A stretch of 35,579 bases of DNA from a virus: IMG/VR virus record IMGVR_UViG_3300003937_000380, positions 1-35,579 of that record. One strand, given 5' to 3'. Positions 1-35,579 of the stretch are shown in pieces. Position numbers and translations under genes: made by a program. Under the pieces are notes generated by a model. That model ran no database searches. It had not been told where the DNA came from and worked only from the letters and a program-made list of their open reading frames with translations. Position 1 is the stretch's first letter; every line of letters begins with the position of its first letter.

Positions 1-393
1 ATGCCGGAAGTTGCGGGTGCGGGGCCTTCGACGGCGTTCGTCGAACGCGTGTCACATCATCCGGCGGGCACACACGAAGCTGCGGCGATCATCCGTTGGC
101 TGGACGGCCTGCCCGACGCCGACCGTCGGGTGATGGAGCCGGGAACCCTGACCGTGCGCCAGCGCCGGGTCGGAAGCGGCGCCCTGGCTCGAGCGTCAGC
201 GATGCCTCCCGTCCCGCTGCCGGCGTCGGGTGCACCCGGCGAGAGAATCACCATTACCAACCAATTGCCTGGCGGCTTCATCGAGACGTGGACTTTCCAG
301 TGGGTGTCGGGGAGCGGCGGCGGTGGCTGGAAGCAGACAGACTATGAGATGCATGCCCCGGTGGTTGAACCCGAACGCCCGCAGGAGCTTTGA
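1..393 (+). CDS. hypothetical host protein, 130 aa
   Basis: The open frame starts on the first base of the window, so its ribosome-binding site cannot be seen and the true start may lie upstream. The C-terminal half reads like a real protein, with a polar segment (ITNQLPGGFIETWTFQW) and a Gly-rich stretch; the N-terminal half is low in pattern. I see no signal peptide, membrane segment or family motif that I recognise. It precedes dusA on the same strand and lies outside the prophage, so it is probably a chromosomal neighbour of dusA. No function can be assigned. Confidence 0.45.
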   Translation: MPEVAGAGPSTAFVERVSHHPAGTHEAAAIIRWLDGLPDADRRVMEPGTLTVRQRRVGSGALARASAMPPVPLPASGAPGERITITNQLPGGFIETWTFQWVSGSGGGGWKQTDYEMHAPVVEPERPQEL

Positions 394-409
394 AGGTAGG
401 TAGTCAGTT

Positions 410-440
410 GGCCCGGAGAGGGGCCAGTCCTGTCCGGGCC
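410..440. terminator. hairpin after the host hypothetical gene
   Basis: An 8-bp perfect inverted repeat, GGCCCGGA (410-417) and TCCGGGCC (433-440), lies just after the stop at 393. No T-run follows, so it may be a transcript-end structure but not a canonical intrinsic terminator. Confidence 0.3.
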
Positions 441-516
441 AGCGCGGGCGCATTCAGCCGATCGGTGTAAACTATTGATCTCACTGGCAATGCCAGTCTC
501 CACGATCAATGCCCCG

Positions 517-618
517 ATGACGTCCGCCACCGCCCGTTACGCCGATTCCCTGCGCCTGTCCGTTGCCCCGATGATGGATTGGAGCAACACCATTGCAGCA
601 CAAGGGTTTCAAGGGTGA
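517..618 (+). pseudogene. dusA: dusA 5' fragment, split by prophage integration
   Basis: The first 22 codons, ending SLRLSVAPMMDW, match the conserved N-terminus of tRNA-dihydrouridine synthase A (E. coli DusA has RFSVAPMLDWTD at the same place). DusA reduces specific uridines in the tRNA D-loop using FMN and NADPH. After the Trp codon (580-582) the reading frame no longer resembles DusA and stops at 618, giving only 33 residues without the TIM-barrel. The 5' end of dusA is an established prophage integration hotspot, and prophages there commonly rebuild a complete dusA at the other junction. The rest of dusA should lie beyond the right edge of the window. An upstream ATG at 509 stops after three codons, so 517 is the start. 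Confidence 0.8.
553..585. other. prophage attachment site (attL), approximate
   Basis: The dusA-like sequence ends within or just after the MMDW codons (571-582), and phage-like sequence begins afterwards. The core must lie here because the first prophage feature, a terminator, starts at 656. The exact core and its length cannot be fixed without the right junction, which is outside the window. Confidence 0.55.
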
Positions 619-655
619 TGGCACGCCAGTGGCACGTGAGTGTTGTGCCGAACCA

Positions 656-686
656 CGAAAAAAGCCGCCTTTCGGCGGCTTTTTCG
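656..686. terminator. bidirectional intrinsic terminator at the end of the early operon
   Basis: A 7-bp GC stem (AGCCGCC / GGCGGCT) with a TTTC loop is flanked by an A-run on the left and a T-run on the right, so it can terminate transcription in both directions. It lies 9 bp beyond the last early gene. It would stop leftward early transcripts before the attachment site and rightward transcripts from dusA. Confidence 0.85.
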
Positions 687-694
687 TTATGCGG

Positions 695-934
695 TCAGGA
701 TGCCCTTTTCTTCCGTTGTCCGTCCCACCAATCAGCAACGTCGCGGGTGTCGTAGACCTCGCCAGTGCGGGGCGGCAGCAGGCCCGCGCTGTGCTTATTC
801 GCCATCGTCTTCATGCTGGACGCAGGGAAGTAGGCGTCGCGGAGCTGCTCAACGGTCAGCGTGGCACCGAACTGGCCGAACAGCATCCAGAACGTGGCAA
901 AGCCACCGCCACCCATGGTTCCAGGTGCAGACAT
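695..934 (-). CDS. PrtN-like pyocin-activator family regulator, 79 aa
   Basis: Translated from the ATG at 934, the protein opens with a short Gly-rich tail and then ATFWMLFGQFGATLTVEQL, with a later EVYDTRDVADWWDGQRK. This is the pattern of the small PrtN family, whose founding member activates pyocin genes of Pseudomonas aeruginosa. PrtN proteins are short DNA-binding activators. The start overlaps the upstream stop by one base (TGATG), so it is translationally coupled to the gene at 934-1203. It is the last gene of the early operon and sits beside the attachment site, where phages often carry an excisionase. A directionality role is therefore possible, but activation of phage genes is what the family name implies. 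Confidence 0.65.
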   Translation of the reverse strand: MSAPGTMGGGGFATFWMLFGQFGATLTVEQLRDAYFPASSMKTMANKHSAGLLPPRTGEVYDTRDVADWWDGQRKKRAS

Positions 935-1203
935 CAACCTGTACCTCCCACCAGTCGAAGCTGCAGTTGGGGTGCCGGCACTGGGGGGCCTGCAGACAGC
1001 TGTACCGCTTGCAGCGCGTGCTGCTTGTGCCAGTGCGCCCAAGCCAGGTCGAACGTCGGGTGCTTCGCGGTGGTACTGCAACGGCATTCGATGAGGTGGC
1101 CACCGCCCGCGGCCTCCCGGCGTAGATCATGGATGTATCGCGCTCGGTGGCCCTCGGGGCAGGCGGGTAGGGTGCGCGGTGGCGTCTTCTGCTGCTGTGT
1201 CAT
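934..1203 (-). CDS. small Cys/His-rich phage protein, 89 aa
   Basis: I do not recognise a named family. The protein starts MTQQQKTPPRTLPACPEGHRA and contains CPEGH, then HLIECRC, then a stretch with AWAHWHKQHA, so several Cys and His residues could bind a metal. The start ATG overlaps the stop of the preceding 51-aa gene (ATGA), and its own stop overlaps the PrtN-like start. It is therefore translated as part of a tightly coupled early operon. The dense coupling and clear codon structure support a real gene of unknown function. Confidence 0.65.
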   Translation of the reverse strand: MTQQQKTPPRTLPACPEGHRARYIHDLRREAAGGGHLIECRCSTTAKHPTFDLAWAHWHKQHALQAVQLSAGPPVPAPQLQLRLVGGTG

Positions 1204-1355
1204 GCGGTCTCCCGCATCAGAGCGGCTCTGATCAGATCAATGTCCTCGCCAGCCTGCCCACTGCAGCAGCATTTGCGGCGCAGGGTCAGGATCTTTTGGA
1301 TAGCGGTTTCTACATCGGTAGTTGTGCCAGGGAAAAGGAGTAGCTGCTCAGCCAT
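1200..1355 (-). CDS. small hypothetical protein, 51 aa
   Basis: This short frame runs from ATG 1355 to TGA 1200-1202. It begins MAEQLLLFPGTTTDVETA and ends LIRAALMRETA, with a KCCCSG segment in the middle. It starts 8 bases inside the end of the upstream gene and ends in an ATGA overlap with the next one, so it fits the gap between two coupled genes exactly. The Cys triplet is unusual. No family recognised. Confidence 0.6.
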   Translation of the reverse strand: MAEQLLLFPGTTTDVETAIQKILTLRRKCCCSGQAGEDIDLIRAALMRETA

Positions 1356-1971
1356 TGCCCACCGCCTGGCTGTCGATCACGCGGGCGATGATCGCTGCGT
1401 TCTCTTCTGCATCCGGCCCGACGAAGTTGCCGATGATGTCGTTCCCGTGCGAGAGCTGGTAGCAGGTTTCGAGCTTGCTCAGGCCCCATCCTTCCGGCAG
1501 TTCACCCAGGTTCACGGCCTGCGCGGACGGGGCAGAGTAAAGCTTGGTTCCGAGTGGGAGCCTGTGCGCGCGCAGAGGGCCAAGCAACCCGATCTTGTAT
1601 CCGTCGTCGCTGAGTGCGATTTCGCCAACCGGCTCCTGCCCCACCGGCTGGCGGTCGGCGAGGGCGGCAGAAAGCACGCGCCGCAGAACCTCTCCAAGTT
1701 GGGTGTTCCGGTATAAGCCCGGATGATCGAGTTTGCCCCGCTCGATGCTTTCCGCGATGACGCCAACGATGCGGGCATCGTCGGGAAGCATCCAGGCACT
1801 ATGCTGACCACCCGGGAAGGGTTGGGCGGAGAGCGCGGCGGCTACTGCAGCGATGTACGCGCCTTTACCGAAGGGACTGATGCCGGCCAGGATGCTGCCA
1901 GCGGTGTGAGGCATGCCAGCGCTCTCGAACTCGGCGGCGAGGAACCGGCGGGCGGTGTCGATATCAACCAT
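1348..1971 (-). CDS. hypothetical phage protein, 207 aa
   Basis: I start this gene at the ATG at 1971 (MVDIDTARRFLA), because it overlaps the stop of the upstream gene by 8 bp and avoids an unnatural extension. The N-terminal third is Ala-rich and helical. The C-terminal half contains GTKLYSAP, a motif like the G-x-x-LY-xAP tails in variable early proteins of many phages. Those families have no known function. It lies in the early accessory cluster downstream of the primase gene, where small anti-host or regulatory proteins often reside. Confidence 0.7.
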   Translation of the reverse strand: MVDIDTARRFLAAEFESAGMPHTAGSILAGISPFGKGAYIAAVAAALSAQPFPGGQHSAWMLPDDARIVGVIAESIERGKLDHPGLYRNTQLGEVLRRVLSAALADRQPVGQEPVGEIALSDDGYKIGLLGPLRAHRLPLGTKLYSAPSAQAVNLGELPEGWGLSKLETCYQLSHGNDIIGNFVGPDAEENAAIIARVIDSQAVGNG

Positions 1972-2194
1972 GGTCAATGTCCTCCGCAACGCAGCGAGCA
2001 GCATCGGCCAGATGCTCGATGGAGTCAGAGTCGATCCGGTCCAGTGCCTGCGCCATGGTGTAGCCCATCTCGCTCAGCCAATCGTGACGGTTCAGCACCA
2101 GGGCGGCGGTCAGCGATTCACCGGTGGATAGGGCACCGGTGTCGCCACGACGGCGTGCGTACAGCGACACCTGAATAACGCGATCAAGGTTCAT
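1964..2194 (-). CDS. hypothetical early protein, 76 aa
   Basis: The frame from ATG 2194 gives a soluble, acidic protein (MNLDRVIQVSLYARR..., ending CVAEDIDHG). No membrane segment or recognised motif is visible. Its start overlaps the stop of the upstream zinc-knuckle gene by 4 bp (ATGA), and its end overlaps the next gene by 8 bp, the usual spacing in this operon. Function unknown. Confidence 0.65.
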   Translation of the reverse strand: MNLDRVIQVSLYARRRGDTGALSTGESLTAALVLNRHDWLSEMGYTMAQALDRIDSDSIEHLADAARCVAEDIDHG

Positions 2195-2433
2195 GCCTTC
2201 TGTCCTTCGGCTTGCTGGTCGATATCCTTGGACAACTTCACGCCGCAGAACGGGCAGAACGTCGGCTTTACCGCCCAGGGCGAATGACCGCGCTTCTTCT
2301 CGACGGACTTGGTTGCGATGGTCACCGTGGAACTGACGGCGTCGCCCAGGAAGAAGGAACGTGACAATCGTGTGTTGGCGCCAGCCTCAGCCAGGCGCTG
2401 GTCGACCTTGTCCATGCAATCGCAGGCACTCAT
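2191..2433 (-). CDS. zinc-knuckle hypothetical protein, 80 aa
   Basis: From ATG 2433 the protein begins MSACDCMDKVDQRL and carries KPTFCPFCGVKLS near its end. The CPFCG element plus the N-terminal CDC pair suggests a small metal-binding fold. Short proteins ending in TFCPFCG-like motifs are common in phage early regions, but I know no function for them. The longer frame upstream of 2433 is Pro/Arg-rich shadow coding of the neighbouring gene, so I reject that start. It overlaps the gene before and after it by 4 bp each. Confidence 0.65.
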   Translation of the reverse strand: MSACDCMDKVDQRLAEAGANTRLSRSFFLGDAVSSTVTIATKSVEKKRGHSPWAVKPTFCPFCGVKLSKDIDQQAEGQKA

Positions 2434-2606
2434 GCGGCACCCCCGGTGCGGCGAACGGCCATTGGGGCGCGGCGGCGCAGCGCCTGCGGGATCTGGCCCA
2501 CGGCCATTCCGCTGTGACGCCGGCGAGCGGGCCGGGTGATCCACAGCCTGTGCAGGACAGCGCCGGCGGATGCGGGGGCGACGCAGAGAAGGATCAGCTC
2601 AAGCAT
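2430..2606 (-). CDS. small membrane-anchored or secreted hypothetical protein, 58 aa
   Basis: From ATG 2606 the protein opens with a hydrophobic helix (LELILLCVAPASAGAVL) and then becomes strongly basic (RPARRRHSG, LRRRAPMAVRR). That suggests a single membrane segment with a cytoplasmic basic tail, or a signal-like N-terminus. It overlaps the upstream P-loop gene by 8 bp and the downstream gene by 4 bp. No family recognised. Confidence 0.5.
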   Translation of the reverse strand: MLELILLCVAPASAGAVLHRLWITRPARRRHSGMAVGQIPQALRRRAPMAVRRTGGAA

Positions 2607-2922
2607 TAGCCACCCCCTGGCGGCGAATGCCGATCGCGGCCAGCACTTGGTCGATGTGCAGCAGTCGGCTCCCGAGCAGCTGCGCCGCCCGTTGGCCGTA
2701 GTCCCGGCAGTTGGCCAGGTACAGGTAGCCGTGGCGCTGTAGGCGGTCGCCTGTGAGCTGGACATCGTCTAGGTCGCGGACATGGCGCAGGCCCAGGTTG
2801 GCGGCAATTACCTGGCCGTGCAGCGTCTTGCCGCTGCCCTGGGGGCCGTAGAGGACTTTGGACAGAGGTGCGGTGGTTTCCTGCGGGCCAAGGAGGGTCT
2901 GATGCTTGCGGTACTCAGCCAT
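2599..2922 (-). CDS. small P-loop protein, 107 aa
   Basis: The protein carries a clean Walker A motif, YGPQGSGKT, at about residues 26-34 after a short N-terminus, followed by LRHVRDLDDVQLTGDRL, which has acidic residues where a Walker B could be. At about 107 aa it is too short for a full AAA+ ATPase and may be a nucleotide-kinase-like or truncated P-loop domain. The start ATG 2922 lies 8 bases inside the upstream gene; the longer frame to 2997 is shadow. It is encoded near the primase-helicase, so a role in replication is possible but not shown. Confidence 0.65.
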   Translation of the reverse strand: MAEYRKHQTLLGPQETTAPLSKVLYGPQGSGKTLHGQVIAANLGLRHVRDLDDVQLTGDRLQRHGYLYLANCRDYGQRAAQLLGSRLLHIDQVLAAIGIRRQGVANA

Positions 2923-3340
2923 GGGCCACCTCCTGCGCGGCAGCGGCCACGGCGCTGTGGCTAGCCTTAGCGCTTGGCAGCATGTTGGCCACCTCAAACG
3001 GGAAGGGCAGGCGGTTGGCCAGCTCGGCTAGCTCGGCGGAGATCCACTCTGCCTCGATGGCGAAGTCCTCGCTGCCACTGGTCTGCACCCAGCCGGCCGC
3101 GTTGCCCCGGCGGCGCTCAAGCACCTGCTGGGCGGTCTTGTTGCCCCCCATATCCAACTGTGCGGTGACGATCACCTTGTTATGGGTGATGTGCATCGTC
3201 AGGGTTGCGCTGCAGCCCGGGGCGGGCGTGGCAGCAAATCCACACTTTCCCCCGGCCGTGCTAGCCTTCGCCCCAGGTCCGGTGCTGGAAGCCTCCGTAT
3301 TTGCCCTGGTGTGGTCGGTACTGCCGATCATGTCGTGCAT
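2915..3340 (-). CDS. hypothetical protein with strong RBS cassette, 141 aa
   Basis: The start at 3340 is supported by the cassette CAGGAGAGAACC-ATG-CAC, which recurs upstream of two mini-ORFs near the primase gene. The protein is soluble with a low-complexity N-terminus and a more ordered C-terminal half (TMHITHNKVIVTAQLDMGG; AIEAEWISAELAELANRL). I recognise no family. It is the first gene after the primase-helicase and opens the cluster of small early genes. Confidence 0.65.
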   Translation of the reverse strand: MHDMIGSTDHTRANTEASSTGPGAKASTAGGKCGFAATPAPGCSATLTMHITHNKVIVTAQLDMGGNKTAQQVLERRRGNAAGWVQTSGSEDFAIEAEWISAELAELANRLPFPFEVANMLPSAKASHSAVAAAAQEVAHG

Positions 3341-3352
3341 GGTTCTCTCCTG
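3335..3352 (-). promoter_or_regulatory. RBS/start cassette, copy 3
   Basis: On the minus strand this reads CAGGAGAGAACCATGCAC: an AGGAG ribosome-binding site, spacer and ATG-CAC start. The same 18 bases occur at 6153-6170 and 6250-6267. Confidence 0.8.
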
Positions 3353-3416
3353 AACTTCGTTGGTGGATGGCCTTGGGGTCAGAGGTGGTGCTCTGCCCGC
3401 CGGGCCGCTTTTGCTC

Positions 3417-6110
3417 TTACTTCTGGAACACCCAACAGCGAACGGCTACGCCGGCTCCGCTCATGTTGGTTCTGATGCTGCTGTTGACGGTCAGATTGGG
3501 GTCGAGCAGCTTGTGGCGCCGCGAGTCACGCAAGTACGTGCGCAGCAACTTGAGGTCCGGCACGGGCTGGCTGTGGTGCGCGGCCTTGGCCAGGAAGTCG
3601 TTTAGGTTGATAGCGATGCGCTGCGAGTCGCGCGAGTGGTTGACCACCGGCCGCTCTCCGTTGCCGACGCTTTCCAGGTACTCGTAGGTTTCCCAGAACT
3701 CGTTGACAAGGGGATGGTCAGCGCTGATCGCCGACTGACGTTCCAAGGCCATCGCCACCAGCTTCAGGCGGGTTTCTTCGACCATCACAGTGGGAATGTC
3801 GACCACCAGGCGCAGGCCATCGAGCAGCGCCAGCATCTGCGAGTGGTTCTTGATGAGGCGCTCCATGCGCAGTTCCTTGTTCTCGCGCAGCTTTGCTTCG
3901 TAGAAGCGCACGCGCTCCCCGAACTTCTCCAGCACCTTCTCCTCAGCGCGCACGGCTTTAATGAGGAAATAGCTCAGATCCTCGACCTGCAGAGCATTGA
4001 GGTTATCGGCCGCTTGGCGGCTCTCGGTGGTGGCATGCGGTTTGCGGAAATGCAGCTTGACGATACGGGTCATGATCGCCTCGCTGGCATCGACTGCCGC
4101 GTTCTGGCTGATGACGATGGTTCCCCGGAAAGGCGGCTCATAGGTTTCGTTGCCGCCGTTGCGCACACCTCGGGTGGCCAGCGTCCCGCCGCCGTAGTAG
4201 TCCTTCAGTTCATCCCACTCAAACGATTTGGAGTGCGCCTTATCCGGCGCATCACGGTCGGCTTCCAGCAGCACCACCGGCATGCCCGAGGTCTGGCCCA
4301 TGGCGCGGGCGCGGCCGGCCTTGGACGACTTGGCCGGGTCGAAGCCCTCGTAATCGCTGCGCGCCAGCAGCTTCCACAGGAAGGTCAGCAGCGTGGTCTT
4401 GCCGGCACCGGCTTCACCGGTGGCCTCCAAGAACGGGAAGGACTTGTGCGTGCTGCGGATCTGGTTGGCGAACAGCGAGCCGAACCAGAACACCAAGGCG
4501 ACCATGCCGTTGGTGCCAAAGCAGGTCCACAACCACTGCAACCACTCGGTGCGATAGCTGTCGTGGTCGCGCTGGATGTCCATGCGGATGGAGCGCTGGG
4601 TGGTCTTGATGCGCAGCTTCTTGAAGTCGAAGTAGTCCTCGGCGTTGGCTTGGGCAATCTCACCGTGACGCACGGCCAGGTCGCCAAAGATGTACGCCTG
4701 GTGATCGGGGGTGTAGCCCACGAAATCGACCGTGTGGACCTCTTTGATGTTGTCCAGCTGGATCTTCATGATCTGCAGCAGCTGGCTGGCAGTGCCGTCG
4801 AAGATGGCGCCGCGCGCAATGTGGCCCAGGCGGTCGCGGAAAGATGGCGCGTTGAGCGCTTGCGACGATGTGAAAGTGCCGGTGGCTGCTGCGCCGTCGT
4901 GAGGGAACTCCACGCGGAAGTAGTACCAGGCATCGTCGGTGACTTCGTTGCGCTGGTAGTACAGAGCCTTGGGGTAGCAGTTGGCGATCTCGCGCACGTT
5001 GCAGCAACCTCGGCGGATCTTCTCCACCGTCTCTTCGTCCAGGTCTTCCTCGATATCTTCCTTGCGGGTGGCCTGCTCGCGGCACAGCTTGTCGAACCGC
5101 ACCGGGTCGAACTCAAACCAGTAGAGCCGGTTGCGGTGGTCCAGGTGAAACTGCGTGCGCTGCTCGCGCCCGTAGATGATCAGGCCCTTGTCCATGGCAG
5201 TCTTGGCCAGCAGCAGCGCGCCGTTGTGCAGAGCCAGGTCCACGTCCTCCTGCCAGACAGCATCGCCGTCCTCCGCAGCTTGGGCGCGCAGATGCAGGTC
5301 ATTCCAATCGGTCTTCTTGTCGCCCGGCTGTTCGATCTGCGCCGCTTTGCAGGTGAAGCCCAGCTTCTCGGCCCGGCGCACGTGCTTGACGGTGTAGGCG
5401 CGGGCGCTCGGCTCGTTGTCCAAGCCCCACACCAGCGTGGGGAGGTCGTTGGGCCGGGCGTCGCGCAGTTCCTTGAGCGAAAGCTCGGGGTAGGCATTGC
5501 TGGACATGGCCGCGACGGCACAGACACCGCGCTGCAGCAGCGCGATGGCGTCGAAGATGCCTTCCACAATCCACACCTGGCGCGCGGTACGAAGTTGGTC
5601 CTTCGCGCCGGCGCCCCACCACACACCGGCGTAGCTTTCGCCGGGGGCAAAGCGGGCTTTCATCTTGCCGAAGCGGTGCGGGCGGTCGATCAGCCGTTCC
5701 CACCAGCCGCCTTTGACCAGGGGGAATCGGACAGTGGCGGTGCCTTCGCGCTTGGCCCGGTCGTAGTAGCTTTCCTGCGTATACAGGTCTCTCAGCGCCT
5801 TGACGTTGAAGCCGCGGCCGGTGGCCAGGTATGCGTCGGCGGCGGCATTGGGCGCCTGCTCCGTCTGCGGGTTGGTCTTGGAGTAGTCATCGAACAGGTC
5901 GTCGTACAGGTCGCGCACACGCACTTCCTGCCCGCACTTGGCCTGCCGGCCGCAGCGCAGCACCCACGGTGTCTGGAAGCTGGTGTAAAGCTCCTTCTTG
6001 CCGCAGTGCGGGCACTTGCCGCCGCGCATGTAGGGCGTGCCGTTGCGATGCTTGAGGCCATAGTCCCGCTCGATGCGCGACAGGACCTGCTGGCGAATTT
6101 CTTCCTGCAT
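3417..6110 (-). CDS. TOPRIM primase-helicase replication protein, 897 aa
   Basis: This is the replication protein of the phage. An N-terminal zinc ribbon (C33, C36, C53, C59) is followed by a TOPRIM core with its glutamate in WIVEGIFDAIAL (about E183) and an acidic site in WGLDNE (about D231), then DWNDLH. The C-terminal half is a P-loop helicase with Walker A GEAGAGKT at about 565-572 and Walker B-like VVLLEADRD at about 612-620. A sensor-like strand, TIVISQN, comes later. It likely synthesises primers and unwinds DNA. Phage P2 instead uses the rolling-circle nickase gpA, which I do not find here; a zinc-ribbon primase joined to a helicase recalls the alpha protein of satellite phage P4. The start at 6110 has only a weak AAGG upstream and sits 6 nt after the stop of a 13-aa ORF, so translation may be coupled. 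Confidence 0.88.
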   Translation of the reverse strand: MQEEIRQQVLSRIERDYGLKHRNGTPYMRGGKCPHCGKKELYTSFQTPWVLRCGRQAKCGQEVRVRDLYDDLFDDYSKTNPQTEQAPNAAADAYLATGRGFNVKALRDLYTQESYYDRAKREGTATVRFPLVKGGWWERLIDRPHRFGKMKARFAPGESYAGVWWGAGAKDQLRTARQVWIVEGIFDAIALLQRGVCAVAAMSSNAYPELSLKELRDARPNDLPTLVWGLDNEPSARAYTVKHVRRAEKLGFTCKAAQIEQPGDKKTDWNDLHLRAQAAEDGDAVWQEDVDLALHNGALLLAKTAMDKGLIIYGREQRTQFHLDHRNRLYWFEFDPVRFDKLCREQATRKEDIEEDLDEETVEKIRRGCCNVREIANCYPKALYYQRNEVTDDAWYYFRVEFPHDGAAATGTFTSSQALNAPSFRDRLGHIARGAIFDGTASQLLQIMKIQLDNIKEVHTVDFVGYTPDHQAYIFGDLAVRHGEIAQANAEDYFDFKKLRIKTTQRSIRMDIQRDHDSYRTEWLQWLWTCFGTNGMVALVFWFGSLFANQIRSTHKSFPFLEATGEAGAGKTTLLTFLWKLLARSDYEGFDPAKSSKAGRARAMGQTSGMPVVLLEADRDAPDKAHSKSFEWDELKDYYGGGTLATRGVRNGGNETYEPPFRGTIVISQNAAVDASEAIMTRIVKLHFRKPHATTESRQAADNLNALQVEDLSYFLIKAVRAEEKVLEKFGERVRFYEAKLRENKELRMERLIKNHSQMLALLDGLRLVVDIPTVMVEETRLKLVAMALERQSAISADHPLVNEFWETYEYLESVGNGERPVVNHSRDSQRIAINLNDFLAKAAHHSQPVPDLKLLRTYLRDSRRHKLLDPNLTVNSSIRTNMSGAGVAVRCWVFQK

Positions 6111-6116
6111 GCCGTT

Positions 6117-6158
6117 TCAGCCTTGGCGAGCCGCAGTAGCGGCGTGGTGGTGGTGCAT
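6117..6158 (-). CDS. 13-aa leader ORF before the primase gene
   Basis: It reads MHHHHAATAARQG and has the strong CAGGAGAGAACC ribosome-binding cassette. Its stop is 6 nt before the primase start, whose own ribosome-binding site is poor. Its likely role is to deliver ribosomes to the primase gene. Four consecutive His codons could also make it sensitive to charged tRNA-His, which is speculation. Confidence 0.5.
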   Translation of the reverse strand: MHHHHAATAARQG

Positions 6159-6170
6159 GGTTCTCTCCTG
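6153..6170 (-). promoter_or_regulatory. RBS/start cassette, copy 1
   Basis: Identical 18 bases to the copies at 3335 and 6250. It drives the 13-aa ORF. Confidence 0.8.
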
Positions 6171-6219
6171 GCATTCGCCGACGGCGGTGGTGCGCCGCCG
6201 GGAATGGGGTTTGGTCGAA

Positions 6220-6255
6220 TTAAGGGGTGCTGCCGGCATGTAAAGGGATGTGCAT
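6220..6255 (-). CDS. 11-aa mini-ORF in the primase leader
   Basis: It reads MHIPLHAGSTP and has the same strong ribosome-binding cassette as its neighbours. It ends 62 nt before the start of the 13-aa ORF. It has no family and is probably a relic or regulatory product of the tandem duplication. Confidence 0.35.
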   Translation of the reverse strand: MHIPLHAGSTP

Positions 6256-6267
6256 GGTTCTCTCCTG
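6250..6267 (-). promoter_or_regulatory. RBS/start cassette, copy 2
   Basis: Identical 18 bases to the copies at 3335 and 6153. It drives the 11-aa ORF. Confidence 0.8.
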
Positions 6268-6270
6268 TTT

Positions 6271-6302
6271 ACCCATGGCGCCGGTGGTGCGCCGCCATGG
6301 GT
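6271..6302 (-). other. strong stem-loop just upstream of RBS copy 2
   Basis: A perfect 10-bp inverted repeat, ACCCATGGCG (6271-6280) and CGCCATGGGT (6293-6302), has a 12-nt loop. No T-run follows on the minus strand, so it is more likely an RNA-processing, pausing or translation-control element than a terminator. It lies between the stop of the upstream gene (6312) and the mini-ORF ribosome-binding site. Confidence 0.65.
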
Positions 6303-6311
6303 GGTGTGGGG

Positions 6312-6569
6312 CTATTCGTCCGCAGGCTTGGAACGGGCGAGAATTCCGCGCAGGTCATCGGTGATGTACTCGGCCACGGCCGAGGTGTGGTCAGCCGTGA
6401 TACCCAGCACCTTTGCCGCCTCCGCAGGCAGGACGGCGATCAGCTCCACTGCGTAGGAAATGCGCCAGAGGCGCGTCACGTCGTCGGCGCTGATGAGGTG
6501 CCCGTGTGGGTCGGCATTGGCTGGCGGCGGGCTGCGGTGCGGCGGCAGATGACCGTTCTGGCTGCCCAT
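6312..6569 (-). CDS. hypothetical early protein, 85 aa
   Basis: The N-terminus is Pro/His-rich (HLPPHRSPPPANADPHGHL) and is followed by a helical domain (VTRLWRISYAVELIAVLPAE; VAEYITDDLRGILA). No membrane segment or named family is recognised. The start overlaps the previous stop by one base (TGATG), so it is coupled to the gene at 6569-6877. It is the last gene before the untranslated hairpin region that leads to the primase gene. Confidence 0.65.
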   Translation of the reverse strand: MGSQNGHLPPHRSPPPANADPHGHLISADDVTRLWRISYAVELIAVLPAEAAKVLGITADHTSAVAEYITDDLRGILARSKPADE

Positions 6570-6877
6570 CAGTTCACCCCGCCCGGATAGTCGTTGCCGC
6601 TACGCAGCCACTGGAAGAAGCGGTCTGTCTCGCCCTTGGCGAGCAGGTAGACCACGGTCCCTGTCTGGATGCCTTCGGTGGCGGCGCGCTGCACATCCTT
6701 GGACTTGTGCGCGGAGACGGTAGCGGCCGCGTCCGATTCGACGTGTATCAATGCCAGATACAGCACGCCGCGTTGGTCGAAGGACGCGCGCAGGCCGAAG
6801 CCCGGCACCTGAGTTTCCAGCACGATCACCGGACGCATGGCGGCTTCGGGGATCACTACATTGGAGGCACCCGCCAT
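6569..6877 (-). CDS. hypothetical early protein, 102 aa
   Basis: A soluble protein with a beta-rich first half (RPVIVLETQVPGFGLRASF; GVLYLALIHVESD) and a helical C-terminus (TGTVVYLLAKGETDRFFQWL). It is coupled at both ends by TGATG overlaps. I recognise no family. It lies between the structured leader and the primase gene, so it is expressed early. Confidence 0.65.
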   Translation of the reverse strand: MAGASNVVIPEAAMRPVIVLETQVPGFGLRASFDQRGVLYLALIHVESDAAATVSAHKSKDVQRAATEGIQTGTVVYLLAKGETDRFFQWLRSGNDYPGGVN

Positions 6878-7119
6878 CAGTGCACCGCCTTGTCGTCGGT
6901 GCTGGGAGCGCCGCTATGGGCGTCACGGGTGGCGGTGTAGGCGGTGAGAATGTCGCCCAGGGTGATGGCGAGCGGGCACACGCCGACGGCGATCAGGCGC
7001 GCAATGAACGCCTGGTAGGCATCGTTGGGCCATTCGAGGGTGTCGGCGATCAGGCCGAAGGCGAACGAGATTTGACGCGCGGAAGGATTGCCGGGCGTGG
7101 AAGGGGCGCCAGAGGGCAT
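6877..7119 (-). CDS. first gene after the structured leader, hypothetical, 80 aa
   Basis: I start this gene at ATG 7119 because an AGGAG element precedes it at good spacing (7126-7133). The frame stays open up to 7449 only because the leader RNA lacks stops in that frame. The protein starts MPSGAPSTPGNPSARQIS and then has two hydrophobic helices (FAFGLIADTLEW; AFIARLIAVGVCPLAITLGDILTAYTA). No family recognised. Its ribosome-binding site is embedded in a 12-bp palindrome and lies beside one copy of the leader pairing element, so its translation is a prime candidate for RNA control. Confidence 0.65.
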   Translation of the reverse strand: MPSGAPSTPGNPSARQISFAFGLIADTLEWPNDAYQAFIARLIAVGVCPLAITLGDILTAYTATRDAHSGAPSTDDKAVH

Positions 7120-7131
7120 GGAGACGTCTCC
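7120..7131 (-). promoter_or_regulatory. palindrome overlapping the ribosome-binding site
   Basis: GGAGACGTCTCC is a perfect 12-bp palindrome directly before the ATG at 7119 and contains part of the AGGAG site. A related copy, GAGACGTCTT, lies at 7157-7166, so alternative pairings can hide or free the site. Confidence 0.6.
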
Positions 7132-7212
7132 TGTTGACGAGATTTGAAACCTCGGCGAGACGTCTTGAGTCGTCGCACCGAGGGTGTCGGGAGGCTCAAA
7201 ACCGGTCAACAG
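7131..7212 (-). promoter_or_regulatory. leader target site and RBS-proximal pairing element
   Basis: The minus strand reads CTGTTGACCGGTTTTGAG at 7212-7195, followed by CCTCC. Its 5' part can pair over 8 nt with GTCAACAG at 7138-7131, which touches the AGGAG site of the next gene. Its two halves can alternatively pair with the short RNA at 7335-7360. The two pairings use the same bases, so they exclude each other. A CCTCGG/CCGAGG stem lies between the elements. Confidence 0.6.
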
Positions 7213-7300
7213 TCCGGCGGGCAGTTTTCCCCTTGCGGGTGTTATATGGCTGCCGCCCTCCCGACGCAGGAAATCGTCGGTGCGCTCGAATTGCAGGCGC

Positions 7301-7330
7301 AAAAAAACCGCGTTGCTTTCGGGCGCGGTT
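7301..7330 (-). terminator. intrinsic terminator in the early-operon leader
   Basis: On the minus strand AACCGCG, an 11-nt spacer, then CGCGGTT runs into a T7 tract: a textbook intrinsic terminator. It lies inside the leader upstream of the replication genes, so it either ends a short RNA or attenuates the operon. Confidence 0.85.
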
Positions 7331-7367
7331 GCCGCTGTTGAGTCGGAGTTTTGAGTCTCCTTGCGGC
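7301..7367 (-). ncRNA. candidate CI/C4-like antisense regulatory RNA, about 65 nt
   Basis: The RNA folds with an outer stem GCCGC/GCGGC (7363-7367 with 7331-7335), an inner hairpin GGAG-ACTCAAAA-CTCC, a single-stranded CGACTCAACA and the terminator stem. The loop CTCAAAAC (7355-7348) and the element TCAACAG (7341-7335) are both complementary to a site at 7195-7212, in the correct antiparallel order, with GGAG adding pairing to CTCC at 7193-7190. In phage P4 a similar RNA, made from the leader of the operon for the alpha primase-helicase, pairs with leader sites to stop transcription; C4 RNA of P1 controls ant. This operon also encodes a primase-helicase. Presence and function are inferred from sequence only. 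Confidence 0.6.
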
Positions 7368-7369
7368 AG

Positions 7370-7398
7370 ACAATGCTCTCCCTGCCCGGCGAAGTCAA
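7370..7398 (-). promoter_or_regulatory. putative leader promoter
   Basis: TTGACT (7398-7393) lies 17 bp from CATTGT (7375-7370). The -35 is near consensus and the -10 is weak. Transcription would start near 7364, right at the folded RNA. Confidence 0.45.
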
Positions 7399-7445
7399 GG
7401 GGAAATGACGGAAAGTGTGGGAATGGGATTCAGCAGCGAACAGGT

Positions 7446-7652
7446 TCATACGGACACCTGTGCAATGGCGACAGAGGGCAGCTGCTGGTAGTCGCCACCG
7501 GCGGCGATGTGGGCTTCGACCTGGGCGCGCAGCTCGGCCGCCTTGCGGGCCTTTTCGGTGTACGGAACGTATTCAACGCCACTCGGGCTGGTGACAAAGT
7601 TCGGCTGGGTGGCGGTAGACCATCCGTCACGCTGGGTTTTGTGTCGCATCAT
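7446..7652 (-). CDS. small hypothetical early protein, 68 aa
   Basis: The protein starts MMRHKTQRDGWSTATQPNFV and contains GVEYVPYTEKARKAAELRAQVEAHIAAGG, a short helical domain. AGGGAG lies 8 nt before the ATG at 7652; an in-frame GTG at 7661 overlaps that site and is unlikely. It follows ogr after a 66-bp gap. No family recognised. Confidence 0.6.
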   Translation of the reverse strand: MMRHKTQRDGWSTATQPNFVTSPSGVEYVPYTEKARKAAELRAQVEAHIAAGGDYQQLPSVAIAQVSV

Positions 7653-7718
7653 GCACAGCACTCCCTAGCCGGCGGCCGCAGCCGCCAGGTCAGTTCGTTG
7701 TGGAAGGGGAAAGGTGAA

Positions 7719-8063
7719 TCAGACGGCGGGCAAGTCGCCGCCGTCAGGTGGAAGCGCTTCAATAGCGTCGATCCAGTCGATTTGCAGTTCGCCCTGATCC
7801 TGCTTCCAGCGCGTCTGCAGCATCGTCCGCTGGTAGTAGGGTGTCGGCGGCAGCTCGCAGGCTGGAGCGCTAGGGAGGCCGCTGGGGCTGGCGAGGTTGG
7901 TCAGTTCCGAACTGCCGGTGTAGGTAGCCCCACACATGGGGTTCGGGCAGACATATGCCTCAGTGCGCAGGAACGGGTGTTGCAACGCGCTGGTGCGCTT
8001 TACCAGCCGGGCATTGCAGGCAGGGCAGCGGAACACGGCGCGCTGTCCAACGGCGGCACTCAT
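7719..8063 (-). CDS. ogr: Ogr/Delta-type late transcription activator, 114 aa
   Basis: The N-terminal half has the zinc finger of the P2 Ogr / P4 Delta family: C13-x2-C16, then 22 residues, C39-x4-C44 (CPAC ... CPNPMC), with EAYVCPNPMCGATY typical of the family. Ogr binds upstream of late promoters and contacts the RNA polymerase alpha subunit to switch on capsid, tail and lysis genes. At 114 aa it is longer than P2 Ogr (72 aa), with a C-terminal tail that I do not recognise. The start overlaps the stop of the gp16-like gene (ATGA), so it is made as an early protein. In P2 itself ogr lies downstream of gene D. Confidence 0.85.
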   Translation of the reverse strand: MSAAVGQRAVFRCPACNARLVKRTSALQHPFLRTEAYVCPNPMCGATYTGSSELTNLASPSGLPSAPACELPPTPYYQRTMLQTRWKQDQGELQIDWIDAIEALPPDGGDLPAV

Positions 8064-8392
8064 GCCTTGCTCCGAGCCTTGGGCGCCTTCTTGGCTGCGG
8101 TGGTCTTTGGCGAAGCTTTACCGCTCTTGCCACGGGCTGCGGGGGACTGAAGGGAAGTGGCGGGAACTGTGCAAGAATTGGGGTCGCGTTTGATGCCAAG
8201 CGCGACAGCCGCGTCGTGCGATTTGCCGAAGTTGCCTTTGCCAACGCCACGCAGCGCATCGTTGACCGAGTGACGGTCAAGGTTGTTCTGCCGAGCGAAA
8301 GCAACGACGGTGATGCCCATGTCGCGCAGGTGCTGGCGAGCTTCTTCCGGCGTGCGCAGTTTCGGCAGAGTTGTGCGTCGTGTGGCGGTCAT
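8060..8392 (-). CDS. BcepMu gp16-like DNA-binding protein, 110 aa
   Basis: The domain LRTPEEARQHLRDMGITVVAFAR through GNFGKSHDAAVALGIKR matches the small DNA-binding proteins named after BcepMu gp16, in which a helix-turn-helix ends in a (R/K)GKSH-x-IAV-LG signature. The C-terminus is Lys/Ala/Ser-rich and positively charged. It is the first gene of the early operon, divergent from the repressor gene, the place held by cox or cro in related phages. It probably represses the repressor promoter or controls excision; that role is inferred. I chose ATG 8392, preceded by a GGGGA element, because the longer frame to 8464 runs through both operators and lacks such a site. Confidence 0.75.
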   Translation of the reverse strand: MTATRRTTLPKLRTPEEARQHLRDMGITVVAFARQNNLDRHSVNDALRGVGKGNFGKSHDAAVALGIKRDPNSCTVPATSLQSPAARGKSGKASPKTTAAKKAPKARSKA

Positions 8393-8417
8393 CCCGTTTC
8401 CCCGTGTTAAGCGAGCA

Positions 8418-8457
8418 GTGAAATATCTTTCACTATGTTCAGTGAAAGATGTTTCAC
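8418..8457. promoter_or_regulatory. twin operators between repressor and early operon
   Basis: Two copies of GTGAAA-N4-TTTCAC lie at 8418-8433 and 8442-8457, each a perfect 12-base dyad, with centres 24 bp apart. They sit in the 84-bp space between the divergent repressor and early genes. This is where the repressor should bind to shut off early transcription and control its own gene. Promoters in both directions probably overlap these sites, but I see no strong -35/-10 pair. Confidence 0.8.
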
Positions 8458-8462
8458 CTGTC

Positions 8463-8470
8463 AAGGAGGT
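8463..8470 (+). promoter_or_regulatory. strong RBS deciding the repressor start
   Basis: AAGGAGGT ends 6 nt before GTG 8477. An upstream in-frame ATG at 8435 lies inside the operators and lacks a ribosome-binding site. Confidence 0.85.
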
Positions 8471-8476
8471 TTGAGC

Positions 8477-8908
8477 GTGAGTGTGGGTCTGAGGCTGAAA
8501 GAAGAAAGGAAGCGACTGGGCCTTACCCAGGAGGCCATGGGGGTGGCGTGCGGTGTCACCAAGCGCACACAGATCTTCTACGAGGTGGACAGCGTTGGAG
8601 CGAGCGCGGCCTACCTGACCGCCGCCTATGAACTCGGCGCGGATATCGTGTATGTGCTGACCGGCAACCGCGAGCGGTTGGCCGAACCCGACGCGGATCT
8701 ACTCGATGCCTGGCGCTCAGCGTCGGCTTCGGCACGCGCGGCTGTAATGGCTGCGCTTCGCGGCGTTACGCCGGCGGCGACAACGGCGGCGCCCCGTACT
8801 TCCTTTGAAAACAGCAGCATCGGCCAGCAGATCAGCGGCGATGTGGATCTGCGTGGGCAAAAGATCGTCGTCAAGGCGCCTAAAGCAACAAAGAAGCCCA
8901 GCCGATAA
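8477..8908 (+). CDS. Cro/C1-type phage repressor, 143 aa
   Basis: The start is GTG 8477 with a near-perfect AAGGAGGT site. Residues about 4-60 form an XRE-family helix-turn-helix (LRLKEERKRLGLTQEAMGVACGVTK, then TAAYELGADIVYVLTGNR). A helical linker follows, then a short C-terminal segment with NSSIGQQISGDVDLRGQK and a basic end (KAPKATKKPSR). It lacks the Ser-Lys autoprotease domain of lambda CI, so induction need not depend on RecA cleavage. It is divergent from the early operon across twin operators, as expected for the immunity repressor that maintains lysogeny. Confidence 0.85.
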   Translation: MSVGLRLKEERKRLGLTQEAMGVACGVTKRTQIFYEVDSVGASAAYLTAAYELGADIVYVLTGNRERLAEPDADLLDAWRSASASARAAVMAALRGVTPAATTAAPRTSFENSSIGQQISGDVDLRGQKIVVKAPKATKKPSR

Positions 8909-8989
8909 CGCTCACGCCGCGCTCTATTCAGGCCGCTAACTCACATCGCAAGAGGCGCCGGTGTGGCGCGCTATACGGTGTGATGGATT

Positions 8990-9361
8990 ATGAGTTGCGG
9001 TGAAGGTGTGGAGCGTGGTGCGGCGACGTGCGTTTGCAAGGGTCAGACCGTGTTCGAAGGGGCCGTAATTGGCCAGGTGTTTACGGGTGACGTGCAGATG
9101 CAGTGCCCACACGCGGAGCATCACCGCTTCGCACAGACCGAAACAGAAAGGGCGCCCACGGAAACGGGGCGCCCTTTGTCCACTGCGTTGATCGCGCTGG
9201 CGATCTGGCAGGCAACCTACCCAACCCCGAGCATTGAAGCTGCGTGCGGTTCGACACTCCCACACGCTGCGTTGTTCCTGATCGCAGGTGCTGCCACGCG
9301 CTACCTCAAGCCGATGGTTCTGCGCTGGCTTCGCCGCCGCGTTCAAGCTCTAAGGCGGTAA
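8990..9361 (+). CDS. possible small protein downstream of the repressor, 123 aa
   Basis: This frame is uncertain. It lies in the repressor direction, in otherwise empty sequence, but runs through a strong terminator (9147-9177) and overlaps the end of gene D by 56 bp. Its N-terminal part contains VFEGAVIGQVFTGDVQM, which resembles NSSIGQQISGDVDLRG in the repressor C-terminus (IGQ-x3-GDV). The part after the terminator looks less natural (TRYLKPMVLRWLRRRVQALRR). The ribosome-binding site is poor. It may be a small lysogenic gene, a repressor-tail relic or chance coding. Confidence 0.3.
   Translation: MSCGEGVERGAATCVCKGQTVFEGAVIGQVFTGDVQMQCPHAEHHRFAQTETERAPTETGRPLSTALIALAIWQATYPTPSIEAACGSTLPHAALFLIAGAATRYLKPMVLRWLRRRVQALRR
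9147..9177. terminator. terminator between repressor and late gene D
   Basis: A 10-bp perfect stem, AAAGGGCGCC / GGCGCCCTTT, has an 11-nt loop. A short A-run lies on one side and a T3 on the other. It probably ends both the rightward repressor transcript and the leftward late transcript after gene D. Confidence 0.75.
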
Positions 9362-10325
9362 CGAAACCGCCGCTGGCGTCGATGGTGTGTGTGGCCTTGG
9401 CCACCAGCCAGTCGGTGCCATCAATTTCCGGTTTGAAGCCACTGACGTTAACCGTCTGCTCCGGGTAGATATCGGCGCGTCCAACGGCGAGCCGGTAGCT
9501 CAGCTGCGCGGTGCCACGGTCCAGACGCTTGAACTCGGCCTCGGCGTGCTGCCGGGCTTCGTCTGCGGTGGCATACGTCGCCTGCAGTTTCTTCTCGTTG
9601 TCGGACGTGCCCACCAGCACGCCCGTGCGGCGCGCTGCCTTGCGGTCACCCCAGTAGGCACGAACGCCGGTAAATTTCTCGCGGTCGGCGACGCTGTAGC
9701 GGTGCTGGTCACCCGATGCCCGTGTGATCTGCACGCCAGGCAGCGGCTGGCCGCTGGCCGTGGTGCCTGCGCCGATGGGCGCGAAGATCAATGCACCGGC
9801 CTTCACCGTGGCCACGGCGTCGAAGCGTTTGCCCAGGCGCGTGAGCAGGTTGATATCGCTCTCGTTGGCTTGATCGAGGTGGGCAATGGCAACGCCCGCC
9901 AGATCCGCGGCCACGGATGCGCGTAGCGAATGCTCGCCGGCAATGGCGCCGAGAATGTCGCCCAGGGTGGTGTCGTGCCAGCTGCGCTCGCGCCGGCGGC
10001 GAACCGCGCCGGTCAGATCCGCCGAACGCGCGCGAATCGTGATGATGTCGGGCGAGCCGCTGTGTTCTACGTCATCGACCTTGAAGGTGCCTTTGTCGAA
10101 CAGGCCGCTACCCTCATAGCCGATGGCCACCTGCAGGGTGACGCCCCGGCGCGGCAGGGCCAGCCTGCCGTCATGGTCGTGCACGCGCAGATCGACCTGG
10201 TCGGCTTCGTCGCCACGGCTTTCGGTCAGCGACAGATCCAGCAGACGCGGAGCCAGCCGTTCGGTCAGATCCACGCCGTCGAGGACAACCCGCCACGCGG
10301 GGATCGGGTACGGGCTGGCCCTCAT
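9306..10325 (-). CDS. D: tail protein D (late control gene D protein), 339 aa
   Basis: The family signature is seen in WRVVLDGVDLTERLAPRLLDLSLTESRG, the HDHDGRLALPRRG region, KVDDVEHSGSPDIITIRA and the ERSWHDTTLGDIL segment. GpD forms the hub of the contractile-tail baseplate and resembles T4 gp27; in P2 it works with gpV at the tail tip. The length is close to other members of the family. It overlaps gpU by 4 bp (ATGA) and is the last late gene, with a terminator 130 bp beyond. Confidence 0.92.
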   Translation of the reverse strand: MRASPYPIPAWRVVLDGVDLTERLAPRLLDLSLTESRGDEADQVDLRVHDHDGRLALPRRGVTLQVAIGYEGSGLFDKGTFKVDDVEHSGSPDIITIRARSADLTGAVRRRRERSWHDTTLGDILGAIAGEHSLRASVAADLAGVAIAHLDQANESDINLLTRLGKRFDAVATVKAGALIFAPIGAGTTASGQPLPGVQITRASGDQHRYSVADREKFTGVRAYWGDRKAARRTGVLVGTSDNEKKLQATYATADEARQHAEAEFKRLDRGTAQLSYRLAVGRADIYPEQTVNVSGFKPEIDGTDWLVAKATHTIDASGGFVTALELERGGEASAEPSA

Positions 10326-10720
10326 GCGATGGCCTCGCTTGCGCCGTCGTCGTCACGTTCCAGCTGCATCTGGAAGTCGATCAGGCGCGGCGTGCCGTCG
10401 CTGAACAGCTCGCGTCGCGTCTCGCTGAGGCTGGTCAGCAGGTAGGCGCCATAGACGCGGCCCGTGCCCTCCACCAGCGCCTGCGGCTTGCCCTGGTCGG
10501 CCAGCTCGCGCAGCTTGTCCAGAACCTGCAGGTCGGTGACCAGCTCGCCGGCGATGGTGCCCTGCAGGCTGATGGTGTCATCGCCCGGCCCGACATACTG
10601 CCGGGCGGCGCGGGCGCCCACGCGGTCGCTGCTGGCGTGGCGCCAGGTCATCTGGCGCTGCAGTTCGCCGTAAGCGGCGGTGGAAAGGGAAAACACGAAT
10701 GTGCCCCAGGTCATCATCAT
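10322..10720 (-). CDS. U: tail protein U, 132 aa
   Basis: It starts MMMTWGTFVFSLSTAAYGELQRQMTWRHA, followed by RVGARAARQYVGPGDDTISLQGTI, which is typical of P2 gpU. GpU is a small structural protein required for tail completion. The start lies 12 bp after the stop of the tape-measure gene, and its end overlaps gene D by 4 bp. This U-D arrangement is standard for P2-like phages. Confidence 0.92.
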   Translation of the reverse strand: MMMTWGTFVFSLSTAAYGELQRQMTWRHASSDRVGARAARQYVGPGDDTISLQGTIAGELVTDLQVLDKLRELADQGKPQALVEGTGRVYGAYLLTSLSETRRELFSDGTPRLIDFQMQLERDDDGASEAIA

Positions 10721-10732
10721 GGCGGTGGTCCT

Positions 10733-13700
10733 TTAGTCGCTGAGCCGGGCACCACGTCGGGTGGCCTTGTCGCGCTCGATCTGTTCAATGGCCTGCCGCA
10801 CCAGATCCGCGATTTCGCGGGAGTCGGCGCCGGACGGCGGTTGGATGTTGATGGTGTAGCTGGAAGCGCCAGTGTTGCCCGCTGCGGGCTGCGCAGCTGC
10901 CGGGGCAACCAGCGGGGCAGCTGCGGCCATCACGGGCAGCGCAGCGGCGCCCAGCGCGAATCCGGCCGATGCCTGGCGCAGTCTGTCGCGGCTGGCGGTG
11001 GCGCGTGCGGTGTCAGTGCTGTTGCCCAGGCGCGCAATGCGCTGCTCGCGCAGTTGGTCCAGTCGGGTGGGGCCAGCGTTCTCGGCCGCAGCGCCCTGCG
11101 TGCGTCGGGTGGGGTCGGCATTGTCGGGCGCAGCCCCCTGCATGCGCTGGGTCATGCCGGCGCTGATCTGCGTCACGCGCTCGCCGCCAACCGTTGCAGC
11201 CCGCAGACGGTCACGGCTGGCGGTGGCGCGTACGGTGTCAGCGTCCGAACCGTTCCGGGCAATGCGTCGCTGGCGCAGTTCATCAAGGCGGCTGGCTGAT
11301 TCGGAAGTGCTGCCCACACCCGCCTGCTGCATGCGTTCGCCCATGCCGGCACCGGCCTGCGTGATGCGGTCACCAACGCTGGTCACCTGCTGCAGCGGTT
11401 CGCCCTGGCTTCGGTCGATGCCGCCGGCCAGGCCCTGCATGGTGAAGTCGCCGAACTGCGCGAACACACGCGAGGGGCTGTGGATGCCCAGCAGGCCCTT
11501 GAAGCGATCCATCACGCCCGAGGCGATGTTGGCCACCGCATCCATCGCTGCGCTGCCACTGGACGTGATGCCGTTGACCAAGCCCTGCACCATGTCGATG
11601 CCGGCCTGCATCATCCTCGCTGGCCAGCCGAGCAGGATCTGATTGGCGCCGTCCCACATGGCGGTCAGGCCCGACCGGATTTTGTCCCCGTTGAGGGTGA
11701 ACAGGCCGACGATCAGCTGCCACGCGCCTTGCAGGTACGTCCACGCACCGCCGACCGCGTTCTGGATGATCGGCAGCATGAAGGTGAACGCCTTCACCAG
11801 CCAGCCGACGGCGACGACGGCCATCCGCAGGTTGACGGTCAGCACCTGGCCCAGCACCTGGCCGAAGCCACGGCCGGCCGTGGTGGCGCCCTGCAGCTGC
11901 TCGCTGGTGGCCTTGAAGGGGGTGAACAGCTTCTGTACCCATGCCCAGGCTTTGCCCATGGCATCGGACACCTGCGCCCACACCGGCCCCAGCGGCTCCA
12001 GCGCGGTCATCAGCTCGGCCATGATCGGATTGACCACGTCCACCACGCCCTGCCACACGCCGATCATGAACGCCTTGATCGGCTCCCAGTATTTCCACAC
12101 CAGCGCGGCGACCACGGCCACGGCAGCGCCAATGGCCAGCACCGGCAGGCTGATACCGCCGAGCATCGGCAGCAGCATGCGGCCGACATTGAGCAGCATG
12201 GGGAAGGCCCGGCCACCCAGCGACAGCACCTGGCCAACCAGTCGGCCGATGCCACCGCCGCCACTGAGCAGCATCACGCCCTTGTGGATCTGCGTCAGCG
12301 CCATGGCACCCACGCCACCGGCCACCAGCAGCCCGCCCAGCGCGGTGGCCAGGGCGGTACCGCCGATGGCCAGCTTGGCGATGGTGGCCACCAGCTGCGG
12401 GTTCTTCGATGTCCAATCGGCCATGCGGTCGGCGACCTTGGCCACACGCGCGGCCAGTTCCTTGACCGTGGGCAGCAGGGTCTTGCCCAGGCGCTGGGAA
12501 AGCACAGTGGCGCTGTTCTTGAGCAGCACCAACCCGTTCTCAGCCGTGCCCACACGCGCGGCATATTCGGCGTTCATCGAACCGCCGTACTTCTGTTCGT
12601 CGGCGACCTTGCCGAAGTTCTCTTTCAACAGATCGAGGTTGGTCAGCAGCGGTGCGATCGCACCAATCGACTCGCGGCCAAACAGCTGCGTCATCGTCGC
12701 CGCCTGCTCGGCCTTGGGCAGCTTCTTGAGCTTTTCCAGCACGTCGAGGATGGCGCCGCCGGCATCCTTCTGCATGGCCTGCGCCAGGTCACTGGTGCTG
12801 AGGCCCAGCTTCTTGAACGACTCTACCTGACGCTTCGTGGCCGCATCGCCCGAGGACAGCGTGAGCAGCATGTTCTTGATGCCGGTGGCCGATACTTCCG
12901 ATTCGATGCCCATACCGGCGACGGTGGCGCCCAGCGCCGCCAGCGGGCCGCTGCCGAGGCCGGCCACCTCGCCCAGCGCGCCGATGCGGTTCACCACCTC
13001 GCTGATCTTCTGGACGCTGGCCGGGCCGGTGTTGCCCAGGTAGTTGATCTTGTCGGCCAGCACGACCACGTCGTCCTGACCCATGCGGAATGCGGTACGC
13101 CATGTGGCCATCGTCTGGCCGGCGTCTTCGGCGGTGGTGTCGAAGGCCACACCCATCTTGGCCGCGTCTTCGCCGAACCGCACCAGCTCGTTGCTGGCAA
13201 TGCCGGCCTGGCCAGCGGCGGCGACGATCTTGGAAATCTCGACAGGCAGCATCGGGAGGTGCCGCGATAGCTCTTCGATGTCCGTACCCATCTTCTCGAA
13301 GCCGTCCGGCGTGTCGAAGTCCACCACCTTTTTCACGTCGGCCATGGCCGACTCGAAACTCATGGCCTGCGCGATGGGTAGCGTCTCCGCACGCAGCGCG
13401 CCGAACGCAGCCAGTGCCACGCCGGTGCCGTGTGCAGCCGCGTTCATGCCAGCGCTGTGGATCTTGCGACTACGGGCCTGGGCCGCATCGAGCGCGGCCA
13501 GGCGCGTGCGCTGGGCCTCCATCTGCGCTGAGGCAGCGGCAATGTCGCCGCGCAGCTTGCGCTCATGCGTTCCCAGCTGCCGCGTGCTGATGCCAGCGCG
13601 GTCCAGACTGCCACGCAGGCGCTGCAGCTCCACCGACTGCTGCTGGTGCTGGCCCTTGAGTTGTGCAGCTGAAGCCTTGGCCTGTGCAAACTCGCGGCTC

Positions 13701-13981
13701 AGCTTGCGGGTGGGGGTGCCCGCCTCTTTGATCTGGCGGGCCAGAGCGGCAACGCGCAGCTGCGCGGCCAGGTGGCTCTGTTCGGTGGCGCGCACCGCCT
13801 GCTGCTGCTGGCGGTAGGCCGCAACGTCGCGCTGTGCGGCATTGAGGCGGCGAAGGTTGGTCTGTTGTTCCTGCAGGGCGGTGGACAGGCCCTTGCTGCC
13901 GGCCATGACCTTCTTGAAGGGGGCGCTGGCGCGGTCGAGCGCTTCCAGCACCACCTGCAGGCGAAGGTTGCCGCCGCTCAT
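10733..13981 (-). CDS. T: tail tape measure protein T, 1082 aa
   Basis: GpT sets tail length and is threaded through the tail tube. The N-terminal about 180 residues form long helices (Gln/Ala/Arg-rich coiled coil). A TP901-like tape-measure core follows (SFESAMADVKKVVDF; VAAAGQAGIASNELVRF; INYLGNTGPASVQKISEVVNRIGALGE). Hydrophobic segments lie at about 540-640 (LGGLLVAGGVGAMAL; VLAIGAAVAVVAALVWKYWEPI). The C-terminus has two copies of a module (GDRITQAGAGMGERMQQAG with RLDELRQRRIARNG, and GERVTQISAGMTQRMQGAA with RLDQLREQRIARLG). P2 gpT is 815 aa, so this protein is longer. No good ribosome-binding site precedes ATG 13981. Confidence 0.92.
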   Translation of the reverse strand: MSGGNLRLQVVLEALDRASAPFKKVMAGSKGLSTALQEQQTNLRRLNAAQRDVAAYRQQQQAVRATEQSHLAAQLRVAALARQIKEAGTPTRKLSREFAQAKASAAQLKGQHQQQSVELQRLRGSLDRAGISTRQLGTHERKLRGDIAAASAQMEAQRTRLAALDAAQARSRKIHSAGMNAAAHGTGVALAAFGALRAETLPIAQAMSFESAMADVKKVVDFDTPDGFEKMGTDIEELSRHLPMLPVEISKIVAAAGQAGIASNELVRFGEDAAKMGVAFDTTAEDAGQTMATWRTAFRMGQDDVVVLADKINYLGNTGPASVQKISEVVNRIGALGEVAGLGSGPLAALGATVAGMGIESEVSATGIKNMLLTLSSGDAATKRQVESFKKLGLSTSDLAQAMQKDAGGAILDVLEKLKKLPKAEQAATMTQLFGRESIGAIAPLLTNLDLLKENFGKVADEQKYGGSMNAEYAARVGTAENGLVLLKNSATVLSQRLGKTLLPTVKELAARVAKVADRMADWTSKNPQLVATIAKLAIGGTALATALGGLLVAGGVGAMALTQIHKGVMLLSGGGGIGRLVGQVLSLGGRAFPMLLNVGRMLLPMLGGISLPVLAIGAAVAVVAALVWKYWEPIKAFMIGVWQGVVDVVNPIMAELMTALEPLGPVWAQVSDAMGKAWAWVQKLFTPFKATSEQLQGATTAGRGFGQVLGQVLTVNLRMAVVAVGWLVKAFTFMLPIIQNAVGGAWTYLQGAWQLIVGLFTLNGDKIRSGLTAMWDGANQILLGWPARMMQAGIDMVQGLVNGITSSGSAAMDAVANIASGVMDRFKGLLGIHSPSRVFAQFGDFTMQGLAGGIDRSQGEPLQQVTSVGDRITQAGAGMGERMQQAGVGSTSESASRLDELRQRRIARNGSDADTVRATASRDRLRAATVGGERVTQISAGMTQRMQGAAPDNADPTRRTQGAAAENAGPTRLDQLREQRIARLGNSTDTARATASRDRLRQASAGFALGAAALPVMAAAAPLVAPAAAQPAAGNTGASSYTINIQPPSGADSREIADLVRQAIEQIERDKATRRGARLSD

Positions 13982-14003
13982 GCGACGACAACCGATGCGC
14001 GTG

Positions 14004-14141
14004 TTACGGCGTCGTGGTGTCCGTGGGATCGGCTACCAGCGCGGCCAGGAAGCGGCACGCAGCGCTGAATGCCCACACCAGCAGCCCGCCAACCGTGGCC
14101 AGCAGGAACAGCGCAAAGACGATGGCGATAAGGGTGTCCAT
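14004..14141 (-). CDS. possible small membrane protein between E' and T, 45 aa
   Basis: The frame reads MDTLIAIVFALFLLATVGGLLVW..., with one long hydrophobic helix and a short polar tail, filling the gap between the frameshifted chaperone gene and the tape-measure gene. No ribosome-binding site is visible, so translation would depend on the E' stop 12 bp upstream. It could be a small membrane protein or chance coding. Confidence 0.35.
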   Translation of the reverse strand: MDTLIAIVFALFLLATVGGLLVWAFSAACRFLAALVADPTDTTTP

Positions 14142-14153
14142 AGGCGGACTGTA

Positions 14154-14605
14154 TCACTGCTGGGCTCCACTTCGTTCATGGGCGCGCTGGCGCCACTGGA
14201 TCAGTTCATAGAGGGAGAGGGCCGACAGCTCGGTGAGGGTGAAGGAGAAAATCACCGCGATATCGGCCATCAGATCCTCTACGCAGTCGGGGATTCCTTC
14301 GACGCCTTCGGCTCGAAAAAACCACCGATGACGCGAGCGATTTCGACCAGGTCGGCCGGCTCCAGCCGGGACGCATCGTGCTGTGTCAGCAGCGGCTGGC
14401 TGATGCGCGGCAGCAGCGTCACCAGCGCGGTAACGTCCATCTGCGCCAGTTCATGCAGCTTCAGGCCGCGCAGTTCACCGGCATTCGGCTTGCGCAGTCG
14501 AATTGAGCGAATCACCTGCTCGCCGCGCTGGATGGGGGTTTCCAGCACGATCACATTCGGGTCGGTGGCTTCGTCGGTGATGGCGATGGTGGATTCAGTG
14601 TTCAT
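14154..14605 (-). CDS. E: tail assembly chaperone E+E', made by -1 frameshift, about 150 aa
   Basis: The long product would read gpE to the slippery TTTTTTC (14321-14315), slip back one base and continue as RAEGVEGIPDCVEDLMADIAVIF..., ending HERSGAQQ. The second part (MADIAVIF, LSLYELIQWRQRA, ERSG) matches the P2 gpE-prime family. In P2 the same E/E' genes produce a short and a long chaperone that guide assembly of the tail tube around the tape measure. The E' portion could also start at ATG 14270 on its own. Confidence 0.75.
14279..14605 (-). CDS. E: tail assembly chaperone E, zero-frame product, 108 aa
   Basis: The zero-frame product begins MNTESTIAITDEATD and contains VIRSIRLRKPNAGELRGLKLHELAQMDVTAL, the core of the gpE tail-chaperone family. 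It ends 11 codons after the slippery heptamer. It is the major product; a minority of ribosomes would shift to make the longer E+E' protein. It lies between tail tube and tape measure as in nearly all contractile-tail phages. Confidence 0.88.
   Translation of the reverse strand: MNTESTIAITDEATDPNVIVLETPIQRGEQVIRSIRLRKPNAGELRGLKLHELAQMDVTALVTLLPRISQPLLTQHDASRLEPADLVEIARVIGGFFEPKASKESPTA
14315..14321 (-). promoter_or_regulatory. -1 frameshift slippery site TTTTTTC
   Basis: The zero frame reads GGT-TTT-TTC, so T-TTT-TTC fits the X-XXY-YYZ rule for -1 slippage. The -1 frame then stays open for 53 codons with an E'-like sequence. Confidence 0.8.
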
Positions 14606-14626
14606 GGTGCGTCTCTCACAGGGTTG

Positions 14627-14650
14627 GCCCGGCCGTCGAAGCGGCCGGGC
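14627..14650 (-). other. intergenic hairpin between tail tube and chaperone genes
   Basis: GCCCGGCCG and CGGCCGGGC form a perfect 9-bp stem with a 6-nt loop. No T-run follows. It lies between the FII stop (14665) and the E start (14605) and probably lowers downstream expression or stabilises the tube mRNA. Confidence 0.6.
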
Positions 14651-14664
14651 AAGGGGGAAAGGGA

Positions 14665-15174
14665 TCAGGCGCCGATGGCGCGGCGCAGGCCGGACTGCAG
14701 GTCAACACCGTTGACGATAAAGATCATGCCCACCATGTCGATCTCGATTTCGGTGCGGCCGTTGACGGTCAGCTTGTAGTAGCTGGCCGAGGTCTTGACG
14801 CTGAACTCAGTGTCGTCGCCCACCTTGCCGGTACCGGCGTCGATTTCGGAGTGACGGCCGCGGATGACGATCTCGACCGCATCCACCTCGCCGGTGTCTT
14901 CGCGCTGGTAGCCGCCGGCAAAGCGCAGCTGCACCGCGTTGTGCGAGACGGCGCCGTACTGGCGCAGCACGTCGAGCATCAGCCCGCCACACTTCCATTC
15001 GGCCTCGATCTTCTCCTGGCCCAAGTCGATATCGACGGGGCCGACCATGCCACCGGCGCGGTATTCCTCCATCTTGCGGGTGAGCGTGGGCAGCTTGAAC
15101 TCGGTGACAAGGCCGATGTAGCTCAGGCCGTCGTTGAACAGGTTGAGGTTTTTCAGCTTGCTGGGCAGAGCCAT
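14665..15174 (-). CDS. FII: major tail tube protein FII, 169 aa
   Basis: It begins MALPSKLKNLNLFNDGLSYIGLVTEFKLPTLTRKMEEYRAGGM, the conserved N-terminus of P2 FII, and ends FIVNGVDLQSGLRRAIGA. FII stacks as hexameric rings to make the inner tube of the contractile tail. The length equals the family norm (P2 FII is 172 aa). It follows the sheath gene after 22 bp. Confidence 0.95.
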   Translation of the reverse strand: MALPSKLKNLNLFNDGLSYIGLVTEFKLPTLTRKMEEYRAGGMVGPVDIDLGQEKIEAEWKCGGLMLDVLRQYGAVSHNAVQLRFAGGYQREDTGEVDAVEIVIRGRHSEIDAGTGKVGDDTEFSVKTSASYYKLTVNGRTEIEIDMVGMIFIVNGVDLQSGLRRAIGA

Positions 15175-15196
15175 GGGATTGGTTCCTTATGCGGCC

Positions 15197-16369
15197 TTAG
15201 CCGCTGATGCGGGCCGGGAAGTCGGCGAAGTAGCGGTCGGTGATGCGCTGGTTCAGCTGCAGGTTTTCCAGCGGCGGCACCGGGGTGTAGTCGAAGTCGA
15301 TCACCAGCTGGCCGCTGGCCAGCGACTGCGAGGCGTTGGCGCCTTCGTCGTACCAGGCGTTGGCGCCGATCAGGTAGCCGGCATAGACCAGCTCGCGGAA
15401 CTTGGCGTTGATGCTCTCCAGTAGATCGCGGATCAGCGAGGGGTGCAGCGGTTTGTCGATGTAGACCTGCATGGCCTCGGCGATGGTGTCGGCCAGGATC
15501 TGCGCGGTGCGGGTGGCGGTCTCGAACTGGAACAACGGGTCGTCGCTGCAGGTGCGCGAACCCCAGAACTTGTAGCCGTTGGAGTTGATGAGGGTGGTCA
15601 CATCGCCCGCATTGAGCAGGCCGGCGTCGGTGTTGGGGTCCTGCAGATCCCAATGCACGTCGCGGCTGATACCGGTCACGCCCGCCACCGGCACGTTGGA
15701 GATGGACTTGTGCCAACCCTGCTGCTGGTCAGTCATGGCGCGCACGCCCAGCGCACGGGCGACGGCGTAGGCCATGCCGGTGGATGCGGTGGCGGTGTTG
15801 AAGGCCATGAAATCGGGATAGATCAGCATCACTTCGCGGTCGGCGAACTGATCGCGGTAGGCGATGGCTTCGGACACGCTGGCGCTTGCGGCGCAGCTGG
15901 CGTAGACCATGCCGCGCAGCTTCTTGGCGACGATGGCCAGCGCTGCGGTAACCGGCTGGGTGTCCAGCCCCGGCGCGCCCAGGATGCGCGGACGCACGCC
16001 CAGCTGGGCCTGTGCCACCAGCAGCGCATGTAGGCCGGTGTAACGGCCACCTTCGGCAGCACCGATGACCTTGGCCGTGGTGTCGGTGTCATTGCCGGCG
16101 CTGGCCACACGCACGACAACCACAATCGGGTTGCCCTGGTCGGCGATGCCCTGCAGTGTGCCGCGCAGGGTGCCGGTCTTGCCTGCCTTGCCGACAGCGC
16201 TCAGCACGTCGGTGATCAGAACCGGGCGGTCCAGCGGGAAGGCGTCCTTGTCCGCATCCTCGCCGGTGCAGACAACGCCGATCACGGCGGTGGAGACGGT
16301 GCGGATCGGGCGCGTGCCGCCGTTGATTTCAATGACGCGAACGCCGTGATGGTAGCCGTTGGCGGCCAT
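15197..16369 (-). CDS. FI: tail sheath protein FI, 390 aa
   Basis: It begins MAANGYHHGVRVIEINGGTRPIRTVSTAVIGVVCTGEDAD, as in P2 FI, and carries the sheath core (LIYPDFMAFNT; VHWDLQDPNTDAGLLNAGDVTTLINSNGYKFWGSRT) and a C-terminal PPLENLQLNQRITDRYFADFPARI. FI subunits surround the tube and contract to drive DNA injection. The length matches P2 FI (396 aa). A 15-bp gap separates it from gpW upstream. Confidence 0.95.
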   Translation of the reverse strand: MAANGYHHGVRVIEINGGTRPIRTVSTAVIGVVCTGEDADKDAFPLDRPVLITDVLSAVGKAGKTGTLRGTLQGIADQGNPIVVVVRVASAGNDTDTTAKVIGAAEGGRYTGLHALLVAQAQLGVRPRILGAPGLDTQPVTAALAIVAKKLRGMVYASCAASASVSEAIAYRDQFADREVMLIYPDFMAFNTATASTGMAYAVARALGVRAMTDQQQGWHKSISNVPVAGVTGISRDVHWDLQDPNTDAGLLNAGDVTTLINSNGYKFWGSRTCSDDPLFQFETATRTAQILADTIAEAMQVYIDKPLHPSLIRDLLESINAKFRELVYAGYLIGANAWYDEGANASQSLASGQLVIDFDYTPVPPLENLQLNQRITDRYFADFPARISG

Positions 16370-16384
16370 GGGCTTCTCCTTCGG

Positions 16385-16744
16385 TTAGGGGGTGTGGAAG
16401 CGGAGTGGTACGGAAAGGCGGGTGTTGCGCGATGCGCCGCTCGGCGTGGCCAGCTGGCCCTGCAGGTCGAGGACGAACGAGCCGGCCACGTCGCCGTGAG
16501 CCAGGTCGATACGGGTCAGGCTGATGCGTGGCTCCCAACGCATCAGCGCGGTGGCGGTGGCGCCGAACAGCCGCAGGCGGGTTTCGTCGTTGAACGGCTG
16601 GTCGATCAGCTCGGGCAGCAGTGAGCCGTAGTCGCGGCGTTGCACGCGCGAACCGATGGGGGTCGTCAGAACGTCGGCGATGGACTGGCGCAGGTGTGCC
16701 AGGTCATCGCTGAATGCGCCGCTGCGGGCGTCCATGCCAATCAT
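16385..16744 (-). CDS. W: baseplate wedge protein W (gp25-like), 119 aa
   Basis: The sequence (MIGMDARSGAFSDDLAHLRQSIADVLTTPIGSRVQRRDYGSLLPELID) shows the gpW/gp25-like lysozyme-related wedge fold, with TTPIGSRVQRRDYGS typical. GpW helps start sheath assembly on the baseplate. It overlaps gpV by 4 bp (ATGA). In P2 it is followed by J, but here the next gene is the sheath FI. Confidence 0.92.
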   Translation of the reverse strand: MIGMDARSGAFSDDLAHLRQSIADVLTTPIGSRVQRRDYGSLLPELIDQPFNDETRLRLFGATATALMRWEPRISLTRIDLAHGDVAGSFVLDLQGQLATPSGASRNTRLSVPLRFHTP

Positions 16745-17307
16745 GCCGGCGCCCCGGTGGTGCCACCGCCCGGCTGCACGCCGGGGTGCTTGTGCTTGGT
16801 CAGGCTGATGCCGGCGGCGACCACGTCGTCGGAAACCTCGACTTCGCCAGCGATCACCACCTTGCCCTCAATGGTGGTCAGGCCCTTGATAGTCACCGGG
16901 CCGGTGATGGTGGTTCCGCCTTCGGCGGTAATGGCCAGGGTTCCGCCGACGGGCAGAACGGCCGACAGGGCGTGCGCGTCGTGGTCGTAGCTGACCACGG
17001 CGCCATCCTTGAACTGGATCAGGGTCAGGTTGGGACTGGTCGACGGCGCCGGGTACTGCTCGCAGTACAGGCCGCGCAGCACGATGGCGTTGGCCAGATC
17101 GCCGTCACAGCACAGCAGCGCCACCTGCTCGCCGCTGCTCGGCGGTGCCCAGGTGCGCAGTTCGCCGGCGGCGGCGCTGAACCATGGCAGGAAGTCGGTG
17201 TGTGCTTCGCCCGTTTGCACGCGGCATAGGTGCCGGGCGTGATCGACCTCAGTCACCACACCGTCGCGCAGCAGGTTGTTGATCTGTTGGGGCAGGGCGC
17301 TATCCAT
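16741..17307 (-). CDS. V: baseplate spike protein V, 188 aa
   Basis: The N-terminal OB-fold region (DGVVTEVDHARHLCRVQTGEAHTDFLPWFSAAAGELRTWAPPSSGEQVALLC) is followed by a repetitive beta-helix (GGTTITGPVTIKGLTTIEGKVVIAGEVEVSDDVVA) and the tip motif KHKHPG. GpV forms the trimeric membrane-piercing spike; P2 gpV binds an iron ion at its tip through HxH histidines, and the KHKHPG here fits that role. The length is close to P2 (211 aa). Confidence 0.93.
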   Translation of the reverse strand: MDSALPQQINNLLRDGVVTEVDHARHLCRVQTGEAHTDFLPWFSAAAGELRTWAPPSSGEQVALLCCDGDLANAIVLRGLYCEQYPAPSTSPNLTLIQFKDGAVVSYDHDAHALSAVLPVGGTLAITAEGGTTITGPVTIKGLTTIEGKVVIAGEVEVSDDVVAAGISLTKHKHPGVQPGGGTTGAPA

Positions 17308-17414
17308 GCCCCCATGTTCCCGGCGGTCCCTCGCGCGCGCACGGAGCGCGGGCGGTAGATGGGACCGTTACAACGGCGGGCGAACGGATCGCACCGCCGT
17401 GTGATGGGTCGGCA

Positions 17415-17987
17415 TCAGCTTGGCTGTGCTGCCGTGGGATTGCTGCTTGCAGCCTCCACCCAAGCGCCCGCGCCGTCGTCATAGGTGATCGGTCCGCTGC
17501 GCTCCATGGGCGGGGCGTGATCGGTCACGGTGTCGGGCAGCGGCTGGCCACGCTGCAGGGGCGGCGCGAATCCGCCATCGGCCTTGTTCCAGGTCGCACG
17601 GCCGCTGTAATCGGGCTGCAGCGTCCACTCGCCTCGAACGGCGTCCCATGCGTTGCAGTGCGGCGTGGTGCCGTCGAGTCGGATCGGCTCGGCCAGCGTA
17701 ACGCCCTTCGGGAGAGGTTCGCCGAGGGTCAGGCGGTTGGGAACGGGCATCGCAGTGCCCGTATCCCACAGCATGCGGTTGCGGAAGTCGGCGACCAGCT
17801 CCCAGCGGCTCTCGTCATCGGCCAGGCGCAGCGCCTGGCACTGGCCAACGGTCTGTGCGGGTGCCACGTCTACCGTGCCATCGGGCAAGTGCCAAACACC
17901 GTCGGGCGACGGCTGCAGGCGCACGGGTCCCATGTAGGCGCGATTGGCGGGATCGAAGGCGTGGGCAAAGCGGGTTTCGGTGGACAT
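17415..17987 (-). CDS. tail fibre assembly-like protein, 190 aa
   Basis: It lies directly after the fibre gene, as G/Tfa proteins do. The sequence (MSTETRFAHAFDPANRAYMGPVRLQPSPDGVWHLPDG...; LPDTVTDHAPPMERSGPITYDDGAGAWVEA) shows no named domain beyond weak resemblance to small tail-associated proteins that begin with a host-range or assembly segment. Position and size suggest a fibre chaperone or fibre-associated protein; sequence alone does not prove it. Starts 10 bp after the fibre stop. Confidence 0.6.
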   Translation of the reverse strand: MSTETRFAHAFDPANRAYMGPVRLQPSPDGVWHLPDGTVDVAPAQTVGQCQALRLADDESRWELVADFRNRMLWDTGTAMPVPNRLTLGEPLPKGVTLAEPIRLDGTTPHCNAWDAVRGEWTLQPDYSGRATWNKADGGFAPPLQRGQPLPDTVTDHAPPMERSGPITYDDGAGAWVEAASSNPTAAQPS

Positions 17988-17997
17988 GCTCCGTTCC

Positions 17998-20900
17998 TCA
18001 GTAGGTGATGCAGTAGATCATTCGCAGACCGGCCGGCAGGTTGCGGTCGCCGCCGGTGTTGTTCACCGTCACCGCGTGGGTGTGTGCGCCCGCGTCAGCA
18101 GCAGTCGAGGTATGGCCGTGATCGCCCACCTGCGCGACGGAAATGGTGTGGGTGTGGTTCCCGGCGTTGTTCATGCCGATGTTATGGCCGTGAGCGCCAG
18201 CGCCATCGGTGGTGAATGAGTGGGCATGATTGCCGCCCGGACTCGTGAGAGGCCAGCTATTGTCGTGATCGACACCGCTGGCACGCGTGCCCGTCTGATC
18301 CAAGTTGCCGTACTGCCCCCACGGATAGGGCATCTGGTCGCCAAACGGACTGATGTGCTGGTGGTCGCCAGATGCCGAGGTGCCGCCGGTGTGCCCGTGG
18401 TGGCCCTGCTGGTCGGTCCATGCGCCGTGGGCATGCTCGCCTGCAGCCGCAGCGCTGGCGCTGTGCGAGTGGGCGCCACCGCCCGCCACCGAGATGGCGT
18501 GGCTGTGGGTGCCGGCACTGGCCGACGATGCACCGTGCCCGTGTCTGATCACCTCGCCGCTGGTGGCGGTACCGACAGTCTCCGGCTTCTGCGTGTGGGT
18601 GACCACGGTGCCTTCCAGCATCGCCGGGAGGTTGAACGTGGTCTTGCCATCACCTGCGCCGTACAGCGTGCCGATGGCGGCGAAAAGTTCGGCATAGGTG
18701 GTGCGGGACACGGCCGCGCCGTCGCACAGCAGGGTGCCGCTGGGGGCGGCCTTGCCTGCGAACATGATGACCTGGCCAGGGATGCGGTTGGCCTTGGTGC
18801 TTGGCTCGAAGTTGCCCGAGTGCCAAATGCCCCTGCCGTCCCAGCGAATGCCGGCTTTGGTCACGCTCAGCTGGCCTACTACGGAGCCGCCGCCATTCGG
18901 GCGCAGCAGCACCTCGCCATCCTGCGCATCGGGTGCAAGCACGGCGTACTTGGCGCCGCCGATGAACCCATTGGACGTGGCCTTGAAGGACGGGGCGGTA
19001 ACGGCTCCGGTGAAATCAGCGCCAGAGAGGTTGGCCTTGGTCGCCGGGCTGAAGTTGCCGGTGTGCCACGCTTCCAGCCACGCGGTACTAGTGCCCGTTC
19101 GGAAGAACAGACGATTCTGTCCATTGGGAGCGGCGATCTGTGCACGACCCCATTCGCTACCGAAGTGGAGCACGTTGTGCTGCTGACTCGGCACAGGCGC
19201 ATCGCTCGGTGCAGCGCCACCGGAATGATAGGCGGCAGCGAAGGACCGTTGCGGCAGATGCTCATCGTAGGTCTTGCGATCCATGATGCCAAACCAGTTG
19301 CCCTTCGCGTCCAACGCCTGCGTAAGGCCCTGCACCTCTCCGATGCTGTGCTGATGCGCCAAGCTAGCCGCACCAATCTCAGCGAGCGACCAGGAGAAGT
19401 CAGCACCACCGTTGAGCGTCTTGGCGGTGTTGCCGATGGTGACCTTGCGATATGCGCCCCAGGACGTGGTCACGATGTTGGCAGAGCCATCGAACGCGGT
19501 GCCGTTGATGGTGCGCGGTGTCGCCAGCTTGCTCGCGGTGACCGCGTTGCCGTTGAGCATGCCCCGGAACTCCGGTGCTTCAACGAGCCCAGAGGTGGGG
19601 TTGAACGAGATTACGCGCGAGTTGCTGGTGTTCGTGAGGCGAAACTGCTTGCCGCCGGTTGTGTCGAATAGTTCCAGCACCGTGTCGCCATCCGTGGCCA
19701 ACTGCCGGAAGTGCCAGGGGCGATGGGAGAACAGTTCGAGCAGGACGGTGCCGTCGGCGCTGCCGTTGCCGAGACCGACGCGTGCAGATGCCATCTCTGC
19801 CCTGCCGTTCTTGTAGAGCGCAAACTGCCCGCTGGCATTGGAGGAACCATTGGGCCGCAGATAGACGTAGCCACCGGAATCGCCAGTGGGCCCCGTGCCG
19901 GCGGCCAGAACCACGCTGCCGGTGTCGGTCCCACGCATACTGCCACCGCCGAATCCGAGGTCGATGGTTTGATCGCTGGGCAGGTACATGCCCAGTGCAA
20001 AGGTCTGACGACGGCCCCAGCGATTCTCTGTGGCTTCGACCAGGCGCCGCAGGTCGCCCATGTAGGCAAGCGGCTGAACAGTGGCGTAGATGACGCCTTG
20101 CGGTTCAGTGGTGGAGTAGGTGCCAGGCCCGTGGTAGGTCGCGCCCGTGGCATTGACCACGCGCACAGCATGGCCTTGGTTGTACTCGCGCTGCTGCAAC
20201 CACAGCTCGACGCCCGTGGCTTTGCCCGCAGCATCGGTGGTCAGTACAAGACCGAAGCGGCACGGGCGATCAAGCGAAGAGTCTGCGCCGATCCGAGTGT
20301 GCTGCACCATGCCATCGACAATCGCTTGCGTGAGCACGGTGGTTGTGTCGAACGTGCGCGTAGACACAGCGATCTGCTCCCACGCGTAGCGCGGGCTGCC
20401 GATGGCACCGTTGGTCATTTCCAGCAGGAGGATGCTCGCAGCCGGTCCGCGCCATGGCAGTGTTCCGAGCTTGATCCAACGAACCTGATTGGAGTTCCCA
20501 GCGATTGTGTCAATCGGCTGAACCTTGCCGATCTGCGGGAAGTCGGTGGCGTGCATGCCGTCGAGCATATCGGCGTTCAGCCCGTTGCCATGACCCATGT
20601 CCTTCAGCGCAGCGCCCTTCAGTTCAAGGGCGACGCGAATAGCCGCGGCCGTGGCGATGGACAGCAGCGTCTTGGCGAACGCTGTCGGTGCATTGGCACC
20701 AAAGCGGTTATCCAGCGTCGCCTTCAATCCGCGAGCGGTGACAGCGCGAACGCCATCGGTGCCGGCGATGGTTTCGTTGCTGTCTGCCAGCTCGACCACA
20801 CCAGGGACAGTCTCGGTGGCCGGCGGATTCAGAAACTCAGTGCTGCCGAACTTGATCTGCGCAGTGTCGATATCGGCAAGCACCACGTCTGCCGAGAGCA

Positions 20901-21231
20901 GCAGCGTGGAGATGGTGGCCTTCTCCATGATCGCGTCGGCCTGGCCGTACACCGCAAACAGGGTGCCGTCGGACAGGTACAGCCCGAAGCCACGCAGGGT
21001 GTACTTCTCCGCGCCGCTGTCCTCCAGCGTGACGTGAATGGTGTCGGCCGCGACTGATTTGCCGCCGAAGGTAGTCATGCGCTTGAACTCGCCCGGCAGC
21101 TGCGTCATGGCCGCAGTGGGGGTGAAGCCAGTGGCAGTGAGGCCAATGTGGGATATCAGCACCGTGTTGGTGCCGGTGTTGGTGGCGTTGACCAGCTTTG
21201 CGCGGCCAGCGGTGGTGATCTTCATGCGCAT
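17998..21231 (-). CDS. H: tail fibre protein H with collar domain and HxH tip, 1077 aa
   Basis: The N-terminus (MKITTAGRAKLVNATNTGTNTVLISHIGLT...) is the family that attaches fibres to the P2-type baseplate. A long variable middle follows (repeats such as AWHTGNFSPATKANLSG and IWHSGNFEPSTKANRI). Next comes a phage tail-collar domain at about 815-875 (PGQVIMFAGKAAPSGTLLCDGAAVSRTTYAELFAAIGTLYGAG). The C-terminal 200 residues carry about eleven H-x-H pairs (HSH, HAH, HGH, HTH), which in T4 gp37-like tips bind iron. The protein recognises the host surface. ATG 21225 is an alternative start. Confidence 0.9.
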   Translation of the reverse strand: MRMKITTAGRAKLVNATNTGTNTVLISHIGLTATGFTPTAAMTQLPGEFKRMTTFGGKSVAADTIHVTLEDSGAEKYTLRGFGLYLSDGTLFAVYGQADAIMEKATISTLLLSADVVLADIDTAQIKFGSTEFLNPPATETVPGVVELADSNETIAGTDGVRAVTARGLKATLDNRFGANAPTAFAKTLLSIATAAAIRVALELKGAALKDMGHGNGLNADMLDGMHATDFPQIGKVQPIDTIAGNSNQVRWIKLGTLPWRGPAASILLLEMTNGAIGSPRYAWEQIAVSTRTFDTTTVLTQAIVDGMVQHTRIGADSSLDRPCRFGLVLTTDAAGKATGVELWLQQREYNQGHAVRVVNATGATYHGPGTYSTTEPQGVIYATVQPLAYMGDLRRLVEATENRWGRRQTFALGMYLPSDQTIDLGFGGGSMRGTDTGSVVLAAGTGPTGDSGGYVYLRPNGSSNASGQFALYKNGRAEMASARVGLGNGSADGTVLLELFSHRPWHFRQLATDGDTVLELFDTTGGKQFRLTNTSNSRVISFNPTSGLVEAPEFRGMLNGNAVTASKLATPRTINGTAFDGSANIVTTSWGAYRKVTIGNTAKTLNGGADFSWSLAEIGAASLAHQHSIGEVQGLTQALDAKGNWFGIMDRKTYDEHLPQRSFAAAYHSGGAAPSDAPVPSQQHNVLHFGSEWGRAQIAAPNGQNRLFFRTGTSTAWLEAWHTGNFSPATKANLSGADFTGAVTAPSFKATSNGFIGGAKYAVLAPDAQDGEVLLRPNGGGSVVGQLSVTKAGIRWDGRGIWHSGNFEPSTKANRIPGQVIMFAGKAAPSGTLLCDGAAVSRTTYAELFAAIGTLYGAGDGKTTFNLPAMLEGTVVTHTQKPETVGTATSGEVIRHGHGASSASAGTHSHAISVAGGGAHSHSASAAAAGEHAHGAWTDQQGHHGHTGGTSASGDHQHISPFGDQMPYPWGQYGNLDQTGTRASGVDHDNSWPLTSPGGNHAHSFTTDGAGAHGHNIGMNNAGNHTHTISVAQVGDHGHTSTAADAGAHTHAVTVNNTGGDRNLPAGLRMIYCITY

Positions 21232-21235
21232 GGGG

Positions 21236-21787
21236 TCAATCTCCGGTCATCGTCAGGCGGCGGTAGACCGCCGCTCGGGCACCTGCGACGTCTCCGACTT
21301 GGCTGTCGGCCTGAATGCCTTGGGTGAAAGTGAAGTGCGATCGCACGGGCTTGGTGCGGTTCACGGCGTCAACGATCTGGTGCACGAACTCGGCTGATGA
21401 GTCCTGGCCGCCGTCGCCGCTGATGGTTAGAAACAGGTCGAAGGTGTGCGGCTGGCCCTGTGGCGTGGACTGCCACCACTCGCGGATCTGGACCTGACCG
21501 CCGAAGCTGGCGACCAGGTCGGCGATGCTCTTGGCGGTGCCCTTGTGCCGCTGGATCTGGAACGAACTGGCGATGCGGGCGCGCTTGATGCGCTCGGGCC
21601 AATCGCTGTCCCAGGTATCGACCGACACGCTCCACGCGAGGAACGGCAGGAACTCGGCCGGACAGTTCCACGGGTTCCAGAGCGTGTCGTGAACCATGGG
21701 CACGGCCGACAGCTGGGCGTCGGCGCGCTCCACCGCCCGTTCCAGCGCCGTCGAGTTGGGTGGCAGCAGGGAGGTGGCATCAGGCAT
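21236..21787 (-). CDS. I: baseplate protein I, 183 aa
   Basis: The sequence (MPDATSLLPPNSTALERAVERADAQLSAVPMVHDTLWNPWNCPAEFLPFLAWSVSVDTWD) has the gpI hallmark of a tail protein I region (WNPWNCPAEFLPFLAWSVSVD). GpI is a wedge component that links the baseplate to fibres. It overlaps the end of J by 8 bp and ends 4 bp before the fibre start. Confidence 0.92.
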   Translation of the reverse strand: MPDATSLLPPNSTALERAVERADAQLSAVPMVHDTLWNPWNCPAEFLPFLAWSVSVDTWDSDWPERIKRARIASSFQIQRHKGTAKSIADLVASFGGQVQIREWWQSTPQGQPHTFDLFLTISGDGGQDSSAEFVHQIVDAVNRTKPVRSHFTFTQGIQADSQVGDVAGARAAVYRRLTMTGD

Positions 21788-22670
21788 CGGTGCCGCCGTG
21801 TTCGATCACCACGCTGGTGCAGTAGGGTGCCGATTGCGCATCCACCGGCATATCCGCCGTGGGCGCCATCAGCTGCACGCGGTGCACGCCATCGACGTGC
21901 AGGGCCGAGTAGAGCGCCGACAGCGGCACGTCGCGGCCCAGGCGCTGTGTCTGCTGCAGGAACAGGGTCACGCGGCGACGTGCCTCGGCCAGCACCAGGG
22001 CGCTGTCAGGCCCGTTGAAGGTGACCAGCCGCGCGCGGATCTCGAACGGCTTGACGGTGGCCGGGGCCACGGTCACGTAGTCGGTCAGCGGGCGCACGTT
22101 GTCGTTGAGCAACGCGGCCTCGACGATCTTCAACAGGTCGGCCGACGGCGTGCCGTTGCCCTGCCGCGACAGGACCGTGACCACTACCTTGCCCGGCGAT
22201 GGGCTGGCCACGCTGGCGTCGAGCACGTCTGGGTGCGCCGAGAGCGTGTGGAAGATGTAGGCGCCTTCGGGACCCGCTACCGACAGGCTTTCCGGCGCCA
22301 GCTGGATGCGGCGCCGGAACGCAGCGTCGTTCTCGTAGGCGGCAGGCTTGTTGGTCTTCGGATCTGCCGGGGTCAGCAGCTTGCGCTGCACGCCGAACGG
22401 CACCGCGAGGTTGTCCAGATCGGCGCCCATGGAGTAGGGCAGCAGCAGACCGCGAGCGCGCTGGTTGAACTGCTCGCGCAGCACCAGCTCGCGGTAAGCG
22501 CTGGCCTGCAGCAGTTTCATCACCGGATCGGATTCGACCAGGGCGGTGTAGTCGGGGCACAGGCGCCGGAACTCTGCCAGACGTTCGGCCAAGATGGCTT
22601 CGAACGTGCGCTGCTCGAAGATGTCCGGCGCCGGCAGCTTATCGACTTCGATGGCGGTAAATGAGGACAC
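21780..22670 (-). CDS. J: baseplate wedge protein J, 296 aa
   Basis: It opens MSSFTAIEVDKLPAPDIFEQRTFEAILAERLAEFRRLCP and has LLQASAYRELVLREQFNQRARGLLLPYSMGADLDNLAVPFGV, both typical of P2 gpJ (T4 gp6-like baseplate J family). It builds the periphery of the baseplate. The length matches P2 J (302 aa). In P2 the gene before J is W; here it is S, with 86 bp between. Confidence 0.93.
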   Translation of the reverse strand: MSSFTAIEVDKLPAPDIFEQRTFEAILAERLAEFRRLCPDYTALVESDPVMKLLQASAYRELVLREQFNQRARGLLLPYSMGADLDNLAVPFGVQRKLLTPADPKTNKPAAYENDAAFRRRIQLAPESLSVAGPEGAYIFHTLSAHPDVLDASVASPSPGKVVVTVLSRQGNGTPSADLLKIVEAALLNDNVRPLTDYVTVAPATVKPFEIRARLVTFNGPDSALVLAEARRRVTLFLQQTQRLGRDVPLSALYSALHVDGVHRVQLMAPTADMPVDAQSAPYCTSVVIEHGGTDA

Positions 22671-22756
22671 GGATGCACCGGCTGATGGGTCCGGTCCAGA
22701 TTCCCATCGCGCGCGCGCGAGGCCGTGGAATGCGGCGTGTAGCGCGGCCGCTTACG

Positions 22757-23218
22757 CTACATGGCCTGCAGGTGGTCGAGGATCAGATCGCGCACCAGCT
22801 GTTCGTCGTCGTCCGTGAAGCCCAGCAGCTGGCGCCGCGCGTAGACGTGCAGCTTGCGGTTGCGCCCTACGGTGTCCGGGCGTCCCTCTTGGTGGATCAG
22901 GGCGATGCGTGAGACACGGCCACTGAATCCAACTGCAGCTTCAGCACCGCTGGCGCGAATGCGCAGGTGTTTGGCCTGCCGGATCTTGCCGAACATGGCG
23001 CCTCGCTTGATACGGCCAGCCTTGGCACGACGGGGTGGCGCGGGGCGCCTGACAGCGAACGGGGTGCCGTCAGGATTCTGCTGGCTGGCGATGCGCTTCT
23101 GCTGCGAGCGGCGTAGGGCGGTACCGACTTTGCGCGCCAGCTTGCCGCGTTCAGCAGCAGTCAGGCGCTGCAGCAGCGGTGCCACCCATGCCTCAAGGCG
23201 CTGCAGATCCTCGCTCAT
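22757..23218 (-). CDS. S: tail completion protein S, 153 aa
   Basis: It begins MSEDLQRLEAWVAPLLQRLTAAERGKLARKVGTALRRSQQKRIASQQNPDGTPFAVRRP, as in the gpS family, and has RVSRIALIHQEGRPDTVGRN in the middle. GpS acts with gpR at the head-tail end of the tail and is needed for tail completion. It overlaps R by 4 bp. Confidence 0.92.
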   Translation of the reverse strand: MSEDLQRLEAWVAPLLQRLTAAERGKLARKVGTALRRSQQKRIASQQNPDGTPFAVRRPAPPRRAKAGRIKRGAMFGKIRQAKHLRIRASGAEAAVGFSGRVSRIALIHQEGRPDTVGRNRKLHVYARRQLLGFTDDDEQLVRDLILDHLQAM

Positions 23219-23700
23219 TCGATGATGGCCGGCAGCGTTGCCACGACTTCGCCCTCAGCGACCAACGGGCCACCGGCCAGCGAGTGGCGGTGTTCCCATT
23301 CGGTCGGTGGCTCGGGTAGATACCGCAGCTGGAATGCGCCGGTAGCATCTTGGGCGACGCTCACACGCTCGGTCAGCGGCAACCGTATGGCCAGGTCGAC
23401 CAGGGTGTCGTTGAGCACGTCCACGTCGAAGGTGAGCTTGTCGCGGTTCTCGGGGTTGGCCAGTAGCTCAGGTTGATGCCGGGTAAGCCACTGCAGCAGC
23501 GGCACCATGACCGCCTCCGGCGCTCCACTGAAATCGCGCAGGATCAGTTCGAGGGTGTAGCGGTACTGGAAGGAAAGGCCAGCGGTGAAGCTGGCCACCA
23601 GCCCGCCATCGTCCACGAACACCAGTAGGCGTTCAGGGTCGATGGCCAGTGCCGGCACCGCCGCGACCAGGTGCTGGCGGAGCAGTTGGGGCTTCTTCAT
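23215..23700 (-). CDS. R: tail completion protein R, 161 aa
   Basis: It starts MKKPQLLRQHLVAAVPALAIDPERLLVFVDDGGLVASFTAGLSFQYRYTLELILRDFSG, characteristic of gpR. The ATG 23700 overlaps the spanin stop (ATGA); a GTG at 23712 would lengthen it by 4 residues. GpR completes the tail before it joins the head. Confidence 0.92.
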   Translation of the reverse strand: MKKPQLLRQHLVAAVPALAIDPERLLVFVDDGGLVASFTAGLSFQYRYTLELILRDFSGAPEAVMVPLLQWLTRHQPELLANPENRDKLTFDVDVLNDTLVDLAIRLPLTERVSVAQDATGAFQLRYLPEPPTEWEHRHSLAGGPLVAEGEVVATLPAIIE

Positions 23701-24218
23701 CGCCGCGCGCACTCGGCCAGGGCGGTGTGCAGCTGGATGGCCAGCTGCTGCAGCGCCGTCACTTGCTCGGCGGCGGCGTGGTACTGGCCGTAGTTGGCTG
23801 CGGTGGTTTCGGCGACGGCAGAGAGCGTAAGGCCGGCAGCGGGCGCATCAGGATCGCCGGCAGTTCCGGTGGGGGCGATGCCTGCCGCAGCGGCGTCGTG
23901 GATGTGCACGAAGCCAGCAGGCACAGCGCAAGCGGCATCAGCGGTCGGAGTGACATAGACGGGAACCTCTTTGGTGATGGTGTCGCCGCGCTCGCGCACC
24001 ACCTGTACGCGGTCCACGTACTCGGTCACGACGCGGGTGGTGCCCTGTGCCAGCTCCAGCTTGCCGGCCAGATCCCTCTTTTCGGCGTTGGCACTGGCCA
24101 GGGCAACGTTGGCGCGGTCCAGCGCTGCAGTGGCGCGGCTCACGCGCGCCTGCTGGCAGCTGAAAAGGCCGGCGGTGCCGGCGATCAGAGCCACGATGGC
24201 AAGGGCGCGGTAGAGCAT
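23697..24218 (-). CDS. i-spanin (Rz/LysB-like), 173 aa
   Basis: The N-terminus has one membrane helix (MLYRALAIVALIAGTAGLFSC), followed by a periplasmic helical region (ATAALDRANVALASANAEKRDLAGKLELAQGTT). This is the Rz architecture: an inner-membrane subunit that fuses inner and outer membranes with its partner during lysis. A proline-rich lipoprotein is encoded inside it in another frame (23759-23956). It lies directly after the endolysin gene (ends touch at 24218). Confidence 0.85.
   Translation of the reverse strand: MLYRALAIVALIAGTAGLFSCQQARVSRATAALDRANVALASANAEKRDLAGKLELAQGTTRVVTEYVDRVQVVRERGDTITKEVPVYVTPTADAACAVPAGFVHIHDAAAAGIAPTGTAGDPDAPAAGLTLSAVAETTAANYGQYHAAAEQVTALQQLAIQLHTALAECARR
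23759..23956 (-). CDS. o-spanin (Rz1-like lipoprotein), nested in the i-spanin gene, 65 aa
   Basis: This overlapping frame encodes MSLRPLMPLALCLLASCTSTT: a basic start, hydrophobic helix and a lipobox LLAS-C at about residues 14-17, so Cys17 would be lipidated. The remainder is about a quarter Pro (PPPELPAILMRPLPALRSLP...), as in Rz1. It would be anchored in the outer membrane and pair with the i-spanin. Nested Rz1 genes in an alternate frame are known for lambda and P2. An AGAGG element lies upstream of ATG 23956. Confidence 0.8.
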   Translation of the reverse strand: MSLRPLMPLALCLLASCTSTTPLRQASPPPELPAILMRPLPALRSLPSPKPPQPTTASTTPPPSK

Positions 24219-24853
24219 CAGCGTGCGCCCAGCACGGCCAGGGCGCGGTTGGTGCGTGCCGTGCGGTCGGCCATCCCGTTCGGGGTGGCGCGGCTGCGGG
24301 CGTTGCCCAGGTTCACCACGCGGCTGACGCTCAGCACGTCGCGCTGGTCGGCGTAGGCGTTGAGCCGGTTGTCGTGCCAGAACGCCGCCGCCGCCATGGC
24401 GCCGATTTCCGGTTCGATCAGCAGGGCGGGCACCTCTTCCAGCGGCTGGCCGATCAGTTGGCCGATGTTCTCGTAGTTGCCCCTGCCCGTGTGCATCATT
24501 GGGCCACGGCCGCGATACAGGTAGCCGTCGCCGCTGGCCTCGTTGCCATTGCCGTTGCGGTTGGCATAGACGCGGTTGCCCAGCTTCGCCGGCTGGTGGA
24601 CGAATGCAGCCGCCTCGGGGCCTTCGACGTACTTGCCGAACACTTCGAGCAGGCGCTCGCGGCTGTAGCTGAGCGATTCCTCGACGCGCGACAGGCTCAG
24701 GCTTTCATGGCCGACCTGCGCGAGGAAGTAGGCGGCGCGCACGGGGGTGTTGATCCCGAAGCGCTTCATCGCCGCATTGAACGGCGCCACCCAGCGCTGA
24801 GCGCGGGCGAGCGGGCATTGCATGATCTGCGCCAGTTGTGAGGCGGTCAGCAC
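24218..24853 (-). CDS. endolysin, GH19 chitinase-like, 211 aa
   Basis: It has the GH19 endolysin layout: FNAAMKRFGINTPVRAAYFLAQVGHESLSLSRVEESLSY, with likely catalytic Glu50 in GHES and a second acidic residue near E59, then YLYRGRGPMMHTGRGNYENIG. These enzymes cleave the glycan strands of peptidoglycan. The motif usually reads GRGLIQLTGR; MMH here is unusual. The gene starts at GTG 24853 with GGGAG upstream. No signal peptide, so it needs a holin for release. Confidence 0.88.
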   Translation of the reverse strand: MLTASQLAQIMQCPLARAQRWVAPFNAAMKRFGINTPVRAAYFLAQVGHESLSLSRVEESLSYSRERLLEVFGKYVEGPEAAAFVHQPAKLGNRVYANRNGNGNEASGDGYLYRGRGPMMHTGRGNYENIGQLIGQPLEEVPALLIEPEIGAMAAAAFWHDNRLNAYADQRDVLSVSRVVNLGNARSRATPNGMADRTARTNRALAVLGAR

Positions 24854-24854
24854 G

Positions 24855-25130
24855 TCAGTCGCTCCCGAACAGGTGCGCGACGTTGCCGCGCGAACGATAG
24901 GTGGCCACCAGCAGGACCAGCAGTAGCAGCAGCTGCCAGACGGTGACGTGGGCGCGGGCGCCCTGCAGCATGATCTGCAGCGCCAGACCGCCAGTGGCGG
25001 CGATCAGCAGCCATGCGCACCAGGCGATGGCGGGGCGGTGGTTGGCGCCGGGGGCCGGCCGGTAGGTCAGCAGGCGGATGCAGATGGCCAGGCTGCACAG
25101 CAGCGTGGCGGTGGTCAGGAACTCAGCCAT
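24855..25130 (-). CDS. holin-like membrane protein, three helices, 91 aa
   Basis: The sequence from ATG 25130 (GGAGG 5 nt upstream) has three hydrophobic segments: LTTATLLCSLAICIRLLTY, IAWCAWLLIAATGGLALQIML and VTVWQLLLLLVLLVATY. This fits a phage 3-TM holin-type protein. It lies between the other membrane gene and the endolysin, so it belongs to the lysis cassette. Either this or the next gene is the holin; the other may be the antiholin. Confidence 0.75.
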   Translation of the reverse strand: MAEFLTTATLLCSLAICIRLLTYRPAPGANHRPAIAWCAWLLIAATGGLALQIMLQGARAHVTVWQLLLLLVLLVATYRSRGNVAHLFGSD

Positions 25131-25479
25131 CGGAGCCTCCACGCGGCAGGCGGGTCACATCAGCGGTGCGGCTGCGTTCGATCAGGCTCAGGGTCAGGGT
25201 GACGATGACTGCCGCGCAGATGAACGCGGCAAGGCCCGTGGACACCACGCCGAAGCGCTGCATCACCTCGGTACCGCCCAGGTAGCCGGCCACCACGCTG
25301 ATGGCCAGATACACCAGGCGCTTCCAGATCGGCAGGTTCTTGGCCGACACGACGAACAGGGTGGCGCCGGCGAACGCGCCCAGGAAGGCGTCGGTTTGGA
25401 TCCCCGGCAGGATCGACGCAAGGCCGACCCCCGTTGCCAGTGCTGCCATGCTGCCGGTAGAGGTTGGTTCGGTCATCAT
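25123..25479 (-). CDS. phage holin/antiholin, 118 aa
   Basis: It is a membrane protein with helices near GSMAALATGVGLASILPGI, AFLGAFAGATLFVVSA, RLVYLAISVVAGYLGG and GLAAFICAAVIVTLTLSLI. This pattern is common in P2-like holin families. Start is ATG 25479, overlapping the X stop by one base; ATG 25476 is an alternative. It probably times lysis with the neighbouring 91-aa gene. Confidence 0.78.
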   Translation of the reverse strand: MMTEPTSTGSMAALATGVGLASILPGIQTDAFLGAFAGATLFVVSAKNLPIWKRLVYLAISVVAGYLGGTEVMQRFGVVSTGLAAFICAAVIVTLTLSLIERSRTADVTRLPRGGSDG

Positions 25480-25694
25480 CAATCCCATAGCTGAACAAGG
25501 GGGCGCATCGCGGCGCCGGTGGACGGTGCGGGTACGTCGGGTAGCTCCACGACAGTGCAGATGGGCAGGACCGGCCCATGCAGGCTGATGCCGTAATTCA
25601 GTGCGTGTGCCTTCTCAACCATGCCGGCGGTGGTGCCCAGGTGCCGGTGGCAGAGCGCGTCGAGCGTGTCGCCTTGCATCGAGACGACGCGCAT
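25479..25694 (-). CDS. X: tail protein X, 71 aa
   Basis: It opens MRVVSMQGDTLDALCHRHLGTTAGMVEKAHALNYGIS, the LysM-like fold of P2 gpX, and ends ...RPLVQLWD. GpX is a small protein needed for tail formation. Length agrees with P2 X (67 aa). It overlaps L by one base at 25694. Confidence 0.93.
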   Translation of the reverse strand: MRVVSMQGDTLDALCHRHLGTTAGMVEKAHALNYGISLHGPVLPICTVVELPDVPAPSTGAAMRPLVQLWD

Positions 25695-26161
25695 CAGATC
25701 AGTTCCACCGTGACGCGCGGCAAGCCCTGCAGGTCGCAGATGGCGTTGCGCAGATCGCGGCGGATCTCATCAATGGTGGGAGTCAGTTCCTCCGCACGCT
25801 GGTTGCCCTGTGCGGTGGCGTCATAGGAGCGGTAGCGCTCGTGCAGTTCGACGGCGGTGGCGCAGCCGACCGCGCGCAGGAACAGATGCACCAGCCGGGT
25901 GCTGCCGTCGATCACCTGCGCGGGCACGTCAGCCAATGTGCTGTAGCCGGCGGCTTCCTTGCCTGCCTGCCACGCTTCCAATTCCCGCGTTACGTCCATG
26001 ACGGCCGACACCACAGTGCTTCGCATACGCGGTGCCGGTATGTCGCCGGGGACGCGGATCGCCTCACGCAGCGCAACCACGTCGATCTCCGGCCAGAACG
26101 TGCCGGCGGTGACGTTGGGTTGCTTGGCGGCGGGTGATGCGTTGGCAACAAAGCTGCTCAT
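25694..26161 (-). CDS. L: head completion protein L, 155 aa
   Basis: From ATG 26161 it reads MSSFVANASPAAKQPNVTAGTFWPEIDVVALREAIRVPGDIPAPRMRSTVV..., typical of gpL. GpL finishes the head after DNA packaging so that the tail can attach. The extra 12 codons upstream in the open frame are not needed. A 104-bp gap with a small hairpin separates it from M. Confidence 0.92.
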   Translation of the reverse strand: MSSFVANASPAAKQPNVTAGTFWPEIDVVALREAIRVPGDIPAPRMRSTVVSAVMDVTRELEAWQAGKEAAGYSTLADVPAQVIDGSTRLVHLFLRAVGCATAVELHERYRSYDATAQGNQRAEELTPTIDEIRRDLRNAICDLQGLPRVTVELI

Positions 26162-26196
26162 GGTGGCCTCGTAGGTCGCCGGTGGTCGGGGCGTCA

Positions 26197-26220
26197 CACC
26201 AAGGGAGAGAGGTCTTGGTG
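26197..26220 (-). other. small hairpin between M and L
   Basis: CACCAAG (26197-26203) and CTTGGTG (26214-26220) form a 7-bp stem with a 10-nt loop. No T-run follows on the minus strand, so I call it a possible mRNA structure only. Confidence 0.4.
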
Positions 26221-26265
26221 ATCGGCCCCGAGCCGGCGGGGTTGCGGGGTACGCTCGGTGTGAGG

Positions 26266-26973
26266 TCAGTCGCTGGACTGGCTGGCCTCGAACTTCTTCA
26301 TCAGGCGCTCGGCGCGCTTGAGGTCTTCCTTGCCGCCGCAGCTGTCATGCAGTCGGATGGCTTCGCGCAGATCCTCGATCGCCTGGCCAACGTCCTCGGC
26401 GGGTGGCGGTGTCTCTTCACTGCCGGGGGGCAGCAGACAGCGAGCGCGAGCCAGCAGCAGCCGGGCGCGGACCTGATCGGGCATGTCGTGGCCTTGGGTC
26501 ACTTCGACGGCCCGGTTCAGCACGCCCAGGTCGAATGCCGCACCCGTCTTCAACGCGTTGAGCGCGGCGATGCCGATTTCCTCGGCAACGACACAGCCGG
26601 CGGTGCGCTCGAATCGGTCGGGCATCGTCAGGCCATGCGCCAGCACGTAGGCGGCGATGTCCAGCGCCGGGTCGTACAAGCCTGCGTCGATGTTCCACAG
26701 CATCAGCGTGGACACCACGTCATCCTGGCCACCTGCATCGGCAGCGAGGACGCCCTCGATGTAAGCATCGTAGGTCGGCAGCAGCGCGGCCTTGAGTTGG
26801 CCCTTAGCCTTGCTCGATTGAATTTGTTTCAGTCGAGCTCGGTCGGTGGCCAGCTGCAGCAGGGTCTGCTGATAGATCGGCGTGCCAGCCATCAGGTTAC
26901 TGCCCGCTGCGCGCGTGGCCGCTTCTTCGGCCTCCACGCGCTGCAGGTGCCGCTTCGCGGGACTGTCGGCCAT
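26266..26973 (-). CDS. M: terminase small subunit M, 235 aa
   Basis: From ATG 26973 it begins MADSPAKRHLQRVEAEEAATRAAG and contains LPTYDAYIEGVLAADAGGQDDVVSTLMLWNIDAGLYDPALDIAAYVLAHGLTMPDRFERT, the gpM signature. P2 gpM is the endonuclease-bearing terminase subunit that recognises and cuts cos. The gene ends 104 bp before L and begins 4 bp after the N stop. Longer open sequence upstream is shadow coding of N. Confidence 0.93.
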   Translation of the reverse strand: MADSPAKRHLQRVEAEEAATRAAGSNLMAGTPIYQQTLLQLATDRARLKQIQSSKAKGQLKAALLPTYDAYIEGVLAADAGGQDDVVSTLMLWNIDAGLYDPALDIAAYVLAHGLTMPDRFERTAGCVVAEEIGIAALNALKTGAAFDLGVLNRAVEVTQGHDMPDQVRARLLLARARCLLPPGSEETPPPAEDVGQAIEDLREAIRLHDSCGGKEDLKRAERLMKKFEASQSSD

Positions 26974-26977
26974 GGCC

Positions 26978-28000
26978 TCAGTCCTCGACCTTAATGTTCT
27001 CGACCACGGCGCCACGGCCATAGTCTTCGACCACATAGCAGTCGTTGGACGACTCGAAGTTCGACACGCGGTTCTTCTCCGGCTCTTCCTTGATGTAGCG
27101 ACGGCGGCCGTCGATCTGCCAGTAGAGGGACAGGTTGTCCAACGAGGTGACCAGCAGAGCATCGGCCGGCATGAAGGGAACAATGACCGGCTGCAGGCCA
27201 CCGATGCGCTTGGTGCCCAGCACCAGATCCGCGGCCAGCTGCTCAGTGGGCTTGTTGTCCTGATTGATGATCGGGAAGTACTTGTCATGCACCAGGTTGC
27301 GGCCGAGCACGACGACCAACGCCGGATCTTGCTGATGCCACGGGTCGATCAGGTTGGACACCACGTCCATGACCAGCGCGTCGAGGTTGGCGTAGTCACG
27401 CGCGGCCTTGTCGGCACCGCCGATCACGATCTTGTCGCCGGCCTTGCCCTTGGCCAACACACGCTTGGCTGCATGCTCACGGTACTTCTGCAACCAGCCC
27501 TTGTTGACGTCCTGCAACAGCGGGTTGGTGGCGCGACTGGTGGTAGCGGCGGCGCTGGTACCGTTGAGGCCGACCATGATGCGGTCCAAGGCTTGGCGCT
27601 GGATGATGGTGTCGCGCAGCACGGTCTGGAAGTTCTTCTGACGTGCCCACGCGTCCAGGCGTGCGTAGGGAATGGCGGTGTCGTAGTTGGTCTGCACGCA
27701 CTCATAGCCGGTCTTGTCGAGCGCGGTCACGTCCGCAGGCTCGCGCTTGCCGTCACCGCTGGTATCGGTGCGGCCGGCAATGGTGCCGCTCACACCCACG
27801 CCGATCTTCTCGCCCTTGAGGTCGATCACGCCGGGCATGTTGATGGCGGACAGGAAGGCGCTGCTCTCCTGAATGCGCTGCTCGATGGTCTGCTGCACGC
27901 TCGGCTCGACCGAGAATGCCAGCGCGGCATCTTCGATGTTGTTCAGTTCCGCCACGCGGCGGGTGAACTGGTTGAACTGAGTGCGGGTTTCGGTACGCAT
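26978..28000 (-). CDS. N: major capsid protein N, 340 aa
   Basis: It starts MRTETRTQFNQFTRRVAELNNIEDAALAFSVEPSVQQTIEQRIQESSAFLSAINM, matching P2 gpN, and contains WAQKNFQTVLRDTIIQRQALDRIMVGLNG-like sequence and VVLGRNLVHDKYFPIINQDNKPTEQLAADLVLGTK. It builds the icosahedral shell. In P2 about 31 N-terminal residues are removed by the O protease; I cannot place the cut here. Length is close to P2 N (357 aa). Confidence 0.95.
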   Translation of the reverse strand: MRTETRTQFNQFTRRVAELNNIEDAALAFSVEPSVQQTIEQRIQESSAFLSAINMPGVIDLKGEKIGVGVSGTIAGRTDTSGDGKREPADVTALDKTGYECVQTNYDTAIPYARLDAWARQKNFQTVLRDTIIQRQALDRIMVGLNGTSAAATTSRATNPLLQDVNKGWLQKYREHAAKRVLAKGKAGDKIVIGGADKAARDYANLDALVMDVVSNLIDPWHQQDPALVVVLGRNLVHDKYFPIINQDNKPTEQLAADLVLGTKRIGGLQPVIVPFMPADALLVTSLDNLSLYWQIDGRRRYIKEEPEKNRVSNFESSNDCYVVEDYGRGAVVENIKVED

Positions 28001-28033
28001 TGGCTTGCTCCGTAGGTAGGGGGCTGGAAGGAA

Positions 28034-28903
28034 TCAGCAGTCGGTGGCGTCGCCGACGCTGCCGCCACTGCCGGAGATCGGCGGGCGCTGGCTGAACGTC
28101 TGCGGGGTGTCATCCAGCGTTTTGCGGAAGCCGGCCACTTGCTCGCCGAGTGCCTTCACCTTTGCCGTCAGTTCGTCGTTCTTCGCCGACAGCTGTTCGA
28201 TGCGCTCTTCCTGCGCGGTGAAGGTAGCCACCAGCTGATCGGCGAACTTGCCGAAGTCAGCATTGGGGTCTTCCTTCGGCGTCGGCTCCGGTTCCGGCTT
28301 GGTCAGCCGGCCAATACCGGACAGCAGGATGGCGAGCTTGCTCGGGCGCGCCGCCGGCTGCTCGACCTCATCGAAGGAGATTTCCGTCTCTTCCATCGCG
28401 GTGAACAGATTCCCCGGCGCCTGCTTGCGCGATGCCAGCGGACTCTTGTCACCCTGCTGTGCGGCGAAGGCCAGCATTTCCGTGCCCAGGCTCGCCGGGG
28501 TGTCGGTCACAGCCAGGCCCTGCAGGTACGCCTTGCCGGTGTCGGCGAACTTCGGCGCAATCTCGATGCTGGTGTAGAGCTTCTGCTTGTCGTTGTTGAC
28601 CATGGCCACCAGCGCGTCAGTCGGCTCGATCTGAGCGAACAGGGCCAGCTTCTTCACGCCGCCGACGTCGACCTCTTCGGCCTTGACCGCCAGGACGTCG
28701 CCGAATGCCTTGAACGGGCCATCCGGCAACAGGCTACGCATGTGTTCTACCCAGATGCGGGCGCCGTACAGCTGCGGATCGTAGGACGCGGCCATATCGG
28801 TGATGTGCTGACGCTCGATCACACGGCCGTCGGTGGTTGCGCCCTCGACGGCGACGCGGAAGAACTTGGAACGCAGCTTCTTTTTGTCGGTCTTACCGGC
28901 CAT
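28034..28903 (-). CDS. O: capsid scaffolding and maturation protease O, 289 aa
   Basis: From ATG 28903 it begins MAGKTDKKKLRSKFFRVAVEGATTDGRVIE. P2 gpO is a scaffold with an N-terminal Ser protease whose triad is D19, H48, S107; here D25, H54 (WVEH) and S112 (YTSIEI) have nearly the same spacing (29 and 58 residues). The C-terminal third is helical (FADQLVATFTAQEERIEQLSAKNDELTAKVKALGEQV), fitting the scaffold coiled coil. The length matches P2 O (284 aa). The GTG/ATG starts of O and P diverge across 118 bp. Confidence 0.93.
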   Translation of the reverse strand: MAGKTDKKKLRSKFFRVAVEGATTDGRVIERQHITDMAASYDPQLYGARIWVEHMRSLLPDGPFKAFGDVLAVKAEEVDVGGVKKLALFAQIEPTDALVAMVNNDKQKLYTSIEIAPKFADTGKAYLQGLAVTDTPASLGTEMLAFAAQQGDKSPLASRKQAPGNLFTAMEETEISFDEVEQPAARPSKLAILLSGIGRLTKPEPEPTPKEDPNADFGKFADQLVATFTAQEERIEQLSAKNDELTAKVKALGEQVAGFRKTLDDTPQTFSQRPPISGSGGSVGDATDC

Positions 28904-29021
28904 TTCGCCCTCTGCTGGTGTCAGTGCGCATCGGTTCTCGATGCGATGACCCATGGTCGAATGAGGGCGAAGTTGCAGCAACGCGTGGAGCGTGTAAGCG
29001 GCTGTATTACTAGGGTTTTCC
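28904..29021. promoter_or_regulatory. divergent late promoter region between O and P
   Basis: The gap separates leftward O and rightward P, so it should hold two Ogr-dependent late promoters. It contains the small palindrome GTTGCAGCAAC at 28972-28982, about 40 bp before the P start. I cannot assign exact activator boxes or -10 elements. Confidence 0.4.
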
Positions 29022-30815
29022 GTGTTGCGCGCGCGTGGCGACGGGCAACCTGTTCACGTGACCAGCGTAGCCGAAAAACTCCACGTCGATCCACGACGCC
29101 AAGCCAAGTTCCTGTACTGGATGGGCTGGCGCGTGTGCGATATCGCCAGCCTGATCGGCGAGAAAGAGAAGACGATCCACAGCTGGAAGGCGCGCGACGA
29201 ATGGGACCGCGCCGACGCCGTGGAGCGCATTGGCGGCGCACTGGAAGCACGCTTGGCGATCCTGATTCACAAGGAAGGGAAGACCGGCGGCGACTTCAAA
29301 GAGATCGACCTACTGCACCGCCAGCTTGAGCGTCAGGCCCGCATTCAGCGCTACCAGGGGGGCGGGAATGAGGCCGATCTGAATCCTGCGGTGGCCAACC
29401 GCAACGCTGCACCGAAGAAGAAGGCGCGCAAGAACGAGTTTAGCCAGGAAGAAATCGAGCGCCTGCAGACGGCGTTCGTGGACGGCTGTTTCGACTACCA
29501 GCGCGATTGGCATCGGGCCGGCAACGAGCGCACGCGCATTATCCTGAAGTCGCGCCAAATTGGTGCCACGTACTACTTCGCCCGCGAAGCACTGATTGAT
29601 GCGCTGACTACGGGCCGAAACCAGATTTTCCTGAGCGCATCCAAGAGCCAGGCGCACGTCTTCCTGGGCTATATGCGTGGCTTTGTGCGTCAGGTGCTGG
29701 ACCGGGATCTGACCGGCGATCCGATCACGCTGGCCAATGGTGCCGAGCTGTACTTCCTCGGTACGAACGCACGTACCGCGCAGAGCTACCACGGCAATCT
29801 CTACTTCGACGAATTCTTCTGGACCTATGGCTTCAAAGAACTGAACAAGGTCGCCAGCGGAATGGCGATGCACACGAAGTGGCGCAAGACGTACTTCAGC
29901 ACGCCATCCACTATGGCGCATGAAGCGTTCGATTTCTGGACCGGTGACCGCTTCAACAAGGGGCGGCCAGTGTCCCAGCAAATCCAGCTGGACGTGAGCC
30001 ACGCGCGGCTGATGGGCGGTCGCCGCTGCGAGGACGCCATCTGGCGCCAGATCGTGACCGTGCTGGACGCGGCCGGCCGGGGCTGCGATCTGTTCGATAT
30101 TGAGGAACTGCGCCGCGAGTACAGCGCCGAGGAATTCGCCAATCTGCTGATGTGCGAGTTCGTGGACGATAGCGCCAGCATTTTCCCGCTCACGATGCTG
30201 CAGCCGTGCCAGGTCGATAGCTGGGTAGAGTGGGCCGACGACTTCAAACCGCTGGCCATTCGCCCCTACGGCGAGCGTGCGGTGTGGATCGGATATGACC
30301 CGGCGGAGACAGGCGATAGCGCCGGCATTGTGGTGGTGGCTCCGCCGCAGGTGCCCGGCGGCAAGTTCCGCGTGCTGGAGCGCCACCAGTTCAAGGGCAT
30401 GGACTTCGCGGCACAGGCCGCTTTTATTCAGCAGATCACCCTGCGCTATTGGGTGACCTACATCGGCATTGACGCAACCGGCATGGGCACCGGCGTGGCC
30501 CAGCTGGTGCGCCAGTTCTTCCCCGGCGTGACGATCTTCAACTACTCGCCCGAGGTGAAGACCCGGCTGGTGTTGAAGGCGTTCGATGTCATCAAGAACG
30601 AGCGTCTGGAATACGACGCGGGCTGGACGGACCTCACACAGTCGCTGCTGGCAATCCAGAAAACGATCACCCCGAGCGGGCGCCAGGTCACCTACACGGC
30701 CGGGCGTTCGCGCACCACAGGCCACGCCGATCTGGCGTGGGCACTCATGCACGCACTGCAGAATGAACCGCTGGAAGGCGGCACCGCCGCACGCAGCTCC
30801 ATGGAGATTTGCTGA
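29022..30815 (+). CDS. P: terminase large subunit P, 597 aa
   Basis: The N-terminus has an HTH-like module (DPRRQAKFLYWMGWRVCDIASLIGEKEKTIHSWKARDEWD). The ATPase has a Walker A variant (ILKSRQIGATYY, about 174-185) and Walker B-like YFDEFFW, and the C-terminal nuclease shows IGYDPAETGDSAG, YIGIDATGMG and GHADLAWALMHAL. GpP packages DNA into the prohead. The start is GTG 29022 (TAGGG upstream) or GTG 29058, which begins MTSVAEKL; both are weak. Length agrees with P2 P (590 aa). Confidence 0.93.
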   Translation: MLRARGDGQPVHVTSVAEKLHVDPRRQAKFLYWMGWRVCDIASLIGEKEKTIHSWKARDEWDRADAVERIGGALEARLAILIHKEGKTGGDFKEIDLLHRQLERQARIQRYQGGGNEADLNPAVANRNAAPKKKARKNEFSQEEIERLQTAFVDGCFDYQRDWHRAGNERTRIILKSRQIGATYYFAREALIDALTTGRNQIFLSASKSQAHVFLGYMRGFVRQVLDRDLTGDPITLANGAELYFLGTNARTAQSYHGNLYFDEFFWTYGFKELNKVASGMAMHTKWRKTYFSTPSTMAHEAFDFWTGDRFNKGRPVSQQIQLDVSHARLMGGRRCEDAIWRQIVTVLDAAGRGCDLFDIEELRREYSAEEFANLLMCEFVDDSASIFPLTMLQPCQVDSWVEWADDFKPLAIRPYGERAVWIGYDPAETGDSAGIVVVAPPQVPGGKFRVLERHQFKGMDFAAQAAFIQQITLRYWVTYIGIDATGMGTGVAQLVRQFFPGVTIFNYSPEVKTRLVLKAFDVIKNERLEYDAGWTDLTQSLLAIQKTITPSGRQVTYTAGRSRTTGHADLAWALMHALQNEPLEGGTAARSSMEIC

Positions 30816-31825
30816 TGACTGACCCCGACCAGGGCACAACCGTGGCCGCGCCTGCCGGCGTTGAGGCGTTCACCTTCGGCGATCCCACGCCCGTGCTGGA
30901 CTCGCGCGGCATCCTCGACTACCTCGAATGCTGGCGCAACGGGCGCTATTTCGAACCGCCGGTGGATCTGCATGGGTTGTCACGCACCACCCGCGCGAAC
31001 CCCTATCTGCACAGCGGCCTGACGTTCAAGCGAAACATGCTGGTGAGCACGTTCAAGCCACACAAGCTGCTGAGCCGTGAGGCGTTCGCACAGTTGGCGT
31101 TGGACTACATCACCTTCGGCATGGCCTATGTCGAGCGCCGCCGCGCTATGTCCGGTGTCAATCACTCCCTGGCGGTGCCGCTGGCCAAGTACGTGCGCCG
31201 AGGCGTCGAACCGGGCGAGTTCTTCCAGATCCGTGCCGGCAAGATCGAGCATGAATTTGCTCGCGGCGATGTGTTCCAGCTCCGCGAGGCAGATGTTGAC
31301 CAGGAAATTTACGGGCTGCCGGAATGGATGCCGGCCGTTCAGTCGGCCCTGCTGAACGAATCGGCGACGCTGTTCCGCCGGAAGTACTACAACAACGGCT
31401 CGCACGCCGGGTTCATCCTGTACCTGACCGACTCCCTGACCGAGAAAGACGATGTGGACGGCATCCGAAACGCGCTGCGCGAGTCACGCGGGCCGGGCAA
31501 TTTCCGCAACCTGTTCCTGCACTCGCCGGGCGGCAGCAAGGATGGCCTGAAGCTGATTCCCGTCAGCGAGGTTGCGGCTAAGGATGAATTCACCGGCATC
31601 AAGAGCGTGACCCGTGACGACATGCTGGCCTCCCTGCGCACGCCGCCGCAGCTGCTGGGCATCGTGCCGCAGAACAGCGGCGGCTTCGGCTCGATCCGCG
31701 AGGCGGCGACCGTGTGGACTGCGATGGAACTATCACCACTGCAGACGCGGCTGACCGCGCTCAATGAATGGCTGGGCGATGAGGTGATCCGCTTCAACCC
31801 GTTCGAGCTGGGAGCGGCTGCATGA
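30815..31825 (+). CDS. Q: portal protein Q, 336 aa
   Basis: It carries the P2 portal sequence: FTFGDPTPVLDSRGILDYLECWRNGRYFEPPVDLHGLSRTTRANPYLHSGLTFKRNML, then RRKYYNNGSHAGFILYLTDSL and SVTRDDMLASLRTPPQLLGIVPQNSGGFGS. It forms the ring through which DNA enters and leaves the head. ATG 30815 overlaps the P stop by one base (TGATG). Length is close to P2 Q (344 aa). Confidence 0.95.
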   Translation: MTDPDQGTTVAAPAGVEAFTFGDPTPVLDSRGILDYLECWRNGRYFEPPVDLHGLSRTTRANPYLHSGLTFKRNMLVSTFKPHKLLSREAFAQLALDYITFGMAYVERRRAMSGVNHSLAVPLAKYVRRGVEPGEFFQIRAGKIEHEFARGDVFQLREADVDQEIYGLPEWMPAVQSALLNESATLFRRKYYNNGSHAGFILYLTDSLTEKDDVDGIRNALRESRGPGNFRNLFLHSPGGSKDGLKLIPVSEVAAKDEFTGIKSVTRDDMLASLRTPPQLLGIVPQNSGGFGSIREAATVWTAMELSPLQTRLTALNEWLGDEVIRFNPFELGAAA

Positions 31826-32079
31826 TGGCCGGCCGCCAGAACCTGCGCTGTGGCGCGTGCGCCCGACTGCTGGCCAAGGCCGCAGGCGACTATGACTTAC
31901 AGATGAAATGCCCCCGTTGTGGGGATATGAACCATATGAAGGCCCAGAGCCTCTCCACGGATCGCCGAGAGCGACACCACGAAGAAGGCTCTACCCATGA
32001 AGAACGAACTGATCCACGGCGATGCGCTGACCGTCCTGCCGACCCTGCCGGCCAACAGCTTCGACGCCCTCATCACTGA
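31822..32079 (+). CDS. com: Com-like zinc-finger translational regulator, 85 aa
   Basis: The N-terminal half has C10-x2-C13, 16 residues, C30-x2-C33 (CGAC ... CPRC), then DMNHMKA, matching the Com family of phage Mu. In Mu, Com binds the mom mRNA and frees its translation start, so that DNA modification is made late. Here com overlaps the Q stop (ATGA) and continues 83 nt into the methyltransferase gene in another frame. The last about 30 residues (ERTDPRRCADRPADPAGQQ...) are a by-product of that overlap; Mu Com is about 62 aa. Confidence 0.75.
   Translation: MMAGRQNLRCGACARLLAKAAGDYDLQMKCPRCGDMNHMKAQSLSTDRRERHHEEGSTHEERTDPRRCADRPADPAGQQLRRPHH
31961..32023 (+). promoter_or_regulatory. possible Com-responsive hairpin at the methyltransferase start
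   Basis: ATCGCCG (31961-31967) can pair with CGGCGAT (32017-32023), and AGAGC (31968-31972) with GCTCT (31988-31992), enclosing GAAGG and ATG 31997. This would hide the ribosome-binding site, as the mom start is hidden until Com acts. This is inference from complementarity. Confidence 0.45.
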
Positions 32080-32707
32080 CCCGCCGTATGCCAGTGGTGG
32101 CACACACGCGGCGTCCCGCCAGCAGTCGCCCCAGGTCAAGTACATGCAGAGCAACGGCCCGCAGCTGCATGCCGACTTTGTCGGCGACGAACGCGATCAG
32201 CGGTCGCACCTCGCATGGATGCGCCTGTGGCTGGCCGAATGCAGCCGAGTGCTGAAGGAGGGTGCCCCGGTGTTGCTGTTCACCGACTGGCGGCAGCTGC
32301 CGCTGACCACTGACGCCCTGCAGTGTGCTGGCTTCACCTGGCGCGGTGTGGCCGTATGGGACAAGACCGAGGGCGTGCGGCCTCAGCTCGGCCGCTTCCG
32401 CAACCAAGCCGAGTACGTCGTATGGGGTAGCAAGGGCCATATGCCCCTCGGCCGGCGTGCGCCGGTGTTGCCTGGCGTGGTCCGCGAGAAGGTCCGCAAG
32501 GTGGACAAGCACCACATGACCGGCAAGCCGACCGACCTCATGCGCCAGCTGGTGCGGATCTGCGAGGAAGGCGGGCGCATCCTCGACCCCTTCGCCGGAT
32601 CGGGCACCACGCTGGTGGCCGCGGATCTTGAGGGCTACAGCTGGACCGGCATCGAGATGACCGGGCACTACTTCGACGTGGCACGGTCCCGCCTGCCCAG
32701 CCCGTAA
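31997..32707 (+). CDS. DNA methyltransferase, beta-class amino-MTase, 236 aa
   Basis: The catalytic motif IV DPPY is at residues 28-31 and the AdoMet motif I (FAGSGTT) is near residue 200, the order of beta-class N6-adenine or N4-cytosine methyltransferases. KPTDLMRQLVRICEEGGRILDPFAGSGTT is typical of phage and restriction enzymes of this type. It probably methylates phage DNA to evade host restriction; the target sequence cannot be read from the protein. AAGG lies 9 nt before ATG 31997. It follows com, as mom does in Mu, but is unrelated to Mom, which is not a methyltransferase. Confidence 0.88.
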   Translation: MKNELIHGDALTVLPTLPANSFDALITDPPYASGGTHAASRQQSPQVKYMQSNGPQLHADFVGDERDQRSHLAWMRLWLAECSRVLKEGAPVLLFTDWRQLPLTTDALQCAGFTWRGVAVWDKTEGVRPQLGRFRNQAEYVVWGSKGHMPLGRRAPVLPGVVREKVRKVDKHHMTGKPTDLMRQLVRICEEGGRILDPFAGSGTTLVAADLEGYSWTGIEMTGHYFDVARSRLPSP

Positions 32708-32731
32708 CCCACCCACAATCCAGCCCACCAC

Positions 32732-32753
32732 AAGCCGCCTACGGGCGGCTTTC
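32732..32753. terminator. terminator between the convergent methyltransferase and Rha genes
   Basis: An 8-bp stem AAGCCGCC / GGCGGCTT has a TACG loop and is followed by T and C. It sits between two convergent genes and likely stops both transcripts. Confidence 0.7.
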
Positions 32754-32765
32754 ATGTGTCTGGAC

Positions 32766-33458
32766 TCAGCCATCACTCTGGTCTGGACCGCGCAGCAAGC
32801 GGTTGCTGGTGGCCAAGGGCGTCACTCCCAATGCTTCCCTGGTGGGCATTGGAATGCCAAGGGTTGTGTTGACCTGATACAGCTGCCAATAGGCCTGGCG
32901 GCGTTCGTCGTCGTTCGTGGCGGCGGTCAGCGCACGGGAGGCCTTGTAGGCCTGTTCGTGGAGCATGATCTTGTCTTTGACGCGCAGACCCCGTGCGAAC
33001 TCCAGATCCTCAGCCAAGGGGGCCACGTAGGGCTCGCGCAGCCTGGCTTCCATCGCGTTGAACGCTGAGATGTAGGCCAGCTTGAAGGCGAGCGCCTGCC
33101 TGCCCGTGAAGCCCATCGCCAACAGGGCGAACCCGTCACGGGTCAGGTTGTAGATCGGATCGCGCCGGATGGCGCCACTTCCGATGCTTACCTCCACCTC
33201 TGCCGCCTCGAAGAGATCCTCGGGGACCATCAGCCCAATTTTGGGCTGATGGTCGTCAGCATCCGATTGTTCATCCACGTCCGCCCGGTCTTGCCACTGA
33301 ACGTGCTTCCTCAAGTCGCTCAATAGGCTCTCTATGGCCCGCAGTACATGGCTGTGGCGCTTGTCGAAGAATGCAGCCACATCCGTGCTGGTGGTGAAGG
33401 CAGAGCCGGTGGGGGACACCCGGACAACCGGAATGGGGAGCTGATCGGTAGTGGTCAT
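32766..33458 (-). CDS. rha: Rha-family phage regulatory protein, 230 aa
   Basis: The sequence from ATG 33458 has the pRha signature: TSTDVAAFFDKRHSHVLRAIESLLSDL, YNLTRDGFALLAMGFTGRQALAFKLAYISAFNAMEA. Rha is found in lambdoid and P22-like phages as a regulator or antirepressor-like protein. The C-terminus is helical (LEFARGLRVKDKIMLHEQAYKASRALTAATND). Its ATG overlaps the stop of a 22-codon leader ORF (ATGA). The much longer open frame upstream to 33824 is leader RNA, so I reject that start. Confidence 0.82.
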   Translation of the reverse strand: MTTTDQLPIPVVRVSPTGSAFTTSTDVAAFFDKRHSHVLRAIESLLSDLRKHVQWQDRADVDEQSDADDHQPKIGLMVPEDLFEAAEVEVSIGSGAIRRDPIYNLTRDGFALLAMGFTGRQALAFKLAYISAFNAMEARLREPYVAPLAEDLEFARGLRVKDKIMLHEQAYKASRALTAATNDDERRQAYWQLYQVNTTLGIPMPTREALGVTPLATSNRLLRGPDQSDG

Positions 33459-33523
33459 CCCCCATTTTGCCCTCTGCCCCCTGGCGTGCGCACTCGTCTC
33501 CCCGCCACGCCTGCGCACTTCAT
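33455..33523 (-). CDS. 22-aa leader ORF overlapping the Rha start
   Basis: ATG 33523 opens a short, basic Gly-rich frame that ends TGA at 33455, overlapping ATG 33458 by 4 bp. No clear ribosome-binding site precedes it. In P1 the small icd gene overlaps ant in a similar way and is the target of C4 RNA, so this frame could couple translation to Rha. Confidence 0.35.
   Translation of the reverse strand: MKCAGVAGRRVRTPGGRGQNGG
33499..33511 (-). other. candidate cos site
   Basis: The minus strand reads GGCGTGGCGGGGA, which equals the first 13 bases of the phage 186 cohesive end and differs by one base from that of P2 (GGCGAGGCGGGGA...). These two sequences are recalled from memory. In P2 cos lies next to Q on the far side from P. 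Here the stretch between the Q cluster and the integrase is the matching location. The remaining bases of the cohesive end do not match. Confidence 0.4.
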
Positions 33524-33578
33524 AGGGTGCTTTTTCTGCACTGCCTGCAGCAAGGCCCAGCCCAGGCCCTGTATGGCG

Positions 33579-33760
33579 TTCTCCGGGGTTCCCAGGCACT
33601 GGCTGGCCCTGCGGTTCCCTGCGCGGAAAGGGGCGATTCAGCAGCGCGGTGGGGGCGTTGTGTCCCCCGTGCTTCCCGTTTGGGGGATGGGGGGTGTCCG
33701 GAGAATGGCAATTTCTGCGACCCCACTCGCGAGGTCTGGGTAAGTGTTTGAATTTGCTGG
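33579..33760 (-). ncRNA. Rha leader with C4-like antisense element
   Basis: A hairpin can form from GTGGGGT to ACCCC (around 33725-33690) with the loop TTCTCCGG (33705-33698), complementary to CCGGAGAA at 33586-33579 further down the same leader. A second stem CCCCC/GGGGG follows. A loop that targets a downstream leader site is the layout of C4 RNA, which controls the P1 antirepressor. The protein here is also an antirepressor-like regulator. Only 8 nt of complementarity is seen, so this is tentative. Confidence 0.4.
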
Positions 33761-34025
33761 GGAAGCGAGATTGCAGTGGATGATAATTTAGGGCAATTTT
33801 CTGGAGGGCGTAATGCAATGTCATTGATTTATAAGGACATTTGTCTGCCGCCCGGTTGCGGTCAGATTGTGCAATCTGGTTGCTCTAAGGTTGCCCTATT
33901 GTTGCTATTGAGAAAGTTATTTAAGTAATTGATTTTATTGCGTTAATCTCCATCTGAAATGTCTGGTTGCAGAAATTGCGGTGTTCCGATTGGCACGACA
34001 TTAATTCCAATTTAAGGGGCGGACT
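33720..34025. other. AT-rich intergenic region
   Basis: This stretch between the Rha leader and the 114-aa gene is strongly AT-rich in a GC-rich phage. I see no convincing protein gene. It holds the inverted repeat at 33863-33878 and several TAA/TTA tracts that could be promoters. It may be a recent insertion or a control region. Confidence 0.5.
33863..33878. promoter_or_regulatory. inverted repeat, possible operator
   Basis: CAGATTG-TG-CAATCTG is a perfect dyad with 7-bp arms. GCAATCTG occurs again near 34026. It differs from the repressor operators at 8418-8457, so another regulator, possibly Rha, may bind. Confidence 0.4.
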
Positions 34026-34130
34026 GCAATCTGAACCTCATCCTCGCGCCGTAGTCATCCTCCTGCTCGGCCGTCTGCCCACCTTCGCTGCGTCGCAGTC
34101 TGTGCGACGACCGGCAGTATCCTGCCGGCC

Positions 34131-34475
34131 ATGCCGTTGCCCACCGACTTCTACTGGACGACACGCTCCGCCAGCCTCCCCAACGAGGTGCTGACGGTCA
34201 TCGCATGCAATGGCGTCTGGGTGGTTGCGATGGCGCAACGGGTGGACGACGGGAGCTGGATTGCCAGCCTTGATCGGCACCGACATGGCCCGGGCGGGCC
34301 GTTCCGCAGGTGTACCAGCTACGAGCAGGGCCGCGCCGGCGCCGAGATGTGGGTGACTAGGCACGAGGCGCGGCTGCGCGAGGATGTGGCCAAGATCACT
34401 GCATATCGGGAGGCCGTGCGTGCGAACAGGTTGGCCAAGCTGCACACCCCGCCGCCGTTCGGCTGGATGGGGTAA
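34131..34475 (+). CDS. hypothetical protein, 114 aa
   Basis: It begins MPLPTDFYWTTRSASLPNEVLTVIACNGVWVVAMAQ and ends KLHTPPPFGWMG, with a charged helical middle (MWVTRHEARLREDVAKITAYREAVRANRL). I recognise no family. It lies between the AT-rich region and the convergent integrase, where P2-like phages often carry exclusion or other moron genes, but nothing in the sequence shows that role. No good ribosome-binding site is visible before ATG 34131. Confidence 0.5.
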   Translation: MPLPTDFYWTTRSASLPNEVLTVIACNGVWVVAMAQRVDDGSWIASLDRHRHGPGGPFRRCTSYEQGRAGAEMWVTRHEARLREDVAKITAYREAVRANRLAKLHTPPPFGWMG

Positions 34476-34508
34476 CGCTTGCCGGCGATCCCAACGGCTG
34501 CAGCCAGG

Positions 34509-35579
34509 TCAGCTCTGGTCTGCAGGAAGGCGGTGTAGCGACTCCGGTCGTAGCTGGGTATAGCGTTTCAGCTCATTCCACGATTCATGCAGCGTGACCG
34601 ACGCCACCTCGGGAATGTCGTAGCCCTGCTCGAACAGTCGTGAGGTGGCTTCGTGCCGCAGGTCGTGGAAGCACAGATCCACAATGGCCAACCGGATGCA
34701 AGCCCGGGTGAACGAGGTGCTGATCGACTTCGTGTTGTAAGGGAAGATCCGGTCCTCGCCGGCAATCCGCGGCTGACGCTGGACGATAGTCCACGCGTCG
34801 CCCAAAAGCGGGAAACGCTTATGGTTGCCGGCCTTCTTCCGGGGGTGCTTGGCATCTCGGAGCAGGGCTGTTCGCGTGGTGGGGTCGACGTCCGACCACA
34901 GCAGACGCGTTATCTCGCCCTCGCGCTTCGCTGACAGGATGGCGAAGTCGATGATGTCCACCATTGGGATCTGGGAGCGCCAAGCCGCCCGGGCGAAGTG
35001 GTCGCGTAGCTGCTGCAGCTCCAGCTCTGTAGGCCGTCGATCGCGACGCTTCGACTTACCCACCAAGCCCAGCAGGCGCAATGCAGGGCGGGCCTCGGCT
35101 ACAGGGTCCGAGAGCAGCTTCACGCCCTTCATCGCGGCTCCAAGCTTCAGCAGCTCAGATAGGTAGCCCAGCTCTACGTTCATGGTTGCGGGCGAGCAAG
35201 CAGGGATAATGACCCCATCCCCGGTCATGTGGTCACCGCCGATTCGCCGCCGGGCATGCTCGATGACGTCCCCGGCAGTCAGTTGCCTGACCACGATGTG
35301 CCCCAAGCTCTCCTGCAGGCGTGTCATGTTGCCGGTCTGCGTCTTGGACACCGCTTTCACGCTGGCCAGGTCGTCGGTGCGCCAGGCGATCAGTTCAGCG
35401 ACTGTCGTTCCTTCGCCGGCAGTTCCGCCTCGCGCTTCAAGGTCGGCCATTTCCCGCTCCACGCGGTCAGCCCAGGTCTTGGCGGCTGTCTTCGTCGGGA
35501 AAGTGCGGGTTTGTTCTTTATGGCCCTTGCGGCGCACCATAGCGCGCCAGCGGCCATTGCGGTTCTGCAGTGTTGCCAT
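34509..35579 (-). CDS. int: tyrosine-recombinase integrase, 356 aa
   Basis: The C-terminal domain has the catalytic set: R219 (SAKREGEI), K244 (DAKHPRKK), H305-x2-R308 (HDLRHEATSRL), H331 (TLHESW) and nucleophile Y340 (RYTQL). The N-terminal about 170 residues include the arm- and core-binding domain (MATLQNRNGRWRAMVRRKGHKEQTRTF). It inserts and excises the phage at the dusA attachment site seen at the other end of the window. The start codon is the last base triplet of the window, so its promoter and the right attachment site are not visible. Confidence 0.93.
   Translation of the reverse strand: MATLQNRNGRWRAMVRRKGHKEQTRTFPTKTAAKTWADRVEREMADLEARGGTAGEGTTVAELIAWRTDDLASVKAVSKTQTGNMTRLQESLGHIVVRQLTAGDVIEHARRRIGGDHMTGDGVIIPACSPATMNVELGYLSELLKLGAAMKGVKLLSDPVAEARPALRLLGLVGKSKRRDRRPTELELQQLRDHFARAAWRSQIPMVDIIDFAILSAKREGEITRLLWSDVDPTTRTALLRDAKHPRKKAGNHKRFPLLGDAWTIVQRQPRIAGEDRIFPYNTKSISTSFTRACIRLAIVDLCFHDLRHEATSRLFEQGYDIPEVASVTLHESWNELKRYTQLRPESLHRLPADQS

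Follow-up and report, generated by a model that had tools for sequence, protein, structure and literature searches.

The leader on the minus strand of the window at 7400-7119 (the window being the whole stretch of 35,579 nucleotides that was analysed) very probably functions as a control element of the C4 antisense RNA type, built on the sRNA-Xcc1 family, that represses, in trans and via target sites C at the start of gene 1, the short operon of gene 1, genes 2 and 3 and a primase. The Xcc1 RNA is flanked by two target pairs, A1/A2 upstream and C1/C2 downstream, and in related phages the recognition modules B1/B2 of the RNA and both target pairs change in concert. The record represents a P2-like phage; among named phages, Stenotrophomonas phage Smp131 (Peduoviridae) is closest to it, with 84% identity over the leader. 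Smp131 carries the same leader element. The features are as follows.

7370-7398, minus strand: likely promoter, with TTGACT at 7398-7393, a 17-nt spacer and CATTGT at 7375-7370
7348-7355, minus strand: target A1, CTCAAAAC, within the loop closed by a GGAG/CTCC stem; pairs with B2; counterpart of P1 a1
7335-7342, minus strand: target A2, CTCAACAG, first base mismatched; pairs with B1; counterpart of P1 b1
7301-7329, minus strand: intrinsic terminator after the A site and ahead of the Xcc1 RNA, from sequence, hairpin and T run
7178-7265, minus strand: sRNA-Xcc1 RNA (RF02221, by cmscan), a three-way junction with two hairpins
7205-7212, minus strand: recognition module B1, CTGTTGAC, located in the hairpin-2 loop; corresponds to C4 b'
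7195-7202, minus strand: recognition module B2, GTTTTGAG, in the strand from hairpin 2 to the closing stem; corresponds to C4 a'
7162-7169, minus strand: target C1, CTCAAGAC; pairs with B2 via one G-U; counterpart of P1 a2
7131-7138, minus strand: target C2, GTCAACAG, overlapping the start of the Shine-Dalgarno sequence; pairs with B1; counterpart of P1 b2
7128-7132, minus strand: Shine-Dalgarno sequence AGGAG of gene 1, from sequence
6877-7119, minus strand: gene 1, 80 aa, ATG at 7119; match to phrog_17048, 'anti-repressor'
3417-6110, minus strand: DNA primase; phrog_1139, 1153.7 bits; Toprim_2

The RNA at 7265-7178 was recognised by cmscan as a full-length member (1-87) of RF02221 with 75.7 bits and an E value of 2.9e-12, the gathering cut-off of the family being 53 bits, and it is the sole Rfam match in the whole window. 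In Xanthomonas, sRNA-Xcc1 has been characterized by northern blot and end mapping as a discrete RNA of 88 nt (PMC2996969), and homologues were detected in Xylella (PMC12189769). An earlier note on this DNA had pointed out segments A1, A2, B1, B2 and C2, all of which were located on the minus strand, with C2 adjoining AGGAG and the ATG at 7119; C1 (7169-7162) is an additional site. The note had taken the hairpin at 7335-7355 for the active RNA and 7195-7212 for its target. Since the conserved family covers 7265-7178, these roles are exchanged: 7195-7212 is the recognition segment, 7335-7355 is a target, and the active RNA most likely is 7265-7178. The nested hairpin that had been proposed around A1 survives in part, as the inner GGAG/CTCC stem with A1 in its loop does fold, whereas the outer GCCGC/GCGGC stem is not conserved (the segment reads GCGCC in leaders L048, L133 and L136, and GCTGC in L043 and L097); the 5' arm of that outer stem sits roughly at the expected transcription start. 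Transcription would begin at about 7363. The TTGAC of the promoter is invariant in all close leaders, its second hexamer, CATTGT, is weak, and a consensus promoter scan of the leader reported no promoter. The terminator expected behind the A hairpin is present at 7329-7301, where AACCGCG, a loop of 11 nt and CGCGGTT are followed by a T run; its hairpin has a folding energy of -8.7 kcal/mol, and T7 and most of the arms are invariant in the 30-leader alignment of relatives. A simple terminator scan of the leader reported none, because its loop limit is 8 nt.

The main evidence comes from an alignment of 30 distinct leaders of related phages, which was evaluated with 500 shuffles and with controls in which pairing partners were slid along the alignment. 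The stretches that separate the sites are well conserved, while the sites themselves are hypervariable and change together. For A1-B2, 99.2% of the cells are paired and 45 cells have changed on both sides, with none of 500 shuffles as good, and sliding the partners by one to three columns leaves 23-56% paired. The corresponding values are 97.7% for A2-B1 (five pairs with changes on both sides, 38 cells), 98.8% for B2-C1 (44 cells changed on both sides) and 91.8% for B1-C2 (six pairs, 44 cells), the shortfall of the latter being mostly due to a short TGACT allele that is misaligned by a gap. In none of the four helices did any of the 500 shuffles match the observed percentage paired or the covariation score. 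Thus, all four A-B and B-C pairings covary, far beyond chance. The alleles of B1 in these leaders are CTGTTGAC, CTGTATCC, CTGACTC, CTGTGATC, CTACGTTC and one further form, and those of B2 are GTTTTGAG, GTTTCTAG, GTTCTTAG, GTTTCTAC, GTTCTTAA, GTTTCTAA, GTTCTTAC and GTTTCGAA; the A and C alleles track them, and AGGAGACGT at the Shine-Dalgarno site of gene 1 is invariant in 30 of 30. B1 and B2 alleles reassort, with at least 14 changes of B1 and at least 17 of B2 on a tree of the downstream genes, so the pattern is not the result of one inherited change. These counts are rough, since the tree has poor resolution (8 of 27 inner branches starred) and since many of the changes may be attributable to recombination of the leader as a unit. 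As to the comparison of homologous leaders that the earlier note had proposed, loop and target are variable but change jointly, and its suggestion that one segment has two alternative targets, one before the terminator and one at the Shine-Dalgarno sequence, is borne out by covariation of both. This natural series of alleles makes it possible to test RNA specificity and immunity groups directly.

The similarity of the sites might in principle be caused by an overlapping coding frame, as the ORF at 7449-6877, which is one gene in the Smp131 annotation, runs through the leader without a stop in 24 of 30 relatives. Between the RNA and the start codon, however, lie 143 to 146 nt, so that three reading phases occur among the relatives, and a coding constraint would not yield two-sided base-pair changes at four sites. 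This explanation is extremely improbable, and the phase differences led us to discard the frame as a cause.

Folding energies support the pairings more modestly than covariation, which is by far the stronger evidence that the complementarity noted earlier is real. The B-A duplex has -18.8 kcal/mol versus a shuffled mean of -9.0 (P 0.002), and the B-C duplex -20.2 versus -12.7 kcal/mol (P 0.011), with modest cofolding gains of about 3-6 kcal/mol. For the isolated RNA, a rod (-35.8 kcal/mol) and the junction (-35.6 kcal/mol) are nearly equal. Folded as a whole, the 257-nt leader has A in a helix with B (z -3.8); such a fold would leave C free and fits a switch in which self-pairing turns the operon on and pairing in trans turns it off. 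The same fold would also suit an attenuator acting exclusively in cis, in which A-B pairing within one transcript frees or hides the start site and no trans-acting RNA is involved, and chromosomal copies of the element indeed keep A and B in the absence of C. We consider this unlikely, since C1 and C2 covary with B, although a switch based on A and B alone would not require it, and since members of the family are known as discrete RNAs (PMC2996969).

Control by an antisense RNA acting in trans closely resembles what is described for phages P1 and P7, where C4 represses ant and differing modules cause heteroimmunity (PMC12197685), and where the structure of C4 and its processing by RNase P have been described (PMC5320573), the 5' processing of C4 leaving about 77 nt; a 'c4-a1b1' motif appears beside C4 in a published listing (PMC2864571). 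The annotated P1 order a1, b1, c4, a2, b2, icd equals that of the window, as does the number of sites. The spacing is also similar: 14 nt between the starts of a1 and b1 (13 for A1-A2), 67 nt from the end of b1 to the RNA (70 from A2), 29 nt between the starts of a2 and b2 (31 for C1-C2) and about 11 nt from the end of b2 to the start codon (12 in the window). Both C4 and the window RNA have two modules, located in the hairpin-2 loop and the junction strand, and in the window these match A1/A2 upstream and C1/C2 at the start site. C4 loci fetched for RF01695 have recognition at the same two RNA positions as Xcc1. The upstream sites a1 and b1 are marked 'putative' in the P1 record, and the covariation of their counterparts provides comparative evidence of selection on this pair. 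There are differences as well. The RNA core of the window has another sequence than C4, and the RF01695 model, of which the earlier note had suggested a scan, finds nothing in 6800-7800 even when hits up to E 10 are admitted, nor anywhere in the record at E <= 1 (cut-off 45), so that by that family's own model the window RNA is not RF01695. On two Xcc1 RNAs RF01695 scored weakly (19.2 and 16.1 bits). Furthermore, gene 1 is not a recognised Ant, although across the Xcc1 family the genes downstream fit the antirepressor type known from C4, and unlike P1 and P7 the window has an intrinsic terminator clearly after the A site. RF02221 thus probably works like C4 and may be a sister family of RF01695; the heteroimmunity logic of C4 would then extend to P2-like, lambdoid and other phages whose RNA has another core.

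A second precedent is the CI RNA of satellite phage P4 (seqA - seqB - seqC), whose targets flank it in the leader of the replication genes, seqA on the upstream and seqC on the downstream side (PMC4825925). Here the likeness is one of layout only, with an RNA between upstream and downstream targets before replication genes; P4 acts by premature termination as described, whereas the window has a clear target at the start site. The location in the leader of a replication operon, as claimed earlier, agrees with the primase (phrog_1139) downstream, and the proposed P1 C4 or P4 CI logic is supported by the layout and by the concerted variation of the sites. In the Salmonella prophage Gifsy-1, IsrK has been called a structural homologue of P4 SeqA, and its pairing activates orf45/anrP (PMC4825925). 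Like the A site, it lies ahead of a phage regulatory gene and combines a promoter-proximal hairpin and terminator with complementarity to the RNA downstream, but it is an activator with a longer pairing of about 30 nt. By this precedent, a short terminated A RNA (about 7363-7301), which has a hairpin, both pairing segments and a terminator, could be the main regulator by binding B on the long RNA and activating gene 1. That would leave C1 and C2 at the start site unexplained, and the isrK model RF01394 gave no hit in 6800-7800 at E values up to 10; we regard such a main role as quite improbable. As a secondary anti-antisense that relieves repression, the A RNA can coexist with repression by Xcc1 via C.

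Repression in trans by the Xcc1 RNA would proceed as follows. A transcript started by the promoter near 7398-7370 would first expose A1 and A2 and then the terminator at 7329-7301, where it would either stop or be read through to yield the Xcc1 RNA and then C1 and C2. The processed RNA (7265-7178) would be released from the transcript, and its B1 and B2 would pair in trans with C2 and C1, respectively, blocking translation of gene 1 and of the operon behind it. We infer such processing, action in trans and negative effect, and a role in immunity would follow by analogy with C4: the operon would be kept off in a lysogen, and likewise in any phage of the same barcode that enters it. On the nascent leader, B-A pairing might either increase termination, as with P4 seqA, or let A titrate B. 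On the sign of this effect the analogies diverge, since P4 suggests more termination and IsrK suggests that a short A RNA removes B; promotion of termination by A pairing has, in our estimate, slightly less than an even chance of being correct.

A scan of IMG/VR for the Xcc1 core AYACCCGNAAGGGGAA yielded at least 119 viral contigs, and RF02221 was recognised in all 50 records tested among the matches listed, 47 of them above the cut-off. At each of the four sites, 69-76% of 95 viral loci have exact complements of at least 7 nt, as compared to 9-13% when the RNAs are swapped among loci, and the strict layout with both A and C occurs in 58 of the 95 versus 0.4 expected. In 53 of 82 loci, the phage RNA is a fit for the two C sites of its own leader, whereas the RNA of another phage with differing modules fits both in 32 of 6588 combinations. 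Among 51 proteins encoded downstream of the C site, P22_AR_C, Rha, KilA-N, ORF6N, AntA, Bro-N and P22_AR_N are matched by 5-12 each, which suggests that the gene controlled across phages is usually of the antirepressor type. In some phages (L056, L120), one genome holds two Xcc1 RNAs with different modules, and the record behind L022 has five RF02221 matches.

For gene 1 itself, the putative antirepressor label comes from one PHROG, phrog_17048, of which it matches only positions 103-177 of 182. The protein was aligned with 25 relatives. It has no Pfam relative, and its predicted structure consists of three helices (mean pLDDT 76) with no significant PDB match. In phrog_17048 and the Smp131 annotation, gene 1 begins far upstream (window 7449-6877). 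The covarying site at the Shine-Dalgarno sequence points to ATG 7119 as the start, and the first hundred positions of phrog_17048, about half of the profile, appear to be translated RNA leader. The start and stop codons of genes 2 and 3 overlap. A separate Rha/Ant-type protein is encoded at 32766-33824 (Phage_pRha, 6.7e-23), near the integrase and without an Xcc1 RNA of its own.

The Xcc1 RNA behind the A hairpin and terminator is also found in genomes of Xanthomonas, Pseudoxanthomonas, Rhodanobacter, Lysobacter and Dyella, where a first, narrower pattern search had given no matches. These chromosomal loci have matches of 7-10 nt to A1 and A2, and C-type targets at start sites were not found among them; 79 of 106 genome loci are A-only, versus 4.5 expected. 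The A-B contact is therefore under selection on its own, and a translation block cannot be the function of the whole family. Seven Xanthomonadaceae genomes (L292-L345) carry 4-12 Xcc1 copies each, with mostly differing barcodes. Identical barcodes within one genome occur in 1 pair versus 4.5 expected (P 0.03), which is only suggestive because orthologues between genomes confound the shuffle. The possibility that host RNAs are aimed at phages was dismissed, as chromosomal RNAs fit phage C sites in just 2 of 6478 combinations. Downstream of the chromosomal RNAs, 29 of 35 genes are of the XAC0095 family (NCBIfam name T3SS_XAC0095).

In integron cassettes, sRNA-Xcc1 was found upstream of symE (PMC12444791). 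Xanthomonas hortorum pv. cynarae likewise has an Xcc1 RNA before a SymE toxin gene (L142), in the same arrangement of A site, terminator and RNA with matching modules as in the window, the A1 and A2 matches lying 83-94 nt upstream. These sites are a candidate target for the context of the type sRNA-Xcc1. The leader sites of the window and its relatives provide a precise, testable target for an RNA family listed as a virulence-linked sRNA and reported in Xanthomonas, Xylella and others. Before symE or XAC0095-family genes, unlike in the window, C sites are absent. We found no verified sRNA-Xcc1 target in the literature compared, to which a 2011 study by Chen and colleagues did not belong. Published predictions do name many host genes (PMC2996969), and expression in X. 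campestris under HrpG/HrpX control has been reported, as cited in PMC12189769, which would fit a general sRNA that acts in trans on host (virulence) targets, its complementarity to the leader being incidental. This is very improbable in view of the covariation, the hypervariable modules matching their own leader, in the symE cassette as well.

The chances are about equal for and against a broader reading, in which sRNA-Xcc1 would be a large class of bipartite barcode RNAs and not primarily a virulence sRNA. In phages, these would define immunity groups via two independently swappable modules; on chromosomes, multiple, mutually insulated copies would exert control only via the upstream A site and terminator before XAC0095-family or symE genes. 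If so, the upstream a1/b1 site would represent the core interaction of the whole group. A natural control is provided by a Pseudoxanthomonas copy (L325), in which the RNA is kept and both the A site and the terminator are lost.
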